Part shown: positions 1 through 64,000 of the stretch, one piece after another
Layout of the letters: each line of letters opens with the position of its first letter
Numbering within the stretch: position 1 is the first letter of the stretch
Assembly: GCF_011046895.1 (NCBI RefSeq)
Contig: NZ_CP049250.1
Span: forward strand, 940,001 to 1,004,000
DNA length: 64,000 nucleotides
Direction: 5' to 3'
Source of the DNA: Rhizobium rhizoryzae
Lineage (GTDB): Bacteria > Pseudomonadota > Alphaproteobacteria > Rhizobiales > Rhizobiaceae
Program-made: the position numbers and the translations under genes
Notes under the pieces: model-generated
What the model was told of the DNA's origin: nothing
Databases searched by the model: none
What the model saw: the letters and a program-made list of their open reading frames with translations, nothing else

Positions 1-2
1 CG

Positions 3-2243
3 ACGATCCTCAACGAACAGATTGGTCAGACCGTCGGTTACAGAATGCGCCTCGACAATCGCATTTCGAAGGCGACTCGCATCGAGGTGGTGACCGAAGG
101 CGTGTTCACCCGGATGATCCTGGAAGATCCTGAGCTCACAGGCGTATCTGCCGTTCTGTTCGATGAGTTTCACGAAAGGTCAGTGGACGCCGATTTCGGA
201 TTGGCGCTTGCCTTGGATTCGCAGGGAGCTTTGCGCGAAGACCTCCGCCTCATTGTCATGTCGGCGACACTGGATGTCGATCGGGTCTGCGCACTTCTCG
301 ATAGTCCCCCCTCGGTAAAAAGCGAGGGACGAACCTTCCCCATCGAGATTCGACATGTTGACCGCGACGCCAGCGAAAGGATCGAGGACAGCGTGGCTCG
401 CGCGATCCTTTCGGCACACGATCGGGAAAATGGCTCGATCCTCGCATTCCTGCCCGGGCAAGCCGAAATCAAGCGCGTGCAGGAGCGGCTGATTGGCAAA
501 TTGCCGGAAGCGACTGTTCTAGCACCTCTCTATGGTGCCATGTCGCAACGGGATCAGGATCTCGCCATCAAGCCTTGCCCTATCGGCCAGCGGAAAGTGG
601 TTCTTTCGACATCGATCGCGGAGACCTCTATTACGATCGATGGGGTGCGAATCGTCATTGACAGCGGACTGCAACGATTACCCGTGTATGAACCGTCAAC
701 GGGGATTACCAGGCTTGAAACGGTCCGTGTTTCCCGAGCATCAGCAGACCAGAGAGCAGGCCGAGCCGGAAGAACGGAGCCGGGAATCGCTATTCGTCTT
801 TGGCATGCGGGACAAACTGCGGCCCTGCCCGCTTTCACACCACCGCAGATCCTGGCGAGCGATCTGGCTGCACTGGCGCTGGATCTCGCCCACTGGGGTG
901 TGAAAAATCCAGCAACCCTCTCCTTTCTGGATCAGCCCCCGCTCGCTGCATTGACAGAAGCGCGCAATCTTTTGCGGATGATGGAAGCGCTGGACAAGAA
1001 CGACGCGCTGACCGTTCGTGGGAAACTGATGCGGGACCTTTCTCTTCCCCCTCGGTTGGCCGCGATGGTGATTGCAGGCGCCGAATGCGGTGAAGCTCGC
1101 AAGGCGGCTCGACTAGCCATACTGTTGACGGAACAAGGTCTGGGCGGACAAGACGTCGACCTCGACTCTCGACTGCGTCAGTTTGGCAGTGAACGCGGTG
1201 AGCGAGCTGAGGCGGCACGCGGTCTGGCTGACAGACTCGCTAAATCGCTGCCAAAGGCCACGGGGCAGGCGGAAGATCTCTCGGCAGGCCAGCTGCTTCT
1301 GCACGCCTTTCCGGACCGTGTGGCCATCCAACGCGGTGCACGCGGCCGATTTGTCATGGCAAATGGCCGTGGTGCAGAACTTCCCGAGACCGAAAGACTT
1401 TCCGGTTGTAAGTACCTTGTAATTGCCGACCTGACAGGACGGGCCGCTCAGGCACGAATTTTGGCGGCCACAGAGGTTCGACGCAGCGATATCGAGGACG
1501 AACTCAAGCATTCGATTGTCTCGGGGGAAGAAGCCTTCTTCGATACGGCATCGAAACAGGTCCGCGCTCGCCGCGTCGTTCGCTTGGGAGCGCTCCTGAT
1601 TGAGGAATCCCCTTTGCCCCGCCCAACCGGGGAGGCCGCTGCGCGTGGTCTTGCCGACGGAGTGCGGCAACTTGGCCTGCAGTGCCTGCCGTTCTCTAAG
1701 GAAGCCGAGCAGTTGCGTGACAGGATCGGCTTTCTTCACCGTACGATCGGCAGCCCTTGGCCCGATATGGCAGAGGAACGCCTGCTCGAGCGACTTGATG
1801 AATGGTTCGTACCCTTCCAAAGTGGCCGGACCCGACTGGACGCCGTGGATGCCGGAAGTTTGATGGAGGGACTGAAATCCCTCATTCCCTTTGAGCTTCG
1901 TCAGGATCTTGCTCGCCTTGCGCCGACGCATTTCGAAGCGCCCACCGGTCAACGCCATCCGATCCGCTATGATGGAGAAGAACCGGTTCTTGCCATCCGG
2001 GTGCAGGAACTATTTGGTCTCAAGGCACATCCGGCCGTAGCGGGCGGCAAACTGCCGCTGCTGCTTGAGTTGACTTCTCCGGCACATCGTCCGATCCAGA
2101 CCACGCGAGATCTTCCCGGATTCTGGTTTGGCTCCTGGAAAGATGTCCGAGCGGATATGCGCGGACGCTATCCCAAGCATCCGTGGCCGGAAGATCCTGC
2201 ACATGCGCAAGCTACGCACCGGGCGAAGCCCAAAGGAACCTGA
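3..2243 (+). CDS. hrpB: ATP-dependent RNA helicase HrpB (5' end outside window)
   Basis: The reading frame is open from the first bases, so the N-terminus and Walker A motif lie outside the window; 746 codons are visible. A DEFH box followed by ERS is at about 160 nt, a SAT motif III follows, and QRAGRAGR (motif VI) lies near 0.75 kb, typical of DExH helicases. The last 100 residues, with HPIRYDG, KLPLLLELTSPAHRP and a WKDVRADMRGRYPKHPWPEDP-like end, are the signature C-terminal domain of HrpB. The family is an RNA-dependent ATPase of unsettled physiological role. The stop is one base before the actS start, so the two are probably co-transcribed. Confidence 0.93.
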   Translation, partial: TILNEQIGQTVGYRMRLDNRISKATRIEVVTEGVFTRMILEDPELTGVSAVLFDEFHERSVDADFGLALALDSQGALREDLRLIVMSATLDVDRVCALLDSPPSVKSEGRTFPIEIRHVDRDASERIEDSVARAILSAHDRENGSILAFLPGQAEIKRVQERLIGKLPEATVLAPLYGAMSQRDQDLAIKPCPIGQRKVVLSTSIAETSITIDGVRIVIDSGLQRLPVYEPSTGITRLETVRVSRASADQRAGRAGRTEPGIAIRLWHAGQTAALPAFTPPQILASDLAALALDLAHWGVKNPATLSFLDQPPLAALTEARNLLRMMEALDKNDALTVRGKLMRDLSLPPRLAAMVIAGAECGEARKAARLAILLTEQGLGGQDVDLDSRLRQFGSERGERAEAARGLADRLAKSLPKATGQAEDLSAGQLLLHAFPDRVAIQRGARGRFVMANGRGAELPETERLSGCKYLVIADLTGRAAQARILAATEVRRSDIEDELKHSIVSGEEAFFDTASKQVRARRVVRLGALLIEESPLPRPTGEAAARGLADGVRQLGLQCLPFSKEAEQLRDRIGFLHRTIGSPWPDMAEERLLERLDEWFVPFQSGRTRLDAVDAGSLMEGLKSLIPFELRQDLARLAPTHFEAPTGQRHPIRYDGEEPVLAIRVQELFGLKAHPAVAGGKLPLLLELTSPAHRPIQTTRDLPGFWFGSWKDVRADMRGRYPKHPWPEDPAHAQATHRAKPKGT

Positions 2244-2244
2244 G

Positions 2245-3561
2245 ATGGAAAGCCAGTCGATCCGCCATTTGCAGTTCGGGCGCAGCAGCCGCAGCCTTCG
2301 CCTGCAAACGCTGATCTGGCTTCGCTGGCTAGCTGTCGCCGGGCAGGCGCTCACCGTATTCGTCGTTGCCGTGGTCCTTCACTTCGATCTGCCGCTCCTG
2401 GAAGCAATTTTGCTGATTGGAGCACTCGGTCTAGTCAATCTGACCTTGGCCTTGAGATATCCTCCAACACATAGACTTCAGCCGGGAGCGGCCCTTGTTC
2501 TTCTAGGTTTCGACCTTCTGCAAATGGGCGGGCTTCTCTTCATTACAGGCGGGCTTGCCAACCCGTTCGCATCCCTCCTCTGCGTCCCGGTCATCATCTC
2601 CTTCGCGTCGCTGCCGCTTCGCCACTCCCTCTGTCTTCTGTCATTTGCGATGAGTTGCGCAACACTTCTGGCCCTGACGCCTTATCCTGTGCCGTGGCAA
2701 GGAGACGAGAATCTGGTCGTTCATCCGCTGCTGCTTCTGGCCTTCTGGGCGGCAATCGTTTCGATGATGGCCTTCGCGGCATTCTATGCCTATCGCGTTT
2801 CCATGGAAGCCACTCTGCTTGCCGATGCGCTGGCCGCAACCGAACTGGTACTGGAACGAGAAAAGCACCTGTCGCAACTGGATGGCCTTGCAGCGGCCGC
2901 CGCGCATGAACTGGGCACACCGCTTGCGACGATCAGTGTGGTGGCCAAGGAAATGGAGCGAGAACTCAAGCATGATGAGAAGTTTGGCGAAGATGTTGCC
3001 CTGCTGAGAAGCCAGAGCGAGCGCTGTCGCGACATTCTTCGTCGCCTGACATCGCTTTCCGCGGAAAGCGAAGACCATCTTCGTAGGCTTCCCCTCTCCT
3101 CGCTTGTCGAAGAAGTCATTGCCCCCCATAGACAATTCGAGGTCGAGATTGCGCTGGTAGAAAAAGGGGAGCGTGAGAGTGAACCGGTCGGAGCCCGCAA
3201 TGCAGCGATCATGTATGGCCTCGGCAACCTGATTGAAAATGCCGTCGACTTCGCACGCTCCCGTGTCACGATTACCGTGGAGCACAACATAGACGTTGTC
3301 GCCATTACCATCGAAGATGATGGAACCGGTTTTGCCCCTGATGTTTTGACACATATCGGAGAGCCTTACATGTCGTCGCGCTCGAGACAGGACGAGCGGG
3401 CGGGCGGCCTCGGACTCGGTCTGTTCATCGCCAAGACTTTGCTGGAACGGTCTGGCGCAAAATTGACGTTTACCAATCGGGCAACCGGTGCGAGCGGGGC
3501 ACAAATTCGGGTCGTATGGCCTCGATCCTTGATGGATATCAATAGTGAACGGGCCATATGA
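2245..3561 (+). CDS. actS: ActS/RegB-type redox-responsive sensor histidine kinase
   Basis: Inner-membrane sensor kinase of the RegB/PrrB/ActS family, 438 aa. About six hydrophobic segments span residues 22-185. The ubiquinone-linked GGxxNPF motif is at 102-108. The H-box AAAAHELGTPL has phospho-acceptor His221. Cys261, in SERCRDIL, sits where the redox-active cysteine of RegB is found. N, G1 and G2 boxes follow (NLIENA, DDGTGF, GGLGLGLF). The start ATG is one base after the hrpB stop with GGAACC upstream; the frame stays open further up inside hrpB but that extension is not conserved in kind. It pairs with actR, 58 bp downstream. In rhizobia this pair controls acid tolerance and redox-linked metabolism. 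Confidence 0.92.
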   Translation: MESQSIRHLQFGRSSRSLRLQTLIWLRWLAVAGQALTVFVVAVVLHFDLPLLEAILLIGALGLVNLTLALRYPPTHRLQPGAALVLLGFDLLQMGGLLFITGGLANPFASLLCVPVIISFASLPLRHSLCLLSFAMSCATLLALTPYPVPWQGDENLVVHPLLLLAFWAAIVSMMAFAAFYAYRVSMEATLLADALAATELVLEREKHLSQLDGLAAAAAHELGTPLATISVVAKEMERELKHDEKFGEDVALLRSQSERCRDILRRLTSLSAESEDHLRRLPLSSLVEEVIAPHRQFEVEIALVEKGERESEPVGARNAAIMYGLGNLIENAVDFARSRVTITVEHNIDVVAITIEDDGTGFAPDVLTHIGEPYMSSRSRQDERAGGLGLGLFIAKTLLERSGAKLTFTNRATGASGAQIRVVWPRSLMDINSERAI

Positions 3562-3619
3562 GCTAGATTGCTTTCCTTGACGTAGAATCCATGCGAGGAA
3601 GCAGACGAAGGAGAAAAAG

Positions 3620-4201
3620 ATGGAATTGGAGCAGATGGAGTCTTCGACGGCTACCGAATCCCAGGTGCATCTTGGACCGGACCCATCGCTGTTGCTCGTG
3701 GATGACGATGCGCCCTTTCTGCGCCGACTGGCGCGTGCCATGGAAAGCCGGGGCTTCAAGGTGGAGATCGCTGAATCCGTAGCAGAGGGCATCGCGAAGG
3801 CCAGAGCACATCCGCCGAAGTTTGCCGTTGTGGATTTGCGGCTGGGCGACGGCAATGGGCTGGATGTCATCGAAGCGATCCGCAAGGGACGGGAGGACAC
3901 GCGCGTCATCGTTCTCACGGGCTATGGAAACATCGCAACCGCCGTCACGGCCGTAAAACTCGGTGCAGTCGATTATCTCTCCAAACCCGCGGATGCCGAT
4001 GATGTCTATGCAGCGCTGACGCAGCGGCCAGGCGAGAAGGCAGATGTACCGGAAAACCCCATGTCTGCCGATCGCGTGCGCTGGGAACATATTCAGCGCG
4101 TTTACGAGATGTGCGAACGCAATGTCTCGGAGACGGCGCGTCGGCTGAACATGCACCGGAGAACCTTGCAGCGCATTTTGGCAAAACGCGCACCGCGCTG
4201 A
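3620..4201 (+). CDS. actR: ActR/RegA-type response regulator
   Basis: A 193-aa response regulator and cognate of the upstream ActS. The receiver has the acidic pocket at 28-30 (DDD) and phospho-acceptor Asp72 in VVDLRLGDG, plus the conserved Lys in LSKPAD. The C-terminus is a short Fis-type helix-turn-helix (NVSETARRLNMHRRTLQRI) that is nearly invariant across RegA/PrrA/ActR proteins. There is no AAA+ domain, as expected for this family. A good GAAGGAGAAAAAG ribosome site lies 6-10 bases before the ATG. The stop abuts the convergent mmcB stop with no spacer. Confidence 0.93.
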   Translation: MELEQMESSTATESQVHLGPDPSLLLVDDDAPFLRRLARAMESRGFKVEIAESVAEGIAKARAHPPKFAVVDLRLGDGNGLDVIEAIRKGREDTRVIVLTGYGNIATAVTAVKLGAVDYLSKPADADDVYAALTQRPGEKADVPENPMSADRVRWEHIQRVYEMCERNVSETARRLNMHRRTLQRILAKRAPR

Positions 4202-4705
4202 TCAGTTTTCAGTCGTTTCAGCATCCTCAAAGCTTTGGCCGGTCGCCCATTCGGCGGCGAGCAGGCGTTGTGCCGCCGTGCGTGCAAAGCTCAGCGTGAG
4301 TGCCTTGCGGCTACTGGCGGAAAGCCGGTGCTCAGGCGCATCTCGCAGCAGATGCGCGCCATAGCCGTCCGACAGAATCAGGCCGCAGTCCTCCGGAAAG
4401 ATATCGAGTGGCACGTCTTTATGGGTCGCAAAGAACAGGCGGTCGCTGAAATCCCGATAATCCGGCCACTTCTGGTCTACCCGAAAATCCTCGACCGAGG
4501 TTTTTATTTCAACGATCCAGATTTCGCCCTTCGGTGACAGGCTGATCAGGTCGACGCGCCTGCCACTAGCGAGCGTCAGTTCGGGCAAAACGGAATGGCG
4601 CATGTCATTGAGCAGGATCTGTACGCCGCGACGCACCATCATGGCTCTTTGTGACTGGCGACCATCAATCAATGGGCTCACGGCGCCCAGTCTGATAATT
4701 GTCAA
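4202..4705 (-). CDS. mmcB: MmcB-family DNA repair protein
   Basis: A 167-aa protein matching the alphaproteobacterial MmcB family (mitomycin C resistance; restriction-endonuclease-like fold). The centre reads VDLISLSPKGEIWIVEIKTS, an E/D...ExK arrangement typical of PD-(D/E)xK nucleases, followed by DRLFFATHKDVP. In Caulobacter the family is SOS-linked. I place the start at a TTG (4705) with GGAG 7-8 bases upstream; a longer TTG start at 4732 has no ribosome site. It is convergent with actR, sharing no intergenic DNA. The family is confident; the start is moderate. Confidence 0.82.
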   Translation of the reverse strand: MTIIRLGAVSPLIDGRQSQRAMMVRRGVQILLNDMRHSVLPELTLASGRRVDLISLSPKGEIWIVEIKTSVEDFRVDQKWPDYRDFSDRLFFATHKDVPLDIFPEDCGLILSDGYGAHLLRDAPEHRLSASSRKALTLSFARTAAQRLLAAEWATGQSFEDAETTEN

Positions 4706-4732
4706 GTCGAGGGTCTCCGTATCTCTGGCCAA

Positions 4733-4980
4733 CGAGGCGAATCACTGTGTTGTCTCTCGATATCCGGAAATGTAGCTGGCATTGCGGACCACGTAGACAA
4801 TTTGCGAATTTAGCTTCAGCTTCGAGAATTGTTGCAAAAAGGCAATGCCCCTTCCAATTGTGCAGTCGCGAAGGCCTGTGCCTTTCTGCGGCCTTGCCAA
4901 GCCCCACCGGTTCGCAAATAAACCTGAAATCTAAGGCGTCTGAACACGTCTTTGATTTCACTCCTTTTCATGAGAATTCC
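4733..4980. promoter_or_regulatory. Divergent intergenic region mmcB / L,D-transpeptidase
   Basis: About 250 bp between two divergent genes. It should contain promoters for both. The right half is AT-richer (around 4905-4975). The reading frame of the transpeptidase stays open through this stretch, but the lipoprotein signal starting at 4981 marks the real start. I see no palindrome or RNA structure that I can name. Confidence 0.4.
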
Positions 4981-5649
4981 ATGCGCTTCCGCCACAGCAT
5001 GATCGCATCCGGCCTTCTTTCCATGCTTGCCCTGGCCGGCTGCTCCACGACCTCATCTGACACGAAGGTCGCGACCATCCGCACCGAGACGAACCAGATC
5101 TTCTCAGACGCCTATGGTCCGGTGACCGATGCAGGCTATTCGCTTCCGGCGATCCCGATCAACCGTGTAGACAAGAAGTTTCATCGTCAGATTGTCGATT
5201 TCGAAACCAAGGAACGCCCTGGTACGATCATCGTCAATACGCGCGAACGCTTCCTCTATTACATCCTGCCAAATGGTAAGGCTGTTCGCTACGGTATCGG
5301 CGTCGGCAAGCAGGGCTTTGCATGGTCTGGCGAGGCCTATGTAGCTTGGAAGCAGGAATGGCCGACGTGGCATCCACCGAAGGAAATGGCAGCACGCCGT
5401 CCTGATGTCGCCCGCTATGTTGAGGACGGCATGGGTCCGGGAATCAACAATCCGCTCGGTGCGCGCGCGATGTACCTGTTCAATGAAAAGGGTCAGGATA
5501 CTCTGTTCCGCCTGCACGGCACGCCGGAGTGGGCTTCCATCGGCACCGCAGCGTCTTCTGGCTGCATCCGGTTGATGAATCAGGACGTGATCGACCTTTA
5601 CAGCCGCGTTCGTCCGGGTCGCGCAACCAAGGTTGTCGTCATTCAGTAA
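4981..5649 (+). CDS. L,D-transpeptidase (YkuD domain) lipoprotein
   Basis: A 222-aa YkuD-fold L,D-transpeptidase that cross-links peptidoglycan or attaches proteins to it. The N-terminus MRFRHSMIAS plus a hydrophobic stretch ends in LALAGC, a lipobox with lipidated Cys21, so the product is a lipoprotein. The YkuD domain runs from about residue 75 (GTIIVNTRERFLYYI) to the C-terminus. The catalytic motif is SSGCIR with Cys195 and an upstream HGT histidine; the usual SHGC is SSGC here. Rhizobiales rely heavily on L,D-transpeptidases for polar growth. The gene is monocistronic, ending at a strong hairpin. Confidence 0.9.
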   Translation: MRFRHSMIASGLLSMLALAGCSTTSSDTKVATIRTETNQIFSDAYGPVTDAGYSLPAIPINRVDKKFHRQIVDFETKERPGTIIVNTRERFLYYILPNGKAVRYGIGVGKQGFAWSGEAYVAWKQEWPTWHPPKEMAARRPDVARYVEDGMGPGINNPLGARAMYLFNEKGQDTLFRLHGTPEWASIGTAASSGCIRLMNQDVIDLYSRVRPGRATKVVVIQ

Positions 5650-5673
5650 CCCGAATCTCTTCTTCCAAATAGA

Positions 5674-5699
5674 AAACGGCACGTCTCGGCGTGCCGTTT
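5674..5699 (+). terminator. Terminator of the L,D-transpeptidase gene
   Basis: A perfect 10-bp stem (5674-5683 with 5690-5699, AAACGGCACG/CGTGCCGTTT) has a 6-nt loop and ends in TTT, 24 bp after the stop. Confidence 0.7.
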
Positions 5700-5714
5700 C
5701 GCGTTCAGGAATGC

Positions 5715-5742
5715 GAGAGGTGAAACGTTGGTTTCACCTCTC
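5715..5742 (-). terminator. Terminator of glcB
   Basis: A perfect 12-bp stem (GAGAGGTGAAAC at 5715-5726 with its complement at 5731-5742) and a 4-nt loop lie 8 bp beyond the glcB stop. There is no long T tract on the minus strand, but the second hairpin next to it gives a back-to-back terminator pair between convergent genes. Confidence 0.65.
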
Positions 5743-5750
5743 GGCTCAGG

Positions 5751-7922
5751 TCAAACCGCCGCAGCCTTGGCCTTCGCCTCCAGGCGACGGCGGTGCAGGA
5801 CTGGCTCGGTATAGCCATTCGGCTGTACGCGGCCCTGCAATACAAGTTCAAGGGCGGCCTGGAAGGCGACCGAATCGTCGAATCGACCGGCCATTGGCTG
5901 GTAAGCTGGATCACCGGCATTCTGGCTATCGACGACCGCGGCCATGCGCTTCATGGTTTCAGTAATCTGATCTTCTGTAACCAACCCATGATGCAGCCAG
6001 TTCGCCATGTGCTGGGCAGAAATACGCAGCGTGGCACGGTCTTCCATCAAACCGACATTGTTAATGTCCGGCACTTTCGAGCAGCCAACACCCTGATCGA
6101 CCCAGCGCACAACGTAGCCGAGAATACCTTGGGCATTGTTGTCGAGCTCGCGTTGCACTTCTTCAGCCGTCCAGTTTGGTCGCGAAGATACCGGCACAGA
6201 GAGAATATCGGAAAGTTTGGCACGAGCGCGTGACTTCAGCCCGTCCTGCACTTCAGCAACGTTGACCTTGTGGTAGTGCGTCGCGTGCAGGGTTGCGGCG
6301 GTAGGCGATGGGACCCAGGCCGTATTCGCACCGGCCTTCGGATGCGCGATCTTTTGCTCCAGCATAGCTGCCATAAGGTCAGGCATGGCCCACATGCCCT
6401 TGCCTATCTGGGCATGACCGGAAAGACCGCAGGACAGGCCAATGTCGACATTCCAGTTCTCGTAGGCGGCAATCCATGCCGCCTGCTTCATGTCGCCCTT
6501 TCGGATCATCGGGCCGGCTTCCATCGAGGTATGAATTTCGTCGCCCGTCCGATCCAGGAAGCCCGTATTGATGAAAACAACGCGATCCTTCGCCTGGCGG
6601 ATACATTCTTTGAGGTTCACGGTGGTGCGCCGCTCTTCGTCCATGATGCCCATCTTGATCGTATTGGATGCCATGCCGAGCGCCTTTTCGACGCGAGAGA
6701 AGATTTCGCAGGCAAACGCGACCTCTTCAGGACCATGCATCTTCGGCTTCACCACATACATGGAGCCTGCGCGCGAGTTCTGGCGGCGTCCCTGCGGTCC
6801 GATATCGTAAAGAGCAATAAGCGCCGTGACCATGGCATCCATGATGCCTTCCGGGATCTCCCGCCCGTCCCGATCCAGAATTGCCGGGTTGGTCATGAGG
6901 TGACCGACATTTCGCACGAGCATGAGCGAACGACCCGGTACAGTCACTGCGGACCCATCCGGGCCTTCAAAGGCCAGATCAGGATTGAGGGCACGAATGA
7001 ACGTCTTTCCGCCCTTGGACACTTCCTCCTTCAGGTCACCCTTCATGAGGCCGAGCCAGTTGCGATAGATGACGACCTTATCCTCGGCATCCACAGCCGC
7101 GACCGAATCCTCGCAATCCATGATCGTGGTGATTGCCGATTCCAACCAGACGTCCGAAATATGAGCGGGATCGTCCTTGCCAATCGGTGTCGATGAGTCG
7201 ATTCGGATCTCGATGTGCAGGCCGTTGCGTGTCAGCAGGATGGCAGTGGGCGATGCGGCCTCTCCCTTGAAGCCTGCGAACTGGGCAGGTTCATCAAGAC
7301 CCGCAACCTTATCGCCGAGTTTCACGTGAATCGTTCCACCAGAGACTTCAAAGCCCGTGACATCCGTCCAGCTCGCCTCAGACAGCGGAGCCGACTGGTT
7401 CAGAAAATCGCGCACCCAGGCAATCACCTTCGCACCCCGGACCGGGTTGTAACCGGCGCCCTTGGCAGCGCCATCCGCTTCAGGGATTGCGTCCGTGCCA
7501 TAGAGGGCATCGTAAAGCGATCCCCAACGTGCATTGGCCGCATTCAGCGCATAACGCGCGTTCATGACCGGAACGACCAGTTGAGGGCCCGCGATACGGG
7601 CAATTTCCGCATCGACATTTTCCGTTGTCACCGTGAAATCCGGGCCCTCGGGCAGCAAATAGCCTATTTCGCGCAGGAAGGCTTCATAGGCTGCAAGGTC
7701 GGTGGGCGATCCGTTCTTGCGGTACCATTCGTCCAGCTGGTTTTGAAACGCATCGCGCTTTTCGAGAAGTTCGCGGTTTTTCGGTGCGAGCTCATGAACG
7801 ATTGCCGACAGCTCCGCAAAGAATCGATCCGCATCCACGCCACTTCCCGGCAGGGCTTCCTCCACCAGAAAGCGGTGAAGTGCAGTATCGATTGCCAACC
7901 CATGTACGTCGATGCGGCTCAT
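5751..7922 (-). CDS. glcB: Malate synthase G
   Basis: Condenses glyoxylate with acetyl-CoA to malate (glyoxylate shunt, C2 growth). The 723 aa match the usual malate synthase G length. The N-terminal [43 protein letters not shown] and [15 protein letters not shown]-type regions are diagnostic. The start at 7922 has GGAGAATTC upstream; an in-frame ATG 20 codons earlier lacks a ribosome site. It lies downstream of a P450 and a DUF1402 gene on the same strand, separated from the P450 by 91 bp, so it may have its own promoter. No isocitrate lyase gene is in the window. Confidence 0.96.
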
Positions 7923-8013
7923 CAGGAATTCTCCATAAACATTCATGCCAAGGTTTTTTGCGCGGTGGGACCGCTTAGTCAATCCGGCATTCGTTGAATG
8001 ATCATGTTCGAGA

Positions 8014-9414
8014 TCATACGGACCGCGGCATGACGCGCATGGGAAGACCGTTCTGCGGCTGGGTCGTCAACCTCTGGACGGGCCAAGGCTTGACGTTCGG
8101 AAGTGATTCGAAGCGGAACCGCGACAAGAGAACAGCCAAGGCGATTACGGCCTCCTGCATGGCAAACGTGGCTCCGATACAGGTGCGTGGTCCAGCACCG
8201 AAAGGCAGAAATTGAAAGCGATCAATCCGGCTGCGGTTCTCGGGCAGAAAGCGTTCCGGCATGAAAGCACGCGGCTTTTCCCAGTAAAGCTGATGGCGAT
8301 GCAGCGTCCAGGGCATTACAAGAACGGTCGTTCCTGCGGCGATTTCCAGAACCTCACCGTTCGGGCTCTTCCAGGTATCATCCTTGATAGCCGCGCGGTT
8401 GATGGACGGGGCGGGTGGATAAAGCCGCATCCCCTCTTCGAAAGCTGCGCGTACGTGCGGCATCAAATCCAGCCACTCGACTGGATCAGCTCCACTTGTA
8501 ATGACCCGGTCGATCTCCTCTTCCATCAGGGCTCGAAACTGCGGAGCATGAGACAGGCAATAGAGCGTCCAGGCCAAAGCGCGTGCCGTCGTTTCATGAC
8601 CAGCGCCGATGAAGGTCAGAATATTGTCCTCTATCTCATCCAGGGTCAGTCCATCCGGTCCGTCAAGTTCCAGAAGCAGGGTGAGAAAATCATCCGGCGT
8701 CGTATCCCGGTCGCTCCGCATGCGGGCCTTCCTCTTTTCCATCGTCAGCCGGACGATTTCGCGAAACTTGCCCAGAACCTTGGCACCACCGATACGCGTA
8801 ACCCGCGGCACCCACGCAGGCGCGCGCAAGAGGTCCATGGGATCGACCCGTCCCATGCGATGCAGGAGCGAATCGACATCATCGGCAAAGTTATCGCTCT
8901 GCGTGACGATTTCACCGGAGAACAGCGTCTCCGACAGAATTGCAAAGGCGAGTTCCGTCATATCGACGGAAATATCCTCTACCCTCCCCTCAGAGCCAAT
9001 GTCTGCATACTTGGTCAGATACTCTTCGGACTTGGCCAGCATCTTTCCGGCGAAACCCTTGGCGTGACGCGGGGTAAACACAGGCGCCATGGCTTTGCGG
9101 GATCGCTTCCAGACTGGTCCTTCCGCCGTCAACAGGCCATCGCGGAGGATTGGTCGCAGAATGAGCTGCCGAATTTCCGACATTTCGTAGTTGGCGGCGT
9201 TATCAACGAGAACGTAGCGAATGAGACGAGGATCGTTGACGATCAATGTCCGCTCGGCAAAGAACTTCGAGTTGATCCAGGGAAGTGTGTAGGAAGGCTC
9301 TCCCCAGAGTTCCAACGGGTTCCTGAAAACGGTCCGGATGATTTCCAACCGAGACGGGATCGCCGTTCGGGGATGGGGAGCCGGTGGCTCAAAGGGTTCC
9401 GGACGCATATCCAT
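8014..9414 (-). CDS. Cytochrome P450
   Basis: A 466-aa soluble P450. The heme-binding loop [10 protein letters not shown] puts the axial thiolate at Cys412. The I-helix oxygen-activation motif is [10 protein letters not shown] (about 278-287). The K-helix EGMR (ExxR) is followed by LYPP, and the meander has PERFLPEN. There is no membrane anchor. The substrate cannot be read from the sequence; HETT-containing bacterial P450s of this kind often act on fatty acids or alkanes. AGGAGAA lies before the ATG. The DUF1402 gene ends 44 bp upstream, which suggests co-transcription. No ferredoxin or reductase gene is adjacent. Confidence 0.93.
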
Positions 9415-9458
9415 GGGCCTGTTCTCCTGACGGGATCAACAGGCCTTCATATCGGCAC

Positions 9459-10451
9459 TTACAAGAGCGATTTCAATTCATCCAGCTTGTCGTTGACCAG
9501 CCAGCCGTAATAGTTCTCTTCCGGCAGGGAGCCTCCGCCGCCACGGTTGCGGGCGGCAAGCGCAGCTGCACGGCTGGCTGTATTGCCGACGTTATAAAGT
9601 GTGGCGGTAATCCCTGGATTGCGGGAGATGTCCATTCCGGCAATGTCTGCATAATCATCGATTGCTCGGCGGATCGTCGCCGCCATGTAGGCCAGAGACT
9701 TGTCCGGATCCATGATCGCCTTGTAGACACCCTGGGCGTCGGCCGGATCAAGCTTCGCATAGCCGGAGCGGCTGGCCACAAGGTCGGACTGCATGAGCGC
9801 GGTCAACGGGTTGAGCTGGCCCAAACCGAATGTCTGACCTGCATAGAACGGTTGGAAAAATACAGCGCTGAAGCGGTCATTGGGGTAGGAAACTCCATCG
9901 ACCTTTTCACCTCGGAACGTTTGCTCCCAGACATTTTCGCGGCAGGACCAGAGTTTATAGGAATCGCTGAACCGCTCGCACTTTTCGAATTGCGGACGCG
10001 TAACGAACTGGGTGATCGACTCGCCCTTGTAGCTGAAGCGGAAGTTGTCACCGGCATAGGCCGCGGCCTTGACATAATAGGACTGGAGCCTGTCGTAAGC
10101 ATCGACGTTATAGGTGTGCTCACCAACAATGGCGCCGACAATATGGATTGGATCAATGTCATATTGGCGAGCCGTCTGCTTGATCTTCGATATCAGTGAC
10201 CGATCGCCAGCGAGAAGATCGCGAATCTTGTCGAACTTGTCATCGAATGTTGTCCTGCCCTCGCGGGTCCGTCGAACCGAAGCGCCTGGAATCTTGGGCT
10301 GCTCGGCATTGCGGTTGCCTGGCGGCACAGTGGTCAAGCTCCCGGCCTGAACCTCCGGCACGGAAAGCGCGAAAACCATCAAGACGGCGAGCAAAGAACG
10401 TTTCAAGACGAATATCCCAGGGAACAGCAGAGCATGCAGGCTCTTCAGCAC
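9459..10451 (-). CDS. DUF1402 family secreted protein
   Basis: About 330 aa. A hydrophobic N-terminal segment (LLAVLMVFALSVPEVQAG) looks like a Sec signal peptide with AxA-like cleavage, so the product is probably periplasmic. The remainder matches the rhizobial DUF1402 family; the central part (IVGAIVGEHTYN, QTFGLGQLNPLTAL) recalls lysozyme-like or soluble transglycosylase folds with a catalytic-type Glu, but I cannot assign an activity. The GTG start at 10451 is uncertain; a TTG about 15 codons in would give a shorter signal peptide. It is the first gene before the P450. Confidence 0.78.
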   Translation of the reverse strand: MLKSLHALLFPGIFVLKRSLLAVLMVFALSVPEVQAGSLTTVPPGNRNAEQPKIPGASVRRTREGRTTFDDKFDKIRDLLAGDRSLISKIKQTARQYDIDPIHIVGAIVGEHTYNVDAYDRLQSYYVKAAAYAGDNFRFSYKGESITQFVTRPQFEKCERFSDSYKLWSCRENVWEQTFRGEKVDGVSYPNDRFSAVFFQPFYAGQTFGLGQLNPLTALMQSDLVASRSGYAKLDPADAQGVYKAIMDPDKSLAYMAATIRRAIDDYADIAGMDISRNPGITATLYNVGNTASRAAALAARNRGGGGSLPEENYYGWLVNDKLDELKSLL

Positions 10452-10492
10452 GTTGCTTTCGGACGAATCAGAAATCCGAAATAAAAGGCACT

Positions 10493-10510
10493 TATGGGTA
10501 TGAACCCATA
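10493..10510. promoter_or_regulatory. 18-bp palindrome upstream of the DUF1402-P450 genes
   Basis: TATGGGTATGAACCCATA is a perfect 7-bp inverted repeat with a 4-nt spacer, 42 bp upstream of the DUF1402 start. It is a plausible operator; the regulator is unknown. Confidence 0.4.
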
Positions 10511-10572
10511 CTGAATGTAGAGCGACAAGGCGAGCCTGAGTGCTTCAATTTCCCGTCAAAAGGATCATCGAA

Positions 10573-10597
10573 GGCAAGGGCGCGTTGCGCCCTTGCC
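10573..10597 (-). terminator. Terminator of hslVU
   Basis: An 11-bp perfect stem (GGCAAGGGCGC with its complement) and a 3-nt loop lie 20 bp past the hslU stop. On the minus strand a short CTTTT follows some bases later, so termination may be only partly intrinsic. Confidence 0.6.
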
Positions 10598-10616
10598 ACT
10601 CGGCATACAAGCGGCA

Positions 10617-11924
10617 TTACAGAATATAGCGAGAAAGATCGGTATCGGCAGCAATATCGCCGACATGCTGGCGCACATAGGCCGAATCGATCGTCACTTC
10701 AGTATTGGGGCGATCCGGCGCGTGGAAGGAAATTTCGTCCAGCACCCGCTCCATCACCGTCTGCAGACGCCGCGCACCAATGTTTTCTACAGAGGAATTG
10801 AGATGCACCGCCACATCGGCAAGCGCATCGATCGCATCCTCTGTAAAATCGAGCGCAAGTTGCTCGGTCTCCATCAGCGCCTTGTACTGACGGATGAGAC
10901 TTGCCTCGGTCTCCGTCAGAATACGCCGAAAGTCCTCCTTGGAGAGCGGCTTCAGTTCGACCCGGATCGGCAGGCGACCCTGCAGTTCAGGGAGAAGGTC
11001 TGACGGCTTTGCAACATGGAAAGCGCCAGATGCGATGAACAGAATATGGTCTGTCTTGACCGGACCATATTTGGTGGAAACTGTCGTGCCTTCTACCAAA
11101 GGCAAGAGATCACGCTGCACACCTTCGCGGGACACCCCTGCCCCCATACCGCCATCCCGCGCTGCGATCTTGTCGATCTCATCGAGGAAGACGATACCAT
11201 CATTTTCAACCGAGCGAACGGCTTCTCGCTGGATGACTTCATTGTCGATCAGCTTATCGGATTCATCTCGAATGAGATCGCCGTAAGACTTCGAAACCGT
11301 TGTGCGAACCTTCTTGGTACGTCCGCCCATGGCCTTGCCGAACATGTCGGAAAGATTGAGCACGCCAATATTGGCGCCCGGCATGCCCGGAATTTCGAAG
11401 CCCGATGCACCGCTTCCGGTATCGGCGACCTCGATCTCGATCTCCTTATCGTCCAGTTCGCCGGAACGAAGCTTCTTGCGGAATGAGTCGCGGGTGGCGG
11501 GAGATGCGGTGGAGCCAACAAGAGCATCCAGCACGCGCTCTTCGGCACTTGCATGTGCCTTCGCCTGAACCTCGGCGCGCTTCTTGTCGCGCACCAGCCC
11601 GATGCCGATTTCAACGAGGTCGCGGATGATCTGCTCGACATCGCGCCCAACGTAACCGACTTCCGTGAACTTCGTTGCTTCGACCTTGATGAAAGGAGCA
11701 CCTGCCAGCTTCGCGAGACGGCGAGAAATCTCGGTCTTGCCGACACCGGTCGGGCCAATCATCAGGATGTTCTTCGGCATGACCTCATCGCGCAGGCTTT
11801 CATCGAGTTGCTGACGGCGCCAGCGATTGCGAAGCGCAATAGCAACGGCACGCTTGGCATCCTGCTGACCGATAATGTGCCGATCCAGCTCGGAAACGAT
11901 TTCTCGTGGGGAAAAGTTTGTCAT
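10617..11924 (-). CDS. hslU: HslUV protease, AAA+ unfoldase subunit HslU
   Basis: A 435-aa cytoplasmic ATPase that unfolds and feeds substrates to HslV. The Walker A GPTGVGKT is at about 57-64; [16 protein letters not shown] contains the GYVG pore loop; Walker B is VFLDEIDKI; the arginine-finger/sensor region follows. The C-terminus DLSRYIL is the tail that inserts into HslV. AGAGGA precedes the ATG. It is downstream of hslV with a 77-bp spacer that holds a GATCGG...CCGATC stem-loop (11950-11970). Confidence 0.97.
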
Positions 11925-12001
11925 GATGTCCTCTTGGCATCTCCATTTCGATCGGCCTTGCGGCCCGATCCGAGGAGCCCTTCACAATAGTTCTGACGGA
12001 T

Positions 12002-12529
12002 TTATTCGGCGTCGAGTGCTTCAACGACCAGATTGTGGTTCGTGTAGACACAAATATCGGCTGCAATATCGAGCGCCTGCCGGGCAATGTCTTCCGCAGA
12101 CTTGTCCGTATCCATCAGAGCGCGCGCTGCAGCATAGGCATAGTTGCCGCCGGAGCCGATGGCGATGGTTCCATGTTCCGGCTCGAGCACGTCGCCATTG
12201 CCTGTGATGGCAAGCGTGATCTGCTTGTCCGCCACCAGCATCATTGCTTCCAGATTGCGCAGATATTTGTCTGTACGCCAATCCTTCGCAAGCTCCACTG
12301 CGGCGCGCATCAATTGCCCCGGATATTGTTCGAGCTTCCGCTCCAGTCTGTCCAGCAACGTAAACGCATCCGCCGTCGCGCCAGCAAAGCCCGCAATGAC
12401 ATCGCCGCTCTTGCCGATGCGCCGAACCTTTCGTGCATTGCCCTTCATGACCGTCTGACCGAGACTCACCTGCCCGTCGCCTGCCATGATCACCTTTCCG
12501 CCCTTGCGGACGGTAATGATTGTCGTCAT
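12002..12529 (-). CDS. hslV: HslUV protease, proteolytic subunit HslV
   Basis: A 175-aa N-terminal-nucleophile peptidase, proteasome beta-like. The first residues [20 protein letters not shown] give Thr2 as the catalytic nucleophile after Met removal. [22 protein letters not shown] and GNGDVLEPE follow the family pattern. It is the promoter-proximal gene of hslVU, divergent from hisB. A CTCCGC-CTGT-GCGGAG hairpin (12543-12558) lies in the leader. No clear heat-shock promoter was recognised by eye. Confidence 0.97.
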
Positions 12530-12720
12530 GTCTCACCTTTTGCTCCGCCTGTGCGGAGACGTCATTCCCGGTTGATTCCGGCTGTTGAGGCACATGTAAG
12601 TGTGAGGCGGCGGATTGCAAATCGTTCGACCTCGACCGTCCATTCGGAATCGTTTGCACGGGAAGCGGGCGGCTGATAAGCAGCAGCAATGTTTTCCGTG
12701 TTCAGGAACCGGTGAGTACA

Positions 12721-13317
12721 ATGAGCGAACGCCGCGCTTCGATTTCGCGCAAGACCAACGAGACGTCCATTTCCGTCAGCGTCAATCTGGACGGGACCGG
12801 CACCTCCAAGATCTCGACCGGCATTGGTTTTTTCGACCACATGCTGGAGCAATTGTCGCGACATTCGTTGATCGACATGGAGATCGACTGCAAGGGCGAT
12901 CTGCACATCGACGATCATCATTCCGTGGAGGATACCGGTATCGCAATCGGTCAGGCGATTTCCAAGGCACTTGGAGATCGCCGCGGGATCACCCGGTATG
13001 CATCGCTGGATCTTGCCATGGACGAAACCATGACCAAGGCCGCGGTCGATCTTTCCGGTCGCCCTTTCCTTGTCTGGAACGTAACCTTCACGGCACCGAA
13101 AATTGGCACATTCGATACGGAACTCGTTCGCGAGTTCTTCCAGGCGCTCTCGCAGAATGCGGGGATCACTCTGCATGTCCTGAACCATTACGGTGCCAAC
13201 AGCCATCACATCGCGGAAACCTGCTTCAAGGCGGTGGCCCGCGTATTGCGCACGGCAACCGAGATCGATCCGCGTCAGGCAGGCCGCGTTCCTTCGACGA
13301 AGGGCACGCTCGTTTAA
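12721..13317 (+). CDS. hisB: Imidazoleglycerol-phosphate dehydratase
   Basis: Step 6/7 of histidine synthesis, a monofunctional 198-aa enzyme without the phosphatase domain of enteric HisB. The duplicated metal-binding motifs are [12 protein letters not shown] and [11 protein letters not shown] in the first half, and [15 protein letters not shown] in the second. I chose ATG 12721, preceded by GGTGAG; an in-frame GTG nine bases earlier is possible. It is the first gene of hisB-DUF2628-hisH-hisA-hisF-hisE-coaA, divergent from hslV. Confidence 0.96.
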
Positions 13318-13331
13318 GGTCAGGAGATTTC

Positions 13332-13814
13332 GTGATCAGCTATATCGTTCTGACCCCACCGGGAGGAGCCGAGCCGGACCATCGTTCGACGCGGTTTATC
13401 GCTGACCGGATGGTGTGGACGGCTTTTGTGTTTCCCGGGCTCTGGCTCCTGTTCAATCGCTGCTGGCTCTGGGGAATCGCAGTTCTGACGGCACAGTTCG
13501 CCGCAGGGTGGCTTGCTGACCGTCCCGGTCTGTTTTTCGCCGGAATGGCTGCGCAACTCTCCATTGCCCTCCTGACCGGTCTCGAAGGACGACAGATGCT
13601 GGTTCGGACACTGATGCGACGTGGCTGGGTTCTCGATACCGTCGTGACTGCACCGGATCTTGCTTCAGCCGAGCAGATCTATTTCGCTGGTCCTGCTGGC
13701 GACGTGCGCCAGATGACAACACCAAAGACCGACTGGACGAAACTTTCCGCGGAAGCTTCTCCCGCAACCCAGTACGGCCCGTCCTTTGGACTATTTGATA
13801 CAGGAAGACGCTAA
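13332..13814 (+). CDS. DUF2628 family small membrane protein
   Basis: 160 aa, starting at GTG with CAGGAG 5 bases upstream. After a soluble N-terminus (about 25 aa) there are two or three hydrophobic segments ([46 protein letters not shown]), then [17 protein letters not shown] and a hydrophilic tail. It matches the DUF2628 family of unknown function. It is embedded in the his operon, 14 bp after hisB and overlapping hisH by one base (TAATG), so it is translationally coupled to HisH. Whether it has a role in histidine synthesis is unknown. Confidence 0.8.
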
Positions 13815-14464
13815 TGCGCGTTGCAATCATCGACTATGGCTCAGGCAATCTGCGCTCGGCAACGAAGGCCTTTGAGCGCGCCGCACGCGAGGCGGGCCTT
13901 GATGCGGAAATATGCCTCACGGACAAACCGGATGTCGTGGCAAGTGCTGACCGGATCGTTCTTCCGGGCGTCGGAGCCTATGCCGACTGCCGGCGCGGTC
14001 TTGCCGCTGTTTCTGGGATGGAAGAGGCCCTCCGGGACGTTGTCGAGAACAAGGGCCATCCTTTTCTTGGCATTTGTGTCGGCATGCAATTGATGTCGAC
14101 GCGTGGCCTCGAGAAGGAGACGACGCAAGGCTTGAACTGGATTGCGGGCGACGTGACGGAAATGACACCGTCAGATCCTGCTCTGAAGATCCCACAGATC
14201 GGGTGGAACACGCTGACGCTCAACCGACCACACGCGCTGTTCGACGGCATTGCGACGGGGCCTGATGGTTTGCATGCCTATTTCGTTCACTCCTACCATC
14301 TTGCAGCATCAAATCCGGAAGACGTAGTGGCGACAACCGATTACGGCGGTCCGATGACTGCATTCGTTGCGCACGAAAACACCGCCGGTGCGCAATTCCA
14401 CCCTGAAAAGAGCCAGACACTTGGTCTCGCCCTGATTTCCAACTTCCTCCGCTGGATGCCCTGA
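13814..14464 (+). CDS. hisH: Imidazole glycerol phosphate synthase, glutamine amidotransferase subunit
   Basis: A 216-aa class I glutamine amidotransferase supplying ammonia to HisF. The nucleophile is Cys88 in [10 protein letters not shown]; the His/Glu partners are in AQFHPEKSQ near the C-terminus. The PGVGAY oxyanion strand is present. It overlaps the stop of the DUF2628 gene by one base and is followed one base later by hisA. Confidence 0.97.
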
Positions 14465-14465
14465 G

Positions 14466-15209
14466 ATGATCCTGTTTCCTGCCATCGACCTGAAAGATGG
14501 CCAATGCGTTCGCCTGAAGCTTGGTGATATGGACCAGGCTACGATCTACAATCCCGATCCTGCCGCACAGGCAAAGTCCTTCGAGGATCAAGGATTTGAA
14601 TGGTTGCATGTGGTGGATCTGGATGGCGCATTTGCGGGTGAAAGCCGCAATGGTTTCGCCATCGATGCCATTCTGAAAACAACCAAGAACCCGGTTCAAC
14701 TGGGCGGTGGCATCCGCACGCTGGACCACATCGAGGCGTGGCTGTCGCGTGGCCTGACGCGCGTTATTTTGGGCACCGTAGCGGTGCGCAATCCCGCCCT
14801 TGTGATCGAAGCCTGCGAAAAGTTCCCCGGTCAGATCGCTGTCGGCATAGACGCCAAAGGCGGTAAAGTTGCCGTGGAAGGCTGGGCAGAAGCATCGGAG
14901 CTCGGCGTTATTGAGCTGGCTAAGAAGTTTGAAGGTGCCGGTGTCACAGCCATTATTTATACCGACATCGATCGTGATGGCATCCTGACGGGTATAAACT
15001 GGGAATCGACTCTGCAACTGGCCGAGGCGGTTTCCATTCCTGTCATCGCATCTGGCGGCCTTGCCTCTCTGGACGATATCCACCGCATGCTGAAGCCAGA
15101 CGCGGCCAGACTCGAGGGCGCGATTTCCGGCCGTGCACTCTATGATGGCCGCATTGATCCGACTGAAGCGCTTGCGGTGATTCGCGCTGCCAAGGAGGCC
15201 CGCCCATGA
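14466..15209 (+). CDS. hisA: ProFAR isomerase
   Basis: A 247-aa (beta/alpha)8 isomerase of histidine synthesis, paralogous to HisF. The catalytic Asp8 is in [14 protein letters not shown] and the second Asp in [10 protein letters not shown]; phosphate-binding loops GGGIR and [10 protein letters not shown] are present. It overlaps hisF by 4 bases (ATGA), indicating translational coupling. Confidence 0.97.
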
Positions 15210-15982
15210 CGCTGAAGGCTCGTGTCATTCCTTGCCTGGATGTCAAAGACGGCCGCGTGGTCAAGGGCGTCAACTTTGTTGATCTCATCGATGCAGGCGA
15301 TCCTGTTGAAGCAGCGAAAGCCTATGATGCGGCCGGCGCGGACGAATTGTGCTTTCTCGACATCACTGCTTCCTCCGACAATCGCGATACCATTTTTGAC
15401 GTCGTGGCTCAGACGGCAGAACATTGCTTCATGCCCCTGACTGTCGGTGGTGGTGTGCGCGCCGTCGGCGACATACGCAAGCTTTTGCTCGCAGGTGCCG
15501 ACAAGGTTTCGATCAACTCCGCCGCAGTCAAGAACCCTGACTTCGTGGCCGAGGCTGCGGACAAGTTCGGCAACCAGTGCATCGTTGTCTCGATCGATGC
15601 CAAGCGCGTTTCCAGTGCACACGAAGCCCCTAGGTGGGAGATCTTTACCCATGGCGGACGCCAGGCTACGGGGATCGATGCTGTCGAGTTCGCTGTGACG
15701 ATGGTCGCGAAAGGGGCTGGCGAGCTTCTTGTCACATCCATGGATCGTGACGGGACAAAAAGCGGCTATGATCTTGCTCTGACGCGCACCATTGCCGATG
15801 CAGTTCGCGTCCCTGTCATCGCGTCCGGCGGCGTAGGCAATCTCGACGATCTGGTGGCAGGCATTTCCGAGGGCCACGCAACCGCAGTCCTCGCAGCTTC
15901 CATCTTTCACTTCGGTACCTATTCGATCGGTGAGGCCAAACGCTACATGGCTGATCGCGGTATAGCTATGCGGCTGGATTGA
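15206..15982 (+). CDS. hisF: Imidazole glycerol phosphate synthase, cyclase subunit
   Basis: A 258-aa (beta/alpha)8 cyclase. [16 protein letters not shown] carries the catalytic Asp11; [15 protein letters not shown] carries the second catalytic Asp; phosphate loops VGGGVR and ASGGVG are visible. It works with HisH, encoded two genes upstream. hisE follows after 11 bp. Confidence 0.97.
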
Positions 15983-15993
15983 GGAGAGAACGT

Positions 15994-16317
15994 ATGAGCG
16001 GATTTTCTCTGACCGATCTCGAGCAGATCATTGCGGAACGCGCTAAAGCGGACCCGTCCGAATCCTGGACTGCAAAGCTCGTGGCCGCCGGTCAGGAGCG
16101 GGCGGCCAAGAAACTGGGCGAAGAGGCGGTCGAGACTGTCATTGCAGCCATTCAGAATAATCGGCAGGATCTTAAATCAGAGGCCGCTGATCTTCTTTAT
16201 CATCTCTTGGTCGTATTGAAGATTGCAGGTATTCCGCTACAGGATGTACTGGAACAACTGCAACGCCGCACGGCTCAATCGGGCCTGCAGGAAAAGGCGA
16301 GCCGGAAACCAACATGA
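15994..16317 (+). CDS. hisE: Phosphoribosyl-ATP pyrophosphohydrolase
   Basis: A 107-aa MazG-like all-alpha pyrophosphohydrolase, step 2 of histidine synthesis. The family pattern [13 protein letters not shown] and [14 protein letters not shown] (metal-binding E/D residues) is clear. ATG 15994 is preceded by GAGGAGAGAACGT. It is monofunctional, with no HisI part. It overlaps coaA by 4 bases. Confidence 0.95.
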
Positions 16318-17306
16318 CGATCGCCACCCAGCCCACTGGTTCCGATATGCCGGAAAGCAACCGCGATATCAATTACTCGCCCTTCTTTCTGTTTACATCC
16401 GAGGAGTGGGCGCGGTTCCGGGCTGACACGCCACTGACGCTCACCGCGGACGAAGTGCAGCGCCTGCGCTCTCTGCACGACCCGATAGACCTCAACGAGG
16501 TTCGCAGGATCTATCTCTCACTGTCGCGCCTGTTATCTGCCCATGTGGAAGCGTCACAGCTCCTGTTCCAGCAGCGGAACCGCTTTCTGAGCCTCTCGGA
16601 TCAGGTGAAGACGCCCTTCGTGATCGGCATCGCGGGATCTGTGGCTGTCGGCAAATCCACCACGGCCCGCATTCTTCAGGAATTGCTGAAGCGTTGGCCG
16701 TCCAGTCCGAAGGTGGATCTGATCACCACGGATGGCTTCCTGTTTCCGAATGCGGTGCTAAAGCGCGAAAACCTGATGGAGCGCAAGGGCTTTCCGGAAA
16801 GCTATGATATCGGGGCACTTCTCCGCTTTCTCTCTGCCATCAAGGCGGGCGAACCGAATGTGCCAGCACCCCGGTACTCCCACCTGACATACGATGTTTT
16901 GCCGGATGAGTTCACGATTGTTGACAGGCCGGATATCCTGATCTTCGAGGGTATCAACGTGCTGCAATCCCGTACGCTGCCAGCGGATGGCACAATCGTG
17001 CCGATGGTCTCCGATTTCTTTGATTTTTCGATCTATATCGATGCGGAAGAATCGCTGATCCACAATTGGTACGTTCAGCGTTTCATGCGGTTGCGTGAAA
17101 CGGCGTTTCGCGATCCGAGTTCTTATTTCAAGCGCTATGCATCAGTCGATGCGGATGCGGCGCTTGAAATCGCCGAGGGCCTTTGGCAGAACATCAATCT
17201 CAAGAACCTGCGTCAGAACATTCTGCCGACCCGACCTCGGGCGGATCTGATTTTGCGTAAAGGCAGCAACCATCTTGTTGAGACGGTTTCGCTCCGCAAA
17301 CTGTAG
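16314..17306 (+). CDS. coaA: Type I pantothenate kinase
   Basis: First committed step of coenzyme A synthesis, 330 aa. Walker A is [12 protein letters not shown] (about 102-113); DGFLFPN and RKGFPESYD are typical of bacterial type I PanK; the C-terminus is [17 protein letters not shown]-like. It overlaps hisE by an ATGA, so CoA and histidine synthesis are transcriptionally linked here, an order shared by many Rhizobiaceae. coaE, the last step of the pathway, is also in this window at 53 kb. Confidence 0.96.
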
Positions 17307-17317
17307 GCGATCCATCG

Positions 17318-17356
17318 GCCACGATTGAAATTCCATCGCTGCCTATCAATCGTGGC
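17318..17356. terminator. Bidirectional hairpin between coaA and arfB
   Basis: An 11-bp perfect stem (GCCACGATTGA with its complement at 17346-17356) and a 17-nt loop sit between convergent genes, 11 bp after the coaA stop and touching the arfB stop. There is no long T run, so strength is uncertain. Confidence 0.5.
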
Positions 17357-17357
17357 A

Positions 17358-17792
17358 TCATTCCCCGTTCGGGCGCCCACGCATCTTCTTGACTTCGGAA
17401 CGGCCTGATTTTTCCTTCAAGCGTCGCTCGATGGCACCCTTGCTGGGCTTGGTTTTCCGGCGTGGTGGTGGCGGCGGCTTTGCTGCTTCCAGGAGAAGCT
17501 CCTTCAACCGTTCGCGAGCATCTTCGCGGTTGCGCTCCTGACTGCGAAAGCGGTTGGCCTCGATGATCAGCACGCCCTCTTTGCTGAGACGACGGCCCGC
17601 AAGCTTGGAGGCATTTTCCTTGATCCGGTCTGGAAGTGATGGCGAGCCTAGGAGATTAAAGAAAAGCTGAACAGCCGTCGAAACCTTGTTGACGTTTTGA
17701 CCGCCTGGTCCGCCCGCCAGAACGAACTGCTCTGTCAGTTCCCATCCGGCAATCGTTATACGGCTGTTGATGATGAGGGGGTCGCTGGCCAT
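17358..17792 (-). CDS. arfB: Peptidyl-tRNA hydrolase ArfB (ribosome rescue)
   Basis: 144 aa. A GGQ-motif hydrolase that releases peptides from ribosomes stalled on non-stop mRNA. GGPGGQNVNK places GGQ at 30-32. The C-terminal tail is rich in Lys/Arg/Pro (PPPPPRRKTKPSKG, then KEKSGRSEVKKMRGR), as needed to occupy the empty mRNA channel. GGAG lies upstream of the ATG. The gene is monocistronic, convergent with coaA. Confidence 0.93.
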   Translation of the reverse strand: MASDPLIINSRITIAGWELTEQFVLAGGPGGQNVNKVSTAVQLFFNLLGSPSLPDRIKENASKLAGRRLSKEGVLIIEANRFRSQERNREDARERLKELLLEAAKPPPPPRRKTKPSKGAIERRLKEKSGRSEVKKMRGRPNGE

Positions 17793-17836
17793 GAAAGTCT
17801 CCGGTCCCCTCTATTTCATAAAGTCGACCAAAAAGA

Positions 17837-17863
17837 AACCGCCGGCACGAGGCACCGGCGGTT
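17837..17863 (-). terminator. Strong terminator of pckA
   Basis: On the minus strand a 9-bp GC-rich stem (AACCGCCGG/CCGGCGGTT) is followed by TTTCTTTTT, a classical intrinsic terminator 63 bp beyond the pckA stop. Confidence 0.85.
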
Positions 17864-17925
17864 CTGGGTAAGCGCATCGGTTCGCTGAACGTCAGGCTTC
17901 CACCAGCCGTCCCAGAGGTCTGTTC

Positions 17926-19536
17926 TTACTCGGCGGCGGCAAGAACACCCGGAGCGGCATCCCGGACTTTGCTGTCCACATGGTCTTCGAACTTGGCGAA
18001 GTTGTTGATGAACATGGTCACCAGTTTCTTGGCCTGCGCGTCATAGGCTGCACCATCAGCCCAAGTCGAGCGTGGGTCGAGGATTGCGGTTTCCACGCCC
18101 GGAACTTCGACAGGAACCTGGAAGCCGAAGTTTGCATCCGTGCGGAATTCCGCCTTCTTCAACTCACCATTCAAAGCCGCAGTCAGAAGAGCGCGCGTTG
18201 CCTTGATCGGCATACGGCGACCGACACCATAGGCGCCACCGGTCCAGCCGGTGTTGACCAACCAGCAATCGACTTCATGCTTGGCGATCAGATCGCGCAG
18301 AAGATTGCCGTATTCCGTCGGATGGCGCGGCATGAAGGGCGCACCAAAGCAGGTGGAGAAAGTTGCTTCTGGTTCCGTCACGCCCTTTTCCGTACCGGCC
18401 ACCTTGGCGGTGTAACCAGACAGGAAGTGGTACATGGCCTGCTCAGGCGTGAGCTTTGCAATAGGTGGCATGACACCGAAGGCATCTGCCGTCAGCATGA
18501 TGATGGTCTTCGGATGCGGAGCAATGCCCGTCGCCGACGCATTCGGAATGAAGTGCAGCGGGTAGGCGCTACGGGTGTTTTCCGTCAGTGATGCATCGTC
18601 GAAGTTCGGGACGCGGTTCTCATCAAGAACAACGTTCTCCAGAACCGTGCCGAAGCGGCGTGTCGCAGCATAGATTTCCGGCTCTGCCTCCGCAGAAAGA
18701 CGGATCGCCTTGGCGTAGCAGCCACCTTCGAAATTGAAGATGCCGTTCTCGCCCCAGCCGTGCTCATCATCGCCGATGAGCGTACGGTTCGGATCAGCCG
18801 AAAGCGTCGTCTTGCCGGTGCCCGACAGGCCGAAGAAGACTGCCGAGTCACCCTCTGCGCCCACATTGGCTGAGCAGTGCATCGGCATGACGTTCTTCTG
18901 CGGCAGAAGATAATTCAGGACGGTGAAGACCGACTTCTTGTTCTCACCGGCATAGGATGTGCCGCCGATCAGGACGAGGCCGTTCGTCAGATCGCAGGCG
19001 ATGACGGTTTCAGACCGGCAGCCATGGCGCGCCGGGTCGGCACGGAAGCTTGGCAGGTTGATGATCGTCAGCTTCTGCTGGAAGCTTGCAAGTGTGGAGC
19101 GATCCGGGCGGATCAACAGATTGCGGATGAAAAGGCCGTGCCAGGCCAGTTCCGTCACCACGCGGGTGGGCAGGGCGTTATCGTGATCAGCGCCGCCGAT
19201 CAGATCCTGCACGTAAAGTGTCTTGCCTTGTGCATGGGCGAGCATGTCCTGGCGCAGAACTTCGAAATGCTCGGGCGACAGTGGCTTGTTGTTGTCCCAC
19301 CAGATGGTGGATTCAGTATTTGCATCGCGGACGACGAACTTATCCTTGGGCGAGCGGCCTGTGTGCTGGCCTGTCACTGCGCGCAGCGCGCCATCCACCG
19401 TGAGTTCAGCTTCGCCATTGCGAAGGGCTGCCTCATACAATTCGCTCTCGTTAAGGTTATAGTTGACGCGCTGAGCACCAACCAGCCCGAGAGCTTCAAT
19501 GCTATTCGACGGATTGTAAGTTCCGTGCTGCTCCAT
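17926..19536 (-). CDS. pckA: Phosphoenolpyruvate carboxykinase (ATP)
   Basis: A 536-aa gluconeogenic enzyme: oxaloacetate plus ATP to PEP, CO2 and ADP. The kinase loop [14 protein letters not shown], the metal/base segment [22 protein letters not shown]-like, and [20 protein letters not shown]-like regions mark it. I chose ATG 19536 (AAGGAAAA upstream, 536 aa as in Sinorhizobium) over an ATG seven codons earlier. It is divergent from chvI across an AT-rich 309-bp region with two operator-like sites. In rhizobia it is essential for growth on C4 acids and is controlled by a LacI-type regulator (PckR). Confidence 0.97.
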
Positions 19537-19637
19537 GACGCGTTTTCCTTCAGCCATGTTGACGTTTGAATGACGCTAGCCACGATTTTTTAAAAAGAGC
19601 AAGGGCGGAATTTAGAAAAAATCAATAAAATCATATA

Positions 19638-19652
19638 TTTAATCGATTTAAA
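19638..19652. promoter_or_regulatory. Operator-like site 1 upstream of pckA
   Basis: TTTAATCGATTTAAA has a perfect AATCGATT core centred on CG and AT-rich arms, the layout of LacI-family operators. Its centre is 30 bp from site 2. Confidence 0.45.
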
Positions 19653-19666
19653 GATTTTTTTCTATT

Positions 19667-19682
19667 TTTAAATCGGTTTGAA
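19667..19682. promoter_or_regulatory. Operator-like site 2 upstream of pckA
   Basis: TTTAAATCGGTTTGAA is an imperfect CG-centred palindrome sharing AATCGRTTT with site 1, three helical turns away. Confidence 0.45.
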
Positions 19683-19845
19683 TAGGTATGACTTTTACCG
19701 ATTCACCCCGTGCTTCAAATTCGGCTAAATTTGATAGTGTGGAACCCTCTTTATCTTTGCCACAATTTGTTCCACCTTTATCCCCAAACACATGCTGACC
19801 CGAGCAGAAGCTCGGCTGGGCCACAATCCAGGAGACGCGTGTAGT

Positions 19846-20589
19846 ATGGCGGAGACAGAGAAAATGCAGACGATAGCCCTGGTAGATGACGACCGAAATA
19901 TCCTGACGTCAGTTTCCATCGCGCTGGAAGCAGAAGGATACCGGGTTGAAACCTACACTGATGGTGCGTCCGCGCTTGACGGTCTTCTGGCAAGGCCGCC
20001 CCAGCTGGCCATATTCGACATCAAGATGCCCCGTATGGACGGCATGGAGCTTCTGCGTCGCCTGCGCCAGAAATCCGACCTTCCGGTGATCTTCCTCACC
20101 TCGAAGGACGAAGAGATTGATGAATTGTTCGGCCTGAAGATGGGCGCAGATGATTTCATCACCAAGCCCTTCTCGCAGCGCCTGCTGGTAGAGCGCGTCA
20201 AGGCAATACTGCGTCGTGCCAGCGCTCGTGAAGGAGCCTCTGTCGCGGGTGCGACGCCCAAATCGGCCGCAGACCAAGCAGCCCGTACGCTGGAACGTGG
20301 ACAGCTGGCGATGGACCAGGAGCGACATACCTGCACCTGGAAAGGCGAACCCGTGACCTTGACCGTCACCGAGTTCCTGATCCTGCATTCGCTGGCCCAG
20401 AGACCGGGTGTGGTGAAGAGCCGCGACGCCCTCATGGATGCGGCCTATGACGAGCAGGTCTATGTAGACGATCGAACAATCGACAGTCACATCAAGCGGC
20501 TTCGCAAGAAGTTCAAGATGGTCGATACGGATTTCGACATGATCGAAACGCTCTATGGTGTCGGCTATCGTTTCCGCGAGGCTGCCTGA
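19846..20589 (+). CDS. chvI: Response regulator ChvI
   Basis: A 247-aa OmpR-family regulator. The receiver has DDD at 14-16, phospho-acceptor Asp58 in [12 protein letters not shown], and a conserved Lys in ITKPFS. The C-terminal winged helix ([17 protein letters not shown]...[16 protein letters not shown]) binds [19 protein letters not shown] matches the known ChvI N-terminus, so the upstream in-frame ATG at 19792 is not used. With ChvG it forms the acid- and envelope-responsive system that ExoR restrains in rhizobia and that activates virulence or symbiosis genes. chvG begins 97 bp downstream. Confidence 0.96.
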
Positions 20590-20686
20590 CCTGCGCATCC
20601 AGACCGGTGCCCCTGCCATTGCGGGCGCGGAGCGGATATAAGGCACGAATCACCGTGACAGCTGCACGTAAGCAGGGTTTCGGTGG

Positions 20687-22495
20687 ATGGCCTCTGGAAA
20701 GGACCTGGCCTTGGCCGATCAGACATTTCATACCCGCGAGCCCGATGAGGCCGAGCGCGAGACGCCGCGTCCGGCGCGGCGGGTATGGACGCATCCTTTT
20801 ACGCTGATCCGGCGTATTTTCGGCAATGCCGTCTTTTCGAGCCTTACCCGTCGTATTCTGTTCTTTAACATCGCGGCGACCGTGGTGCTGGTTGCAGGCA
20901 TCCTCTACCTGAACCAGTTCCGCGAGGGGCTGATCGATGCGCGCGTCGAGAGCCTTCTGACCCAGGGCGAAATCATCGCCGGTGCCATTTCAGCCTCGGC
21001 TTCCGTCGATACGAATTCGATCACCATCGATCCGGAAAAGCTTCTGGAGTTGCAGGCTGGGCAAAGCATTACGCCGGTTCCGAATGATGAGGATCTGGAA
21101 TTCCCGATCGATCCGGAGCGGGTCGCGCCAGTGCTGCGGCGCCTCATTTCGCCTACCAGAACCCGCGCCCGTCTTTTCGACGCTGATGCGAACCTGCTGC
21201 TCGATTCACGCCATCTCTACTCGCGCGGCCAGGTGCTGCGGTACGAACTTCCACCCGTCGAGGGAGAATCCCAGACCTGGCCGGAATGGCTTACTAGCCA
21301 ATTCAACCGTCTGCTTCAGCCGGGCAATCTGCCTGCCTACCGGGAAGCTCCAGGCGGTGACGGATCCATATATCCGGAAGTGATGAATGCATTGACCGGC
21401 GTGCGCGGGGCCGTCGTTCGCGTCACCGACAAGGGTGAATTGATCGTTTCCGTCGCCGTACCCGTCCAGCGTTTCCGGGCCGTTCTCGGCGTCCTGCTGC
21501 TTTCGACACAGGCGGGTGACATCGACAACATCGTGCATGCGGAACGTCTGGCCATCATGCGCGTCTTCGGGGTCGCAACGCTTGTCAACATCCTGCTGTC
21601 CCTCCTTCTCTCATCCACGATCGCAAATCCGCTTCGCCGTCTGGCGGCAGCGGCCATCCGTGTTCGCCGTGGGGTGAAGCAGCGTGAAGAAATTCCGGAT
21701 TTTTCCGCGCGTCAGGACGAGATCGGCAATCTTTCCATCGCGCTTCGCGATATGACCAATGCGCTATACGACCGCATCGACGCCATCGAAAGCTTTGCTG
21801 CCGATGTCAGTCACGAGCTAAAAAACCCTCTCACCTCACTCAGAAGCGCGGTCGAAACGCTGCCTCTGGCGAAGACTGAGGAATCCAAACAGCGCCTGAC
21901 GAACATCATCTTTCATGACGTACGCCGCCTGGACCGGTTGATTACCGATATCTCCGATGCTTCGCGTCTTGATGCGGAACTGGCTCGTTCGGACGCGGCA
22001 CCGGTGGATATGGAGGCACTGGCTGGTAATCTCGTCGAGATCTCTCGCCAGATCCGTAGCGGGCGCAAGCCCGTCGACATTGAACTCATCGTCGACCACA
22101 AGCCGGGCGCCAAGAGTGTCTATAAGGTCCATGGTCACGATCTTCGCCTCGGACAGATCATCACGAACCTGATCGAGAATGCGCGCTCCTTTGTGCCGGA
22201 CAAGGATGGACGGATCACCGTTAAATTGTTCAAGAGCCGCAGCCGCTGCATCGTCCAGGTGGACGACAATGGTCCCGGCATCCGCGCCGAGGATATCGAC
22301 CGCATTTTCGAACGGTTCTACACGGACCGACCCGAAGGTGAAAGCTTTGGCCAGAATTCGGGTCTCGGTCTGTCCATCAGTCGCCAGATTGCCGAGGCCC
22401 ATGGCGGTACGCTGAAGGCTGAAAACCTGATGGATGGCACAACTGTCACTGGAGCTCGCTTTACGTTGTCGCTTCCGATGGGAGAGGCTGCGTGA
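20687..22495 (+). CDS. chvG: Sensor histidine kinase ChvG (ExoS)
   Basis: 602 aa, inner membrane. A cytoplasmic N-terminus precedes TM1 (about 57-76); a periplasmic domain of about 200 aa (80-285), which is the ExoR-interacting part in relatives; TM2 (about 287-312); HAMP; then the kinase core with H-box AADVSHELKNPLTSLR (His376), N-box LIENA, DDNGPGI and GLGLSISRQ. The ATG at 20687 has only a weak ribosome site, so the first residues are uncertain. The stop overlaps the hprK start by 4 bases, physically coupling ChvGI to the PTS genes. Confidence 0.95.
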   Translation: MASGKDLALADQTFHTREPDEAERETPRPARRVWTHPFTLIRRIFGNAVFSSLTRRILFFNIAATVVLVAGILYLNQFREGLIDARVESLLTQGEIIAGAISASASVDTNSITIDPEKLLELQAGQSITPVPNDEDLEFPIDPERVAPVLRRLISPTRTRARLFDADANLLLDSRHLYSRGQVLRYELPPVEGESQTWPEWLTSQFNRLLQPGNLPAYREAPGGDGSIYPEVMNALTGVRGAVVRVTDKGELIVSVAVPVQRFRAVLGVLLLSTQAGDIDNIVHAERLAIMRVFGVATLVNILLSLLLSSTIANPLRRLAAAAIRVRRGVKQREEIPDFSARQDEIGNLSIALRDMTNALYDRIDAIESFAADVSHELKNPLTSLRSAVETLPLAKTEESKQRLTNIIFHDVRRLDRLITDISDASRLDAELARSDAAPVDMEALAGNLVEISRQIRSGRKPVDIELIVDHKPGAKSVYKVHGHDLRLGQIITNLIENARSFVPDKDGRITVKLFKSRSRCIVQVDDNGPGIRAEDIDRIFERFYTDRPEGESFGQNSGLGLSISRQIAEAHGGTLKAENLMDGTTVTGARFTLSLPMGEAA

Positions 22496-22983
22496 CGGCA
22501 GGAGATGCGTTCAACCTGCATGCTACCGCAATCGTGATCGGAACGCGTGGCCTGCTGCTAACTGGGCCGTCCGGAAGCGGAAAGACAAGTCTTGCCCTTT
22601 CGCTTCTGCAGCATGCGGCGAGCTTGAATGCTTATGCGGCTCTCATCAGCGATGATCAGGTTTTGATCGAAAGGCATGCCGATGAGATCCATGCCGTTCG
22701 CCCGCCTTCCATCGCAGGGTTGATTGAGGTTCGCGGCACCGGTATCGGTCGTCTGCGAAGCATAGATCGCGCCCCTCTTCACCTTGCCATTCGCGTCTTG
22801 GCAGACCGGGTCGAGGAGCGTCTGCCGCCAGGAGACGAAGTAGTTGATCTTGGTGTACGTGGATCCTTGCCAATGATGCGCCTGCGGCATGATCATCCGG
22901 CCCCGCTGATCGTTTTGGCAGCAGTTCGACCGGAATTTTGTCACGAAAGCCCATTCCGCGAACTCTCCTTGCTTGATTTTTAG
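22492..22983 (+). CDS. hprK: HPr kinase/phosphorylase, short alphaproteobacterial form
   Basis: 163 aa, about half the length of Firmicute HprK, because the N-terminal domain is missing; only the catalytic domain remains. Walker A GPSGSGKTSLAL is at 25-36. LISDDQVLIERH carries the Asp of the active site, and IEVRGTGIGRL corresponds to the HprK signature. It phosphorylates HPr on the regulatory serine. It starts at GTG overlapping the chvG stop. With EIIA and HPr it forms a purely regulatory PTS linked to carbon-source control. Confidence 0.93.
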   Translation: MTAGDAFNLHATAIVIGTRGLLLTGPSGSGKTSLALSLLQHAASLNAYAALISDDQVLIERHADEIHAVRPPSIAGLIEVRGTGIGRLRSIDRAPLHLAIRVLADRVEERLPPGDEVVDLGVRGSLPMMRLRHDHPAPLIVLAAVRPEFCHESPFRELSLLDF

Positions 22984-23090
22984 CTTGCACTTCGTTGTGA
23001 CATGGACAAGATGGCTTCCCACCGCCTTGGGTCTGTTGCAGTGCAAAATTGAACCATGGACGATATTGTGTAGTGGGGGAAGAACTCAAC

Positions 23091-23492
23091 ATGATCGGAC
23101 TTGTGCTTGTCACCCATGGCAAGCTGGCCGAGGAATTCCGACATGCTTTGGAGCATGTTGTCGGTCCTCAGAAAAACATTGAGACCGTTTGTATCGGTCC
23201 GGAAGACGATATGGACAGAAGGCGTCAGGATATCATGGACGCCGTTGAGAAGGTCGATTCAGGTTCCGGCGTCATCATCCTTACGGATATGTTCGGCGGC
23301 ACTCCTTCCAACCTGTCCATCTCCGTCATGAGCAGTGGCAAGACCGAAGTCATTGCTGGCATGAACTTGCCGATGCTGATCAAGCTCGCAGGCGTTCGTG
23401 GCGACAACGACATGCAGAAGGCTCTGGTGGAGGCTTCCGATGCCGGCCGCAAATACATCAACGTGGCAAGCCGTGTCCTGAGCGGCAAGTGA
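23091..23492 (+). CDS. manX: PTS EIIA component, mannose-type
   Basis: 133 aa. MIGLVLVTHGKLAEEF contains the phospho-acceptor His9. ILTDMFGGTPSN is the diagnostic second motif of the EIIA(Man) fold. No EIIB/C/D permease genes are nearby, so it is likely regulatory rather than a sugar transporter part. In Sinorhizobium this protein and HPr mediate succinate-linked catabolite repression. ATG 23091 is preceded by GGGGAAGAA. The stop overlaps a GTG from which HPr could also start. Confidence 0.94.
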   Translation: MIGLVLVTHGKLAEEFRHALEHVVGPQKNIETVCIGPEDDMDRRRQDIMDAVEKVDSGSGVIILTDMFGGTPSNLSISVMSSGKTEVIAGMNLPMLIKLAGVRGDNDMQKALVEASDAGRKYINVASRVLSGK

Positions 23493-23500
23493 AAGGCTCC

Positions 23501-23776
23501 ATGTCGTCCATTACGCGAGAATTGCTCATCATCAACAAGCGGGGTCTGCATGCACGGGCCTCCGCCAAGTTTGTGCAGATGGTCGAAGGTTTCGATGCCA
23601 GTATCGAAGTTTCGAAAGATGGCATGACAGTCGGTGGTACCTCTATCATGGGATTGATGATGCTGGCCGCAAGTCCCGGCTGTACGATTGAGGTCAGCGC
23701 CAGCGGCGTTCAGGCAGAGGCGGCAATCGAAGCTCTGGCACGCCTCGTCGAAGATCGTTTTGGCGAAGAGATGTAA
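23501..23776 (+). CDS. ptsH: Phosphocarrier protein HPr
   Basis: 91 aa. INKRGLHARASAKF places the EI-dependent phospho-acceptor at His17; GGTSIMGLMMLAAS holds the regulatory serine (Ser48) that HprK would phosphorylate. GAAAGG lies 5 bases before ATG 23501; an in-frame GTG at 23489 that overlaps the manX stop is an alternative. It is the last gene of the chvI-chvG-hprK-manX-ptsH run. No EI (ptsP) is in the window. Confidence 0.94.
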   Translation: MSSITRELLIINKRGLHARASAKFVQMVEGFDASIEVSKDGMTVGGTSIMGLMMLAASPGCTIEVSASGVQAEAAIEALARLVEDRFGEEM

Positions 23777-23778
23777 TC

Positions 23779-23798
23779 ATATAAAGACTTCTTTATAT
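23779..23798. promoter_or_regulatory. 20-bp palindrome upstream of ahcY, probable operator
   Basis: ATATAAAGACTTCTTTATAT is a perfect inverted repeat of ATATAAAGA with a 2-nt spacer, just after the ptsH stop and 124 bp before ahcY. The size and symmetry suit an ArsR-family dimer; SahR/SamR-type ArsR regulators of methyl-cycle genes are known in proteobacteria. Confidence 0.55.
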
Positions 23799-23922
23799 CC
23801 TTATTGCTAGTTTTGTGGAACCCTGCTACATGGCAGGCAGCACTGTCGACTTGCGAAGGTCGGCCCAACCCCTTGCTGGTCGCCGATTTGCGGCAGACCG
23901 AAAGCAGAGCTGGAGACCCACA

Positions 23923-25323
23923 ATGAGCACTGAAAAAGACTATATCGTCGCTGACATCGCGCTTGCCGATTTTGGCCGCAAGGAACTGGACATTGCCGAA
24001 ACTGAAATGCCGGGCCTGATGGCCTGCCGTGCTGAGTTTGGTGAGACCAAGCCCCTCAAGGGCGCGCGGATTTCTGGATCGCTGCACATGACGATCCAGA
24101 CAGCTGTCCTGATCGAAACGCTGAAAGTTCTCGGGGCCGATGTCCGCTGGGCCTCCTGCAACATCTTCTCGACCCAGGATCACGCTGCAGCCGCGATCGC
24201 AGCTGCCGGCATTCCGGTCTTCGCCGTCAAGGGCGAAACATTGACCGAATATTGGGAATATACCGACAAGATCTTCCAGTGGACCGATGGCGGCGTCTCC
24301 AACATGATCCTGGACGATGGTGGCGATGCCACCATGTACATCCTCTTGGGTGCTCGTGCCGAAGCTGGCGAGAATGTTCTTTCCAATCCGGGTTCGGAAG
24401 AAGAAGAGATCCTGTTCGCTCAGATCAAGAAGCGTCTCAAGGCATCTCCCGGCTGGTTCACGAAGCAGCGCGAAGCCATCAAGGGCGTGACGGAAGAAAC
24501 GACGACAGGCGTTCACCGTTTGTATGAACTTGCCAAGAAGGGTCTACTGCCCTTCCCGGCCATCAACGTCAACGATTCGGTCACCAAGTCGAAATTCGAC
24601 AACAAGTACGGCTGCAAGGAATCTCTGGTGGATGGAATCCGCCGCGCAACCGACGTCATGATGGCTGGCAAGGTGGCCGTTGTTTGCGGCTATGGCGATG
24701 TGGGCAAGGGTTCCGCAGCCTCGCTGGTTGGCGCTGGCGCTCGCGTCAAGGTGACGGAAGTGGATCCGATTTGCGCGCTGCAGGCCGCCATGGATGGCTT
24801 TGAAGTGGTTCAACTGGAAGACGTCGTCTCCTCCGCCGACATCTTCATCACCACGACCGGCAACAAGGACGTGATCCGCATCGAACACATGCGCGAAATG
24901 AAGGATATGGCCATCGTTGGTAATATCGGTCATTTCGATAACGAGATTCAGGTCGCATCGCTTCGGAACCTCAAGTGGACCAACATCAAGCCACAGGTCG
25001 ACATGATCGAGTTCCCGAAGGGCAACCGCATGATCCTGCTTTCGGAAGGCCGTCTGCTGAACCTCGGCAATGCGACCGGTCATCCGTCCTTCGTCATGTC
25101 TGCCTCGTTCACCAACCAGGTTCTGGGCCAGATCGAACTGTTCACGAAGACCGATGAATACAAGCCAGGCGTCTATATTCTGCCGAAGCATCTGGACGAA
25201 AAGGTAGCCCGGTTGCACCTGGCGAAGCTTGGCGTGAAACTGACGGAACTTTCCGAAGAGCAGGCAGCCTATATCGGCGTATCGCAGCAAGGCCCGTTCA
25301 AGGCTGAGCACTACAGATACTGA
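23923..25323 (+). CDS. ahcY: Adenosylhomocysteinase
   Basis: A 466-aa cytosolic NAD-dependent enzyme that splits S-adenosylhomocysteine into adenosine and homocysteine, relieving inhibition of methyltransferases. [16 protein letters not shown] is the Rossmann loop; the NAD/SAH motifs [16 protein letters not shown] and the C-terminal KAEHYRY are typical. The length includes the roughly 40-residue insertion of the longer bacterial form. The start [14 protein letters not shown] follows GGAGA. It is preceded by the 20-bp palindrome and followed by a strong terminator. Confidence 0.97.
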
Positions 25324-25354
25324 TATCACCTCATCTATCCACAAGATCCTGAAG

Positions 25355-25387
25355 GCCGCGGAATTGACATTCCGCGGCTTCTTTTTT
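25355..25387 (+). terminator. Terminator of ahcY
   Basis: A 10-bp stem (GCCGCGGAAT with its complement at 25369-25378), a TGAC loop and TTCTTTTTT follow 31 bp after the stop. It is a strong intrinsic terminator. The remaining 250 bp up to 25635 would hold the divL promoter; I see no further motif there. Confidence 0.9.
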
Positions 25388-25635
25388 GGCTGTCGCCCTT
25401 TGCCCCAATTTCCGAAGCAGATATTGTTTCGAGACTTGATTCGTGGGGACCACAAGTCCCACGCGGGCCGGGATGTCTTGTCGACGATGCGGCACATGGA
25501 CGGAGACAGACCTGAATGAAGACGAGGAATTTAGCCTCACGCAAGGCTGTTGGCGCAAACGATGACGTTACGCGAACGTCTCGAGGTGAATGGAAGCGCA
25601 TGGCTGGACAGTGGCAGAAATCAGGAGCATCTGGC

Positions 25636-28095
25636 ATGCGCCGCTTCTACAACGGATTCCGGCTTGGCCTGGCGAGCACGGCGCTTTCCGGCTTCGCTGG
25701 GGCAGCGCTTGCGCAGGAACGCGTTCTTCCCACCGGTCGCCTGTTCTCGTCCTCGGAGGTTATCTTCTCGTCACTTGCCATTGGCGCCATCGCGGCGGCA
25801 CTGCTTTCAACCATCTGGCTGATGCGCCAGAAGGGCAATCTGGAAGCGGAAAGCCAGGAGATACGCGGCGCGCTTTCTGACGCACAACAGCGTATTTCGA
25901 AATATGAAGCCCTGATTGCCGACAAGAACCGGCGTATCGTCATTTGGGAGGCGGGTCCTTCGAGGCCGGAAATTCTCGGCCAACTTCCAACGGAAACCGG
26001 CGCGCCGGCAGACGACCGCGAGTTTCTGGCATTTGGCAAGTGGATCCGCGCTCACTCCGCAGTCGAGCTTGAGCGGGGCATCGAGACCTTGCGTTCCGAT
26101 GGCCGCACTTTCGATCTGGTGGTCGAAACGCAACGCGACGAGATTCTGGAAGTTCAGGGGCGTGTTTCCGGGGGCAAGGCTTTTGTGCGCTTCATTGCTC
26201 TGAACAATCTCAGAGCGGAGCTTGCTGAGCTCAAGATCGAGCGAGAACGGCTCGTGTCTTCCATGAACCTCTTCCAGTCGCTTCTCGATGCTCTGGAGCA
26301 ACCGGTCTGGCATCGCGACGCGGAAGGCAAACTTGCTTGGGTCAACCATGCCTATGGTGATGCTGTAGAGGCTTCCAGCCCGGCGCAGGCAGTGCGTGAA
26401 AGCCGCGAGTTTCTCGGTACGATTGCGCGCGAACAGATTCGGGCAGCCGCAACACCGACCTCACCGTATCACGATCGCATTTCGACCGTCGTTCGCGGCA
26501 ATCGCACACTGTTCGAGGTCGTGGACGTCGTTGCGTCTGCCGGTTCTGCCGGCATGGCAATCGATGTAACGGAAGCCGAAGCCATCCGCGCGGAACTGGC
26601 CCGCACCCTGACAAGCCACGCGGAAACGCTCGATCATCTGGCCACGCCTGTCGCCATTTTCGATCGTGAGCAGCGCCTGCAGTTCTACAACCAGGCTTTC
26701 GTCCGCCTGTGGGATCTCGAACTTGGCTTCCTTGAAAGCCATCCGGATCATAACGAACTGCTCGACAAGCTGCGCAGCCGAAACAAGCTACCAGAGCAAT
26801 TGAACTGGCGGAACTGGAAGGAACAGGTTCTCTCTGTTTATCGTGCGCTCGACACGCAGACGAACAGATGGCATCTGCCAAACGGTCAGACGCTTCAGGT
26901 CATTGCGACCGCACATCCGCAGGGCGGCGTGACCTGGGTCTTCGAGAATTTGACCGAGCAGGTGGATCTTGAGACCCGCTATAATACGCTCGTCAAAGTA
27001 CAGGGCGAGACAATCGATCATCTCGCCGAGGGTGTTGCCGTGTTTGGTCCGGATGGTCGCATTCGCCTGTCAAACCCGGCATTCCGAGCGCTTTGGGGTA
27101 TCACGGAAGAACAGACAAAGCCCGGCACGCATATCAAGGCCATCGAAGCCGCCTGCGCTGTGGAATACGAAAAGCCGGACGGCTGGCGCCTCTTTGGCCA
27201 GATGCTGACGAACTTCGACGATGAACGTCCGTCGCTACAAGGCACATTCGAGCTGACCTCCGGCATCGTTCTGGATTACGCCGTCATCCCGCTTCCCAAT
27301 GCGCAGACCATGCTGACCTTCGTCAATATGACGGACAGTGCGCGGGCTGAGCGGGCACTGAAGGAAAAGAACGAGGCGCTCCGCAAGGCGGATGAACTGA
27401 AGAACGATTTCGTTCAGCACGTTTCCTATGAGCTACGCTCGCCGCTGACCAACATCATCGGCTTCACCGATCTCTTGAAGACGCCGGGAATCGGGCCGTT
27501 GAACGAACGCCAGTCGGAATATGTGGATCATATTTCTACCTCTTCTTCAGTGCTTCTCACCATCGTCAACGACATTCTTGATCTTGCAACGGTCGATGCC
27601 GGGATCATGGAGCTGAGCTACAGCGATGTGGAGCTTGATGATCTGCTGGACGACGTTGCCATGCAGATTGCAGACAGGTTGAACGAGAACAGTGTCATGC
27701 TCGAGATTGTCGCGCCACGCGGCATGGGAAGCATCGTGGCGGATCAACAGCGCCTGAAACAGATCCTGATCAAGCTGATTACCAATGCCGCAAATTTTGC
27801 ACCGGAAGGGTCAACCATCACGTTGAGCAGCTGGCGCGAAGGCCTGAATGTCTATTTCTCCGTGGCCGATAATGGTCCCGGTATTCCGGAAGAGGTTCTG
27901 CCGACGGTGTTCAACCGCTTCTCCAGCGGCAAGGGCGGCAAGCGCAGCGGCGCAGGCCTCGGCCTGTCCATCGTCGAAAGCTTTGTACATCTGCACAAGG
28001 GCGATGTGAAGATTGACAGCAAGCCGGGCGTCGGCACCACCGTCACCTGCCGTATTCCGAGCGCCGTCTATGCTCGTTCTGTCGCGGCCGAATGA
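25636..28095 (+). CDS. divL: DivL-like PAS-domain kinase with tyrosine in the H-box
   Basis: About 819 aa from ATG 25636 (AGGAGC upstream); a start 40 codons earlier is possible. An N-terminal signal/anchor (about 8-27), a second hydrophobic segment and a coiled coil (EAESQEIRGALSDAQQRI) precede several PAS-like modules. The kinase region reads HVSYELRSPLTNIIGF: Tyr598 stands where histidine kinases have the phospho-accepting His, the hallmark of Caulobacter DivL. The ATPase part is intact (NAANFAPEG, DNGPGI, GAGLGLSI). DivL acts with CckA-CtrA and DivK in cell-cycle control. It overlaps tsaE by 4 bases. Confidence 0.87.
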   Translation: MRRFYNGFRLGLASTALSGFAGAALAQERVLPTGRLFSSSEVIFSSLAIGAIAAALLSTIWLMRQKGNLEAESQEIRGALSDAQQRISKYEALIADKNRRIVIWEAGPSRPEILGQLPTETGAPADDREFLAFGKWIRAHSAVELERGIETLRSDGRTFDLVVETQRDEILEVQGRVSGGKAFVRFIALNNLRAELAELKIERERLVSSMNLFQSLLDALEQPVWHRDAEGKLAWVNHAYGDAVEASSPAQAVRESREFLGTIAREQIRAAATPTSPYHDRISTVVRGNRTLFEVVDVVASAGSAGMAIDVTEAEAIRAELARTLTSHAETLDHLATPVAIFDREQRLQFYNQAFVRLWDLELGFLESHPDHNELLDKLRSRNKLPEQLNWRNWKEQVLSVYRALDTQTNRWHLPNGQTLQVIATAHPQGGVTWVFENLTEQVDLETRYNTLVKVQGETIDHLAEGVAVFGPDGRIRLSNPAFRALWGITEEQTKPGTHIKAIEAACAVEYEKPDGWRLFGQMLTNFDDERPSLQGTFELTSGIVLDYAVIPLPNAQTMLTFVNMTDSARAERALKEKNEALRKADELKNDFVQHVSYELRSPLTNIIGFTDLLKTPGIGPLNERQSEYVDHISTSSSVLLTIVNDILDLATVDAGIMELSYSDVELDDLLDDVAMQIADRLNENSVMLEIVAPRGMGSIVADQQRLKQILIKLITNAANFAPEGSTITLSSWREGLNVYFSVADNGPGIPEEVLPTVFNRFSSGKGGKRSGAGLGLSIVESFVHLHKGDVKIDSKPGVGTTVTCRIPSAVYARSVAAE

Positions 28096-29612
28096 GCAGC
28101 GCATCCGTGATCTCTCTGCTTTTGCAAGACGAGGCGGAAACGATCCGGCTCGGCGAAGATTTGGCGCTGGCGCTAAAGCCCGGTGACTGCCTGTGCCTGT
28201 CAGGTGACCTTGGAGCCGGTAAATCGACGCTGGCCAGAGCCTTTATCCGTGCGATGGCGGAAGATTCCGAGCTAGAGGTCCCAAGCCCGACATTTACTCT
28301 GGTCCAGAGCTATGACCTGCGCATTCCCATCTCGCATTTCGATCTTTATCGTCTGGCAGACGGATCCGAACTCGACGAACTGGGGCTCGACGAGGCGCTC
28401 TCTGATGGTATCTGTCTCGTCGAATGGCCGGAAATGGCCGTTACGGAGCTGCCGAAAGATCGCATCCGCCTCACCCTGACGCATGAGGGAGCGGGACGAC
28501 GCGTCGAAATCACCGGCTCAACCACTGCCATGGCGCGAATCAGCCGCGCCCTGTTGATCCGGCAGTTTCTGACAAAACACGGCTATGCCGATGGACAACG
28601 GCGGTATCTGACCGGGGACGCCTCTTTACGCGCCTATGAAACGCTTCTTTGCCAGGACGGCAAGCGATACATCCTCATGGACTGGCCACGCAGACCGGAT
28701 GGTCCTCCCGTGCTGGATGGCAAGCCCTATCCAAAAGTTGCGCATCTGGCGGAAGAGGTTTTGCCCTTTGTCGCAATTGCGCAATACCTGCGCGACATCG
28801 GGTTGCGCGCCCCGGATATCGTGGCCAGCGATTTCGATAGCGGTCTGCTTCTGCTGGAAGATCTTGGGCAAAGCAGCGTTCTGGACGATGGCGGAAAGCC
28901 AATCACTGAACGCTACATGGCGTCCATCGACTGTCTGGCACATCTGCATCACCAAACGGCGCCAACGATCATCGCCGTCGACACGCAGCACCAACATCAG
29001 GTTCCGCCATTCGATCCTGTTGCAATGAAGATCGAGACGCGTTTGCTGATCGATTGGTACTTCCCCTGGAAGAACGGTGGCATACAGGCCACCGATATCC
29101 AACGGGAAAGCTATTCTCGCGTCTGGGACGGATTGATCGCAGAGCTTGGTGATTGCGAGCGGCATCTTCTGTTGAGAGACTATCACTCGCCCAATCTTAT
29201 CTGGCAGGCGCATGAGGAAGAATTGCGCCGGATCGGCCTCATCGATTTCCAGGATGCGATGATCGGTCCAACCGCCTATGATGTGGCGTCTCTCGTACAG
29301 GACGCCCGCGTGGATATTCCTTCCACGCTGGGCGATGCCTTGCTGGCACACTATCTCAGACTTCGCCACGTTCAGGGAAACTTCGACGAGACCAGTTTTC
29401 TGAAGGCCTTCGCCATCATGTCCGCGCAGCGCAATTGCAAGCTCGCAGGCATATGGGTGCGCTTGAAGGAGCGTGACGGGAAACCGGGATATCTGAAGCA
29501 CATGCCTCGGACGCTTCGCTATCTCGCTGCGGTTCTTGAACATCCCGTTCTTGCGCCGCTCCGGCAATGGATGGCACAAGCAGGGATCGACGTCAGCGAA
29601 TCACGGACCTGA
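28092..29612 (+). CDS. tsaE: Fusion: TsaE (t6A ATPase) and AmgK-like sugar kinase
   Basis: 506 aa in two parts. Residues 1 to about 150 are TsaE: Walker A SGDLGAGKSTLAR, SPTFTLVQSY and HFDLYRL; TsaE supports the t6A37 tRNA modification complex. Residues from about 160 to 506 are an aminoglycoside phosphotransferase-fold kinase with the catalytic loop LLRDYHSPNLIW and metal loop LIDFQDA. This half resembles AmgK, which phosphorylates MurNAc/GlcNAc at the anomeric position in cell-wall recycling. The fusion is widespread in Rhizobiales. A MurU-like gene follows 5 bp later, supporting the recycling role. Confidence 0.88.
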   Translation: MSSASVISLLLQDEAETIRLGEDLALALKPGDCLCLSGDLGAGKSTLARAFIRAMAEDSELEVPSPTFTLVQSYDLRIPISHFDLYRLADGSELDELGLDEALSDGICLVEWPEMAVTELPKDRIRLTLTHEGAGRRVEITGSTTAMARISRALLIRQFLTKHGYADGQRRYLTGDASLRAYETLLCQDGKRYILMDWPRRPDGPPVLDGKPYPKVAHLAEEVLPFVAIAQYLRDIGLRAPDIVASDFDSGLLLLEDLGQSSVLDDGGKPITERYMASIDCLAHLHHQTAPTIIAVDTQHQHQVPPFDPVAMKIETRLLIDWYFPWKNGGIQATDIQRESYSRVWDGLIAELGDCERHLLLRDYHSPNLIWQAHEEELRRIGLIDFQDAMIGPTAYDVASLVQDARVDIPSTLGDALLAHYLRLRHVQGNFDETSFLKAFAIMSAQRNCKLAGIWVRLKERDGKPGYLKHMPRTLRYLAAVLEHPVLAPLRQWMAQAGIDVSESRT

Positions 29613-29617
29613 TCCTT

Positions 29618-30361
29618 ATGACTATCCAGAACGCGATGGTACTGGCCGCCGGGCTTGGCACTCGCCTTCGCCCGATCACCGACCGATTGCCAAAGCCGCT
29701 CGTACCTGTGGGCGGCCGTCCCATGATCGATTACGTGCTGGACAGCCTTGCGGAAGCAGGCGTGACGAAAGTCGCCATCAACATACACCACCACGCCGAT
29801 ATGATGCTCTCGCATCTGGCGAAGCGCATGGACATGGAAATCCTGATCTCGGATGAGCGGGACCGGTTGATGAACAACGGCGGCGGTCTCGTCAAAGGGC
29901 TGAAGCTCTTGCCGGACGGTCCCGTGCTCGTCATGAATGCCGACCTCTTCTGGGTTGGCGAGCCGGAAAATCAGCTTTCCAATCTGCGCGAACTGATTCA
30001 GTTCTTCGATCCCGATCGGATGGATATGGCCATGCTGTGCGTTACGCTGGAGCAGGCTATCGGCCACGACGGAAAAAAGGACTTCAATCTGGATGCCGAG
30101 GCACGGCTCACGCGGTATTCCGAAGGCGATCCAACGCCTGTCGTCTATGCCGGTGCTTTCGTCGTGGATACGGCTTTCTTTGCCGATGCGCCAGACGAAC
30201 CTTTCAACCTGAACATCTATTTTGACAAAGCCATACGGAACGGTCGGCTTTTCGGCACGATGCTGAGCGGTCACTGGATTACGGTTGGCTCTCCCGACGG
30301 ACTGGAGGCTGCGGAAGGGTTTCTCGGGACACGGCAGCTGATCGCGTCCGGAGCAGGTTGA
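29618..30361 (+). CDS. murU: MurU-like sugar-phosphate nucleotidylyltransferase
   Basis: A 247-aa Rossmann-type nucleotidyltransferase. LAAGLGTRLRPITDRLPKPLVPV is the NTP-binding signature with catalytic Arg and Lys; VMNADLFW holds the metal-binding Asp. It is similar in size and motifs to MurU, which makes UDP-MurNAc from MurNAc-1-phosphate. The upstream AmgK-like domain would provide that substrate. I start at ATG 29618, as conserved sequence begins there. A related hexose-1-phosphate substrate cannot be excluded. Confidence 0.85.
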   Translation: MTIQNAMVLAAGLGTRLRPITDRLPKPLVPVGGRPMIDYVLDSLAEAGVTKVAINIHHHADMMLSHLAKRMDMEILISDERDRLMNNGGGLVKGLKLLPDGPVLVMNADLFWVGEPENQLSNLRELIQFFDPDRMDMAMLCVTLEQAIGHDGKKDFNLDAEARLTRYSEGDPTPVVYAGAFVVDTAFFADAPDEPFNLNIYFDKAIRNGRLFGTMLSGHWITVGSPDGLEAAEGFLGTRQLIASGAG

Positions 30362-30364
30362 CCC

Positions 30365-33300
30365 ATGGAAGCGCGGCACAGAAAACGGGTTCTGACCGTT
30401 CCTCCGGCGGCGCCATTTCTGAAAACGGTGGCATCAGCGCTCTGTGAAGGGCGCGTTCTGGACAGCTTCCGCTACGAGGCAAGCGATCCGCTTGCGCTCG
30501 CCAAGGTCACTCTTTACGTCCCGACCCGTCGCGCGGCACGCGTTCTCCGTTCCGAGTTCGTGGATTACCTCGGCGGTCAATCAGCCATTCTGCCGGTGAT
30601 CCGCCCCTTGGGCGAAACCGATGACGATAGCGGTCTCTTCGACCTGACGGCACCGGAAGAGATGGATCTTGCCATGCCGATCAGTGGCACGCAAAGGCTG
30701 CTGGAACTGGGACGGTTGATCCTGGCATGGCGCAATGCGCTTCCACAGGCGGTGATGGATGTTCATCAAACTTCCCCCCTTGTGGCACCGGCAAGCCCTG
30801 CAGATGCGATATGGCTGGCACGTTCGCTGGTCGAACTCATTGATGCGATGGAGACGGAAGACAGAGACTGGAGCGATCTCGACAAACTGCGAACAACCGA
30901 GCATTCGCTGTGGTGGCAACTTTCGGCTGAGTTTCTGAAGATCGCCAGCCAGTTCTGGCCCACCAGACTGGAGGAGTTGAAGCGCTCTTCCCCTGCCCGC
31001 CATCAGGCTGCGATCATCAACGCGGAAGCCAGACGCATCGCCATGCGCCAGCATGACGGACCGGTAATCGTCGCTGGGTCGACGGGCTCCGTTCCGGCCG
31101 CTGCCAACCTGATTGCTGCCATTGCCGGACTTCGAAACGGTGCCGTCGTTCTACCAGGCCTGGACCGATCCATGCCGGATGATCAATGGGCGATGCTGGG
31201 GCTGGGCGATCTGGCGGGAAGGCCGGACCCTGCAAGCAGAAGCCATCCTCAATACGGATTTCACCGACTCTTGCGAAAGCTGGAGCTGGACCGTTGCGAT
31301 GTCATCGAACTGGGCGAGGCACCAGGCGATCTCGAATGCCGCAACCTGTTGCTGTCGCAAGCGCTCGCCCCAGCCGATGCAACAGACAGCTGGAACCGTT
31401 GGCGCAAGGAGGCAGCGCCAGAAATGGTGGAAGACGCCTTTTCTCGCGTGGCGCTCATCGAGGCGGCAAACGAGCGGGAAGAGGCTGCCGCCATTGCGAT
31501 CGCATTGCGTCTTGCACTTGAGAAGCCTGGCCTGGATGGCCAGTCGCAGGTGGCCCTGATTACACCCGACCGAGCGTTGGCACGTCGAGTCACGGCGGAA
31601 CTGCAGCGCTTCTGGATTACCGCCGACGATACGGCCGGTACGCCTCTGTCCGCTACACCGCAGGGCACTTTTCTGTCGGTGCTTCTGCAGGCCGTTCTTT
31701 TACCGGGAGATCCCGTTGCGATCACGTCACTTCTCAAGCATCCGCTGGCCCGGTTCGGCATGCCGGATACGGCCAGAAACGCGGCTGGAGATGCGGTTGA
31801 ACTTTTTGCCTTGCGCGGAGGACTGGAGAAACCGGATATCACAGCTCTTGCAGCGCTTGTCGACGCCGGGATCGCTTCGCATAAAGAGAGTCGACATCCG
31901 AAGCAGTGGCGGCTTTCTCTCAGCGAAGACGTTGCGGCTCTCGCCAAAGCTCTTGCAGACAAAATTCAGAAAGCCGTCGATCCGCTTGCCAGTGCAGTAC
32001 AACCACCCCGAATGGATGGGAGGCGATTTACGGATCGGCTGACGCTGTCGGATTGGGCAGAACGCACCGGCAGGGCGCTTGAAGCAGCGGCGATGTCCGA
32101 GACCGGGGACCTGAGCATGCTCTGGCTCGGTGAGGCCGGTGAACGCCTTGCCTCTCTGCTGTCCGACATCATGACGACCGATGGTCAGATCGAAGCCGAT
32201 GGGCAACAGTGGATCGATATTCTGGCAGCGTTGATGGCAAGTCAGGCCGTCAAGCCTCGCTCGCTCGCACATCCGCGCGTGTTCATCTACGGCACCATGG
32301 AATCACGCCTGCAGCGAGCCGATACAGTCGTGATCGGCGGCATGAATGAGGGATCGTGGCCTGGCCAGTCCACCAATAATCCGTTTTTGTCCCGCAGCAT
32401 GAAGGCGGATATCGGTCTGGAGCCACCCGAGCGCAGAACGGGGCAGTTGGCGCATGACTTCATCATGGCGAATGGAACGCGGGATCTGATCTATACCCGC
32501 TCGCTGCGACAGGGAGGAGCGCCAACCGTGGCGTCTCGATGGCTGCAACGTTTGCTGGCTCTGGGAGGCAAGTCGCTCAAGGTACAAATGCTCTCCCGAG
32601 GGGAAGACTATCGCCGCTGGGCGCAGATGATTGACGATACACCTGCAGGCGAAGGTCAGTCATTGGGGCGACGTCCTTCTCCCAAGCCACCGGCTGAACT
32701 TCAGCCGAGAAAGTATTCCTTCAGCGAAGTGGGGCGGCTGCGCAGAGATCCCTATTCGATTTACGCCCGGCGCATCCTGCGACTGGATCCCCTTGATGGC
32801 TTCAATCAGGAGCCCGGTGCAGCCGAGCGCGGAACCTTGTACCACCGGATTATCGAGCGTTTCGTCAAGGCAGCACCGGCAAGTCACGAAGCAGCATTCA
32901 TGATGGACGATCTGATCCGCGAGGAGTTCGCCACTGCCCGCTTACCACTGCATATCGACCAGGTCTGGCGACCTCGCTTCCGCGAGGTTGCCCGCGCCTT
33001 CATTCGCTGGCACGACCGGCGAGCGCCTGATGTCAGGCGTACCTATACGGAACTTGCAGCAGGCTACGAGATACCAGAGGCTGGAATTCGCCTGACCGGC
33101 ATAGCCGACCGTATCGATATCAAGGGCAATGGTCATGCCGATCTCATCGATTACAAGACGGGTCTGAGCCCAACTGTTTCGCAGGCAAGGGCATTGCTCG
33201 ATCCGCAACTCCCTCTGGAGGCCGCAGCTTTGCAGGCCGGTGCGTTCAGGGTTCTGGGGCAGGTCTTGCCGGACGATCTTCTCTATGTGCGCCTTCGACC

Positions 33301-33565
33301 CGGCGAACGTTTCACGTGCGACAAGGTAAACAATGAGGGTGCGAAGGAAACGGCCAGGACAAAGCCGAAATCAGCCTTCGAGCTTGCGAGCGATTCGATT
33401 GCTCAACTGACTGCCTTCGTAACCCGTCTGCGCAGTGGCGATGTCGGATTCGCATCACGGCTCATCCCCTTCCAGCAGGGCGATTTTGGAGGAGAGTACG
33501 ATCATCTGGCGCGCGTTGCCGAGTGGTCTACCGCCGATGCAGAGGAGGCTGATGGGGATGAGTGA
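30365..33565 (+). CDS. addB: Double-strand break repair protein AddB
   Basis: 1066 aa. Subunit of the alphaproteobacterial AddAB helicase-nuclease, the RecBCD counterpart that resects double-strand ends. The N-terminal half is a degenerate UvrD-like helicase (YVPTRRAARVLRSEF; no intact Walker A). The C-terminal nuclease has HADLIDYKTG (GxxDxxD...DYK type). I do not see the four Fe-S cysteines known in Bacillus AddB. It starts 3 bp after murU and overlaps addA by 8 bases. Confidence 0.93.
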   Translation: MEARHRKRVLTVPPAAPFLKTVASALCEGRVLDSFRYEASDPLALAKVTLYVPTRRAARVLRSEFVDYLGGQSAILPVIRPLGETDDDSGLFDLTAPEEMDLAMPISGTQRLLELGRLILAWRNALPQAVMDVHQTSPLVAPASPADAIWLARSLVELIDAMETEDRDWSDLDKLRTTEHSLWWQLSAEFLKIASQFWPTRLEELKRSSPARHQAAIINAEARRIAMRQHDGPVIVAGSTGSVPAAANLIAAIAGLRNGAVVLPGLDRSMPDDQWAMLGLGDLAGRPDPASRSHPQYGFHRLLRKLELDRCDVIELGEAPGDLECRNLLLSQALAPADATDSWNRWRKEAAPEMVEDAFSRVALIEAANEREEAAAIAIALRLALEKPGLDGQSQVALITPDRALARRVTAELQRFWITADDTAGTPLSATPQGTFLSVLLQAVLLPGDPVAITSLLKHPLARFGMPDTARNAAGDAVELFALRGGLEKPDITALAALVDAGIASHKESRHPKQWRLSLSEDVAALAKALADKIQKAVDPLASAVQPPRMDGRRFTDRLTLSDWAERTGRALEAAAMSETGDLSMLWLGEAGERLASLLSDIMTTDGQIEADGQQWIDILAALMASQAVKPRSLAHPRVFIYGTMESRLQRADTVVIGGMNEGSWPGQSTNNPFLSRSMKADIGLEPPERRTGQLAHDFIMANGTRDLIYTRSLRQGGAPTVASRWLQRLLALGGKSLKVQMLSRGEDYRRWAQMIDDTPAGEGQSLGRRPSPKPPAELQPRKYSFSEVGRLRRDPYSIYARRILRLDPLDGFNQEPGAAERGTLYHRIIERFVKAAPASHEAAFMMDDLIREEFATARLPLHIDQVWRPRFREVARAFIRWHDRRAPDVRRTYTELAAGYEIPEAGIRLTGIADRIDIKGNGHADLIDYKTGLSPTVSQARALLDPQLPLEAAALQAGAFRVLGQVLPDDLLYVRLRPGERFTCDKVNNEGAKETARTKPKSAFELASDSIAQLTAFVTRLRSGDVGFASRLIPFQQGDFGGEYDHLARVAEWSTADAEEADGDE

Positions 33566-36500
33566 GACCGACCTTCTGAGCCTCGACACCGATCCGCAAA
33601 CATGGCTGAGCTGGACTGCGCGTCAGCAGGCGCTGGCCTCATCGCCCACCAGTTCCGCCTGGGTGTCCGCCAATGCCGGTTCAGGCAAGACGCATGTGCT
33701 GACCCAGCGTGTCATTCGTCTGCTTCTGTCCGGCTGCCGTCCATCCGCTATTCTGTGCCTGACCTATACCAAGGCGGCTGCGTCTGAGATGTCCAACCGC
33801 GTCTTCCAGCGTCTGGGCGAGTGGGCGGTGCTGACGGACAATGAGTTGGCGCAACGTATCCAGGCGATCGAAGGTGAATATCCAGACGCGATCAAGCTGG
33901 CTGAAGCGCGGCGGCTATTTGCCAAGGCGCTGGAAACGCCGGGCGGCCTGAAAATCCAGACTATTCACGCCTTTTGCGAGGCGCTTCTCCACCAGTTTCC
34001 TTTGGAGGCCAATGTCGCAGGCCACTTCTCCGTGCTGGACGACGCGTCCGCTCAGGCCTTGCTGGCAGAAGCCAAACGATCCCTTTTGACGGCCACCTCG
34101 CTGGAAGCGGGAAGCGACCTGGCCGATGCCTTTACGCATGTGCTTGATCTTGGCGATGAAAGCGGGCTGGAAACTCTTCTCTCCGATATTGTCGCGAACC
34201 GTGGCGCATTGCGCCAGTTCCTGGCTGAGGCCGAAAAAGCTGGAGGTATAGAACGAGCCTTGAGAGCCGGTTTCGGTCTCGACGCCTCTGAGACTGAAGA
34301 CAGTATCCTCGCTGATTATTGGCCCATTCCCAGCTTGGCGGACGGACGGCTGACGACCTATCTGGAACTGGCGCAATCCGATAAAGGCGGGGCGAAATCG
34401 TCCGAAACGGGCTATCTGCTTCAGCAGGTTGCCGAGGTGAGGGATTTTGCGGAGCGCGCCCGTCTTCTGGATCAGGTATTCCTGACGCAAGCGGGCAAAC
34501 CCAAGGCTGACACATCGCTTTTCACAAAGAAAATGACAGCGGCGGCGCCTGGCCTGGAACTCTGGATGGCCGAGGCACGCGATCATGTGGTTTCGTTGCG
34601 AGATCGTCTCAGCCTTGTCCGGATGCTGAAGGCGACGCTGGCAGCACTCACGCTCGCGATGCGGCTCGATGACGATTACGAAGACTTGAAACGTCGGCGC
34701 AGCCTTCTGGATTTCGAAGACCTCATTACCCGTGCGGCCCAGCTTCTGGCGCGAGAAGGTGTAGGCGCCTGGGTTCACTACAAGCTGGACCAGGGGATTG
34801 ACCACATTCTCGTTGATGAGGCGCAGGACACGAGCCCGGTACAGTGGAGCATTATCCAGTCTCTGGCAGAGGATTTCTTTACGGGCGACAGCGCAAGACC
34901 GGGTACGCGTACGATTTTCGCGGTGGGCGATGAAAAGCAGTCGATCTATTCCTTCCAAGGAGCGCGCCCGGAACGTTTCGCCGAAGAGCGAACGCAGACG
35001 CAAAGGCGGGTCACCCGCAGCGGGCAACTGTTTAACTCCGTCCGCTTGCCCCTCTCCTTCCGCTCCACGGCCGATGTCCTCAGCGCTGTCGATCAGGTGT
35101 TCTCAATTCCCATTCATGCCAAGGGCCTGAGCGCCGAAGGCGAACCGGTTATCCATCGGTCCAACCGCATCGGGCATGCCGGAGCAGTCGACCTATGGGA
35201 AACGGTCATTCCCGAACAGAGCGACCTTGAGGAAGACTGGACGGCACCGTTTGATTCAACGCCCGATCAGGCACCCGCTGCCATACTTGCAGGACGTATT
35301 GCGCATCACATCGGTGAGATGGTTGGCCGGCAAACGATCATTGAAGGGGGCAAGACACGGCTCATCGAACCAGGGGACATCCTGGTGCTGGTTCGAAAGA
35401 GAGACGCTTTCGTCAACGCCCTGACGCGCGCGCTCAAGCGGCGCGGAAGCATTCCAGTGGCCGGTGCCGATCGTCTGCGCCTCACCAGTCATATTGCTGT
35501 ACAAGATCTGATCGCGCTGGCCCGCTTTGTCTTGCAGCCGCATGACGATCTCTCTTTGACTGCTGCGCTCAAAAGCCCGATCTTCAACCTGACGGAAGAC
35601 CAGATCTTCGAGCTTGCTGCCCTGCGGAGTGAGGCAGAGAGCGTGTGGAAGCATCTGAACAATCTCGCGGACGACGGAGAGCTCTCTCTTTCAGGCGTGC
35701 GAGAACGGCTCTCCCGCTACCGGATATTGGCTGTCGAGCATACGGCGCATGATTTCTTTGCCCGGATTCTCGGGGCTGATGGAGGTCGCAAACAGTTTCT
35801 ATCTCGGCTCGGCAGCGAAGCCGGCGATGTTCTCGACGAATTCCTGTCCCTTGCGCTCAGTCATGAGGACAAGTCCTTGCCCGGACTGCAAAGCTTCATC
35901 TCAACGCTCGAAGCAGACGCTCCAGAAATCAAGCGCGAGCAGGATAGCGGTCGCAACGAAGTGCGCATCATGACGGTGCATGCCTCCAAGGGGCTTGAAG
36001 CGCCAATCGTCTTTCTGGTGGACAGCGGCTCGAAAGCCTTCATCTCCTCGCACGTCCCTCGCTTCCGCTTCCTTAAGCTCAACAGCCAGGATGTCCCCGC
36101 CTGGGTTCCGCTGAAGTCGCTGTCAAACGCCCTGACGGTTCAGGACGATACTCGACTGAAGGAAGCCGCAGAAGAAGAATACCGGCGGCTGCTCTATGTC
36201 GGCATGACACGAGCTGCTGACCGTTTGGTGATTTGCGGCTACCGAGGCAAGCGTGAGAATGATGAGAGTTGGCAGGCCCTGGTCAGGCAGGCACTCAGCA
36301 AAGACGAAACACGGTGCACACAAACAACGTTTTCAAGTCCAGATGGAGATTGGAACGGTTATCTCTGGCGCGAGTCTGGGCTAGTTCTCGACGTACCCGG
36401 ACAGATGAAATCGGAATCTGAGCAGGATGCAGGTCCGAGATCCCTGCCTTCCGAGCTTTTCAAGCCACTACCGCCACACCGCCCGCTACCCCGGCCCTTG

Positions 36501-37115
36501 AGCCCCTCCGGGGCGGGAATCATGATCGAAGATGAGGATGGCGATGCACCATTCGTTTCCCCGCTATTTGGGGAAAAGAAGGCGAGCAATCTGGCATTGC
36601 AAAAAGGTTTGCTGACCCATCGCATGCTCCAGATGCTGCCCAACCTTCCGCGCGAGGATTGGGATGAAGCGGCATCACGCTATCTCGAACGGACGGCTTA
36701 CTTTTGGCCAAGGGACGAGCGGCAATCTCTCCACCATTCGGTGCTCGCTGTTCTCCGCGAGCCAGCATTGGCACCGTTGTTTTCCGAAAAGGCTCAAGCA
36801 GAAGTCTCCATCATGGGAACTCTTTCCATGAGTGGGCGGGACTATGCCGTCTCGGGACGTATCGACCGCTTGGCAATAACGCCGAACGGACAGGTGATCA
36901 TTCTGGATTACAAGACCAATCGGTTCGTGCCGCGAAGCGAGGAAGAGGTCGCTTTTGCCCATCGCGCCCAACTGGCCATCTACCGCGAAATTCTCAAACC
37001 GCTGTATCCAGGTCATCGAATCTCCTGCGTGCTGGTCTACACGGAGACGGCAAAAGTCATCACGCTTTCCACCGAAGCGATCGATCGATCCCTTGCCGAA
37101 CTGCGAACAAAGTGA
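33558..37115 (+). CDS. addA: Double-strand break repair helicase-nuclease AddA
   Basis: A 1185-aa UvrD/Rep-type helicase with a C-terminal RecB nuclease. Walker A is SANAGSGKTHVLTQR (about 33-47); Walker B ILVDEAQDTSPVQW; motif III GDEKQSIYSFQGA; motif V/VI MTVHASKGLEAPIVFL and YVGMTRAADRL; the nuclease motif is VIILDYKTNR near the C-terminus. ATG 33558 lies 9 bases after AGGAGG; the ATG two codons earlier is too close to it. It overlaps addB, ensuring stoichiometric synthesis. Confidence 0.95.
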   Translation: MSETDLLSLDTDPQTWLSWTARQQALASSPTSSAWVSANAGSGKTHVLTQRVIRLLLSGCRPSAILCLTYTKAAASEMSNRVFQRLGEWAVLTDNELAQRIQAIEGEYPDAIKLAEARRLFAKALETPGGLKIQTIHAFCEALLHQFPLEANVAGHFSVLDDASAQALLAEAKRSLLTATSLEAGSDLADAFTHVLDLGDESGLETLLSDIVANRGALRQFLAEAEKAGGIERALRAGFGLDASETEDSILADYWPIPSLADGRLTTYLELAQSDKGGAKSSETGYLLQQVAEVRDFAERARLLDQVFLTQAGKPKADTSLFTKKMTAAAPGLELWMAEARDHVVSLRDRLSLVRMLKATLAALTLAMRLDDDYEDLKRRRSLLDFEDLITRAAQLLAREGVGAWVHYKLDQGIDHILVDEAQDTSPVQWSIIQSLAEDFFTGDSARPGTRTIFAVGDEKQSIYSFQGARPERFAEERTQTQRRVTRSGQLFNSVRLPLSFRSTADVLSAVDQVFSIPIHAKGLSAEGEPVIHRSNRIGHAGAVDLWETVIPEQSDLEEDWTAPFDSTPDQAPAAILAGRIAHHIGEMVGRQTIIEGGKTRLIEPGDILVLVRKRDAFVNALTRALKRRGSIPVAGADRLRLTSHIAVQDLIALARFVLQPHDDLSLTAALKSPIFNLTEDQIFELAALRSEAESVWKHLNNLADDGELSLSGVRERLSRYRILAVEHTAHDFFARILGADGGRKQFLSRLGSEAGDVLDEFLSLALSHEDKSLPGLQSFISTLEADAPEIKREQDSGRNEVRIMTVHASKGLEAPIVFLVDSGSKAFISSHVPRFRFLKLNSQDVPAWVPLKSLSNALTVQDDTRLKEAAEEEYRRLLYVGMTRAADRLVICGYRGKRENDESWQALVRQALSKDETRCTQTTFSSPDGDWNGYLWRESGLVLDVPGQMKSESEQDAGPRSLPSELFKPLPPHRPLPRPLSPSGAGIMIEDEDGDAPFVSPLFGEKKASNLALQKGLLTHRMLQMLPNLPREDWDEAASRYLERTAYFWPRDERQSLHHSVLAVLREPALAPLFSEKAQAEVSIMGTLSMSGRDYAVSGRIDRLAITPNGQVIILDYKTNRFVPRSEEEVAFAHRAQLAIYREILKPLYPGHRISCVLVYTETAKVITLSTEAIDRSLAELRTK

Positions 37116-37187
37116 GAGATCAGGATTGAATTTCGGTGCCGCACACATCACATTGTGCACAATAGAAATGCTTCAAAGGAGAGCCCC

Positions 37188-37508
37188 ATGGCTACCGTGA
37201 AAGTTGATGCCGCCAATTTCCAGGCTGAAGTGCTGGAATCGTCCGAACCCGTCGTCGTTGATTTCTGGGCAGAATGGTGCGGCCCATGCAAGATGATCGC
37301 CCCAAGCCTTGAGGAAATCTCCACCGAACTGGCCGGCAAGGTCAAGATCGCCAAATTGAACATCGACGAAAACCCGGATCTGGCAGCCAAGTTTGGCGTT
37401 CGTTCAATCCCAACGCTTGCCATGTTCAAGGGCGGTGAAGTGGCTGACATCAAGGTTGGCGCTGCTCCGAAGACTGCGCTTTCCAGTTGGATTTCTGGCG
37501 CAGCCTGA
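37188..37508 (+). CDS. trxA: Thioredoxin
   Basis: A 106-aa cytosolic thioredoxin with active site WCGPCK (about 30-35) and the cis-Pro in RSIPTL. ATG 37188 follows AAGGAGAG. It lies 72 bp after addA, enough for its own promoter, and ends at a strong terminator shared with folC. Confidence 0.97.
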
Positions 37509-37531
37509 TCAGTGCATTCGAGAACAAAACG

Positions 37532-37559
37532 AAAAACCCGGCCTCGCGCCGGGTTTTTT
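37532..37559. terminator. Terminator between trxA and folC (bidirectional)
   Basis: AAAACCCGGC/GCCGGGTTTT (37533-37542 with 37548-37557) has a 5-nt loop and a T6 run on the plus strand. The minus strand also ends in TTTTTCGTTTT, so it can serve the convergent folC. Confidence 0.9.
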
Positions 37560-37585
37560 ATGCCGCTCTCATCTTCTGTTGAACC

Positions 37586-38929
37586 TCACCGGGGCGGTGT
37601 GCCGTTATCTGCCAGCACATTTCCGGCAAGGTAGAGCGAACCGCCAATAAGTATCCGCGGCGGGGCCGCGTCATCAAGTTGTCGCTCGGCAATTTCTTTC
37701 AGAGCATCCGAAACGCTGGACATCGGTTCGGCAACCAGACCTGCATCATAGGCTGATGATGCCAGCGCCACAGGATCCAATCCTGCGTCACTGCCGCGGA
37801 TCGGAACTGTAAAGACCTGCTCGGCAATGTCGGTGAAGGCCCGAAAATAGTTGAGAGGGTCCTTCGTGTTCAGCATTCCGATAATCAGATAAAGCGGCCG
37901 GGGACGAAGCTCCTCGAAGGAGGCCATGGCTTCCGCAATGACCTCTCCTGCACCTGTATTATGGCCGCCGTCGACCCAGATTTCGGCCTCTGTGGGCGCA
38001 AGGGCAACGAGTTCGCCCTCCGTCAGCTTCTGAAGGCGTCCGGGCCATTCGACCGAGGTCATCGCTTTTTCCATCATCGCGTCCGTGACCTCGAAACCGG
38101 CTGCTTTGACTGCGCGGATAGCAGCGGCTGCATTCGAAAGCTGGTGGCGACCGGGAAGCCGCGGCAGGGGCAGGTCGGCAAGGCCGAACTCATCCTGATA
38201 GACGAGCCTGTTGAACTCCTCATGGGCGGAATAATCCTGGCCGTAGACCGATGTCGGACAGCCCATACGCTCGGCTGTTGCCACCAGAACCTCTTCAGCC
38301 GCATCAAATTCCTGTCGTCCGATAACGACCGGACAGCCTTTTTTGATGATACCGGCTTTTTCCGCGGCAATCAGCTCGACCCTGTCGCCGAGGTAGGCCT
38401 GATGATCGAAAGAAATCGGCATGATGACGGACACTGCAGGATGGTCGATGACGTTGGTGCAATCGAGCCTGCCGCCCATCCCCACTTCCAGGATAACCGC
38501 ATCGGCAGGTAGTTCGGAAAATAGCAGAAAACCCGCGGCCGTTAGGATCTCGAAAACCGTGATTGGCTCACCAGCATTGGCAACGGCGACCCTACGCAGT
38601 GCATCCGCCAATAGTGCATCGTCCACCAGTTGCCCCGGCCCCTGACGTGAGCCGATGCGATACCGCTCATGCCAGTTGACGAGATGCGGTGACGTATGGA
38701 CATGCGCCGCATGCCCGGCAGCTTCCAGAAGCGCACGGCAGAAGGCACTGACGGAGCCCTTTCCGTTCGTGCCGGCGACATGAATGACGGGAGGCAAGCG
38801 CTGCTGCGGATTGCCGAGCACATCGAGCAGACGCCGCATCCTTCCAAGGGTCATGTCGTAACCCTTGGGGTGCAGCATCATCAACTCGTTGATGACCTGT
38901 TCCGCCTCGCTAACGGCAATGTGGTTCAT
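37586..38929 (-). CDS. folC: Bifunctional folylpolyglutamate / dihydrofolate synthase
   Basis: A 447-aa ATP-dependent Mur-ligase-fold enzyme adding glutamate to dihydropteroate and folates. HVAGTNGKGSVSAFCRA is the P-loop; LEVGMGGRLDCTNVI and WVDGGHNTGAGEV are family signatures. The true start could be a few codons later, since no strong ribosome site precedes 38929. It is last in trpF-trpB-trpA-accD-folC, 40 bp after accD, a gene pair conserved widely in proteobacteria. Confidence 0.95.
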   Translation of the reverse strand: MNHIAVSEAEQVINELMMLHPKGYDMTLGRMRRLLDVLGNPQQRLPPVIHVAGTNGKGSVSAFCRALLEAAGHAAHVHTSPHLVNWHERYRIGSRQGPGQLVDDALLADALRRVAVANAGEPITVFEILTAAGFLLFSELPADAVILEVGMGGRLDCTNVIDHPAVSVIMPISFDHQAYLGDRVELIAAEKAGIIKKGCPVVIGRQEFDAAEEVLVATAERMGCPTSVYGQDYSAHEEFNRLVYQDEFGLADLPLPRLPGRHQLSNAAAAIRAVKAAGFEVTDAMMEKAMTSVEWPGRLQKLTEGELVALAPTEAEIWVDGGHNTGAGEVIAEAMASFEELRPRPLYLIIGMLNTKDPLNYFRAFTDIAEQVFTVPIRGSDAGLDPVALASSAYDAGLVAEPMSSVSDALKEIAERQLDDAAPPRILIGGSLYLAGNVLADNGTPPR

Positions 38930-38969
38930 GCAAGTCCCCGAGGCTTATGCTTCTGTCGTCCGTCCGCGC

Positions 38970-39854
38970 TCAAGCGGACAGGGCAACAGGCTGATCACTG
39001 TTGGCTGGCTGCTTCAGCATGATCTTGAGAAGGCTGGCAAGCGTCGGCGCAATATCATGACGCTTGACGACCATATCGACCATGCCGTGTTCGAGCAGAT
39101 ATTCAGAGGTCTGGAAACCTTCCGGCAGCTTTTCGCGCAGGGTCTGTTCGATCACACGCTTACCGGCGAAGCCGATTTCCGCACCTGGCTCGGCAATATG
39201 CACGTCACCCAGCATGGCGTAAGAGGCCGTAACCCCACCGGTCGTCGGGTTCGTCAACACTACGATATACGGAAGCCCCGCCTCCTTCACCATGTTGACG
39301 GCGACCGTGGTGCGCGGAAGCTGCATCAGCGACAGAATACCTTCCTGCATGCGAGCACCACCGGAAGCCGGGAAGATGACCAGCGGGCACTTCTCCGCCA
39401 GAGCGCGTTCGGCTGCCTTCACGATTGCTTCGCCCGCTGCCATGCCCAGCGACCCACCGATGAAGTTGAACTCATGCACCACGGCGACGAGCTTGACGCC
39501 GCGCACTTTTCCGAGACCAGCAAGGATCGTGTCATCCTGCTCAGTTTTCACACGGCTGTCCTTGAGGCGGTCGCTGTACTTCTTGGAATCACGGAACTTC
39601 AGCGGATCCTGAGCGACCTTCGGTTGCGGCAGGTTTTCATAAACGCCGCCGTCGAAAAGATCGGTTAGCCGGGCCTTTGCCGGCATCTTCATGTGGAAGC
39701 CAGATGCGGGGATGACCCACTTGTTTTCTTCCAGATCCTTATGGAACACCATTTCACCCGTCTCCGGGCATTTGATCCATAGATTTTCCGGCACTTCCCG
39801 GCGGCCCAGCATCGAGTTGATCTTTGGGCGCACATAGTTGGTGATCCAGTTCAC
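38970..39854 (-). CDS. accD: Acetyl-CoA carboxylase carboxyltransferase subunit beta
   Basis: 294 aa. Forms malonyl-CoA with AccA at the start of fatty acid synthesis. [16 protein letters not shown] and [16 protein letters not shown] form the oxyanion and biotin/CoA sites. The GTG start has AGGAG 8 bases upstream. Unlike E. coli AccD, the N-terminal zinc ribbon is degenerate: only Cys29 ([12 protein letters not shown]) remains, and the second pair is replaced by VIPASG. It sits in the trp cluster 39 bp after trpA, as in many alphaproteobacteria. Confidence 0.95.
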
Positions 39855-39893
39855 TGGCAGAACTCCTGATTGACCATCGTCAATGTGGTTATC

Positions 39894-40733
39894 TTACTCG
39901 GCTGCGACAAGACGTGCGGACCGCACGCCACTCGCAAGGCCGCGAACAAGCGTCGCAACGGCTGAAATCGTATGCTCGGTGGCCTCGCCATCCGCAGTCA
40001 GGCTGCCTGCAACCTGCGCAACAATGGCGGAGCCGACGACGACTCCATCCGCAGCGGCACCGATTGCCTTGGCATGATCGGCGGTCTTGACGCCAAAGCC
40101 AACGCAGACTGGCAAATCCGTATGGGACTTGATACGATGGACGGCACCCGCAATCTTGGAGAGATCCGGAAGAGCAGAGCCCGTGATACCGTTCATCGAA
40201 ACGTAGTAGACAAAGCCGGATGTGTTTTCGAGCACCTTGGGCAGGCGGCGATCATCGGTCGTCGGCGTTGCGAGACGAATGAAGTTGATGTCACGCGCAA
40301 GCGCCGGGATGCAAAGTTCGTCATCCATTTCCGGTGGCAGGTCGACAACGATAAGGCCGTCGATGCCCGCCGCGACCGCTTCATCCAGGAAGGTTTCGAC
40401 GCCCATGTTGTAGATAGGATTGTAATAACCCATCAGGACAATCGGCGTGTTCTGATCTGTCTTGCGGAACTCACGCGCCATGTCCAGCGTACGCGCCAGT
40501 GTCTGACCCTTGGCCAAGGCACGGTGACCGGCCATCTGGATTGCCGGGCCATCGGCCATCGGATCCGAGAATGGCATGCCAAGCTCGATCACATCCGCGC
40601 CGGCTTCCGGAAGAGCCTTCATGATACCCAGCGAAGTCTCGAAATCCGGATCTCCGCCCATGAAATATGTGATGAGCGCCGGGCGTCCCTCAGCCTTCAA
40701 ATCAGCAAAACGCTTGTCCATACGTGCAGTCAT
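39894..40733 (-). CDS. trpA: Tryptophan synthase alpha subunit
   Basis: A 279-aa TIM-barrel lyase that splits indole-3-glycerol phosphate. Catalytic Glu50 ([16 protein letters not shown]) and Asp61 are present; the phosphate loops GFGVK and GVVVGSAIV are visible. It is separated from trpB by 2 bp, as expected for the alpha-beta complex. Confidence 0.97.
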
Positions 40734-40735
40734 GA

Positions 40736-41956
40736 TCAGAGACCCATTCCAAGAATTTTGCCGACAGTGAAGATGTCCTTGTCGCCACGGCCACAGAGGT
40801 TCATCAGAATGATCTGATCCTTGTCCATCTTCGGCGCGCGCTTGATGACTTCCGCCAGTGCGTGGCTCGGCTCCAGCGCCGGGATGATGCCCTCAGTGCG
40901 GGTGAGAAGCTGGAAAGCTGCCAGCGCTTCATCATCCTTGATCGGCACATATTCCACGCGGCCTGAATCCTTCAACCAGGAATGCTCCGGTCCGATGCCC
41001 GGATAATCGAGACCAGCCGAGATGGAATGGCCTTCCTTGATCTGGCCGTCATTGTCCTGCAGCAGATAAGTACGATTGCCGTGGAGAACGCCGGGGCGAC
41101 CTGCGGTGAGTGAGGCACAGTGCTCTTCACCTTCAAGACCCTTGCCGCCGGCTTCGACGCCAACGATGCTAACCGCGTCATCATCCAGGAAGGGATGGAA
41201 CAGACCGATCGCGTTTGAGCCGCCGCCGACTGCTGCCACCAGCATATCAGGCAGACGCCCTTCGGCTGCCAGCATCTGTTCGCGTGCTTCCTTGCCAATG
41301 ACCGACTGGAATTCTCGAACCATTTCCGGATAGGGGTGCGGGCCTGCCGCCGTACCGATGATGTAATAGGTGTCATCAACATTGGTGACCCAATCACGCA
41401 GCGCTTCGTTCATGGCGTCCTTCAGCGTGCCATGACCAGATGTCACAGGCTTCACTTCAGCGCCCAAAAGCTTCATACGGAAAACGTTCGGGGCCTGCCG
41501 CTCGACGTCCGTTGCACCCATGTAGACGACGCAAGGCAGACCGAAACGGGCAGCAACCGTTGCAGAGGCGACGCCATGCTGACCGGCACCCGTCTCTGCA
41601 ATGATGCGCTTCTTGCCCATACGCTTGGCAAGCAGGATCTGGCCGATACAGTTGTTGATCTTGTGGCTGCCTGTGTGATTCAGCTCATCGCGCTTGAAGT
41701 AGATCTTCGCGCCACCCAGTTCGGCCGTCAGACGCTCTGCGAAATAGAGCGGGCTTGGACGACCGATGTAATGTGTGCCCAGATGCGCCAGTTCCTTCTG
41801 GAATTCCACATCAGTCTTTGCCTTGTTCCACTCGTCCTGCAAATCAAGGATGAGAGGCATCAGGGTTTCAGCGACGAAACGGCCGCCATAGATGCCAAAA
41901 CGACCGTCCTCATCAGGACCGGCGCGAAACGAATTCGGCTTGAGCGGCTGGTTCAC
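40736..41956 (-). CDS. trpB: Tryptophan synthase beta subunit
   Basis: A 406-aa PLP enzyme joining indole and serine. The PLP lysine is Lys99 in NHTGSHKIN; the phosphate loop is GGGSNAIG; Glu of AETGAGQHG is the catalytic acid. I start at GTG 41956 ([16 protein letters not shown] 8 bases upstream), giving the family length; an upstream in-frame start would run into trpF. It overlaps trpF by 4 bases (GTGA). Confidence 0.97.
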
Positions 41957-42624
41957 TGTGCAACTCCCTCTGATGCATTTAGCCGCCATTTTTCGATTGC
42001 ATCGAAAAAGGCGTTCATCTTGTCCAGATCCTTCACACCAGGCGCGCTTTCCACGCCGGAGGAAATATCGATGCCGGGAGCGTGGGTCTTGGACAGCGCC
42101 GCTCCCACATTCTCCTTGTTGAGGCCACCGGAAAGCATGTAATCTACGTCTTCGTCAAGCGCGGCCATGATATCCCAGTCAAACGAGACACCGTTACCGC
42201 CCGGAAGCTCTGACCCAGTTGGCGGCTTTGCGTCGAACAGAAAACGATCGGCGAGCCCTTCGTAGGCTTTGATCTTGCGCAGATCATCGACCGTGCGCAC
42301 GGAAAAAGCCTTCATCACCGGCAGCCCAAACACGGCCTTGATGTTCAGGACGCGCTCGGCAGTTTCGCTACCATGAAGCTGAAGTATGTCCGGCTTGAGG
42401 AAGGCGATGATTTCTTCCAGTTCCTCATTATCCGCATCGACGGTTACGGCAACGATCTTGGCCTTGCCGCGCACAAGATCGGCAAGCGTCCCGGCAAGAA
42501 GCGGATCGATATGGCGCGGGCTTTTCTCAAAGAAAATGAAGCCGATATGCGTAGCGCCGCGGGCAACGGCCAGATTGACCGCGTCAGACGTCTTGAGACC
42601 GCAAATTTTAATGTCTGGTTTCAT
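41953..42624 (-). CDS. trpF: Phosphoribosylanthranilate isomerase
   Basis: A 223-aa TIM barrel. Catalytic Cys8 is in IKICGLK and the Asp in [18 protein letters not shown] is the phosphate-binding end. ATG 42624 lacks a clear ribosome site, and a TTG 10 codons earlier is possible. It is the first gene of the trpFBA-accD-folC run. No leader peptide rich in Trp codons was seen upstream, so classical attenuation is not evident here. Confidence 0.95.
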
Positions 42625-42680
42625 GATGGCGAAGTGACACGAATCGAGGTTCAAGTCGAGAAAAATAGGATTGGCAAGGG

Positions 42681-43451
42681 TTATCCCTTCTCACCGAAGT
42701 CAAGCGCGTGCAGTTGCGACCCATTGGTTTTCAACCAGCGACGTGCCTCCTCCGTGCGAGGACAAAGCGACTTGCAGAGAGCCCAGAAGGCCGGACCGTG
42801 GTTCATCTCGCGTAGGTGCGCCACCTCATGGGCGGCGAGATAGTCTATGACGAAATCCGGCGCCATGACGATGCGCCAAGAAAAGGAAAGATTGCCGTCC
42901 CAGGTACAGGAGCCCCAGCGACTCCGCGTATCTTTCATGGTGATGGAGCGTATCGATCTGCCGATGCTCGCTGCGTGGTAGGCGGCCAGGCGCTCCAGAT
43001 CGTAACGCGCCTCTTTTTTCAAAAAGGCGGATAATCTCCGAGCCACATGATCTTCCAGGCCGCTGACCCGAATGACCGGCTCTCCGTCTTCCATATCAAC
43101 CTCCGTCAGACCGCGCAGCGTGCCTGTGTGGACAATCCGATGCAGATTTCCGCGCAAGGGCAGCCGCGTGCCCGGGCGGATCGTCTGATCACCGCTGAAC
43201 TTGGCCAGCTTGGCTCGCAACCAGCCATCGTGCCGGACGAGAAAATCTTCAACTTCCCTGCTTTTCAGGCCACGTGGGATCGTCAACTTCAAACCGCGTC
43301 CGCCCGCATCGATACGCAATGTCATCCGGCTTGCGGTCGCGTGTTCCTTGATGACGAGCGGCATCATCCGATCGCCAACCTGGAGCGAACGTTCCTCAAC
43401 ACGAAGAGGCTTTGGCTTTTTTCGGGCGGGTTTTCGGAGGAGTGAAAACAT
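42681..43451 (-). CDS. YgjP-like zinc metallopeptidase (DUF45/M48-like)
   Basis: 256 aa. The C-terminal half carries HEVAHLREMNHGPAFW, an HExxH zinc site plus a third His ligand, preceded by SRWGSCTWDGNLSFSWR, the DUF45 (YgjP) signature. There is no signal peptide, so it is cytosolic. The N-terminus is basic (ARKKPKPLR). The substrate is unknown; in other bacteria the family often lies near restriction or repair genes, but here it stands alone, 56 bp upstream of trpF on the same strand. Confidence 0.88.
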   Translation of the reverse strand: MFSLLRKPARKKPKPLRVEERSLQVGDRMMPLVIKEHATASRMTLRIDAGGRGLKLTIPRGLKSREVEDFLVRHDGWLRAKLAKFSGDQTIRPGTRLPLRGNLHRIVHTGTLRGLTEVDMEDGEPVIRVSGLEDHVARRLSAFLKKEARYDLERLAAYHAASIGRSIRSITMKDTRSRWGSCTWDGNLSFSWRIVMAPDFVIDYLAAHEVAHLREMNHGPAFWALCKSLCPRTEEARRWLKTNGSQLHALDFGEKG

Positions 43452-43464
43452 GGACTTGTTCTAA

Positions 43465-43577
43465 CGCATGTCGCGCAAAAGTGTGAAGCGGTTTTGCGAT
43501 AACGACATGCGTCAAAACAGAGAGTTAAAGCGTCAGGAGCGAATCTGAAAGATCGCGATGCGCTTTAGCTGATTCGC
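43465..43577. repeat. Rhizobial-type palindromic intergenic repeat
   Basis: CGCATGTCG-CGCAAAA (43465-43480) pairs with TTTTGCG-ATAA-CGACATGCG (43492-43511), leaving a 4-nt bulge and an 11-nt loop. The tail CAAAACAGAGAGTTAAAGCG has two interleaved repeats: TAAAGCG/CGCTTTA (43526-43532, 43561-43567) and GCGAATC/GATTCGC (43539-43545, 43571-43577). From memory, similar CGACATGCG-AAAACA-GTTAAAGCG elements recur in Rhizobiales intergenic DNA; a second copy is not present in this window. Confidence 0.55.
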
Positions 43578-43597
43578 GCGAGCAATTGACAGCAAAA

Positions 43598-43621
43598 CAC
43601 CGGCACCTTGTGGTGCCGGTG
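43598..43621 (-). terminator. Terminator of the DUF2852 gene
   Basis: A 10-bp perfect stem (CACCGGCACC with its complement), a 4-nt loop, then TTTT on the minus strand, 35 bp after the stop. Confidence 0.8.
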
Positions 43622-43655
43622 ACAGTGTTCAATGCGCTATGCAAAACGCCTTCCC

Positions 43656-44075
43656 TTATACAGTCGGATAATGCGTTTCCGGACCTCTGTTGGAGCGTTC
43701 GCGCATGAAGCGGTCAAACTCCTCCTGATCCTTTGCACGGCGTAGTTCCCGCAAATAACTATCGAACTCATCACGCATTTCATCAAGCTTGCGGCGTTGC
43801 TCTTCAATCCGGTCCATTTCCGCCTTGCGCCAGTCGTCAAACGCAACATTGCCTGTTGAGTAGGACGGGCCATAGCGACGGCTGGATCTGCGGAAAGATG
43901 AGAACATCCCATCGGCACGTTCATTTGCGGTTCGCTTGAAATCGCGCAGTCGTTCGCCGAACAGGATGTATGCGAGCATTGCTAGACCCAGCGGCCAGAA
44001 AATGACGAAGCCGAGAACCATCAGTGCGATGGTTGCCGGAGTCCAATCCGGACGGATCAATGCTGACTGATTCAT
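43656..44075 (-). CDS. DUF2852 family membrane protein
   Basis: 139 aa. One hydrophobic segment (IALMVLGFVIFWPLGLAML, about 14-32) is followed by a long charged helical C-terminus (KAEMDRIEEQRRKLDEMRDEFDSYLRELRRAKDQEEFDRFM) that looks like a coiled coil. It matches DUF2852, common in alphaproteobacteria and of unknown function. ATG 44075 follows GAGGTAG. It is monocistronic with its own terminator, downstream of phaZ on the same strand. Confidence 0.83.
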   Translation of the reverse strand: MNQSALIRPDWTPATIALMVLGFVIFWPLGLAMLAYILFGERLRDFKRTANERADGMFSSFRRSSRRYGPSYSTGNVAFDDWRKAEMDRIEEQRRKLDEMRDEFDSYLRELRRAKDQEEFDRFMRERSNRGPETHYPTV

Positions 44076-44096
44076 GGGTTGCACTACCTCTTTTCT

Positions 44097-44119
44097 CAAA
44101 AAGCCCGCGGTATGCGGGC
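44097..44119 (-). terminator. Terminator downstream of phaZ
   Basis: On the minus strand GCCCGC-ATACC-GCGGGC is followed by TTTTT. It lies 111 bp after phaZ and 22 bp before the DUF2852 start, insulating the two. The 110 bp in between contain no convincing gene. Confidence 0.75.
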
Positions 44120-44229
44120 CTTTCGAGATTCGATGTGGTTAGTGCGCTCATCCGCTTCAAGAACATGCTCTTCACAATCGGCGAAGCCATTGGTCGCATT
44201 TTCTGAATTCGACGTGAGCAAAGATCCGG

Positions 44230-45510
44230 TCAGCCGCTCTTTCCGCCCTTGATCACCCGCGGCGGAGCGTTCTTGCGCAGTGCCTTTGAGTGTTCGCGTG
44301 TGAAGGAAAGAATTCGTGGGGCGATTTCGCGACGGAAGCGAGAACCGTTGAACACGCCGTAGTGGCCAACATCCGGTTGCACGTAGTGCATCCGCATCTC
44401 TGCGGGAATACTGGAGCAAATGGTTTGTGCAGCATGAGTCTGACCCACGCCGGAGATATCATCGTTCTCGCCCTCGATCGTCAGAAGAGCGACGTTCTTG
44501 ATCGCCTTCGTATCGACTGGATTTGTCCGATGCATCATTTCGCCCTTCGGCAACGCGTGCTTGATGAAAACGGTGTCCACCGTTTGCAGGTAGAACTCCG
44601 CTGTCAGATCCATGACCGCCAGATATTCGTCGTAGAAGTCGCGATGCTTCTCAGCCGACTCACCATCGTTTTTCACCAGGTGTTCGTAGAATTCCTTGTG
44701 CGCGATCAGGTGACGATCGAGGTTCATCGACATGAAGCCGGACAGTTGTAGAAATCCTGGATACACAGGTCGCATGAAACCGGCGAGCGGCCATGGTACC
44801 GTCATGATGACGTTATCCTTGAACCACTTGAGCGGGCGATCCTGTGCCAACTGGTTCACGGCCGTGGGGTTAATGCGCGTGTCGATTGGACCGCCCATCA
44901 ACGTCATGGAGGATGGTACAAAGGGATCGTTGGCCGCATCCATGACTGCAACAGCAGCAAGAACCGGAACGGATGGCTGGCAAACCGCAACCACATGCGT
45001 ATCCGGACCCAGATGATGAAGCATTTCGATGACGTAATCGATGTAATCATCGAGATCGAACGTCCCTTCCGTGATCGGAACGTTGCGGGCGTCCTGCCAG
45101 TCTGTGATGTAGACATCCGCGCCTTGCATCAGGGCTTCGACAGTGCCGCGCAGCAGCGTCGCATAATGGCCGGACATCGGCGCAACAATCAGAATTCTGG
45201 GGTCGGGCACACGGGATGCTGGGAGAGCGCGCTCGAAATGGAGAAGGTTGCAGAATGGCTTTGACCAGACCACCTTCTCTGTAACCTTGACGGTGTGCCC
45301 ATCGACTGTGGTGGTCGGCAAACCGAATTCTGGCTTTCCATAGCGACGTGTGGCGCGCTCGAACACTTCAAGCGATGCCGAGACACTTCTGCCAAGGGGA
45401 GTTTGCGACAGTGGATTAAGAGGATTGCTGTAGAAGAAGCGCATCGCTTCTGTCGAGGCGCGCAGCGGCGCCATCGCGGCGTGGTTCAACTCATAAAGCT
45501 GGTAGAACAT
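44230..45510 (-). CDS. phaZ: Intracellular polyhydroxyalkanoate (PHB) depolymerase
   Basis: A 426-aa cytosolic alpha/beta hydrolase that mobilises stored PHB. The nucleophile position is Cys177 in VAVCQPSVPVLAA, as in the Cys-type intracellular depolymerase of Ralstonia rather than a Ser lipase box. PRILIVAPMSGHYATLLRGTV and ITDWQDARNVP are family signatures; the C-terminal His is in VGHYGVFNG. There is no signal peptide. The gene is separate from the PHB synthesis genes, which are not in this window. Confidence 0.94.
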   Translation of the reverse strand: MFYQLYELNHAAMAPLRASTEAMRFFYSNPLNPLSQTPLGRSVSASLEVFERATRRYGKPEFGLPTTTVDGHTVKVTEKVVWSKPFCNLLHFERALPASRVPDPRILIVAPMSGHYATLLRGTVEALMQGADVYITDWQDARNVPITEGTFDLDDYIDYVIEMLHHLGPDTHVVAVCQPSVPVLAAVAVMDAANDPFVPSSMTLMGGPIDTRINPTAVNQLAQDRPLKWFKDNVIMTVPWPLAGFMRPVYPGFLQLSGFMSMNLDRHLIAHKEFYEHLVKNDGESAEKHRDFYDEYLAVMDLTAEFYLQTVDTVFIKHALPKGEMMHRTNPVDTKAIKNVALLTIEGENDDISGVGQTHAAQTICSSIPAEMRMHYVQPDVGHYGVFNGSRFRREIAPRILSFTREHSKALRKNAPPRVIKGGKSG

Positions 45511-45754
45511 GCGAACGCCACCTTTCTTCTTTTCCTTCGTCTGAAGGAGAAAATTCCGTCAGACATGAGTAGCACGTGAAAAGTAAACTAACAGGAAGTG
45601 AGTGCAGCGCAACATAGTGACAAGGTACTCCTTGGCAAGGCGCTGATTTTTACCTGCTGCAATGCATCAAGTCGGCAGAAGAGCGTTTGTTCCCTGCAGA
45701 AAAAATGCAACGTTTTCCGTGAGAAAAGTGTGACCTTTTGGGATTAGGCGAGTG

Positions 45755-45770
45755 TGTTTCACGTGAATCA
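45755..45770. other. parS: parS-like site A
   Basis: TGTTTCACGTGAATCA matches the parS consensus TGTTTCACGTGAAACA at 15 of 16 positions. It is intergenic, 36 bp beyond the gyrB stop. ParB would load here. Confidence 0.75.
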
Positions 45771-45781
45771 ATCCACAGAAA

Positions 45782-45797
45782 AGATTCACGTGAAACA
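45782..45797. other. parS: parS-like site B, mirror of A
   Basis: AGATTCACGTGAAACA matches at 14 of 16. With A it makes a perfect 15-bp inverted repeat (45755-45769 with 45783-45797) and a 13-bp spacer, so it could also fold as a hairpin downstream of gyrB. Confidence 0.7.
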
Positions 45798-45805
45798 AAA
45801 ATTGA

Positions 45806-48235
<2,430 letters not shown>

Positions 48236-48363
48236 TCAACTTTCTTGTTCTTTGGCTGTGCACGGTGGGCGGCGAATCACCGTTGTCCTGACGCGGACTA
48301 TAGAAATTTCCTGCCTGTTTTCCAAAGCGCCAAGCGTTGAAAACCGGGGAGAACCAGCCCGAA

Positions 48364-48729
48364 TTAGCCCTTATTTGCGGCATTTTCCAGCAGCATCGTC
48401 ATTTCTTGTATCACGCTTGGTTCCAGAGAGCCAATCCGTCTCGCAAGAAGGTTTGCAAAGGCTGTGTAAGCAGGCGGAAGGCCACCTGTATCTATTACGA
48501 CCCGAGGGTCTGATTGCTCTGCGAGCCGAAAAAGAGCTTCAGCCTCATCCCAGATTATATGAAAATACCCGGCAACTCTCTGGAGAAAATCAAAGCTGGG
48601 ACGTCCTCGCCTCCCGTGCTCCAAGGCAGACAGATAGGCAGAGGAAACACCGAGCGCCGCCGCCATCTGCTGCTGGGTTACCCCTTTGTGCTTGCGGAGT
48701 TCGCGAAGTGCTTCACCGAACGGGGTCAC
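48364..48729 (-). CDS. XRE-family transcriptional regulator
   Basis: 121 aa. The N-terminal Cro/C1-type helix-turn-helix (FGEALRELRKHKGVTQQQMAAALGVSSAYLSALEHGRRGRPS) is followed by a helical region of unknown function. The GTG start overlaps the smr stop by 4 bases, so it is translated from the timA-mltA-smr message. It lies 131 bp upstream of gyrB on the same strand; no target sites could be identified. Confidence 0.88.
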   Translation of the reverse strand: MTPFGEALRELRKHKGVTQQQMAAALGVSSAYLSALEHGRRGRPSFDFLQRVAGYFHIIWDEAEALFRLAEQSDPRVVIDTGGLPPAYTAFANLLARRIGSLEPSVIQEMTMLLENAANKG

Positions 48730-49280
48730 GTCTGCCCTCTCCGGCTGAGGCGGACATACAGGGCACCTTCACCACCATGCTGGCGTGCTGCCGTTTCATA
48801 AGACGAAATAAGAAAGCGAAACTCGGTCTTGGAGAACCACAGCGGCACGGCCCGCTTCAGCGCACCTTCGCTGCCAAGCGAACTGCCTTTGCCGGTAATG
48901 ACAAGCACATGGCGCAGCCCCCGTTCATGGGCTCGTAGCAGGAAATCCAGAAGGATGCCGTGCGCCTCACTCTGGATCATGCCATGGAGGTCGATGCGCG
49001 CTTCAAGTGCCAGTCGACCTCTGGCGATCTTGCGCTTGACGGGGCGCTCCAGTGGATGATGCTGGCCTTTCGGCTTCTGAATACCATCCTGACTTTCATG
49101 AGATTCTGACTGTTTTTTAGCCGGATTCAAAGCGAAGGTCTGTTTAGGCTCTCGCACCTCTGCATCGAGAGCGTCTTCGAATTCAAGCAGTTGTTCCAGG
49201 CGCCCGGGCATAGGACGCGTGGTGCGCGCCACCTTGCCCCACAGAATTCGCTCATCGCCATCCAGCTTGCGACCGCTCAT
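48726..49280 (-). CDS. Smr-domain protein
   Basis: 184 aa. The C-terminal Smr domain reads IDLHGMIQSEAHGILLDFL and RHVLVITGKGSSLGSEGALKR, then a GEGALYVRLSR end. The N-terminal 90 aa are hydrophilic and low-complexity. Smr domains are nicking or RNA-cleaving endonucleases; in bacteria some act in ribosome rescue or mismatch-related repair. There is no MutS2 core, so this is the stand-alone form. It overlaps both mltA and the XRE gene by 4 bases. Confidence 0.9.
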   Translation of the reverse strand: MSGRKLDGDERILWGKVARTTRPMPGRLEQLLEFEDALDAEVREPKQTFALNPAKKQSESHESQDGIQKPKGQHHPLERPVKRKIARGRLALEARIDLHGMIQSEAHGILLDFLLRAHERGLRHVLVITGKGSSLGSEGALKRAVPLWFSKTEFRFLISSYETAARQHGGEGALYVRLSRRGQT

Positions 49281-50395
49281 GGCATGAACCTGATTGCAGC
49301 CTGCTTCGGCACAAAGATAAAGAACAGTGCGTTGTTGCGCACTGTTCCCGCTTTCTCTCCTGCTTCGAAACCGGAGCCTGTGAAGATGTCACCGCGGGTT
49401 GGACCAACAATCGCTGATCCCGTATCGAGGGCCAGCATGAGGCGCGCGAAGGGTAGCCCATCATCAAGATGAGTGAGGCTTTCCGAGCGAATGAAAAATG
49501 GAAAACCAAATGTATGGATCAGCCTGTCAACAGCCAGCGAACGCCCTGCGATCAAGGGAACTTTTGCAGCCGCAATCGGGCCGAGATCCTGCTCACTGAC
49601 CTCTGCTTCCCGAAAGAAGATATAAGACCTGTTGTGCCAGAGAACCTCGTCTCGCTTAGTCGGATTTTCGTTCAGCCATGAGCGGATCGTCTGCATGGAG
49701 ACTGTTGTAGCGTCAATCTCACCGCGATCGATCAGAAGCCGTCCGATGGGTGAAAATGGATGTCCTGCCTTTGCCGCATAGGTGATCCGCTTTACACGGC
49801 CATCTGGATAACGAAGCCTCGCCGCTCCCTGCACATGCGTAAAGAAAACATCGACCTTCGATTTCGCCCAGGCAATCTCGAGACCCTGACCCTCCAGATA
49901 GCCCTGATCGATGGATTTTCGATCGGGGTATGGCTCAATTCCGCTCCCCGTTACCCGCCCAAAGGCGTAGTAGGGGTCCATGCCTGCCGGACGGTTGGTC
50001 TCATCCACATCAACGAGATCAGACGGCCGACTATAAAACGGATATTGATAGCCGGATTCCTGCCTGTCGCTCACCTCGACTTCCGGTTCATAAAACGCGG
50101 TCACGAAGCCGGTCTGGATGTCATCTGGACAGATTGCAAAGGGAACGCAGGTTTCCTCAAAGAATGTACGCGCCGCGGCGGCGCTTTGCGGCGGGCCCAG
50201 AGTTTCCGCCTTCTCCAGCAAGGGAATCAAATCCTGCGCGGAAAGACCCAGCGCGCCTGTCTTATAGGGCTTTCCCTGCCGCAAGTAGTTCAAGCAATGG
50301 CGCATACCCTCGAAGACGGGACGCGGATCATCCGTGTTCCAGCCTTCGACATCGGCAAAGTCGATCACACGAAGTTGCGGCAGATTATGTGTCAT
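49277..50395 (-). CDS. mltA: MltA-type lytic murein transglycosylase
   Basis: 372 aa. Cleaves peptidoglycan glycan strands with 1,6-anhydro formation. The MltA domain (TGFVTAFYEPEVEVS, then the 3D domain with LMLALDTGSAIVGPTRGDIFTGSG containing the catalytic Asp) is intact. No signal peptide or lipobox is visible at the N-terminus MTHNLPQLRVIDFADVEGW, and the start overlaps timA (ATGA), so a longer form is unlikely. How it reaches the periplasm is unclear. Confidence 0.9.
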   Translation of the reverse strand: MTHNLPQLRVIDFADVEGWNTDDPRPVFEGMRHCLNYLRQGKPYKTGALGLSAQDLIPLLEKAETLGPPQSAAAARTFFEETCVPFAICPDDIQTGFVTAFYEPEVEVSDRQESGYQYPFYSRPSDLVDVDETNRPAGMDPYYAFGRVTGSGIEPYPDRKSIDQGYLEGQGLEIAWAKSKVDVFFTHVQGAARLRYPDGRVKRITYAAKAGHPFSPIGRLLIDRGEIDATTVSMQTIRSWLNENPTKRDEVLWHNRSYIFFREAEVSEQDLGPIAAAKVPLIAGRSLAVDRLIHTFGFPFFIRSESLTHLDDGLPFARLMLALDTGSAIVGPTRGDIFTGSGFEAGEKAGTVRNNALFFIFVPKQAAIRFMP

Positions 50396-51090
50396 TGTTC
50401 GGATTCAGTCGCGACCAGTTTCCAATTTGGATCACGCGAGCGAATGTCGCGCGCGAAAGTCCAGATATCGATCACCTCGCCGACAGTCTCCGCATCACCA
50501 TCGACAATCTTGTTGTCGCGGTCATAGGTCGCCGAAATGAGCTGGCTGACGATTTTCAACGTGATAAGCTCTTCCTGATCCTTGACGGTCGCTTGCAGAA
50601 AGTCTGTCTTGTCTATTCCGACGAACGTGGACTTGATGACCTCACCACGAGCTTCGCGCTCGGTGATGGCCGCATTAAAGCCGTCGTAGACCTCCTTCGA
50701 AAGAAGCCCCTTCAGGGTCTTCCTGTCTCCATCAGCAAAAGCCATGACGATCATCTCGTAGGCCATTCTGGCACCGTTGAGAAAATCCTTGGGACGGAAG
50801 GACGGATCTGCCTTGATAAGATGGCGCAGACCCTCATTCAGTTCGGTACCGGGTTTCGCAATCGCATCCACTTCCACCCAGCGCTGCTCTTCGTCAACCG
50901 TCTCCCGTCGAGGCAGAGTGACGACCTTTTCTTCCTCACTGCCAGTGGTTTTGATTGATTGGCGCGCGCTGAAGGGATCGGCAGGGGGTTTTTCGTGGCC
51001 AGTCCTGCGTCCGAGAACGCTTCTCAGCTGCAGAAAGATCAGCACAGCGGCGACCAGAAAGAACAAAGTTATGAAGTCGTTCGCGCCCAT
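50392..51090 (-). CDS. Tim44/TimA-family protein
   Basis: 232 aa. An N-terminal membrane anchor (FITLFFLVAAVLIFLQLRSVLG, residues about 5-26) precedes a linker and a Tim44-like (TIM44/MBA1) domain (about 90-230). Bacterial TimA is membrane-associated and thought to help protein translocation or assembly. I start at ATG 51090, immediately before the anchor; upstream in-frame extension has no family support. It is the first gene of timA-mltA-smr-xre and divergent from fxsA. Confidence 0.88.
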   Translation of the reverse strand: MGANDFITLFFLVAAVLIFLQLRSVLGRRTGHEKPPADPFSARQSIKTTGSEEEKVVTLPRRETVDEEQRWVEVDAIAKPGTELNEGLRHLIKADPSFRPKDFLNGARMAYEMIVMAFADGDRKTLKGLLSKEVYDGFNAAITEREARGEVIKSTFVGIDKTDFLQATVKDQEELITLKIVSQLISATYDRDNKIVDGDAETVGEVIDIWTFARDIRSRDPNWKLVATESEQ

Positions 51091-51206
51091 TTTCACCCGC
51101 AGTTGGTTGGAATATGTCTTTATACACCTCATATAGTCTGAACCGTCCGGCATTCAAATAGTGCTGAGGACTTCAAACGTCTTGAAACGCGAGTCGACAC
51201 ATTGCC

Positions 51207-51719
51207 ATGCGCAACACTCTTTTTCCTTTGGTCCTCCTTGCTTTGCCGTTGGCAGAGATCGCAGGCTTCGTCATTGTTGGAAAATGGGTGGGTGTGTTCG
51301 GAACGCTTGGCCTGATCATCCTGTCCGGGTTGGTGGGAACGTTGCTCCTGCGTGTCCAGGGTCTCGGAGTTCTGCGGCAAGTTCAGGCCGACAGTCGTCT
51401 CGGGCGTGTTCCCGCGGAAACAATTGGCCACGGAGCCATGATGGTTGTTGGCGCTATCCTCTTGATAATTCCGGGATTCATAACGGATATCGTGGGATTG
51501 ATCCTTTTCGTCCCCTTCATTCGTCGCTGGATCTGGAAGCGCATGGCGCAGCGGATCGTCGTCAGGTCTTCGTTTACGCAAACGTCCGGCGCGAACCCCT
51601 CATCAACGATGAGCGAACAAGTTATCGACCTCGAAGACAACGAGTATGAACGCAAACCGAATCCGTCATCGCCCTGGTCTTCGGGACCGGATCCGAACGG
51701 CCCGAAGCTTGGCTCCTAG
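51207..51719 (+). CDS. fxsA: FxsA family membrane protein
   Basis: 170 aa. Three hydrophobic segments in the first 115 residues ([66 protein letters not shown]) with the conserved [10 protein letters not shown] motif define FxsA. The tail is hydrophilic. In E. coli overexpression relieves F exclusion of phage T7; the native role is unknown. It lies 83 bp upstream of secB on the same strand and divergent from timA. Confidence 0.9.
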
Positions 51720-51802
51720 CCTCGTCCGCGACCCTGCGAACGGGTTGTAAGGGTCACACTGAAGTGATAGACGGCGCTAAAGATAAAGCCGAGGAACAGC
51801 CA

Positions 51803-52264
51803 ATGGCCAATGAAGACGATCAGAACCCATCCCTCACAATTCTTGCGCAGTACACGAAGGACCTGTCCTTCGAAAATCCAGGCGCTCCGCGTTCACTGCA
51901 GGCACGTGACAAGGCTCCCGGCATCAATATCAATGTGAACGTCAACGCGAACCCATTGTCCGACACGGAATTCGATGTCGTGCTGTCGCTCAGTGCGGAA
52001 GCCAAGGATGGCGATAAGGTCGTCTTTGCAACGGAACTGGTTTACGGCGGCGTTTTCCGCATCACTGGATTCCCGCAGGAACATATGCTGCCGGTGCTTT
52101 TCATCGAATGCCCGCGGCTGCTCTTCCCGTTCGCGCGTCAGATCATCTCCGATGTCACGCGCAATGGCGGCTTCCCACCGCTGATGATCGACCCGATTGA
52201 TTTCGGCCAGATGTTTGCACAGCGTCTTGCCCAGGAAGAGTCGCGTTCCTCGTTGAACAGCTGA
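51803..52264 (+). CDS. secB: Protein-export chaperone SecB
   Basis: A 153-aa cytosolic tetrameric chaperone that holds preproteins unfolded for SecA. The core [23 protein letters not shown] and the [31 protein letters not shown] region are highly conserved. ATG 51803 has GAGGAAC upstream; an in-frame start 13 codons earlier is less likely. It is followed by a strong terminator. The nearby Tim44-like and FxsA membrane genes make this a small protein-export neighbourhood. Confidence 0.97.
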
Positions 52265-52285
52265 CATTCCCATTCACGAACCTTC

Positions 52286-52313
52286 AAAAGCCCGGCATCG
52301 ACCGGGCTTTTTT
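52286..52313. terminator. Terminator between secB and dnaQ (bidirectional)
   Basis: AAAAGCCCGG/CCGGGCTTTT (52286-52295 with 52302-52311), a 6-nt loop and T6 on the plus strand; the minus strand ends in TTTT, so it can serve the convergent dnaQ operon. Confidence 0.9.
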
Positions 52314-52356
52314 GTGACGATCCCACTGACAGAGGCGGATGCGCCAACACCCGGTA

Positions 52357-53055
52357 TCAGGAGGAGTAGCGAGTCCAAAGGGCCTTCGCCCCAATGCTGC
52401 CGACCATGGCCTGATGCGCCTCGATTTCGACTTGCGTCAGCCGTGGCGCGAGCGGTCTCGGTCGAGCTGAGATTATGACCTCGATGTCTTCAGCCTCATT
52501 GATCGTTCGCGCAGCTTCAGATCCACCCAGCACCAGAGCTGCTTGCCTTCCGCCGATCATTTCAATGTACACTTCGGCAAGAAGCTCGGAGTCGAGAAGT
52601 GCCCCGTGCTTCGTCCGATGGGAGTTGTCTATCCCGTAACGTCGGCAGAGAGCATCCAGAGAATTTGGTCCCATGGGATGCTTTCGGCGGGCCAGTGCCA
52701 GAGTATCGATGACGTGTTCCGGAGAAACGGGCGGGATCCCGAGCCTGTCAAACTCGGCATTGATGAAACCCATATCGAAGGTTGCGTTATGAGCGATCCA
52801 TTTCGCACCTTCGAAGAAGGTTCTCAGATCATCAACAATTTCGGCAAAGACCGGCTTGTCTTTCAGGAAATCGTCTGTGATCCCATGAACTGCCAAAGCA
52901 TCCGGATGGACCTTGCGGTCGCCTGGGTTGATGTAGACATGAAAGGTCCGACCGGTCGGAAAATGATTGAGAAGCTCGATGCCACCGATTTCGATCACAC
53001 GATCAACTCTTGTTTCAAGACCTGTGGTTTCCGTATCGAATATGATCTCACGCAT
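52357..53055 (-). CDS. dnaQ: DNA polymerase III epsilon subunit
   Basis: A 232-aa 3'-5' proofreading exonuclease of the replicase. Exo I FDTETTGLE (Asp7, Glu9), Exo II HNATFDMGFINAEF, and Exo III with HRTKHGALLDSELLA. The first codon overlaps coaE by 8 bases. It is the last gene of the PDRP-maf-aroE-coaE-dnaQ operon. Confidence 0.96.
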   Translation of the reverse strand: MREIIFDTETTGLETRVDRVIEIGGIELLNHFPTGRTFHVYINPGDRKVHPDALAVHGITDDFLKDKPVFAEIVDDLRTFFEGAKWIAHNATFDMGFINAEFDRLGIPPVSPEHVIDTLALARRKHPMGPNSLDALCRRYGIDNSHRTKHGALLDSELLAEVYIEMIGGRQAALVLGGSEAARTINEAEDIEVIISARPRPLAPRLTQVEIEAHQAMVGSIGAKALWTRYSS

Positions 53056-53659
53056 GATTTTCGGCTTCCTCGTTCGCCCCAGAGCGAATTGAATTCAAGA
53101 CCTGTATGACCTGACGACGCGCTTCCTCGATGCCTTGCCCTGTATCGATGATAAAGTCTGCGCGTTTGCGCTTTTCAGTATCCGGCATCTGACGAGAGAG
53201 AATCAGGTCGAATTTCTCTGCCGTCATACCCGGCCTCGCCAAAACGCGCTGCCTCTGCAGATCCGCCTCGCAACTTACAACAACGATGACGTCAACCCGG
53301 TCTTCCGCGCCCGTTTCAAACAGCAGCGGAATATCCAGAAGCACGATATCCTGCCCAACGGATTGTTGCCGTTCGAGGAAGGCGCGTTCACCCTCGCGCA
53401 CAAGCGGATGGATGATGGCTTCCAGTTCCTTGAAGCGTTCAGGGTGGAGTGCAAGTTGGCGAGATAATTCGGTTCTGTTCACCACGCCGTTTTGAGCGGT
53501 ACCGGGAAAACTATTTTCGATAGCTGCCACGGCACTCCCGGCATAGAGTTCGTGGACAACCTGATCGGCATCATTGACGGGCACGCCCTGCTCGGCAAAC
53601 AGCTTTGCAGTCGTGGATTTTCCCATGCCAATCGAGCCAGTAAGGCCAATGCGGATCAT
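53048..53659 (-). CDS. coaE: Dephospho-CoA kinase
   Basis: 203 aa. Phosphorylates dephospho-CoA, the last step of CoA synthesis. P-loop [17 protein letters not shown] is at 5-21; DADQVVHEL and [11 protein letters not shown] are family motifs. It overlaps aroE by 4 bases and dnaQ by 8. Confidence 0.96.
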
Positions 53660-54507
53660 TGGTGCTTGTCCATATCCGAAATGACGAGCTGACGCAGCTG
53701 CTCATCGACCGCCGGTCGCTTGCCAAACCATTTCTCAAAACCGGGAACTGCCTGATTGAGCAACATGCCCAATCCATCCACTGTCGTCTTTCCCTGCCGT
53801 TCCGCCTCTTTAAGCATCGGGGTCTTCAGCGGCACGTAGACAATATCGGTGACGGTCGCTTCGTCCTGCATGCCCGTAAAATCAATTGCAATCGACTCCT
53901 GTCCGTCCATGCCAAGAGAGGTTGTATTGATGAAGAGGCCTGCTCCGCTCATGACCTCGCGCAAGGCACCCATCTCATGCGCATGAACACACGAGCCAAA
54001 CCGGTCGGCCAGTTCCCTCGCCCTTTCCACCGTGCGGTTGACGACATGGATTTCGCCAATCTTTCGATCACGCACCGCTTGGATCACCGCACGACTGGCG
54101 CCACCTGCTCCAAGGATGACGGCCTTGTCGGCCTTCGACCAGCCTGGTGCTCGCTGATCGAGATTGGCAACAAAACCATATCCGTCCGTATTGGTTGCGT
54201 GGACCAAACCATCGGTGACCCACAGGGTATTGGCCGCCCCAAGTTCCTGAGCAAGTTCATCCGGTCGGTCAGCAAGTTTGCATGCGACTTCCTTATGAGG
54301 AATGGTGACGTTCCCACCACGAAACTTTTTCGAGGTCCGAAGGTCAGAGAAGAAGGTTCCAAACTGCTCCGGAGCCACGTCAATCGCTCGATATTCGCCG
54401 GCTATTCCAAAACCACGTAGCCAATGCGTATGGATCATCGGCGAGCGTGAATGATGGATGGGATGACCGACCACGAAAGCGGTTAACGTTTCACGTGAAT
54501 CAGACAT
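53656..54507 (-). CDS. aroE: Shikimate dehydrogenase
   Basis: A 283-aa NADPH-dependent enzyme of the shikimate pathway. VTIPHKEVA holds the catalytic Lys, TNTDGYGF the catalytic Asp, and [12 protein letters not shown] the Rossmann loop. ATG 54507 has GGGAG upstream. Codons 3-7 (SRET region) contain a parS-like site. It overlaps maf by 8 bases and coaE by 4. Confidence 0.96.
54487..54502. other. parS: parS-like site C
   Basis: CGTTTCACGTGAATCA matches the parS consensus at 14 of 16, sharing GTTTCACGTGAATC with site A. It spans the maf stop and the first codons of aroE, about 1.5 kb left of the proposed origin. Confidence 0.65.
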
Positions 54508-55099
54508 CAATCACTCCCAGATTTCGGAGGGCCTCTAAAAGGGGAAGCATGGGGAGGCCAAGGATGGTGAAATAGTCGCCGTCAATGCGTGAGAAGAGAT
54601 GGATCCCCTCTCCTTCAAGCTGATACGCTCCCACGCTTGTCATGACCTTGTCTCCAACGCGATCAAGATAGCGTTCGATAAACTTGTCCGAAAGCTCGCG
54701 GACATGGAGGGAGGCCGAGAATACGCCTTCCCACTCAACATGACCGCTGCGGACAATGGAGATTCCGCTATTCAGATAATGAACGTTGCCGGAGAGGGCG
54801 ATCAAGGTCGCTTTTGCCTCTTCGCGGTTCTTAGGCTTGTGAAAGACGTGCTCGCCGAGAGACATGGTCTGGTCTGAACCGATGACAAAAGCATCCGGAT
54901 ACCGTTGGCTGACATCCATCGCTTTTGCCCGTGAGAGATGCTGCGCTACCTCTCTGGGCCCTGCTGCACTTTTTTGCAGCTCAGCTTCCATCTTTCGCTC
55001 GTCTATATTGGCAGCAGACCATTCGAACACCAGTCCGGCGTTTTCCATCAAGCTGCGGCGAAAAGGACTGGACGAAGCCAGAATGAGTTTCGGTTGCAA
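54500..55099 (-). CDS. maf: Maf-family nucleotide pyrophosphatase
   Basis: 199 aa. Maf/HAM1-like hydrolase acting on non-canonical or modified nucleotides; some members affect septum formation. [14 protein letters not shown] is the N-terminal signature and IGSDQTMSL the central one. I start at TTG 55099 ([10 protein letters not shown]) because GAGGTG lies 5 bases upstream and homology begins there; the frame stays open for 84 more codons inside the upstream gene, without support. It lies 28 bp after the PDRP gene. Confidence 0.92.
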
Positions 55100-55127
55100 G
55101 GCGGCACCTCGTTTGCTCCGTTTTCGG

Positions 55128-55949
55128 TTAGCGCAGCTTCGGGCGTAGAGCAACGATAGCCGCAGCCGTTTCTTCAATAGAACGACGAGAGACATCGATA
55201 ACGGGCCATTGGTGGCGCGCGCACACGGCGCGTGCGTACTTAAGCTCCTCAATGATACTTGCACGGTCTGTATAAGGGCTGGGGTCAAAACCCTTGGTAT
55301 GGCCGAGTTCCCTGTTCTCCCTGACCTGTGAAATACGATCGGTCGTCGCAACCAGACCGACGATCAGGGGTTTGGTCGCTTTCAACAGACTTTCCGGTAA
55401 AGGTGTACCCGGCACGAGCGGTACGTTCGCGACCTTGATTCCACGATTGGCAAGATAAATACTGGTGGGCGTCTTGGACGTGCGGCTGATCCCGACGATC
55501 ACGACGTCAGCCTCATCATACTCTTCAGCCATCTGGCCATCGTCGTGATCCATGGCGAAATCCAGAGCCTCAATGCGTCGAAAATAATCCGCATTCAGGA
55601 CGTGCTGCGCTCCAACGCGACGACGCGAGCGTGATCCCAGATAGGCCTGAAATACCGCAAGCACCGGCTCAAGCAAATTGACCGACGGAACTCCCAATTC
55701 CTTGCAGCGTTGATCGACATAGTCTGCAAGGGACTGGTCAACGATGGTGTAGAGTACGATGCCAGGCTTTTCGTCGATATGCTCCAGAACCGGCAGTAGC
55801 TGCTGCTTGTTCCGGATAAGCGGATAGACATGCTCGATCGGATTGGCGCCCCGAAACTGGGCAGATGCTGCCCTGCCCGCAGAGATCAGCGTCTCTCCCG
55901 TTGAGTCAGATATCAGATGGAGATGGAAGAAGTTTCTGCGGTTCTCCAC
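55128..55949 (-). CDS. Pyruvate,phosphate dikinase regulatory protein (PDRP, DUF299)
   Basis: 273 aa. DUF299 kinase/pyrophosphorylase that (de)phosphorylates a Thr on PPDK or PEP synthase, switching the PEP/pyruvate node. [11 protein letters not shown] is the N-terminal motif and [15 protein letters not shown] the P-loop. The GTG start at 55949 has no strong ribosome site. Rhizobia carry PpdK, the likely target, but its gene is not in this window. It is the first gene of a five-gene operon leading away from the proposed origin. Confidence 0.92.
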
Positions 55950-56350
55950 GCTAATCTCGCTTTGCTGTTCATAACCTGGGATAGACAGGCCATTATTGGG
56001 ACCGAGGTATCCGGGAGCGGGATAACAGCCGACTTATCCACATTTGGATCCGGCAACCGATAGCTTATCCAGCCGCTGTGGGAAATGTGGACAATATGGC
56101 GCAGATCATGACTTTTCCGAAGTTATCCACAAAGTGAAAGCGCTGATCGTTGCGATATGTGACTGATTTTCATCCGTAAAATGAGTTGTCCCCACAGTTG
56201 GGTTCATTTGCTCCTTTCCAGCGTGATTGTCTTTTGCTGAAGCGAGGAAACGGGACGATCTGTGCAACAGACTTTATCCCTGATAGTCACCGACTCTAAG
56301 AATCAGAAAATCTAAAGATTCTAGATTTCTTTGTTTTAAGGGAGACTGTC
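55950..56350. other. oriC: Probable chromosomal replication origin (oriC)
   Basis: A 401-bp non-coding gap between divergent PDRP and hemE genes. DnaA boxes: perfect TTATCCACA at 56034-56042 and 56123-56131; TTGTCCACA on the minus strand at 56086-56094 (8/9); near matches at 56065, 56077 and 56186 (7/9). An AT-rich stretch with three GANTC sites (56292, 56300, 56317) adjoins hemE. The location beside hemE matches the origins of Caulobacter and Sinorhizobium. gyrB, dnaQ, parS sites and parA flank it. Interpretation is by analogy; no experimental proof is available from sequence. Confidence 0.82.
56292..56321. promoter_or_regulatory. Cluster of three GANTC (CcrM) sites
   Basis: GACTC (56292), GAATC (56300) and GATTC (56317) lie within 30 bp, next to the hemE start. 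CcrM methylates GANTC in alphaproteobacteria and its hemimethylation marks replicated DNA. Confidence 0.65.
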
Positions 56351-57388
56351 GTGAGCGCTGTGAGACGCAAGCTTCTCGAAGTTCTGGACGGAGCGACTGT
56401 CTCGCCTCCACCAATCTGGCTTATGAGACAAGCCGGACGTTATCTGCCGGAATATCGAGAGACGCGGAAGCAAGCGGGAAGCTTTCTGCAGCTTTGCTAT
56501 TCTCCCGAACTGGCCACGGAAGTGACACTTCAACCCATCCGTCGCTATGGGTTCGACGCTGCAATCCTGTTCTCAGATATCCTCGTGATACCGGACGCGC
56601 TGAAGCGCAGTGTGCGTTTTGTCGAGGGCGAAGGCCCTCGCATGGATCCGATCGACGAAGCAGGCATCGCTGCTTTGGACGGCAAAAACGTTCTGTCGCA
56701 TCTCACCCCCGTCATGCAGGCTGTTTCCAGCATTCGACGTAGTCTTCCAGAAGAGACAACGCTTTTGGGATTCTGTGGTGCACCGTGGACCGTCGCTACC
56801 TATATGATCGCTGGCCGCGGGACACCGGATCAGGCACCGGCACGGCTGTTTGGCTATCGTCACCGTGAACGGTTCCAGTATCTTCTGGAATTTCTGGCCG
56901 ATATCTCTGCCGACTATCTGGTTGCCCAGATCGATGCGGGCGCCGATGCGGTGCAGATTTTCGATTCCTGGGCGGGTGTTCTGGGTGAAGAAGAGTTCAA
57001 GGGGTTTGCGGTCAAGCCGGTCGCTCGCATGATTGCGTCTGTGAAAGCCCGTCGTCCAGGAGCGAAGATCATTGCCTTTGCCAAAGGCGCTGGGATGAAC
57101 CTGAAACACTATCGGCAGCAGACAGGCGCTGATATGATCGGGCTAGACTGGTCTGTGCCTCTGAGTTTTGCGGCAGAGCTGCAGAAGGAGGGTCCTGTTC
57201 AGGGCAATCTGGATCCAATGCGCGTTGTAGCAGGCGGTCGGGCGCTGGAAGAGGGAATAGATGCCATCCTCCAGGTGTTGGGTAGCGGACCACTCGTCTT
57301 CAATCTTGGCCATGGTATTACGCCGGAAGCTAATCCGGACCATGTGACACAACTCGTTGCTCAAGTTCGTGGATCGAAGGATGGCTGA
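56351..57388 (+). CDS. hemE: Uroporphyrinogen decarboxylase
   Basis: A 345-aa TIM-barrel enzyme making coproporphyrinogen III in heme synthesis. [16 protein letters not shown] is the N-terminal signature, [14 protein letters not shown] the second; catalytic Asp lies in [10 protein letters not shown]. The GTG start follows AGGGAG. The promoter lies within the origin region, so hemE firing may be tied to replication, as described in Caulobacter. It overlaps hemJ by 8 bases. Confidence 0.97.
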
Positions 57389-57926
57389 CGAGCTGCAAAC
57401 GCATGAAGCGTCTGGACGTCGAGCCCGTTTCAAGGCTGCCATCGCGCTCGTGGTGTTTCTAGCGCTTCTCGCTTTGCCCTACATCCTGGTGCCAGATCAG
57501 TTCTATCTTTGGGCAAAGGCCTTTCACGTCATCGCCGTGATTTCGTGGATGGCAGGTCTCTTCTACATGCCCAGGCTCTTCATTTATCATACCGATGCGC
57601 CGGAAGGCTCTGTCCAGTCTGAAACGTTCAAGGTGATGGAGCAACGCTTGCTCAAGGTCATCATGAATCCGGCCATGATGATCTCATGGCTCTTCGGGCT
57701 GTATCTTGCCTGGGAAGGCTTCCGGTTTCAGGGAGGCTGGCTGCATGCCAAAATTCTGGCTGTCGTTCTGCTGACCCTGGCTCATGTCCATCAGTCGCAT
57801 TGGGTAAGACGATTTGCGAAGGATGCGCCCCGAAAGCCTGCGCGCTACTGGCGAATGATGAACGAAATCCCGACCGTATTGATGATTTTGATCGTAATCC
57901 TCGTGATCGTGAAGCCCTTCGCTTAA
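57381..57926 (+). CDS. hemJ: HemJ-type protoporphyrinogen oxidase
   Basis: A 181-aa integral membrane protein with about four hydrophobic helices (24-46, 50-70, 100-120, 150-175 approx.). [25 protein letters not shown] contains the conserved His of HemJ, and the WMAGLFYxPRLFIYH motif is diagnostic. Converts protoporphyrinogen IX to protoporphyrin IX. ATG 57381 overlaps the hemE stop, so two heme steps are co-translated. Confidence 0.92.
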
Positions 57927-58086
57927 GATTTGAGCGCGTACCCCTTGCAGGTCGTCGGTGAAGCGGCTATTTCTACGTCACTCATCCCCATGGCTTGTCT
58001 GTACAGTCTGACTTCCGCGGCGCTCGCGGTGACGCACCTCAGCATCACGCCAAATTCCCATTCAAATTCAAAGCGGTCCCTTCTTC

Positions 58087-59352
58087 ATGGCTGAAATGAA
58101 GCTTCAAGAACTCAAGAGCAAATCACCGACTGATTTGCTGACCTTTGCCGAATCACTGGAGGTCGAGAACGCGAGCACTATGCGAAAGCAGGAGCTCATG
58201 TTCGCAATATTGAAAGTTCTTGCAAGCCAGGACGTCGAGATCATCGGTGAAGGCGTTGTGGAAGTTCTGCAGGATGGTTTCGGATTCTTGCGATCGGCCA
58301 ATGCGAACTATCTGCCTGGTCCGGATGATATCTACATCTCTCCTTCGCAGATTCGCCGTTTCTCGCTGAAGACCGGCGACACTGTCGAAGGACCGATCCG
58401 TGGGCCCAAGGAAGGCGAACGTTATTTCGCACTTCTGAAGGTCAACACGATCAATTTCGATGACCCGGAAAAAATCCGCCATAAGGTTCACTTCGATAAC
58501 CTGACGCCGCTTTATCCGAATGAACGCTTCAAGATGGAGCAGGACATTCCGACGTCGAAGGATCTGTCATCACGCGTGATCGATCTGGTCGCTCCACTGG
58601 GCAAAGGTCAACGCGGTCTGATCGTGGCACCGCCGAGAACTGGTAAAACGGTCCTGCTACAAAATATCGCGCATTCCATCACTGCAAATCATCCGGAATG
58701 TTATCTTATCGTTCTGCTGATTGACGAACGTCCGGAAGAAGTGACGGACATGCAGCGTTCCGTTCGCGGCGAAGTGATTTCCTCTACTTTCGATGAACCC
58801 GCAGTACGTCACGTTCAGGTAGCTGAAATGGTCATCGAGAAGGCCAAGCGTCTTGTCGAGCACGGTCGAGATGTTGTCATTCTGCTCGACTCCATCACCC
58901 GACTTGGTCGAGCCTATAACACGGTTGTGCCGTCATCCGGCAAGGTCTTGACCGGTGGTGTTGATGCCAACGCCCTGCAACGCCCGAAGCGTTTCTTTGG
59001 TGCGGCCCGTAACATTGAAGAAGGCGGCTCGCTGACGATCATCGCGACCGCTCTCATCGATACTGGCAGCCGTATGGACGAAGTGATCTTCGAAGAGTTC
59101 AAGGGTACGGGTAACTCTGAAATTGTTCTGGACCGCAAGGTTGCTGACAAGCGCATCTTCCCGGCGATGGACATTCTCAAGTCCGGTACCCGTAAGGAAG
59201 ATCTCCTGGTTCCGCGTCAGGATCTTCAGAAGATCTTCGTGCTCCGGCGTATTCTTGCGCCAATGGGAACAACCGATGCCATCGAGTTCCTCATCGACAA
59301 ACTCAAGCAGACCAAGAACAACGGTGATTTCTTCGATTCGATGAACACCTGA
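58087..59352 (+). CDS. rho: Transcription termination factor Rho
   Basis: A 421-aa hexameric RNA helicase. The N-terminal RNA-binding OB fold includes [22 protein letters not shown]; Walker A is [26 protein letters not shown] and the Q/R loops follow. The 160-bp upstream spacer after hemJ presumably holds the promoter; rho is often autoregulated there. Start [14 protein letters not shown]. No RNA structure was recognised in the leader. Confidence 0.97.
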
Positions 59353-59398
59353 TTCAAGCAGAATTCAGCAATTAGCCGGATTCTGCCTGTGAGGCTGT

Positions 59399-60703
59399 AT
59401 GGTCGTTCCTACAATATTCGCCCTATCATCCGGCTCTACCCCGTCCGGAGTTGCGGTCATACGCATCTCTGGACCCTCAGCATTTGATATCGTCGGCTGG
59501 ATGGCTGGTCCGTTGAACAGAACCAGAGGAATGAACCTCAGAACGATTCGGGACCGAAACAATTCCAAAATCGATCAAGGTCTTATCCTGACATTTCCTG
59601 GTCCAGCTTCGTTCACTGGCGAAGACTGCGTTGAACTTCAGGTTCATGGAGGTCGCGCCATTGTAGCAGCCATCAGCCGGGAACTGCTGGAACTAGGCTG
59701 CGTTGCTGCCGAAGCTGGAGAATTCACCCGGCGTGCCTTCAGCAATGGGAAGATGGATCTTGTCGAGGTCGAAGGCCTCGGTGATCTCATCGCCGCAGAC
59801 ACGGAAATGCAGCGAAGGCTGGCCATTGAACAGGCAAGCGGCGGGTTGTCTTCGCTGTATCAGAATTGGGCAAACCGTCTGACCCACGCTCGCGCTATGA
59901 TCGAGGCCGAACTCGATTTTGCCGACGAAGAGGATGTACCTGGAAGTGTTTCGGACCGGATATGGCCCGATATTTCGCTTCTCCACCGTGAGATCTTAAA
60001 GCAGGTGACCGCCACGCAGAGCGGTCGGTTGGTCCGGGACGGCTTCAATGTCGTTATTGCCGGTCCACCCAATGCCGGAAAGTCCAGTCTCATCAACGCC
60101 CTTTCTGGGCGAGATGTTGCGATTGTCACCTCTGTCGCTGGCACGACCCGTGACCTCATTGAGGTCGAGCTGGATATGGACGGGTTCCTTGTCAGACTGG
60201 TTGATACCGCCGGAATTCGAGAGACCGATGACGTGGTTGAGCGTGAGGGTGTCAGGCGAGCGAGGCGGGCGATTGAATCAGCGGACCTCGTTCTTGATCT
60301 CAGCGAGATCGATTCGCTAGCGGAACAAATGTCATTCCTGACCGACGCAAAACGATTGCGTGTTGGAACCAAAGCCGATTTGCATCCAGCAGAAGACACG
60401 CGTTATGATGCTTGCATCAGCGTCAGCCTGCCACAGACCATTGACCATCTCCGTTCATTGATTCTGCAAGAGCTGAAGCAGAGCTGGGAAGCCATATCGT
60501 CGCTTGGCGCCGGACGATTGCGTCACATCTCGCATCTCCAACAGGCTTCCAATTTCATCGAAGACGGGTTAAAGCAAAGCGATATCGTGCTTAAGGCTGA
60601 GAGCTTGCGCCTGGCCTCCGACGAGCTCGGCCGGATTACCGGTCGTGTGGATGTTGAAGATCTGCTTGGGGTCATCTTCTCCGAGTTTTGTATCGGCAAG
60701 TGA
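59399..60703 (+). CDS. mnmE: tRNA modification GTPase MnmE
   Basis: 434 aa. With MnmG installs the cmnm5 group on U34 of tRNAs. An N-terminal formyl-THF-binding domain leads to a G domain with GPPNAGKSSLINALSG, DTAG and a degenerate NKxD equivalent. The C-terminus FCIGK retains the catalytic Cys of the CxGK motif. ATG 59399 lies 46 bp after rho. The next gene is mnmG, partner of the complex, 36 bp away across a parS-like site. Confidence 0.96.
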   Translation: MVVPTIFALSSGSTPSGVAVIRISGPSAFDIVGWMAGPLNRTRGMNLRTIRDRNNSKIDQGLILTFPGPASFTGEDCVELQVHGGRAIVAAISRELLELGCVAAEAGEFTRRAFSNGKMDLVEVEGLGDLIAADTEMQRRLAIEQASGGLSSLYQNWANRLTHARAMIEAELDFADEEDVPGSVSDRIWPDISLLHREILKQVTATQSGRLVRDGFNVVIAGPPNAGKSSLINALSGRDVAIVTSVAGTTRDLIEVELDMDGFLVRLVDTAGIRETDDVVEREGVRRARRAIESADLVLDLSEIDSLAEQMSFLTDAKRLRVGTKADLHPAEDTRYDACISVSLPQTIDHLRSLILQELKQSWEAISSLGAGRLRHISHLQQASNFIEDGLKQSDIVLKAESLRLASDELGRITGRVDVEDLLGVIFSEFCIGK

Positions 60704-60716
60704 CTCACGTGAAACA
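60701..60716. other. parS: parS-like site D
   Basis: TGACTCACGTGAAACA matches consensus at 14 of 16. It spans the mnmE stop and the mnmE-mnmG spacer. Confidence 0.65.
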
Positions 60717-60739
60717 CTGCTAGACGCAGAGTGGACGCT

Positions 60740-62617
60740 ATGACCAAATTTGACGTGATTGTAATCGGCGGTGGCCACGCCGGCTGTGAGGCTGCATCTG
60801 CTGCTGCTCGACTTGGTGCCAAAACAGCGCTCGTTACCCATAAAATAGAGACCATCGGTGTGATGTCCTGTAACCCAGCGATTGGCGGGTTGGGCAAAGG
60901 CCATCTCGTCAGAGAGGTCGATGCGCTCGATGGTCTTATGGGGCGGGTCGCCGATAGTGCTGGTATTCAGTTTCGACTGCTGAACCGCAAGAAGGGGCCT
61001 GCCGTACGTGGTCCCCGTACACAGGCCGATCGGCGTCTGTATCGCGAAGCAATGCAAAATGCCATTTCAGAGACGCACAATCTTGTGGTCATCGAGGGCG
61101 ATGCTTTCGATCTCATCCTGGATGATCGCGCTATAACCGGCCTCGTTCTAGCCGACGGTCGACAACTCTCATGTCAGACCGTCGTCGTTACAACCGGTAC
61201 TTTCCTGCGCGGAATGATCCATATCGGAAACGAAACAAGACCAGCTGGACGCGTCGGAGAGGATCCCTCTCTTGGTCTATCACGGACTTTCGAGCATCTT
61301 GGTATCAAGCTTGGTCGACTCAAAACTGGAACCCCAGCTCGACTGGATGGTCGCACGATTGACTGGCAATCCATCGGGAAGCAAGCCGCCGACGATCAGC
61401 CGGTGCCATTCTCCTTTATGACCGACCACATCACCAATCGCCAAATAGAATGTGGTGTAACCCGGACGACCGATCGAACGCACACAATCATTTCAGACAA
61501 TATCCACAAGTCCGCAATGTATTCAGGCCAGATTAGTGGGATAGGTCCACGCTATTGTCCTTCAATCGAGGACAAGATCGTGAGATTCGGTGAACGGGAC
61601 GGTCATCAGATTTTCCTCGAACCGGAAGGACTTGACGATGACACGGTCTATCCGAACGGTATATCGACATCCTTGCCCGCCGACGTCCAGGACGAATTCA
61701 TCCGGACGATTCCGGGCTTGGAGCAGGTCAAGATACTCCAGCCAGGTTATGCCATTGAGTATGACCATGTCGATCCTCGAGAGTTAGGCGCTGATCTTCA
61801 GGTTCGCACCGTTGACGGATTGTTCCTGGCTGGTCAAATCAATGGCACGACAGGTTATGAGGAAGCTGCCGCACAAGGATTGGTTGCTGGGTTGAACGCC
61901 GCCCGGCGGGCTGGCGGGCAAGACTCTTTCGTCTTCAGTCGTACCGACTCCTATATTGGTGTGATGGTCGATGACCTGACGAGCAAAGGGGTCACAGAAC
62001 CTTATCGGATGTTCACATCCCGAGCAGAGTATCGCTTGACGCTGAGAGCCGATAATGCGGATGCGCGTCTGACGCCGATCGGTAATGGGTTAGGGTTGGT
62101 CGGACGTGACCGTCGGGAGCGGTTCGCGTCATTTGAAAATGAACTCGCTCATTTCAGATCTGTCCTGCAAACCAGCCAGGTCACACCAAATCAGGCCACT
62201 GCATTCGATGTTCACCTGAATCAGGACGGGCAACGAAGAAGCGGCTATGATTTGCTCGCCTATCCAGACATCACCTTTGATACCGTTGTACGCATTTGGC
62301 CAGAACTTGGTGCGTGTTCTACAAAGGCAAAAGAGGCCCTGGAAATTGAAGCTGGCTACGCGGTCTATCTTGGTCGTCAGCGTCAAAGCGTGGAAGCGGT
62401 TCGCGCGGACGAAGAGCGAGTCATTCCAGATGATTTCGATTATGGTACAATTTCAGGTTTGTCGAATGAACTGCGAATAAAGCTTTCCAAGGTAAAGCCG
62501 AGGAATATTGCACAGGCATCTAAGGTCGATGGAATGACACCAGCAGCACTGGCATTACTGCTCACGTTGGTCCGCCGATTTAACTATCCAGCAAGTGGAC
62601 TGGAAGCGAGCGCATAA
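60740..62617 (+). CDS. mnmG: tRNA uridine-5-carboxymethylaminomethyl synthesis enzyme MnmG
   Basis: A 625-aa FAD enzyme, partner of MnmE (formerly GidA). The dinucleotide fold [12 protein letters not shown] and [24 protein letters not shown] are at the start; [17 protein letters not shown] follows. ATG 60740 has GAGTGG upstream; a GTG three codons earlier is in frame. The classical gidA-gidB-parA order of origin regions continues with rsmG 1 bp after its stop. Confidence 0.97.
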
Positions 62618-62618
62618 G

Positions 62619-63239
62619 ATGAAGTTGAATGGTATTGCTGTTTCACGTGAAACAGAACAGCGACTAAACATTTTTGCCGAGCTGTTTTACAAATGGGCGA
62701 AAGCCATCAATTTAGTCGCGCCCTCAACTAAAGGCGATCTTTGGAGCCGCCATTTTGCAGACAGCGCTCGGATCTATCAGCTCAATCCTGAACCCTGCCA
62801 ATGGCTTGACCTCGGGTCAGGTGGCGGGTTTCCAGGAGTTATCACTGCCATTCTCCTGGCAGAAACAGGCTTTGGCTGGGTCGATCTTGTGGAGAGCAAT
62901 CATAAGAAGGCTTCGTTCTTGCGAACTGTGCTCAGCGAAACCGGTGCTCGTGGCTCCGTCCATACGGTGAGGATTGAAGACGCACCTGCTGTCATTTCAA
63001 AGGAGATCAATGCGATTTCTGCAAGGGCTCTCGCTGAACTTCCACTTTTGCTCGATTACTGCAGTCCATGGATGCTGAATAAACCGGGCGTGACCGCTTA
63101 TCTCCACAAAGGGCGGGATTATCAAACAGAGGTTTTGAAAGCCAATAGAAGTTGGACCTTTGATCTGTTAAAACATGCGAGCCATGTGGAAGAAGATTCA
63201 GTCGTGCTGCAGATCTCAGGTCTCAAGCGCGCATCGTAA
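62619..63239 (+). CDS. rsmG: 16S rRNA (guanine527-N7)-methyltransferase RsmG
   Basis: 206 aa. SAM-dependent methyltransferase (formerly GidB); loss gives low-level streptomycin resistance. [14 protein letters not shown] is motif [20 protein letters not shown] precedes it. Residues 8-12 (V-S-R-E-T) are encoded by the perfect parS site E. It lies 1 bp after mnmG, and parA follows after 18 bp. Confidence 0.96.
62639..62654. other. parS: parS site E, perfect consensus
   Basis: TGTTTCACGTGAAACA, 16 of 16 to the universal chromosomal parS consensus, inside the 5' end of rsmG and about 600 bp from parA. This is the most likely primary ParB loading site. Confidence 0.9.
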
Positions 63240-63257
63240 CAGGTCGCGGGTGTCAAA

Positions 63258-64000
63258 ATGCAGGAACCTAATCGCATTATTGCAATAGCGAACCAGAAGG
63301 GTGGCGTGGGAAAGACAACGACTGCTATCAACCTTGCGACAGCACTGGCTGCAATTGGTGAGCATGTCTTGATCGTTGATCTGGATCCGCAAGGAAATGC
63401 CAGCACAGGCCTCGGCATTGATCGGCGCAATCGTCATCTGTCTTCATTCGATGTGATGATGGGAAATGCTTCCGTAAGCGAGGCAGTTGTTGCAACTGCA
63501 GTTCCGAATCTGTCGATCGTCCCCTCCACAATGGATCTCCTTGGCTTGGAGATGGAGATTAGTCGCGAAAGCGATCGGGCGTTCCGTCTGCGGCGAGCTC
63601 TCTCCCAACCAGATGCGACAGGATACAGCTACGTCCTTCTTGATTGCCCGCCATCCTTCAATCTTCTAACCGTCAACGCAATGACAGCTGCGCATTCGGT
63701 TCTTGTGCCGCTCCAGTGCGAGTTCTTTGCCCTGGAGGGGTTGAGTCAATTGCTTGAAACTGTGGATCAGGTTCGGCAGAGCGTGAATCCGCATCTGGAT
63801 ATTCAGGGAATCGTTCTGACGATGTTCGATGCGAGAAACAATCTCGCGCAGCAGGTCGTGAACGACGTGCGGACCTATCTGGGTGACAAGGTCTATCACA
63901 CACTGATACCTCGCAATGTTCGCGTGTCGGAAGCGCCATCCTATGGCAAGCCGGCTATCTTGTACGACCTTAAATGCGCCGGTAGCCAAGCCTATCTTCA
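63258..64000 (+). CDS. parA: Chromosome-partitioning ATPase ParA (3' end outside window)
   Basis: 247 codons are visible and the frame is open at the window edge. ANQKGGVGKTTTAINLA is the deviant Walker A (K-G-G-V-G-K-T-T) of the ParA/Soj family; LIVDLDPQGNAS and VLLDCPPSF follow. It forms the DNA-bound gradient that moves ParB-parS. parB is expected immediately after the window. Start MQEPNRIIAIANQ. Confidence 0.95.
   Translation, partial: MQEPNRIIAIANQKGGVGKTTTAINLATALAAIGEHVLIVDLDPQGNASTGLGIDRRNRHLSSFDVMMGNASVSEAVVATAVPNLSIVPSTMDLLGLEMEISRESDRAFRLRRALSQPDATGYSYVLLDCPPSFNLLTVNAMTAAHSVLVPLQCEFFALEGLSQLLETVDQVRQSVNPHLDIQGIVLTMFDARNNLAQQVVNDVRTYLGDKVYHTLIPRNVRVSEAPSYGKPAILYDLKCAGSQAYL

Follow-up and report, generated by a model that had tools for sequence, protein, structure and literature searches.

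A predicted hemE-adjacent replication origin on the main chromosome of a member of the Rhizobiaceae, and a conserved GANTC-bearing block within it

The non-coding gap between the genes for a pyruvate,phosphate dikinase regulator (PPSR) and for uroporphyrinogen decarboxylase (hemE) is, with a probability of about 0.96, the predicted DnaA-dependent replication origin (oriC) of the 3.38-Mb main chromosome of this member of the Rhizobiaceae. From its sequence, it is assigned to the known hemE/COG1806 type of main origin, in a form that lacks CtrA sites, on the basis of its location, a cluster of DnaA boxes, an AT-rich stretch and, within the sampled stretches only, a switch in strand skew. The origin itself is ordinary, as already known in related bacteria, and fixing it for this chromosome is a routine result. 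The gap also holds a conserved block of about 35 bp with a GANTC site that the first-pass annotation had missed. This block may constitute a modest new lead, with the idea of a methylation-marked origin element unproven. The window, i.e., the whole stretch of 64,000 nucleotides that was analysed, corresponds to bases 940001-1004000 of contig C4 (3,375,736 bp) in a genome of 4,984,090 bp and six contigs.

Evidence for the origin

The first-pass annotation had proposed the chromosomal oriC in a gap of about 400 bp beside hemE, with two perfect, one 8/9 and three 7/9 DnaA boxes in about 160 bp and an AT-rich block next to hemE. All of these elements were recovered: the gap measures 401 bp between the divergent PPSR and hemE reading frames, the six boxes are all present at 56034-56194, and the AT fraction reaches 0.68-0.70 in 40-nt windows starting at 56290 and 56310 (Table 1). 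The equation of PPSR with COG1806/DUF299 follows the accessible part of PMC1914354. On the 3' side of the gap, the gene order is hemE, hemJ, rho, mnmE, mnmG and rsmG. The dnaA gene is situated 350 kb from the gap (C4:644612), and a location of dnaA far from the origin is usual in this class. A scan of positions 55000-57500 against Rfam gave no match up to an E value of 1.

Table 1. Features of the predicted origin region (positions in the window; perfect parS additionally at its contig position)
Feature	Position	Strand	Basis and remarks
Predicted oriC gap of the main chromosome	55950..56350		401 bp non-coding; boxes, sampled skew and relatives
PPSR gene (pyruvate,phosphate dikinase regulator, PRK05339 family; COG1806/DUF299), left flank	55128..55949	-	ORF; NF003742, E 8.9e-102
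hemE (uroporphyrinogen decarboxylase), right flank	56351..57388	+	TIGR01464, E 4.3e-120
7/9 DnaA box, near PPSR end	55966..55974	-	Motif search; fourth 7/9 box of the gap
Perfect DnaA box TTATCCACA	56034..56042	+	Motif search
7/9 DnaA box	56065..56073	+	Motif search
7/9 DnaA box	56077..56085	-	Motif search
8/9 DnaA box TTGTCCACA	56086..56094	-	Motif search
Perfect DnaA box TTATCCACA	56123..56131	+	Motif search
7/9 DnaA box	56186..56194	+	Motif search
Putative conserved Rhizobiaceae origin block, ~35 bp	56275..56309	+	Alignment; one copy in genome
GANTC (CcrM-type) site, GACTC, inside block	56292..56296		GANTC in 70/71 aligned gaps
Least stable duplex of gap; proposed unwinding element	56294..56339		38/63955 window positions less stable
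Second GANTC site	56300..56304		Kept in only 17/71
Third GANTC site	56317..56321		Kept in only 3/71
Perfect parS palindrome TGTTTCACGTGAAACA (C4:1002639)	62639..62654		Motif search; 6.3 kb downstream of gap

With regard to the DnaA boxes, the perfect form is not enriched genome-wide (nine occurrences in 4.98 Mb vs. 19 of a reversed control pattern), so that the signal consists in the clustering, and the two perfect boxes of the gap form the only neighbouring pair in the genome. Boxes with at most one mismatch occur 16 times in the window; 100 shuffles gave 6.5 on average and in no case as many as 16. Such boxes are found in all 71 aligned gaps of the window and its relatives, on average 2.97 per gap as compared with 0.06 after shuffling. 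Close pairs of one-mismatch boxes are also present at 47962-48083 and, inside a predicted ORF, at 49803-50009, 6-8 kb away from the gap, and possibly reflect chance or titration.

Strand composition was sampled in 23 stretches of C4 (22 of 20 kb and one of 15.7 kb) together with the window split at 56000, a sample that covers about 0.52 Mb of the 3.38-Mb contig. All 12 sampled stretches to the right of the gap (996 kb to 2.58 Mb) have a positive GC skew; on the left arm the skew is negative in 11 of 13 stretches, the remaining two having the wrong sign. In the same stretches the motif GGGNAGGG, the FtsK-orienting motif of Escherichia coli, resides on the plus strand in 25 of 30 cases to the right and on the minus strand in 43 of 45 cases to the left. 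Both skew and motif polarity switch a second time between 2.58 and 2.72 Mb, and the antipode of the gap, calculated for C4 as a presumed closed circle, is 2.684 Mb. A GC-skew minimum elsewhere on the chromosome had been named in the first pass as an argument against an origin at this place; with switches at the gap and near the antipode, the sampled skew raises no such objection. The skew is weak across the sampled stretches, with the wrong sign in two of them, and its cumulative minimum in the window falls at 54416, 1.5 kb to the left of the gap, so that skew alone would not place the origin at the gap, and it is the combination of skew, boxes, parS and synteny that does so. The perfect parS palindrome TGTTTCACGTGAAACA is accompanied by only two one-mismatch sites in the genome (position 45755 of the window and C4:1070261), both within 75 kb of the gap. 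A search with a dif consensus and up to three mismatches returned no site. On the 1.2-Mb replicon C3, a strong strand bias of GGGNAGGG extends over at least the first ~540 kb among the matches listed.

A scan of contigs for hemE provided at least 80 loci listed as relatives, the closest named record by hemE among them being Rhizobium sp. FKY42 (95% identity). Among the matches listed, PPSR is located divergently upstream of hemE in 73 of 80 loci, and the intervening gap amounts to 388-407 bp in all 51 PPSR-bearing loci within L001-L053. In a survey of the class, hemE was detected at an E value of 1e-40 or better in 224 of 289 genomes; among 60 class-wide upstream regions, 54 have PPSR divergent from hemE within about 1 kb and only 14 have perfect boxes within 600 nt before hemE. 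This synteny matches the rule published for Caulobacter and Rickettsia, as given in the accessible part of PMC1914354. A PPSR homologue was not found in five draft genomes (those of loci L049, L054, L056, L057 and L068). One hemE origin locus of the Rhizobiales type, L065, stems from an entry titled Bacillus subtilis SK6B4, which is probably mislabelled. For the alignment of 71 gaps, the window was combined with 70 of the 73 PPSR-bearing loci; three loci with gaps of at least 480 bp and seven without PPSR in range were excluded and inspected separately.

According to the excerpts available from PMC8203912, DnaA is also a transcription factor, and the boxes might for this reason be regarded as a DnaA titration or regulatory site for PPSR and hemE, with the true origin elsewhere. 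Such an arrangement is extremely improbable, given that the skew switch, parS, the unique box pair and the class-wide synteny all coincide at the gap. The proposal of a chromosomal oriC is supported by the box cluster, the sampled skew switch, parS and the gene neighbourhood.

Conservation of the block and its GANTC site

The block at 56275-56309 is about as conserved as the perfect boxes and adjoins the least stable DNA of the gap. In 52 aligned rows (the window and loci from L001-L053), the 20-base stretch with the highest conservation in the gap begins at 56281-56283, its mean identity to the window being 0.92, as compared with 0.75 for the best such stretch with a start left of 56250, which surrounds the box at 56034, and with 0.88 for the two perfect boxes alone (18 bases). 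Over its whole length the block reaches a mean identity of 0.83, with 0.43 for the rest of the gap; the value for the block is not higher because the window departs from the majority form.

In the genome studied, the block occurs once when up to three mismatches are allowed. With up to one mismatch allowed, a degenerate form of the block was matched in 181 of 297 genomes of the family, including four of five from the same genus, and had no match in the other 116; in this survey, matches were counted irrespective of hemE adjacency and a reversed control matched in 22 genomes. The best of 60 class-wide upstream regions has seven mismatches in 22 positions, which is within the range of 79 controls (best five, median nine), so that the block was not found outside the family in this set; the corresponding figure is four mismatches or fewer in 55 of the 71 aligned gaps. 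A likeness to the E. coli oriC was discarded as not significant, shuffles being as good in 159 of 1000 cases for the majority form and in 836 of 1000 for the form of the window. No description of the block was found in the literature searched, subscription papers on rhizobial oriC being outside its scope, and novelty is unproven.

GANTC sites number 3.73 per gap on average vs. 2.07 in shuffles (71 gaps). The one inside the block reads GACTC in 66 gaps, GAGTC in three and GATTC in one, the single exception being locus L067. Among the matches listed, 53 rows of the block contain one mismatch, and 51 of these keep GANTC, its free base being changed from C to G in 26 rows, spanning 17 genera, and from C to T in one; the two rows without GANTC represent additional matches, each from a genome in which a perfect one is also present. 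These conservation counts (70/71 and 51/53) are of raw rows and ignore shared descent. A conserved pair of GANTC sites was considered and dropped in view of the poor retention of the second site at 56300.

Possible roles of the block

We examined the distances of the block to its neighbours in 79 loci, of which L067 has no block by the pattern used, leaving 78. The block is located 50-74 nt before hemE in 71 of these; a DnaA box precedes the block by 240-262 nt in 66 loci and by 158-172 nt in 36. The close spacing to hemE would be expected if the block were a promoter or leader of this gene, e.g., a GcrA/CcrM-regulated promoter with GANTC, and unrelated to initiation. GcrA is indeed encoded in the genome, as is a CcrM-like methyltransferase with a RAMA domain scoring over its cut-off (CcrM model E 1.9e-190; 632 bits, below the curated cut-off of 830), and GcrA is reported, in the part of PMC8116508 available, to act at promoters with methylated GANTC. 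In addition, four draft genomes of Mangrovicella, Aureimonas and Aurantimonas (L054, L056, L057 and L068), in which no PPSR was found, keep a block-like stretch 62-183 nt before hemE with five to six mismatches in 22, a level attained by two of 79 controls; in two of these loci (L057 and L068) no box within one mismatch was found over 7 kb.

As the distances from block to hemE and from block to box are both well kept, the seven loci in which the block lies 96-407 nt from hemE are the telling cases, and six of them retain the far box 240-262 nt upstream of the block. Two draft assemblies, in which contamination is possible, point in the same direction. Rhizobium sp. 18055 contains one hemE without block, boxes or PPSR (L043, 3001-4032) and a second one together with all three (L178, 1562-2590). 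The hemE of Pseudaminobacter soli (L069) lacks both block and boxes and is found on another contig than the origin features. The latter, an 8/9 box and a block-like stretch (four mismatches in 21, with GAGTC), occur between PPSR and hemJ in the absence of hemE (L179, 2405-3312); the stretch could there serve hemJ. A search of the Pseudaminobacter soli genome with the block pattern returned only another place, without GANTC, which is taken for a chance match. Judged from these arrangements, the block is more probably a part of the origin than of hemE, and a function restricted to the hemE promoter or leader appears unlikely; the block may have a dual role in both.

The least stable DNA of the gap begins at 56294, and 61 of 70 related gaps likewise have their least stable 45 bp towards hemE. 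This led us to propose opening at 56294-56339, with the block as a hinge. We infer that DnaA would bind the two strong boxes and, cooperatively, also weaker ones at 56034-56194, and would then open the AT-rich stretch beside hemE, from which two forks would depart in opposite directions; the block at 56275-56309 would form the hinge joining the box field to the place of opening. Within the window as a whole, duplex stability over 45 bp is lowest at 19616-19673, away from the origin.

Its position between the boxes and the low-stability stretch could also make the block a basal unwinding system (BUS) composed of DnaA box, spacer and DnaA-trios, a system predicted in most bacterial origins according to the part of PMC8287927 available. 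Box-spacer-trio patterns do occur in 34 of 71 gaps vs. 0.20 expected, a value obtained with shuffles that contain no boxes. We looked for a conserved position with a box and at least three trios no more than 16 bp away; the patterns were scattered, with none of the 12 commonest places listed falling at the block, and this identity is not supported. In the window there are two such patterns, which come after the boxes at 56123 and 56186, away from the block, and the trio-like triplets within the block, in our reading, point the wrong way for this layout. A BUS at the block is improbable.

Placing the block in the origin leaves room for a further, speculative idea, namely that CcrM methylation of its GANTC distinguishes new from old origins. 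In its full form, the block would be a Rhizobiaceae-specific origin element in which methylation of the near-invariant site at the edge of the unwinding region separates fired from unfired origins and replaces control by CtrA; we consider this doubtful. Reports on Agrobacterium and Caulobacter speak partly against a methylation-marked origin and, more precisely, against a strong influence of the methylation state on initiation. Near ori1 of Agrobacterium, GANTC motifs show lower methylation on average, but overproduction of CcrM had no significant effect on ori1 and raised ori2 (PMC11514494, accessible part). In Caulobacter, CcrM is reported not to be required for initiation, although its overproduction disturbs chromosome number, and the enzyme is apparently essential in alphaproteobacteria other than Caulobacter (PMC6090056, accessible part). 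The block offers a short and exact target for studying how initiation is limited in Rhizobiaceae in the absence of CtrA at the origin, and it also allows one to ask whether their CcrM acts at oriC.

Comparison with known origins

As the first-pass annotation had stated, Cori of Caulobacter crescentus adjoins hemE; it is sited between hemE and COG1806 and likewise comprises several DnaA boxes and an AT-rich stretch (PMC1914354, accessible part) as well as several GANTC motifs (PMC3973325, accessible part). In contrast to the gap studied here, which has perfect TTATCCACA boxes, Cori features five CtrA sites, an IHF site and TGATCCACA G-boxes, as far as the available portions of the literature describe it. 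CtrA sites of the form TTAA-N7-TTAA are absent from the window and occur in one of the 71 gaps; an exact IHF consensus, which is a weak test, is not found in the window and occurs in eight of the 71 gaps.

The chromosomal oriC of Sinorhizobium meliloti also adjoins hemE. Gap length (406-407 bp) and block are shared by three Ensifer/Sinorhizobium loci (L027, L030 and L045), on which this comparison rests, S. meliloti 1021 being outside the locus set. The absence of CtrA sites here agrees with a report on the S. meliloti origin (PMC4433202, accessible part). The origins of Rickettsia and Wolbachia resemble the present one in being flanked by hemE, and that of Rickettsia also by COG1806; unlike here, CtrA sites are reported for Wolbachia (all from the accessible part of PMC1914354).

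As in the E. coli origin marked by Dam and SeqA, a methylation site within the origin could mark replicated copies; in contrast to that system, the site here would be GANTC with CcrM in place of GATC with Dam, and a single one is conserved. We know of no SeqA equivalent for GANTC and CcrM. If true, a CcrM-marked block would represent a functional parallel to Dam/SeqA.
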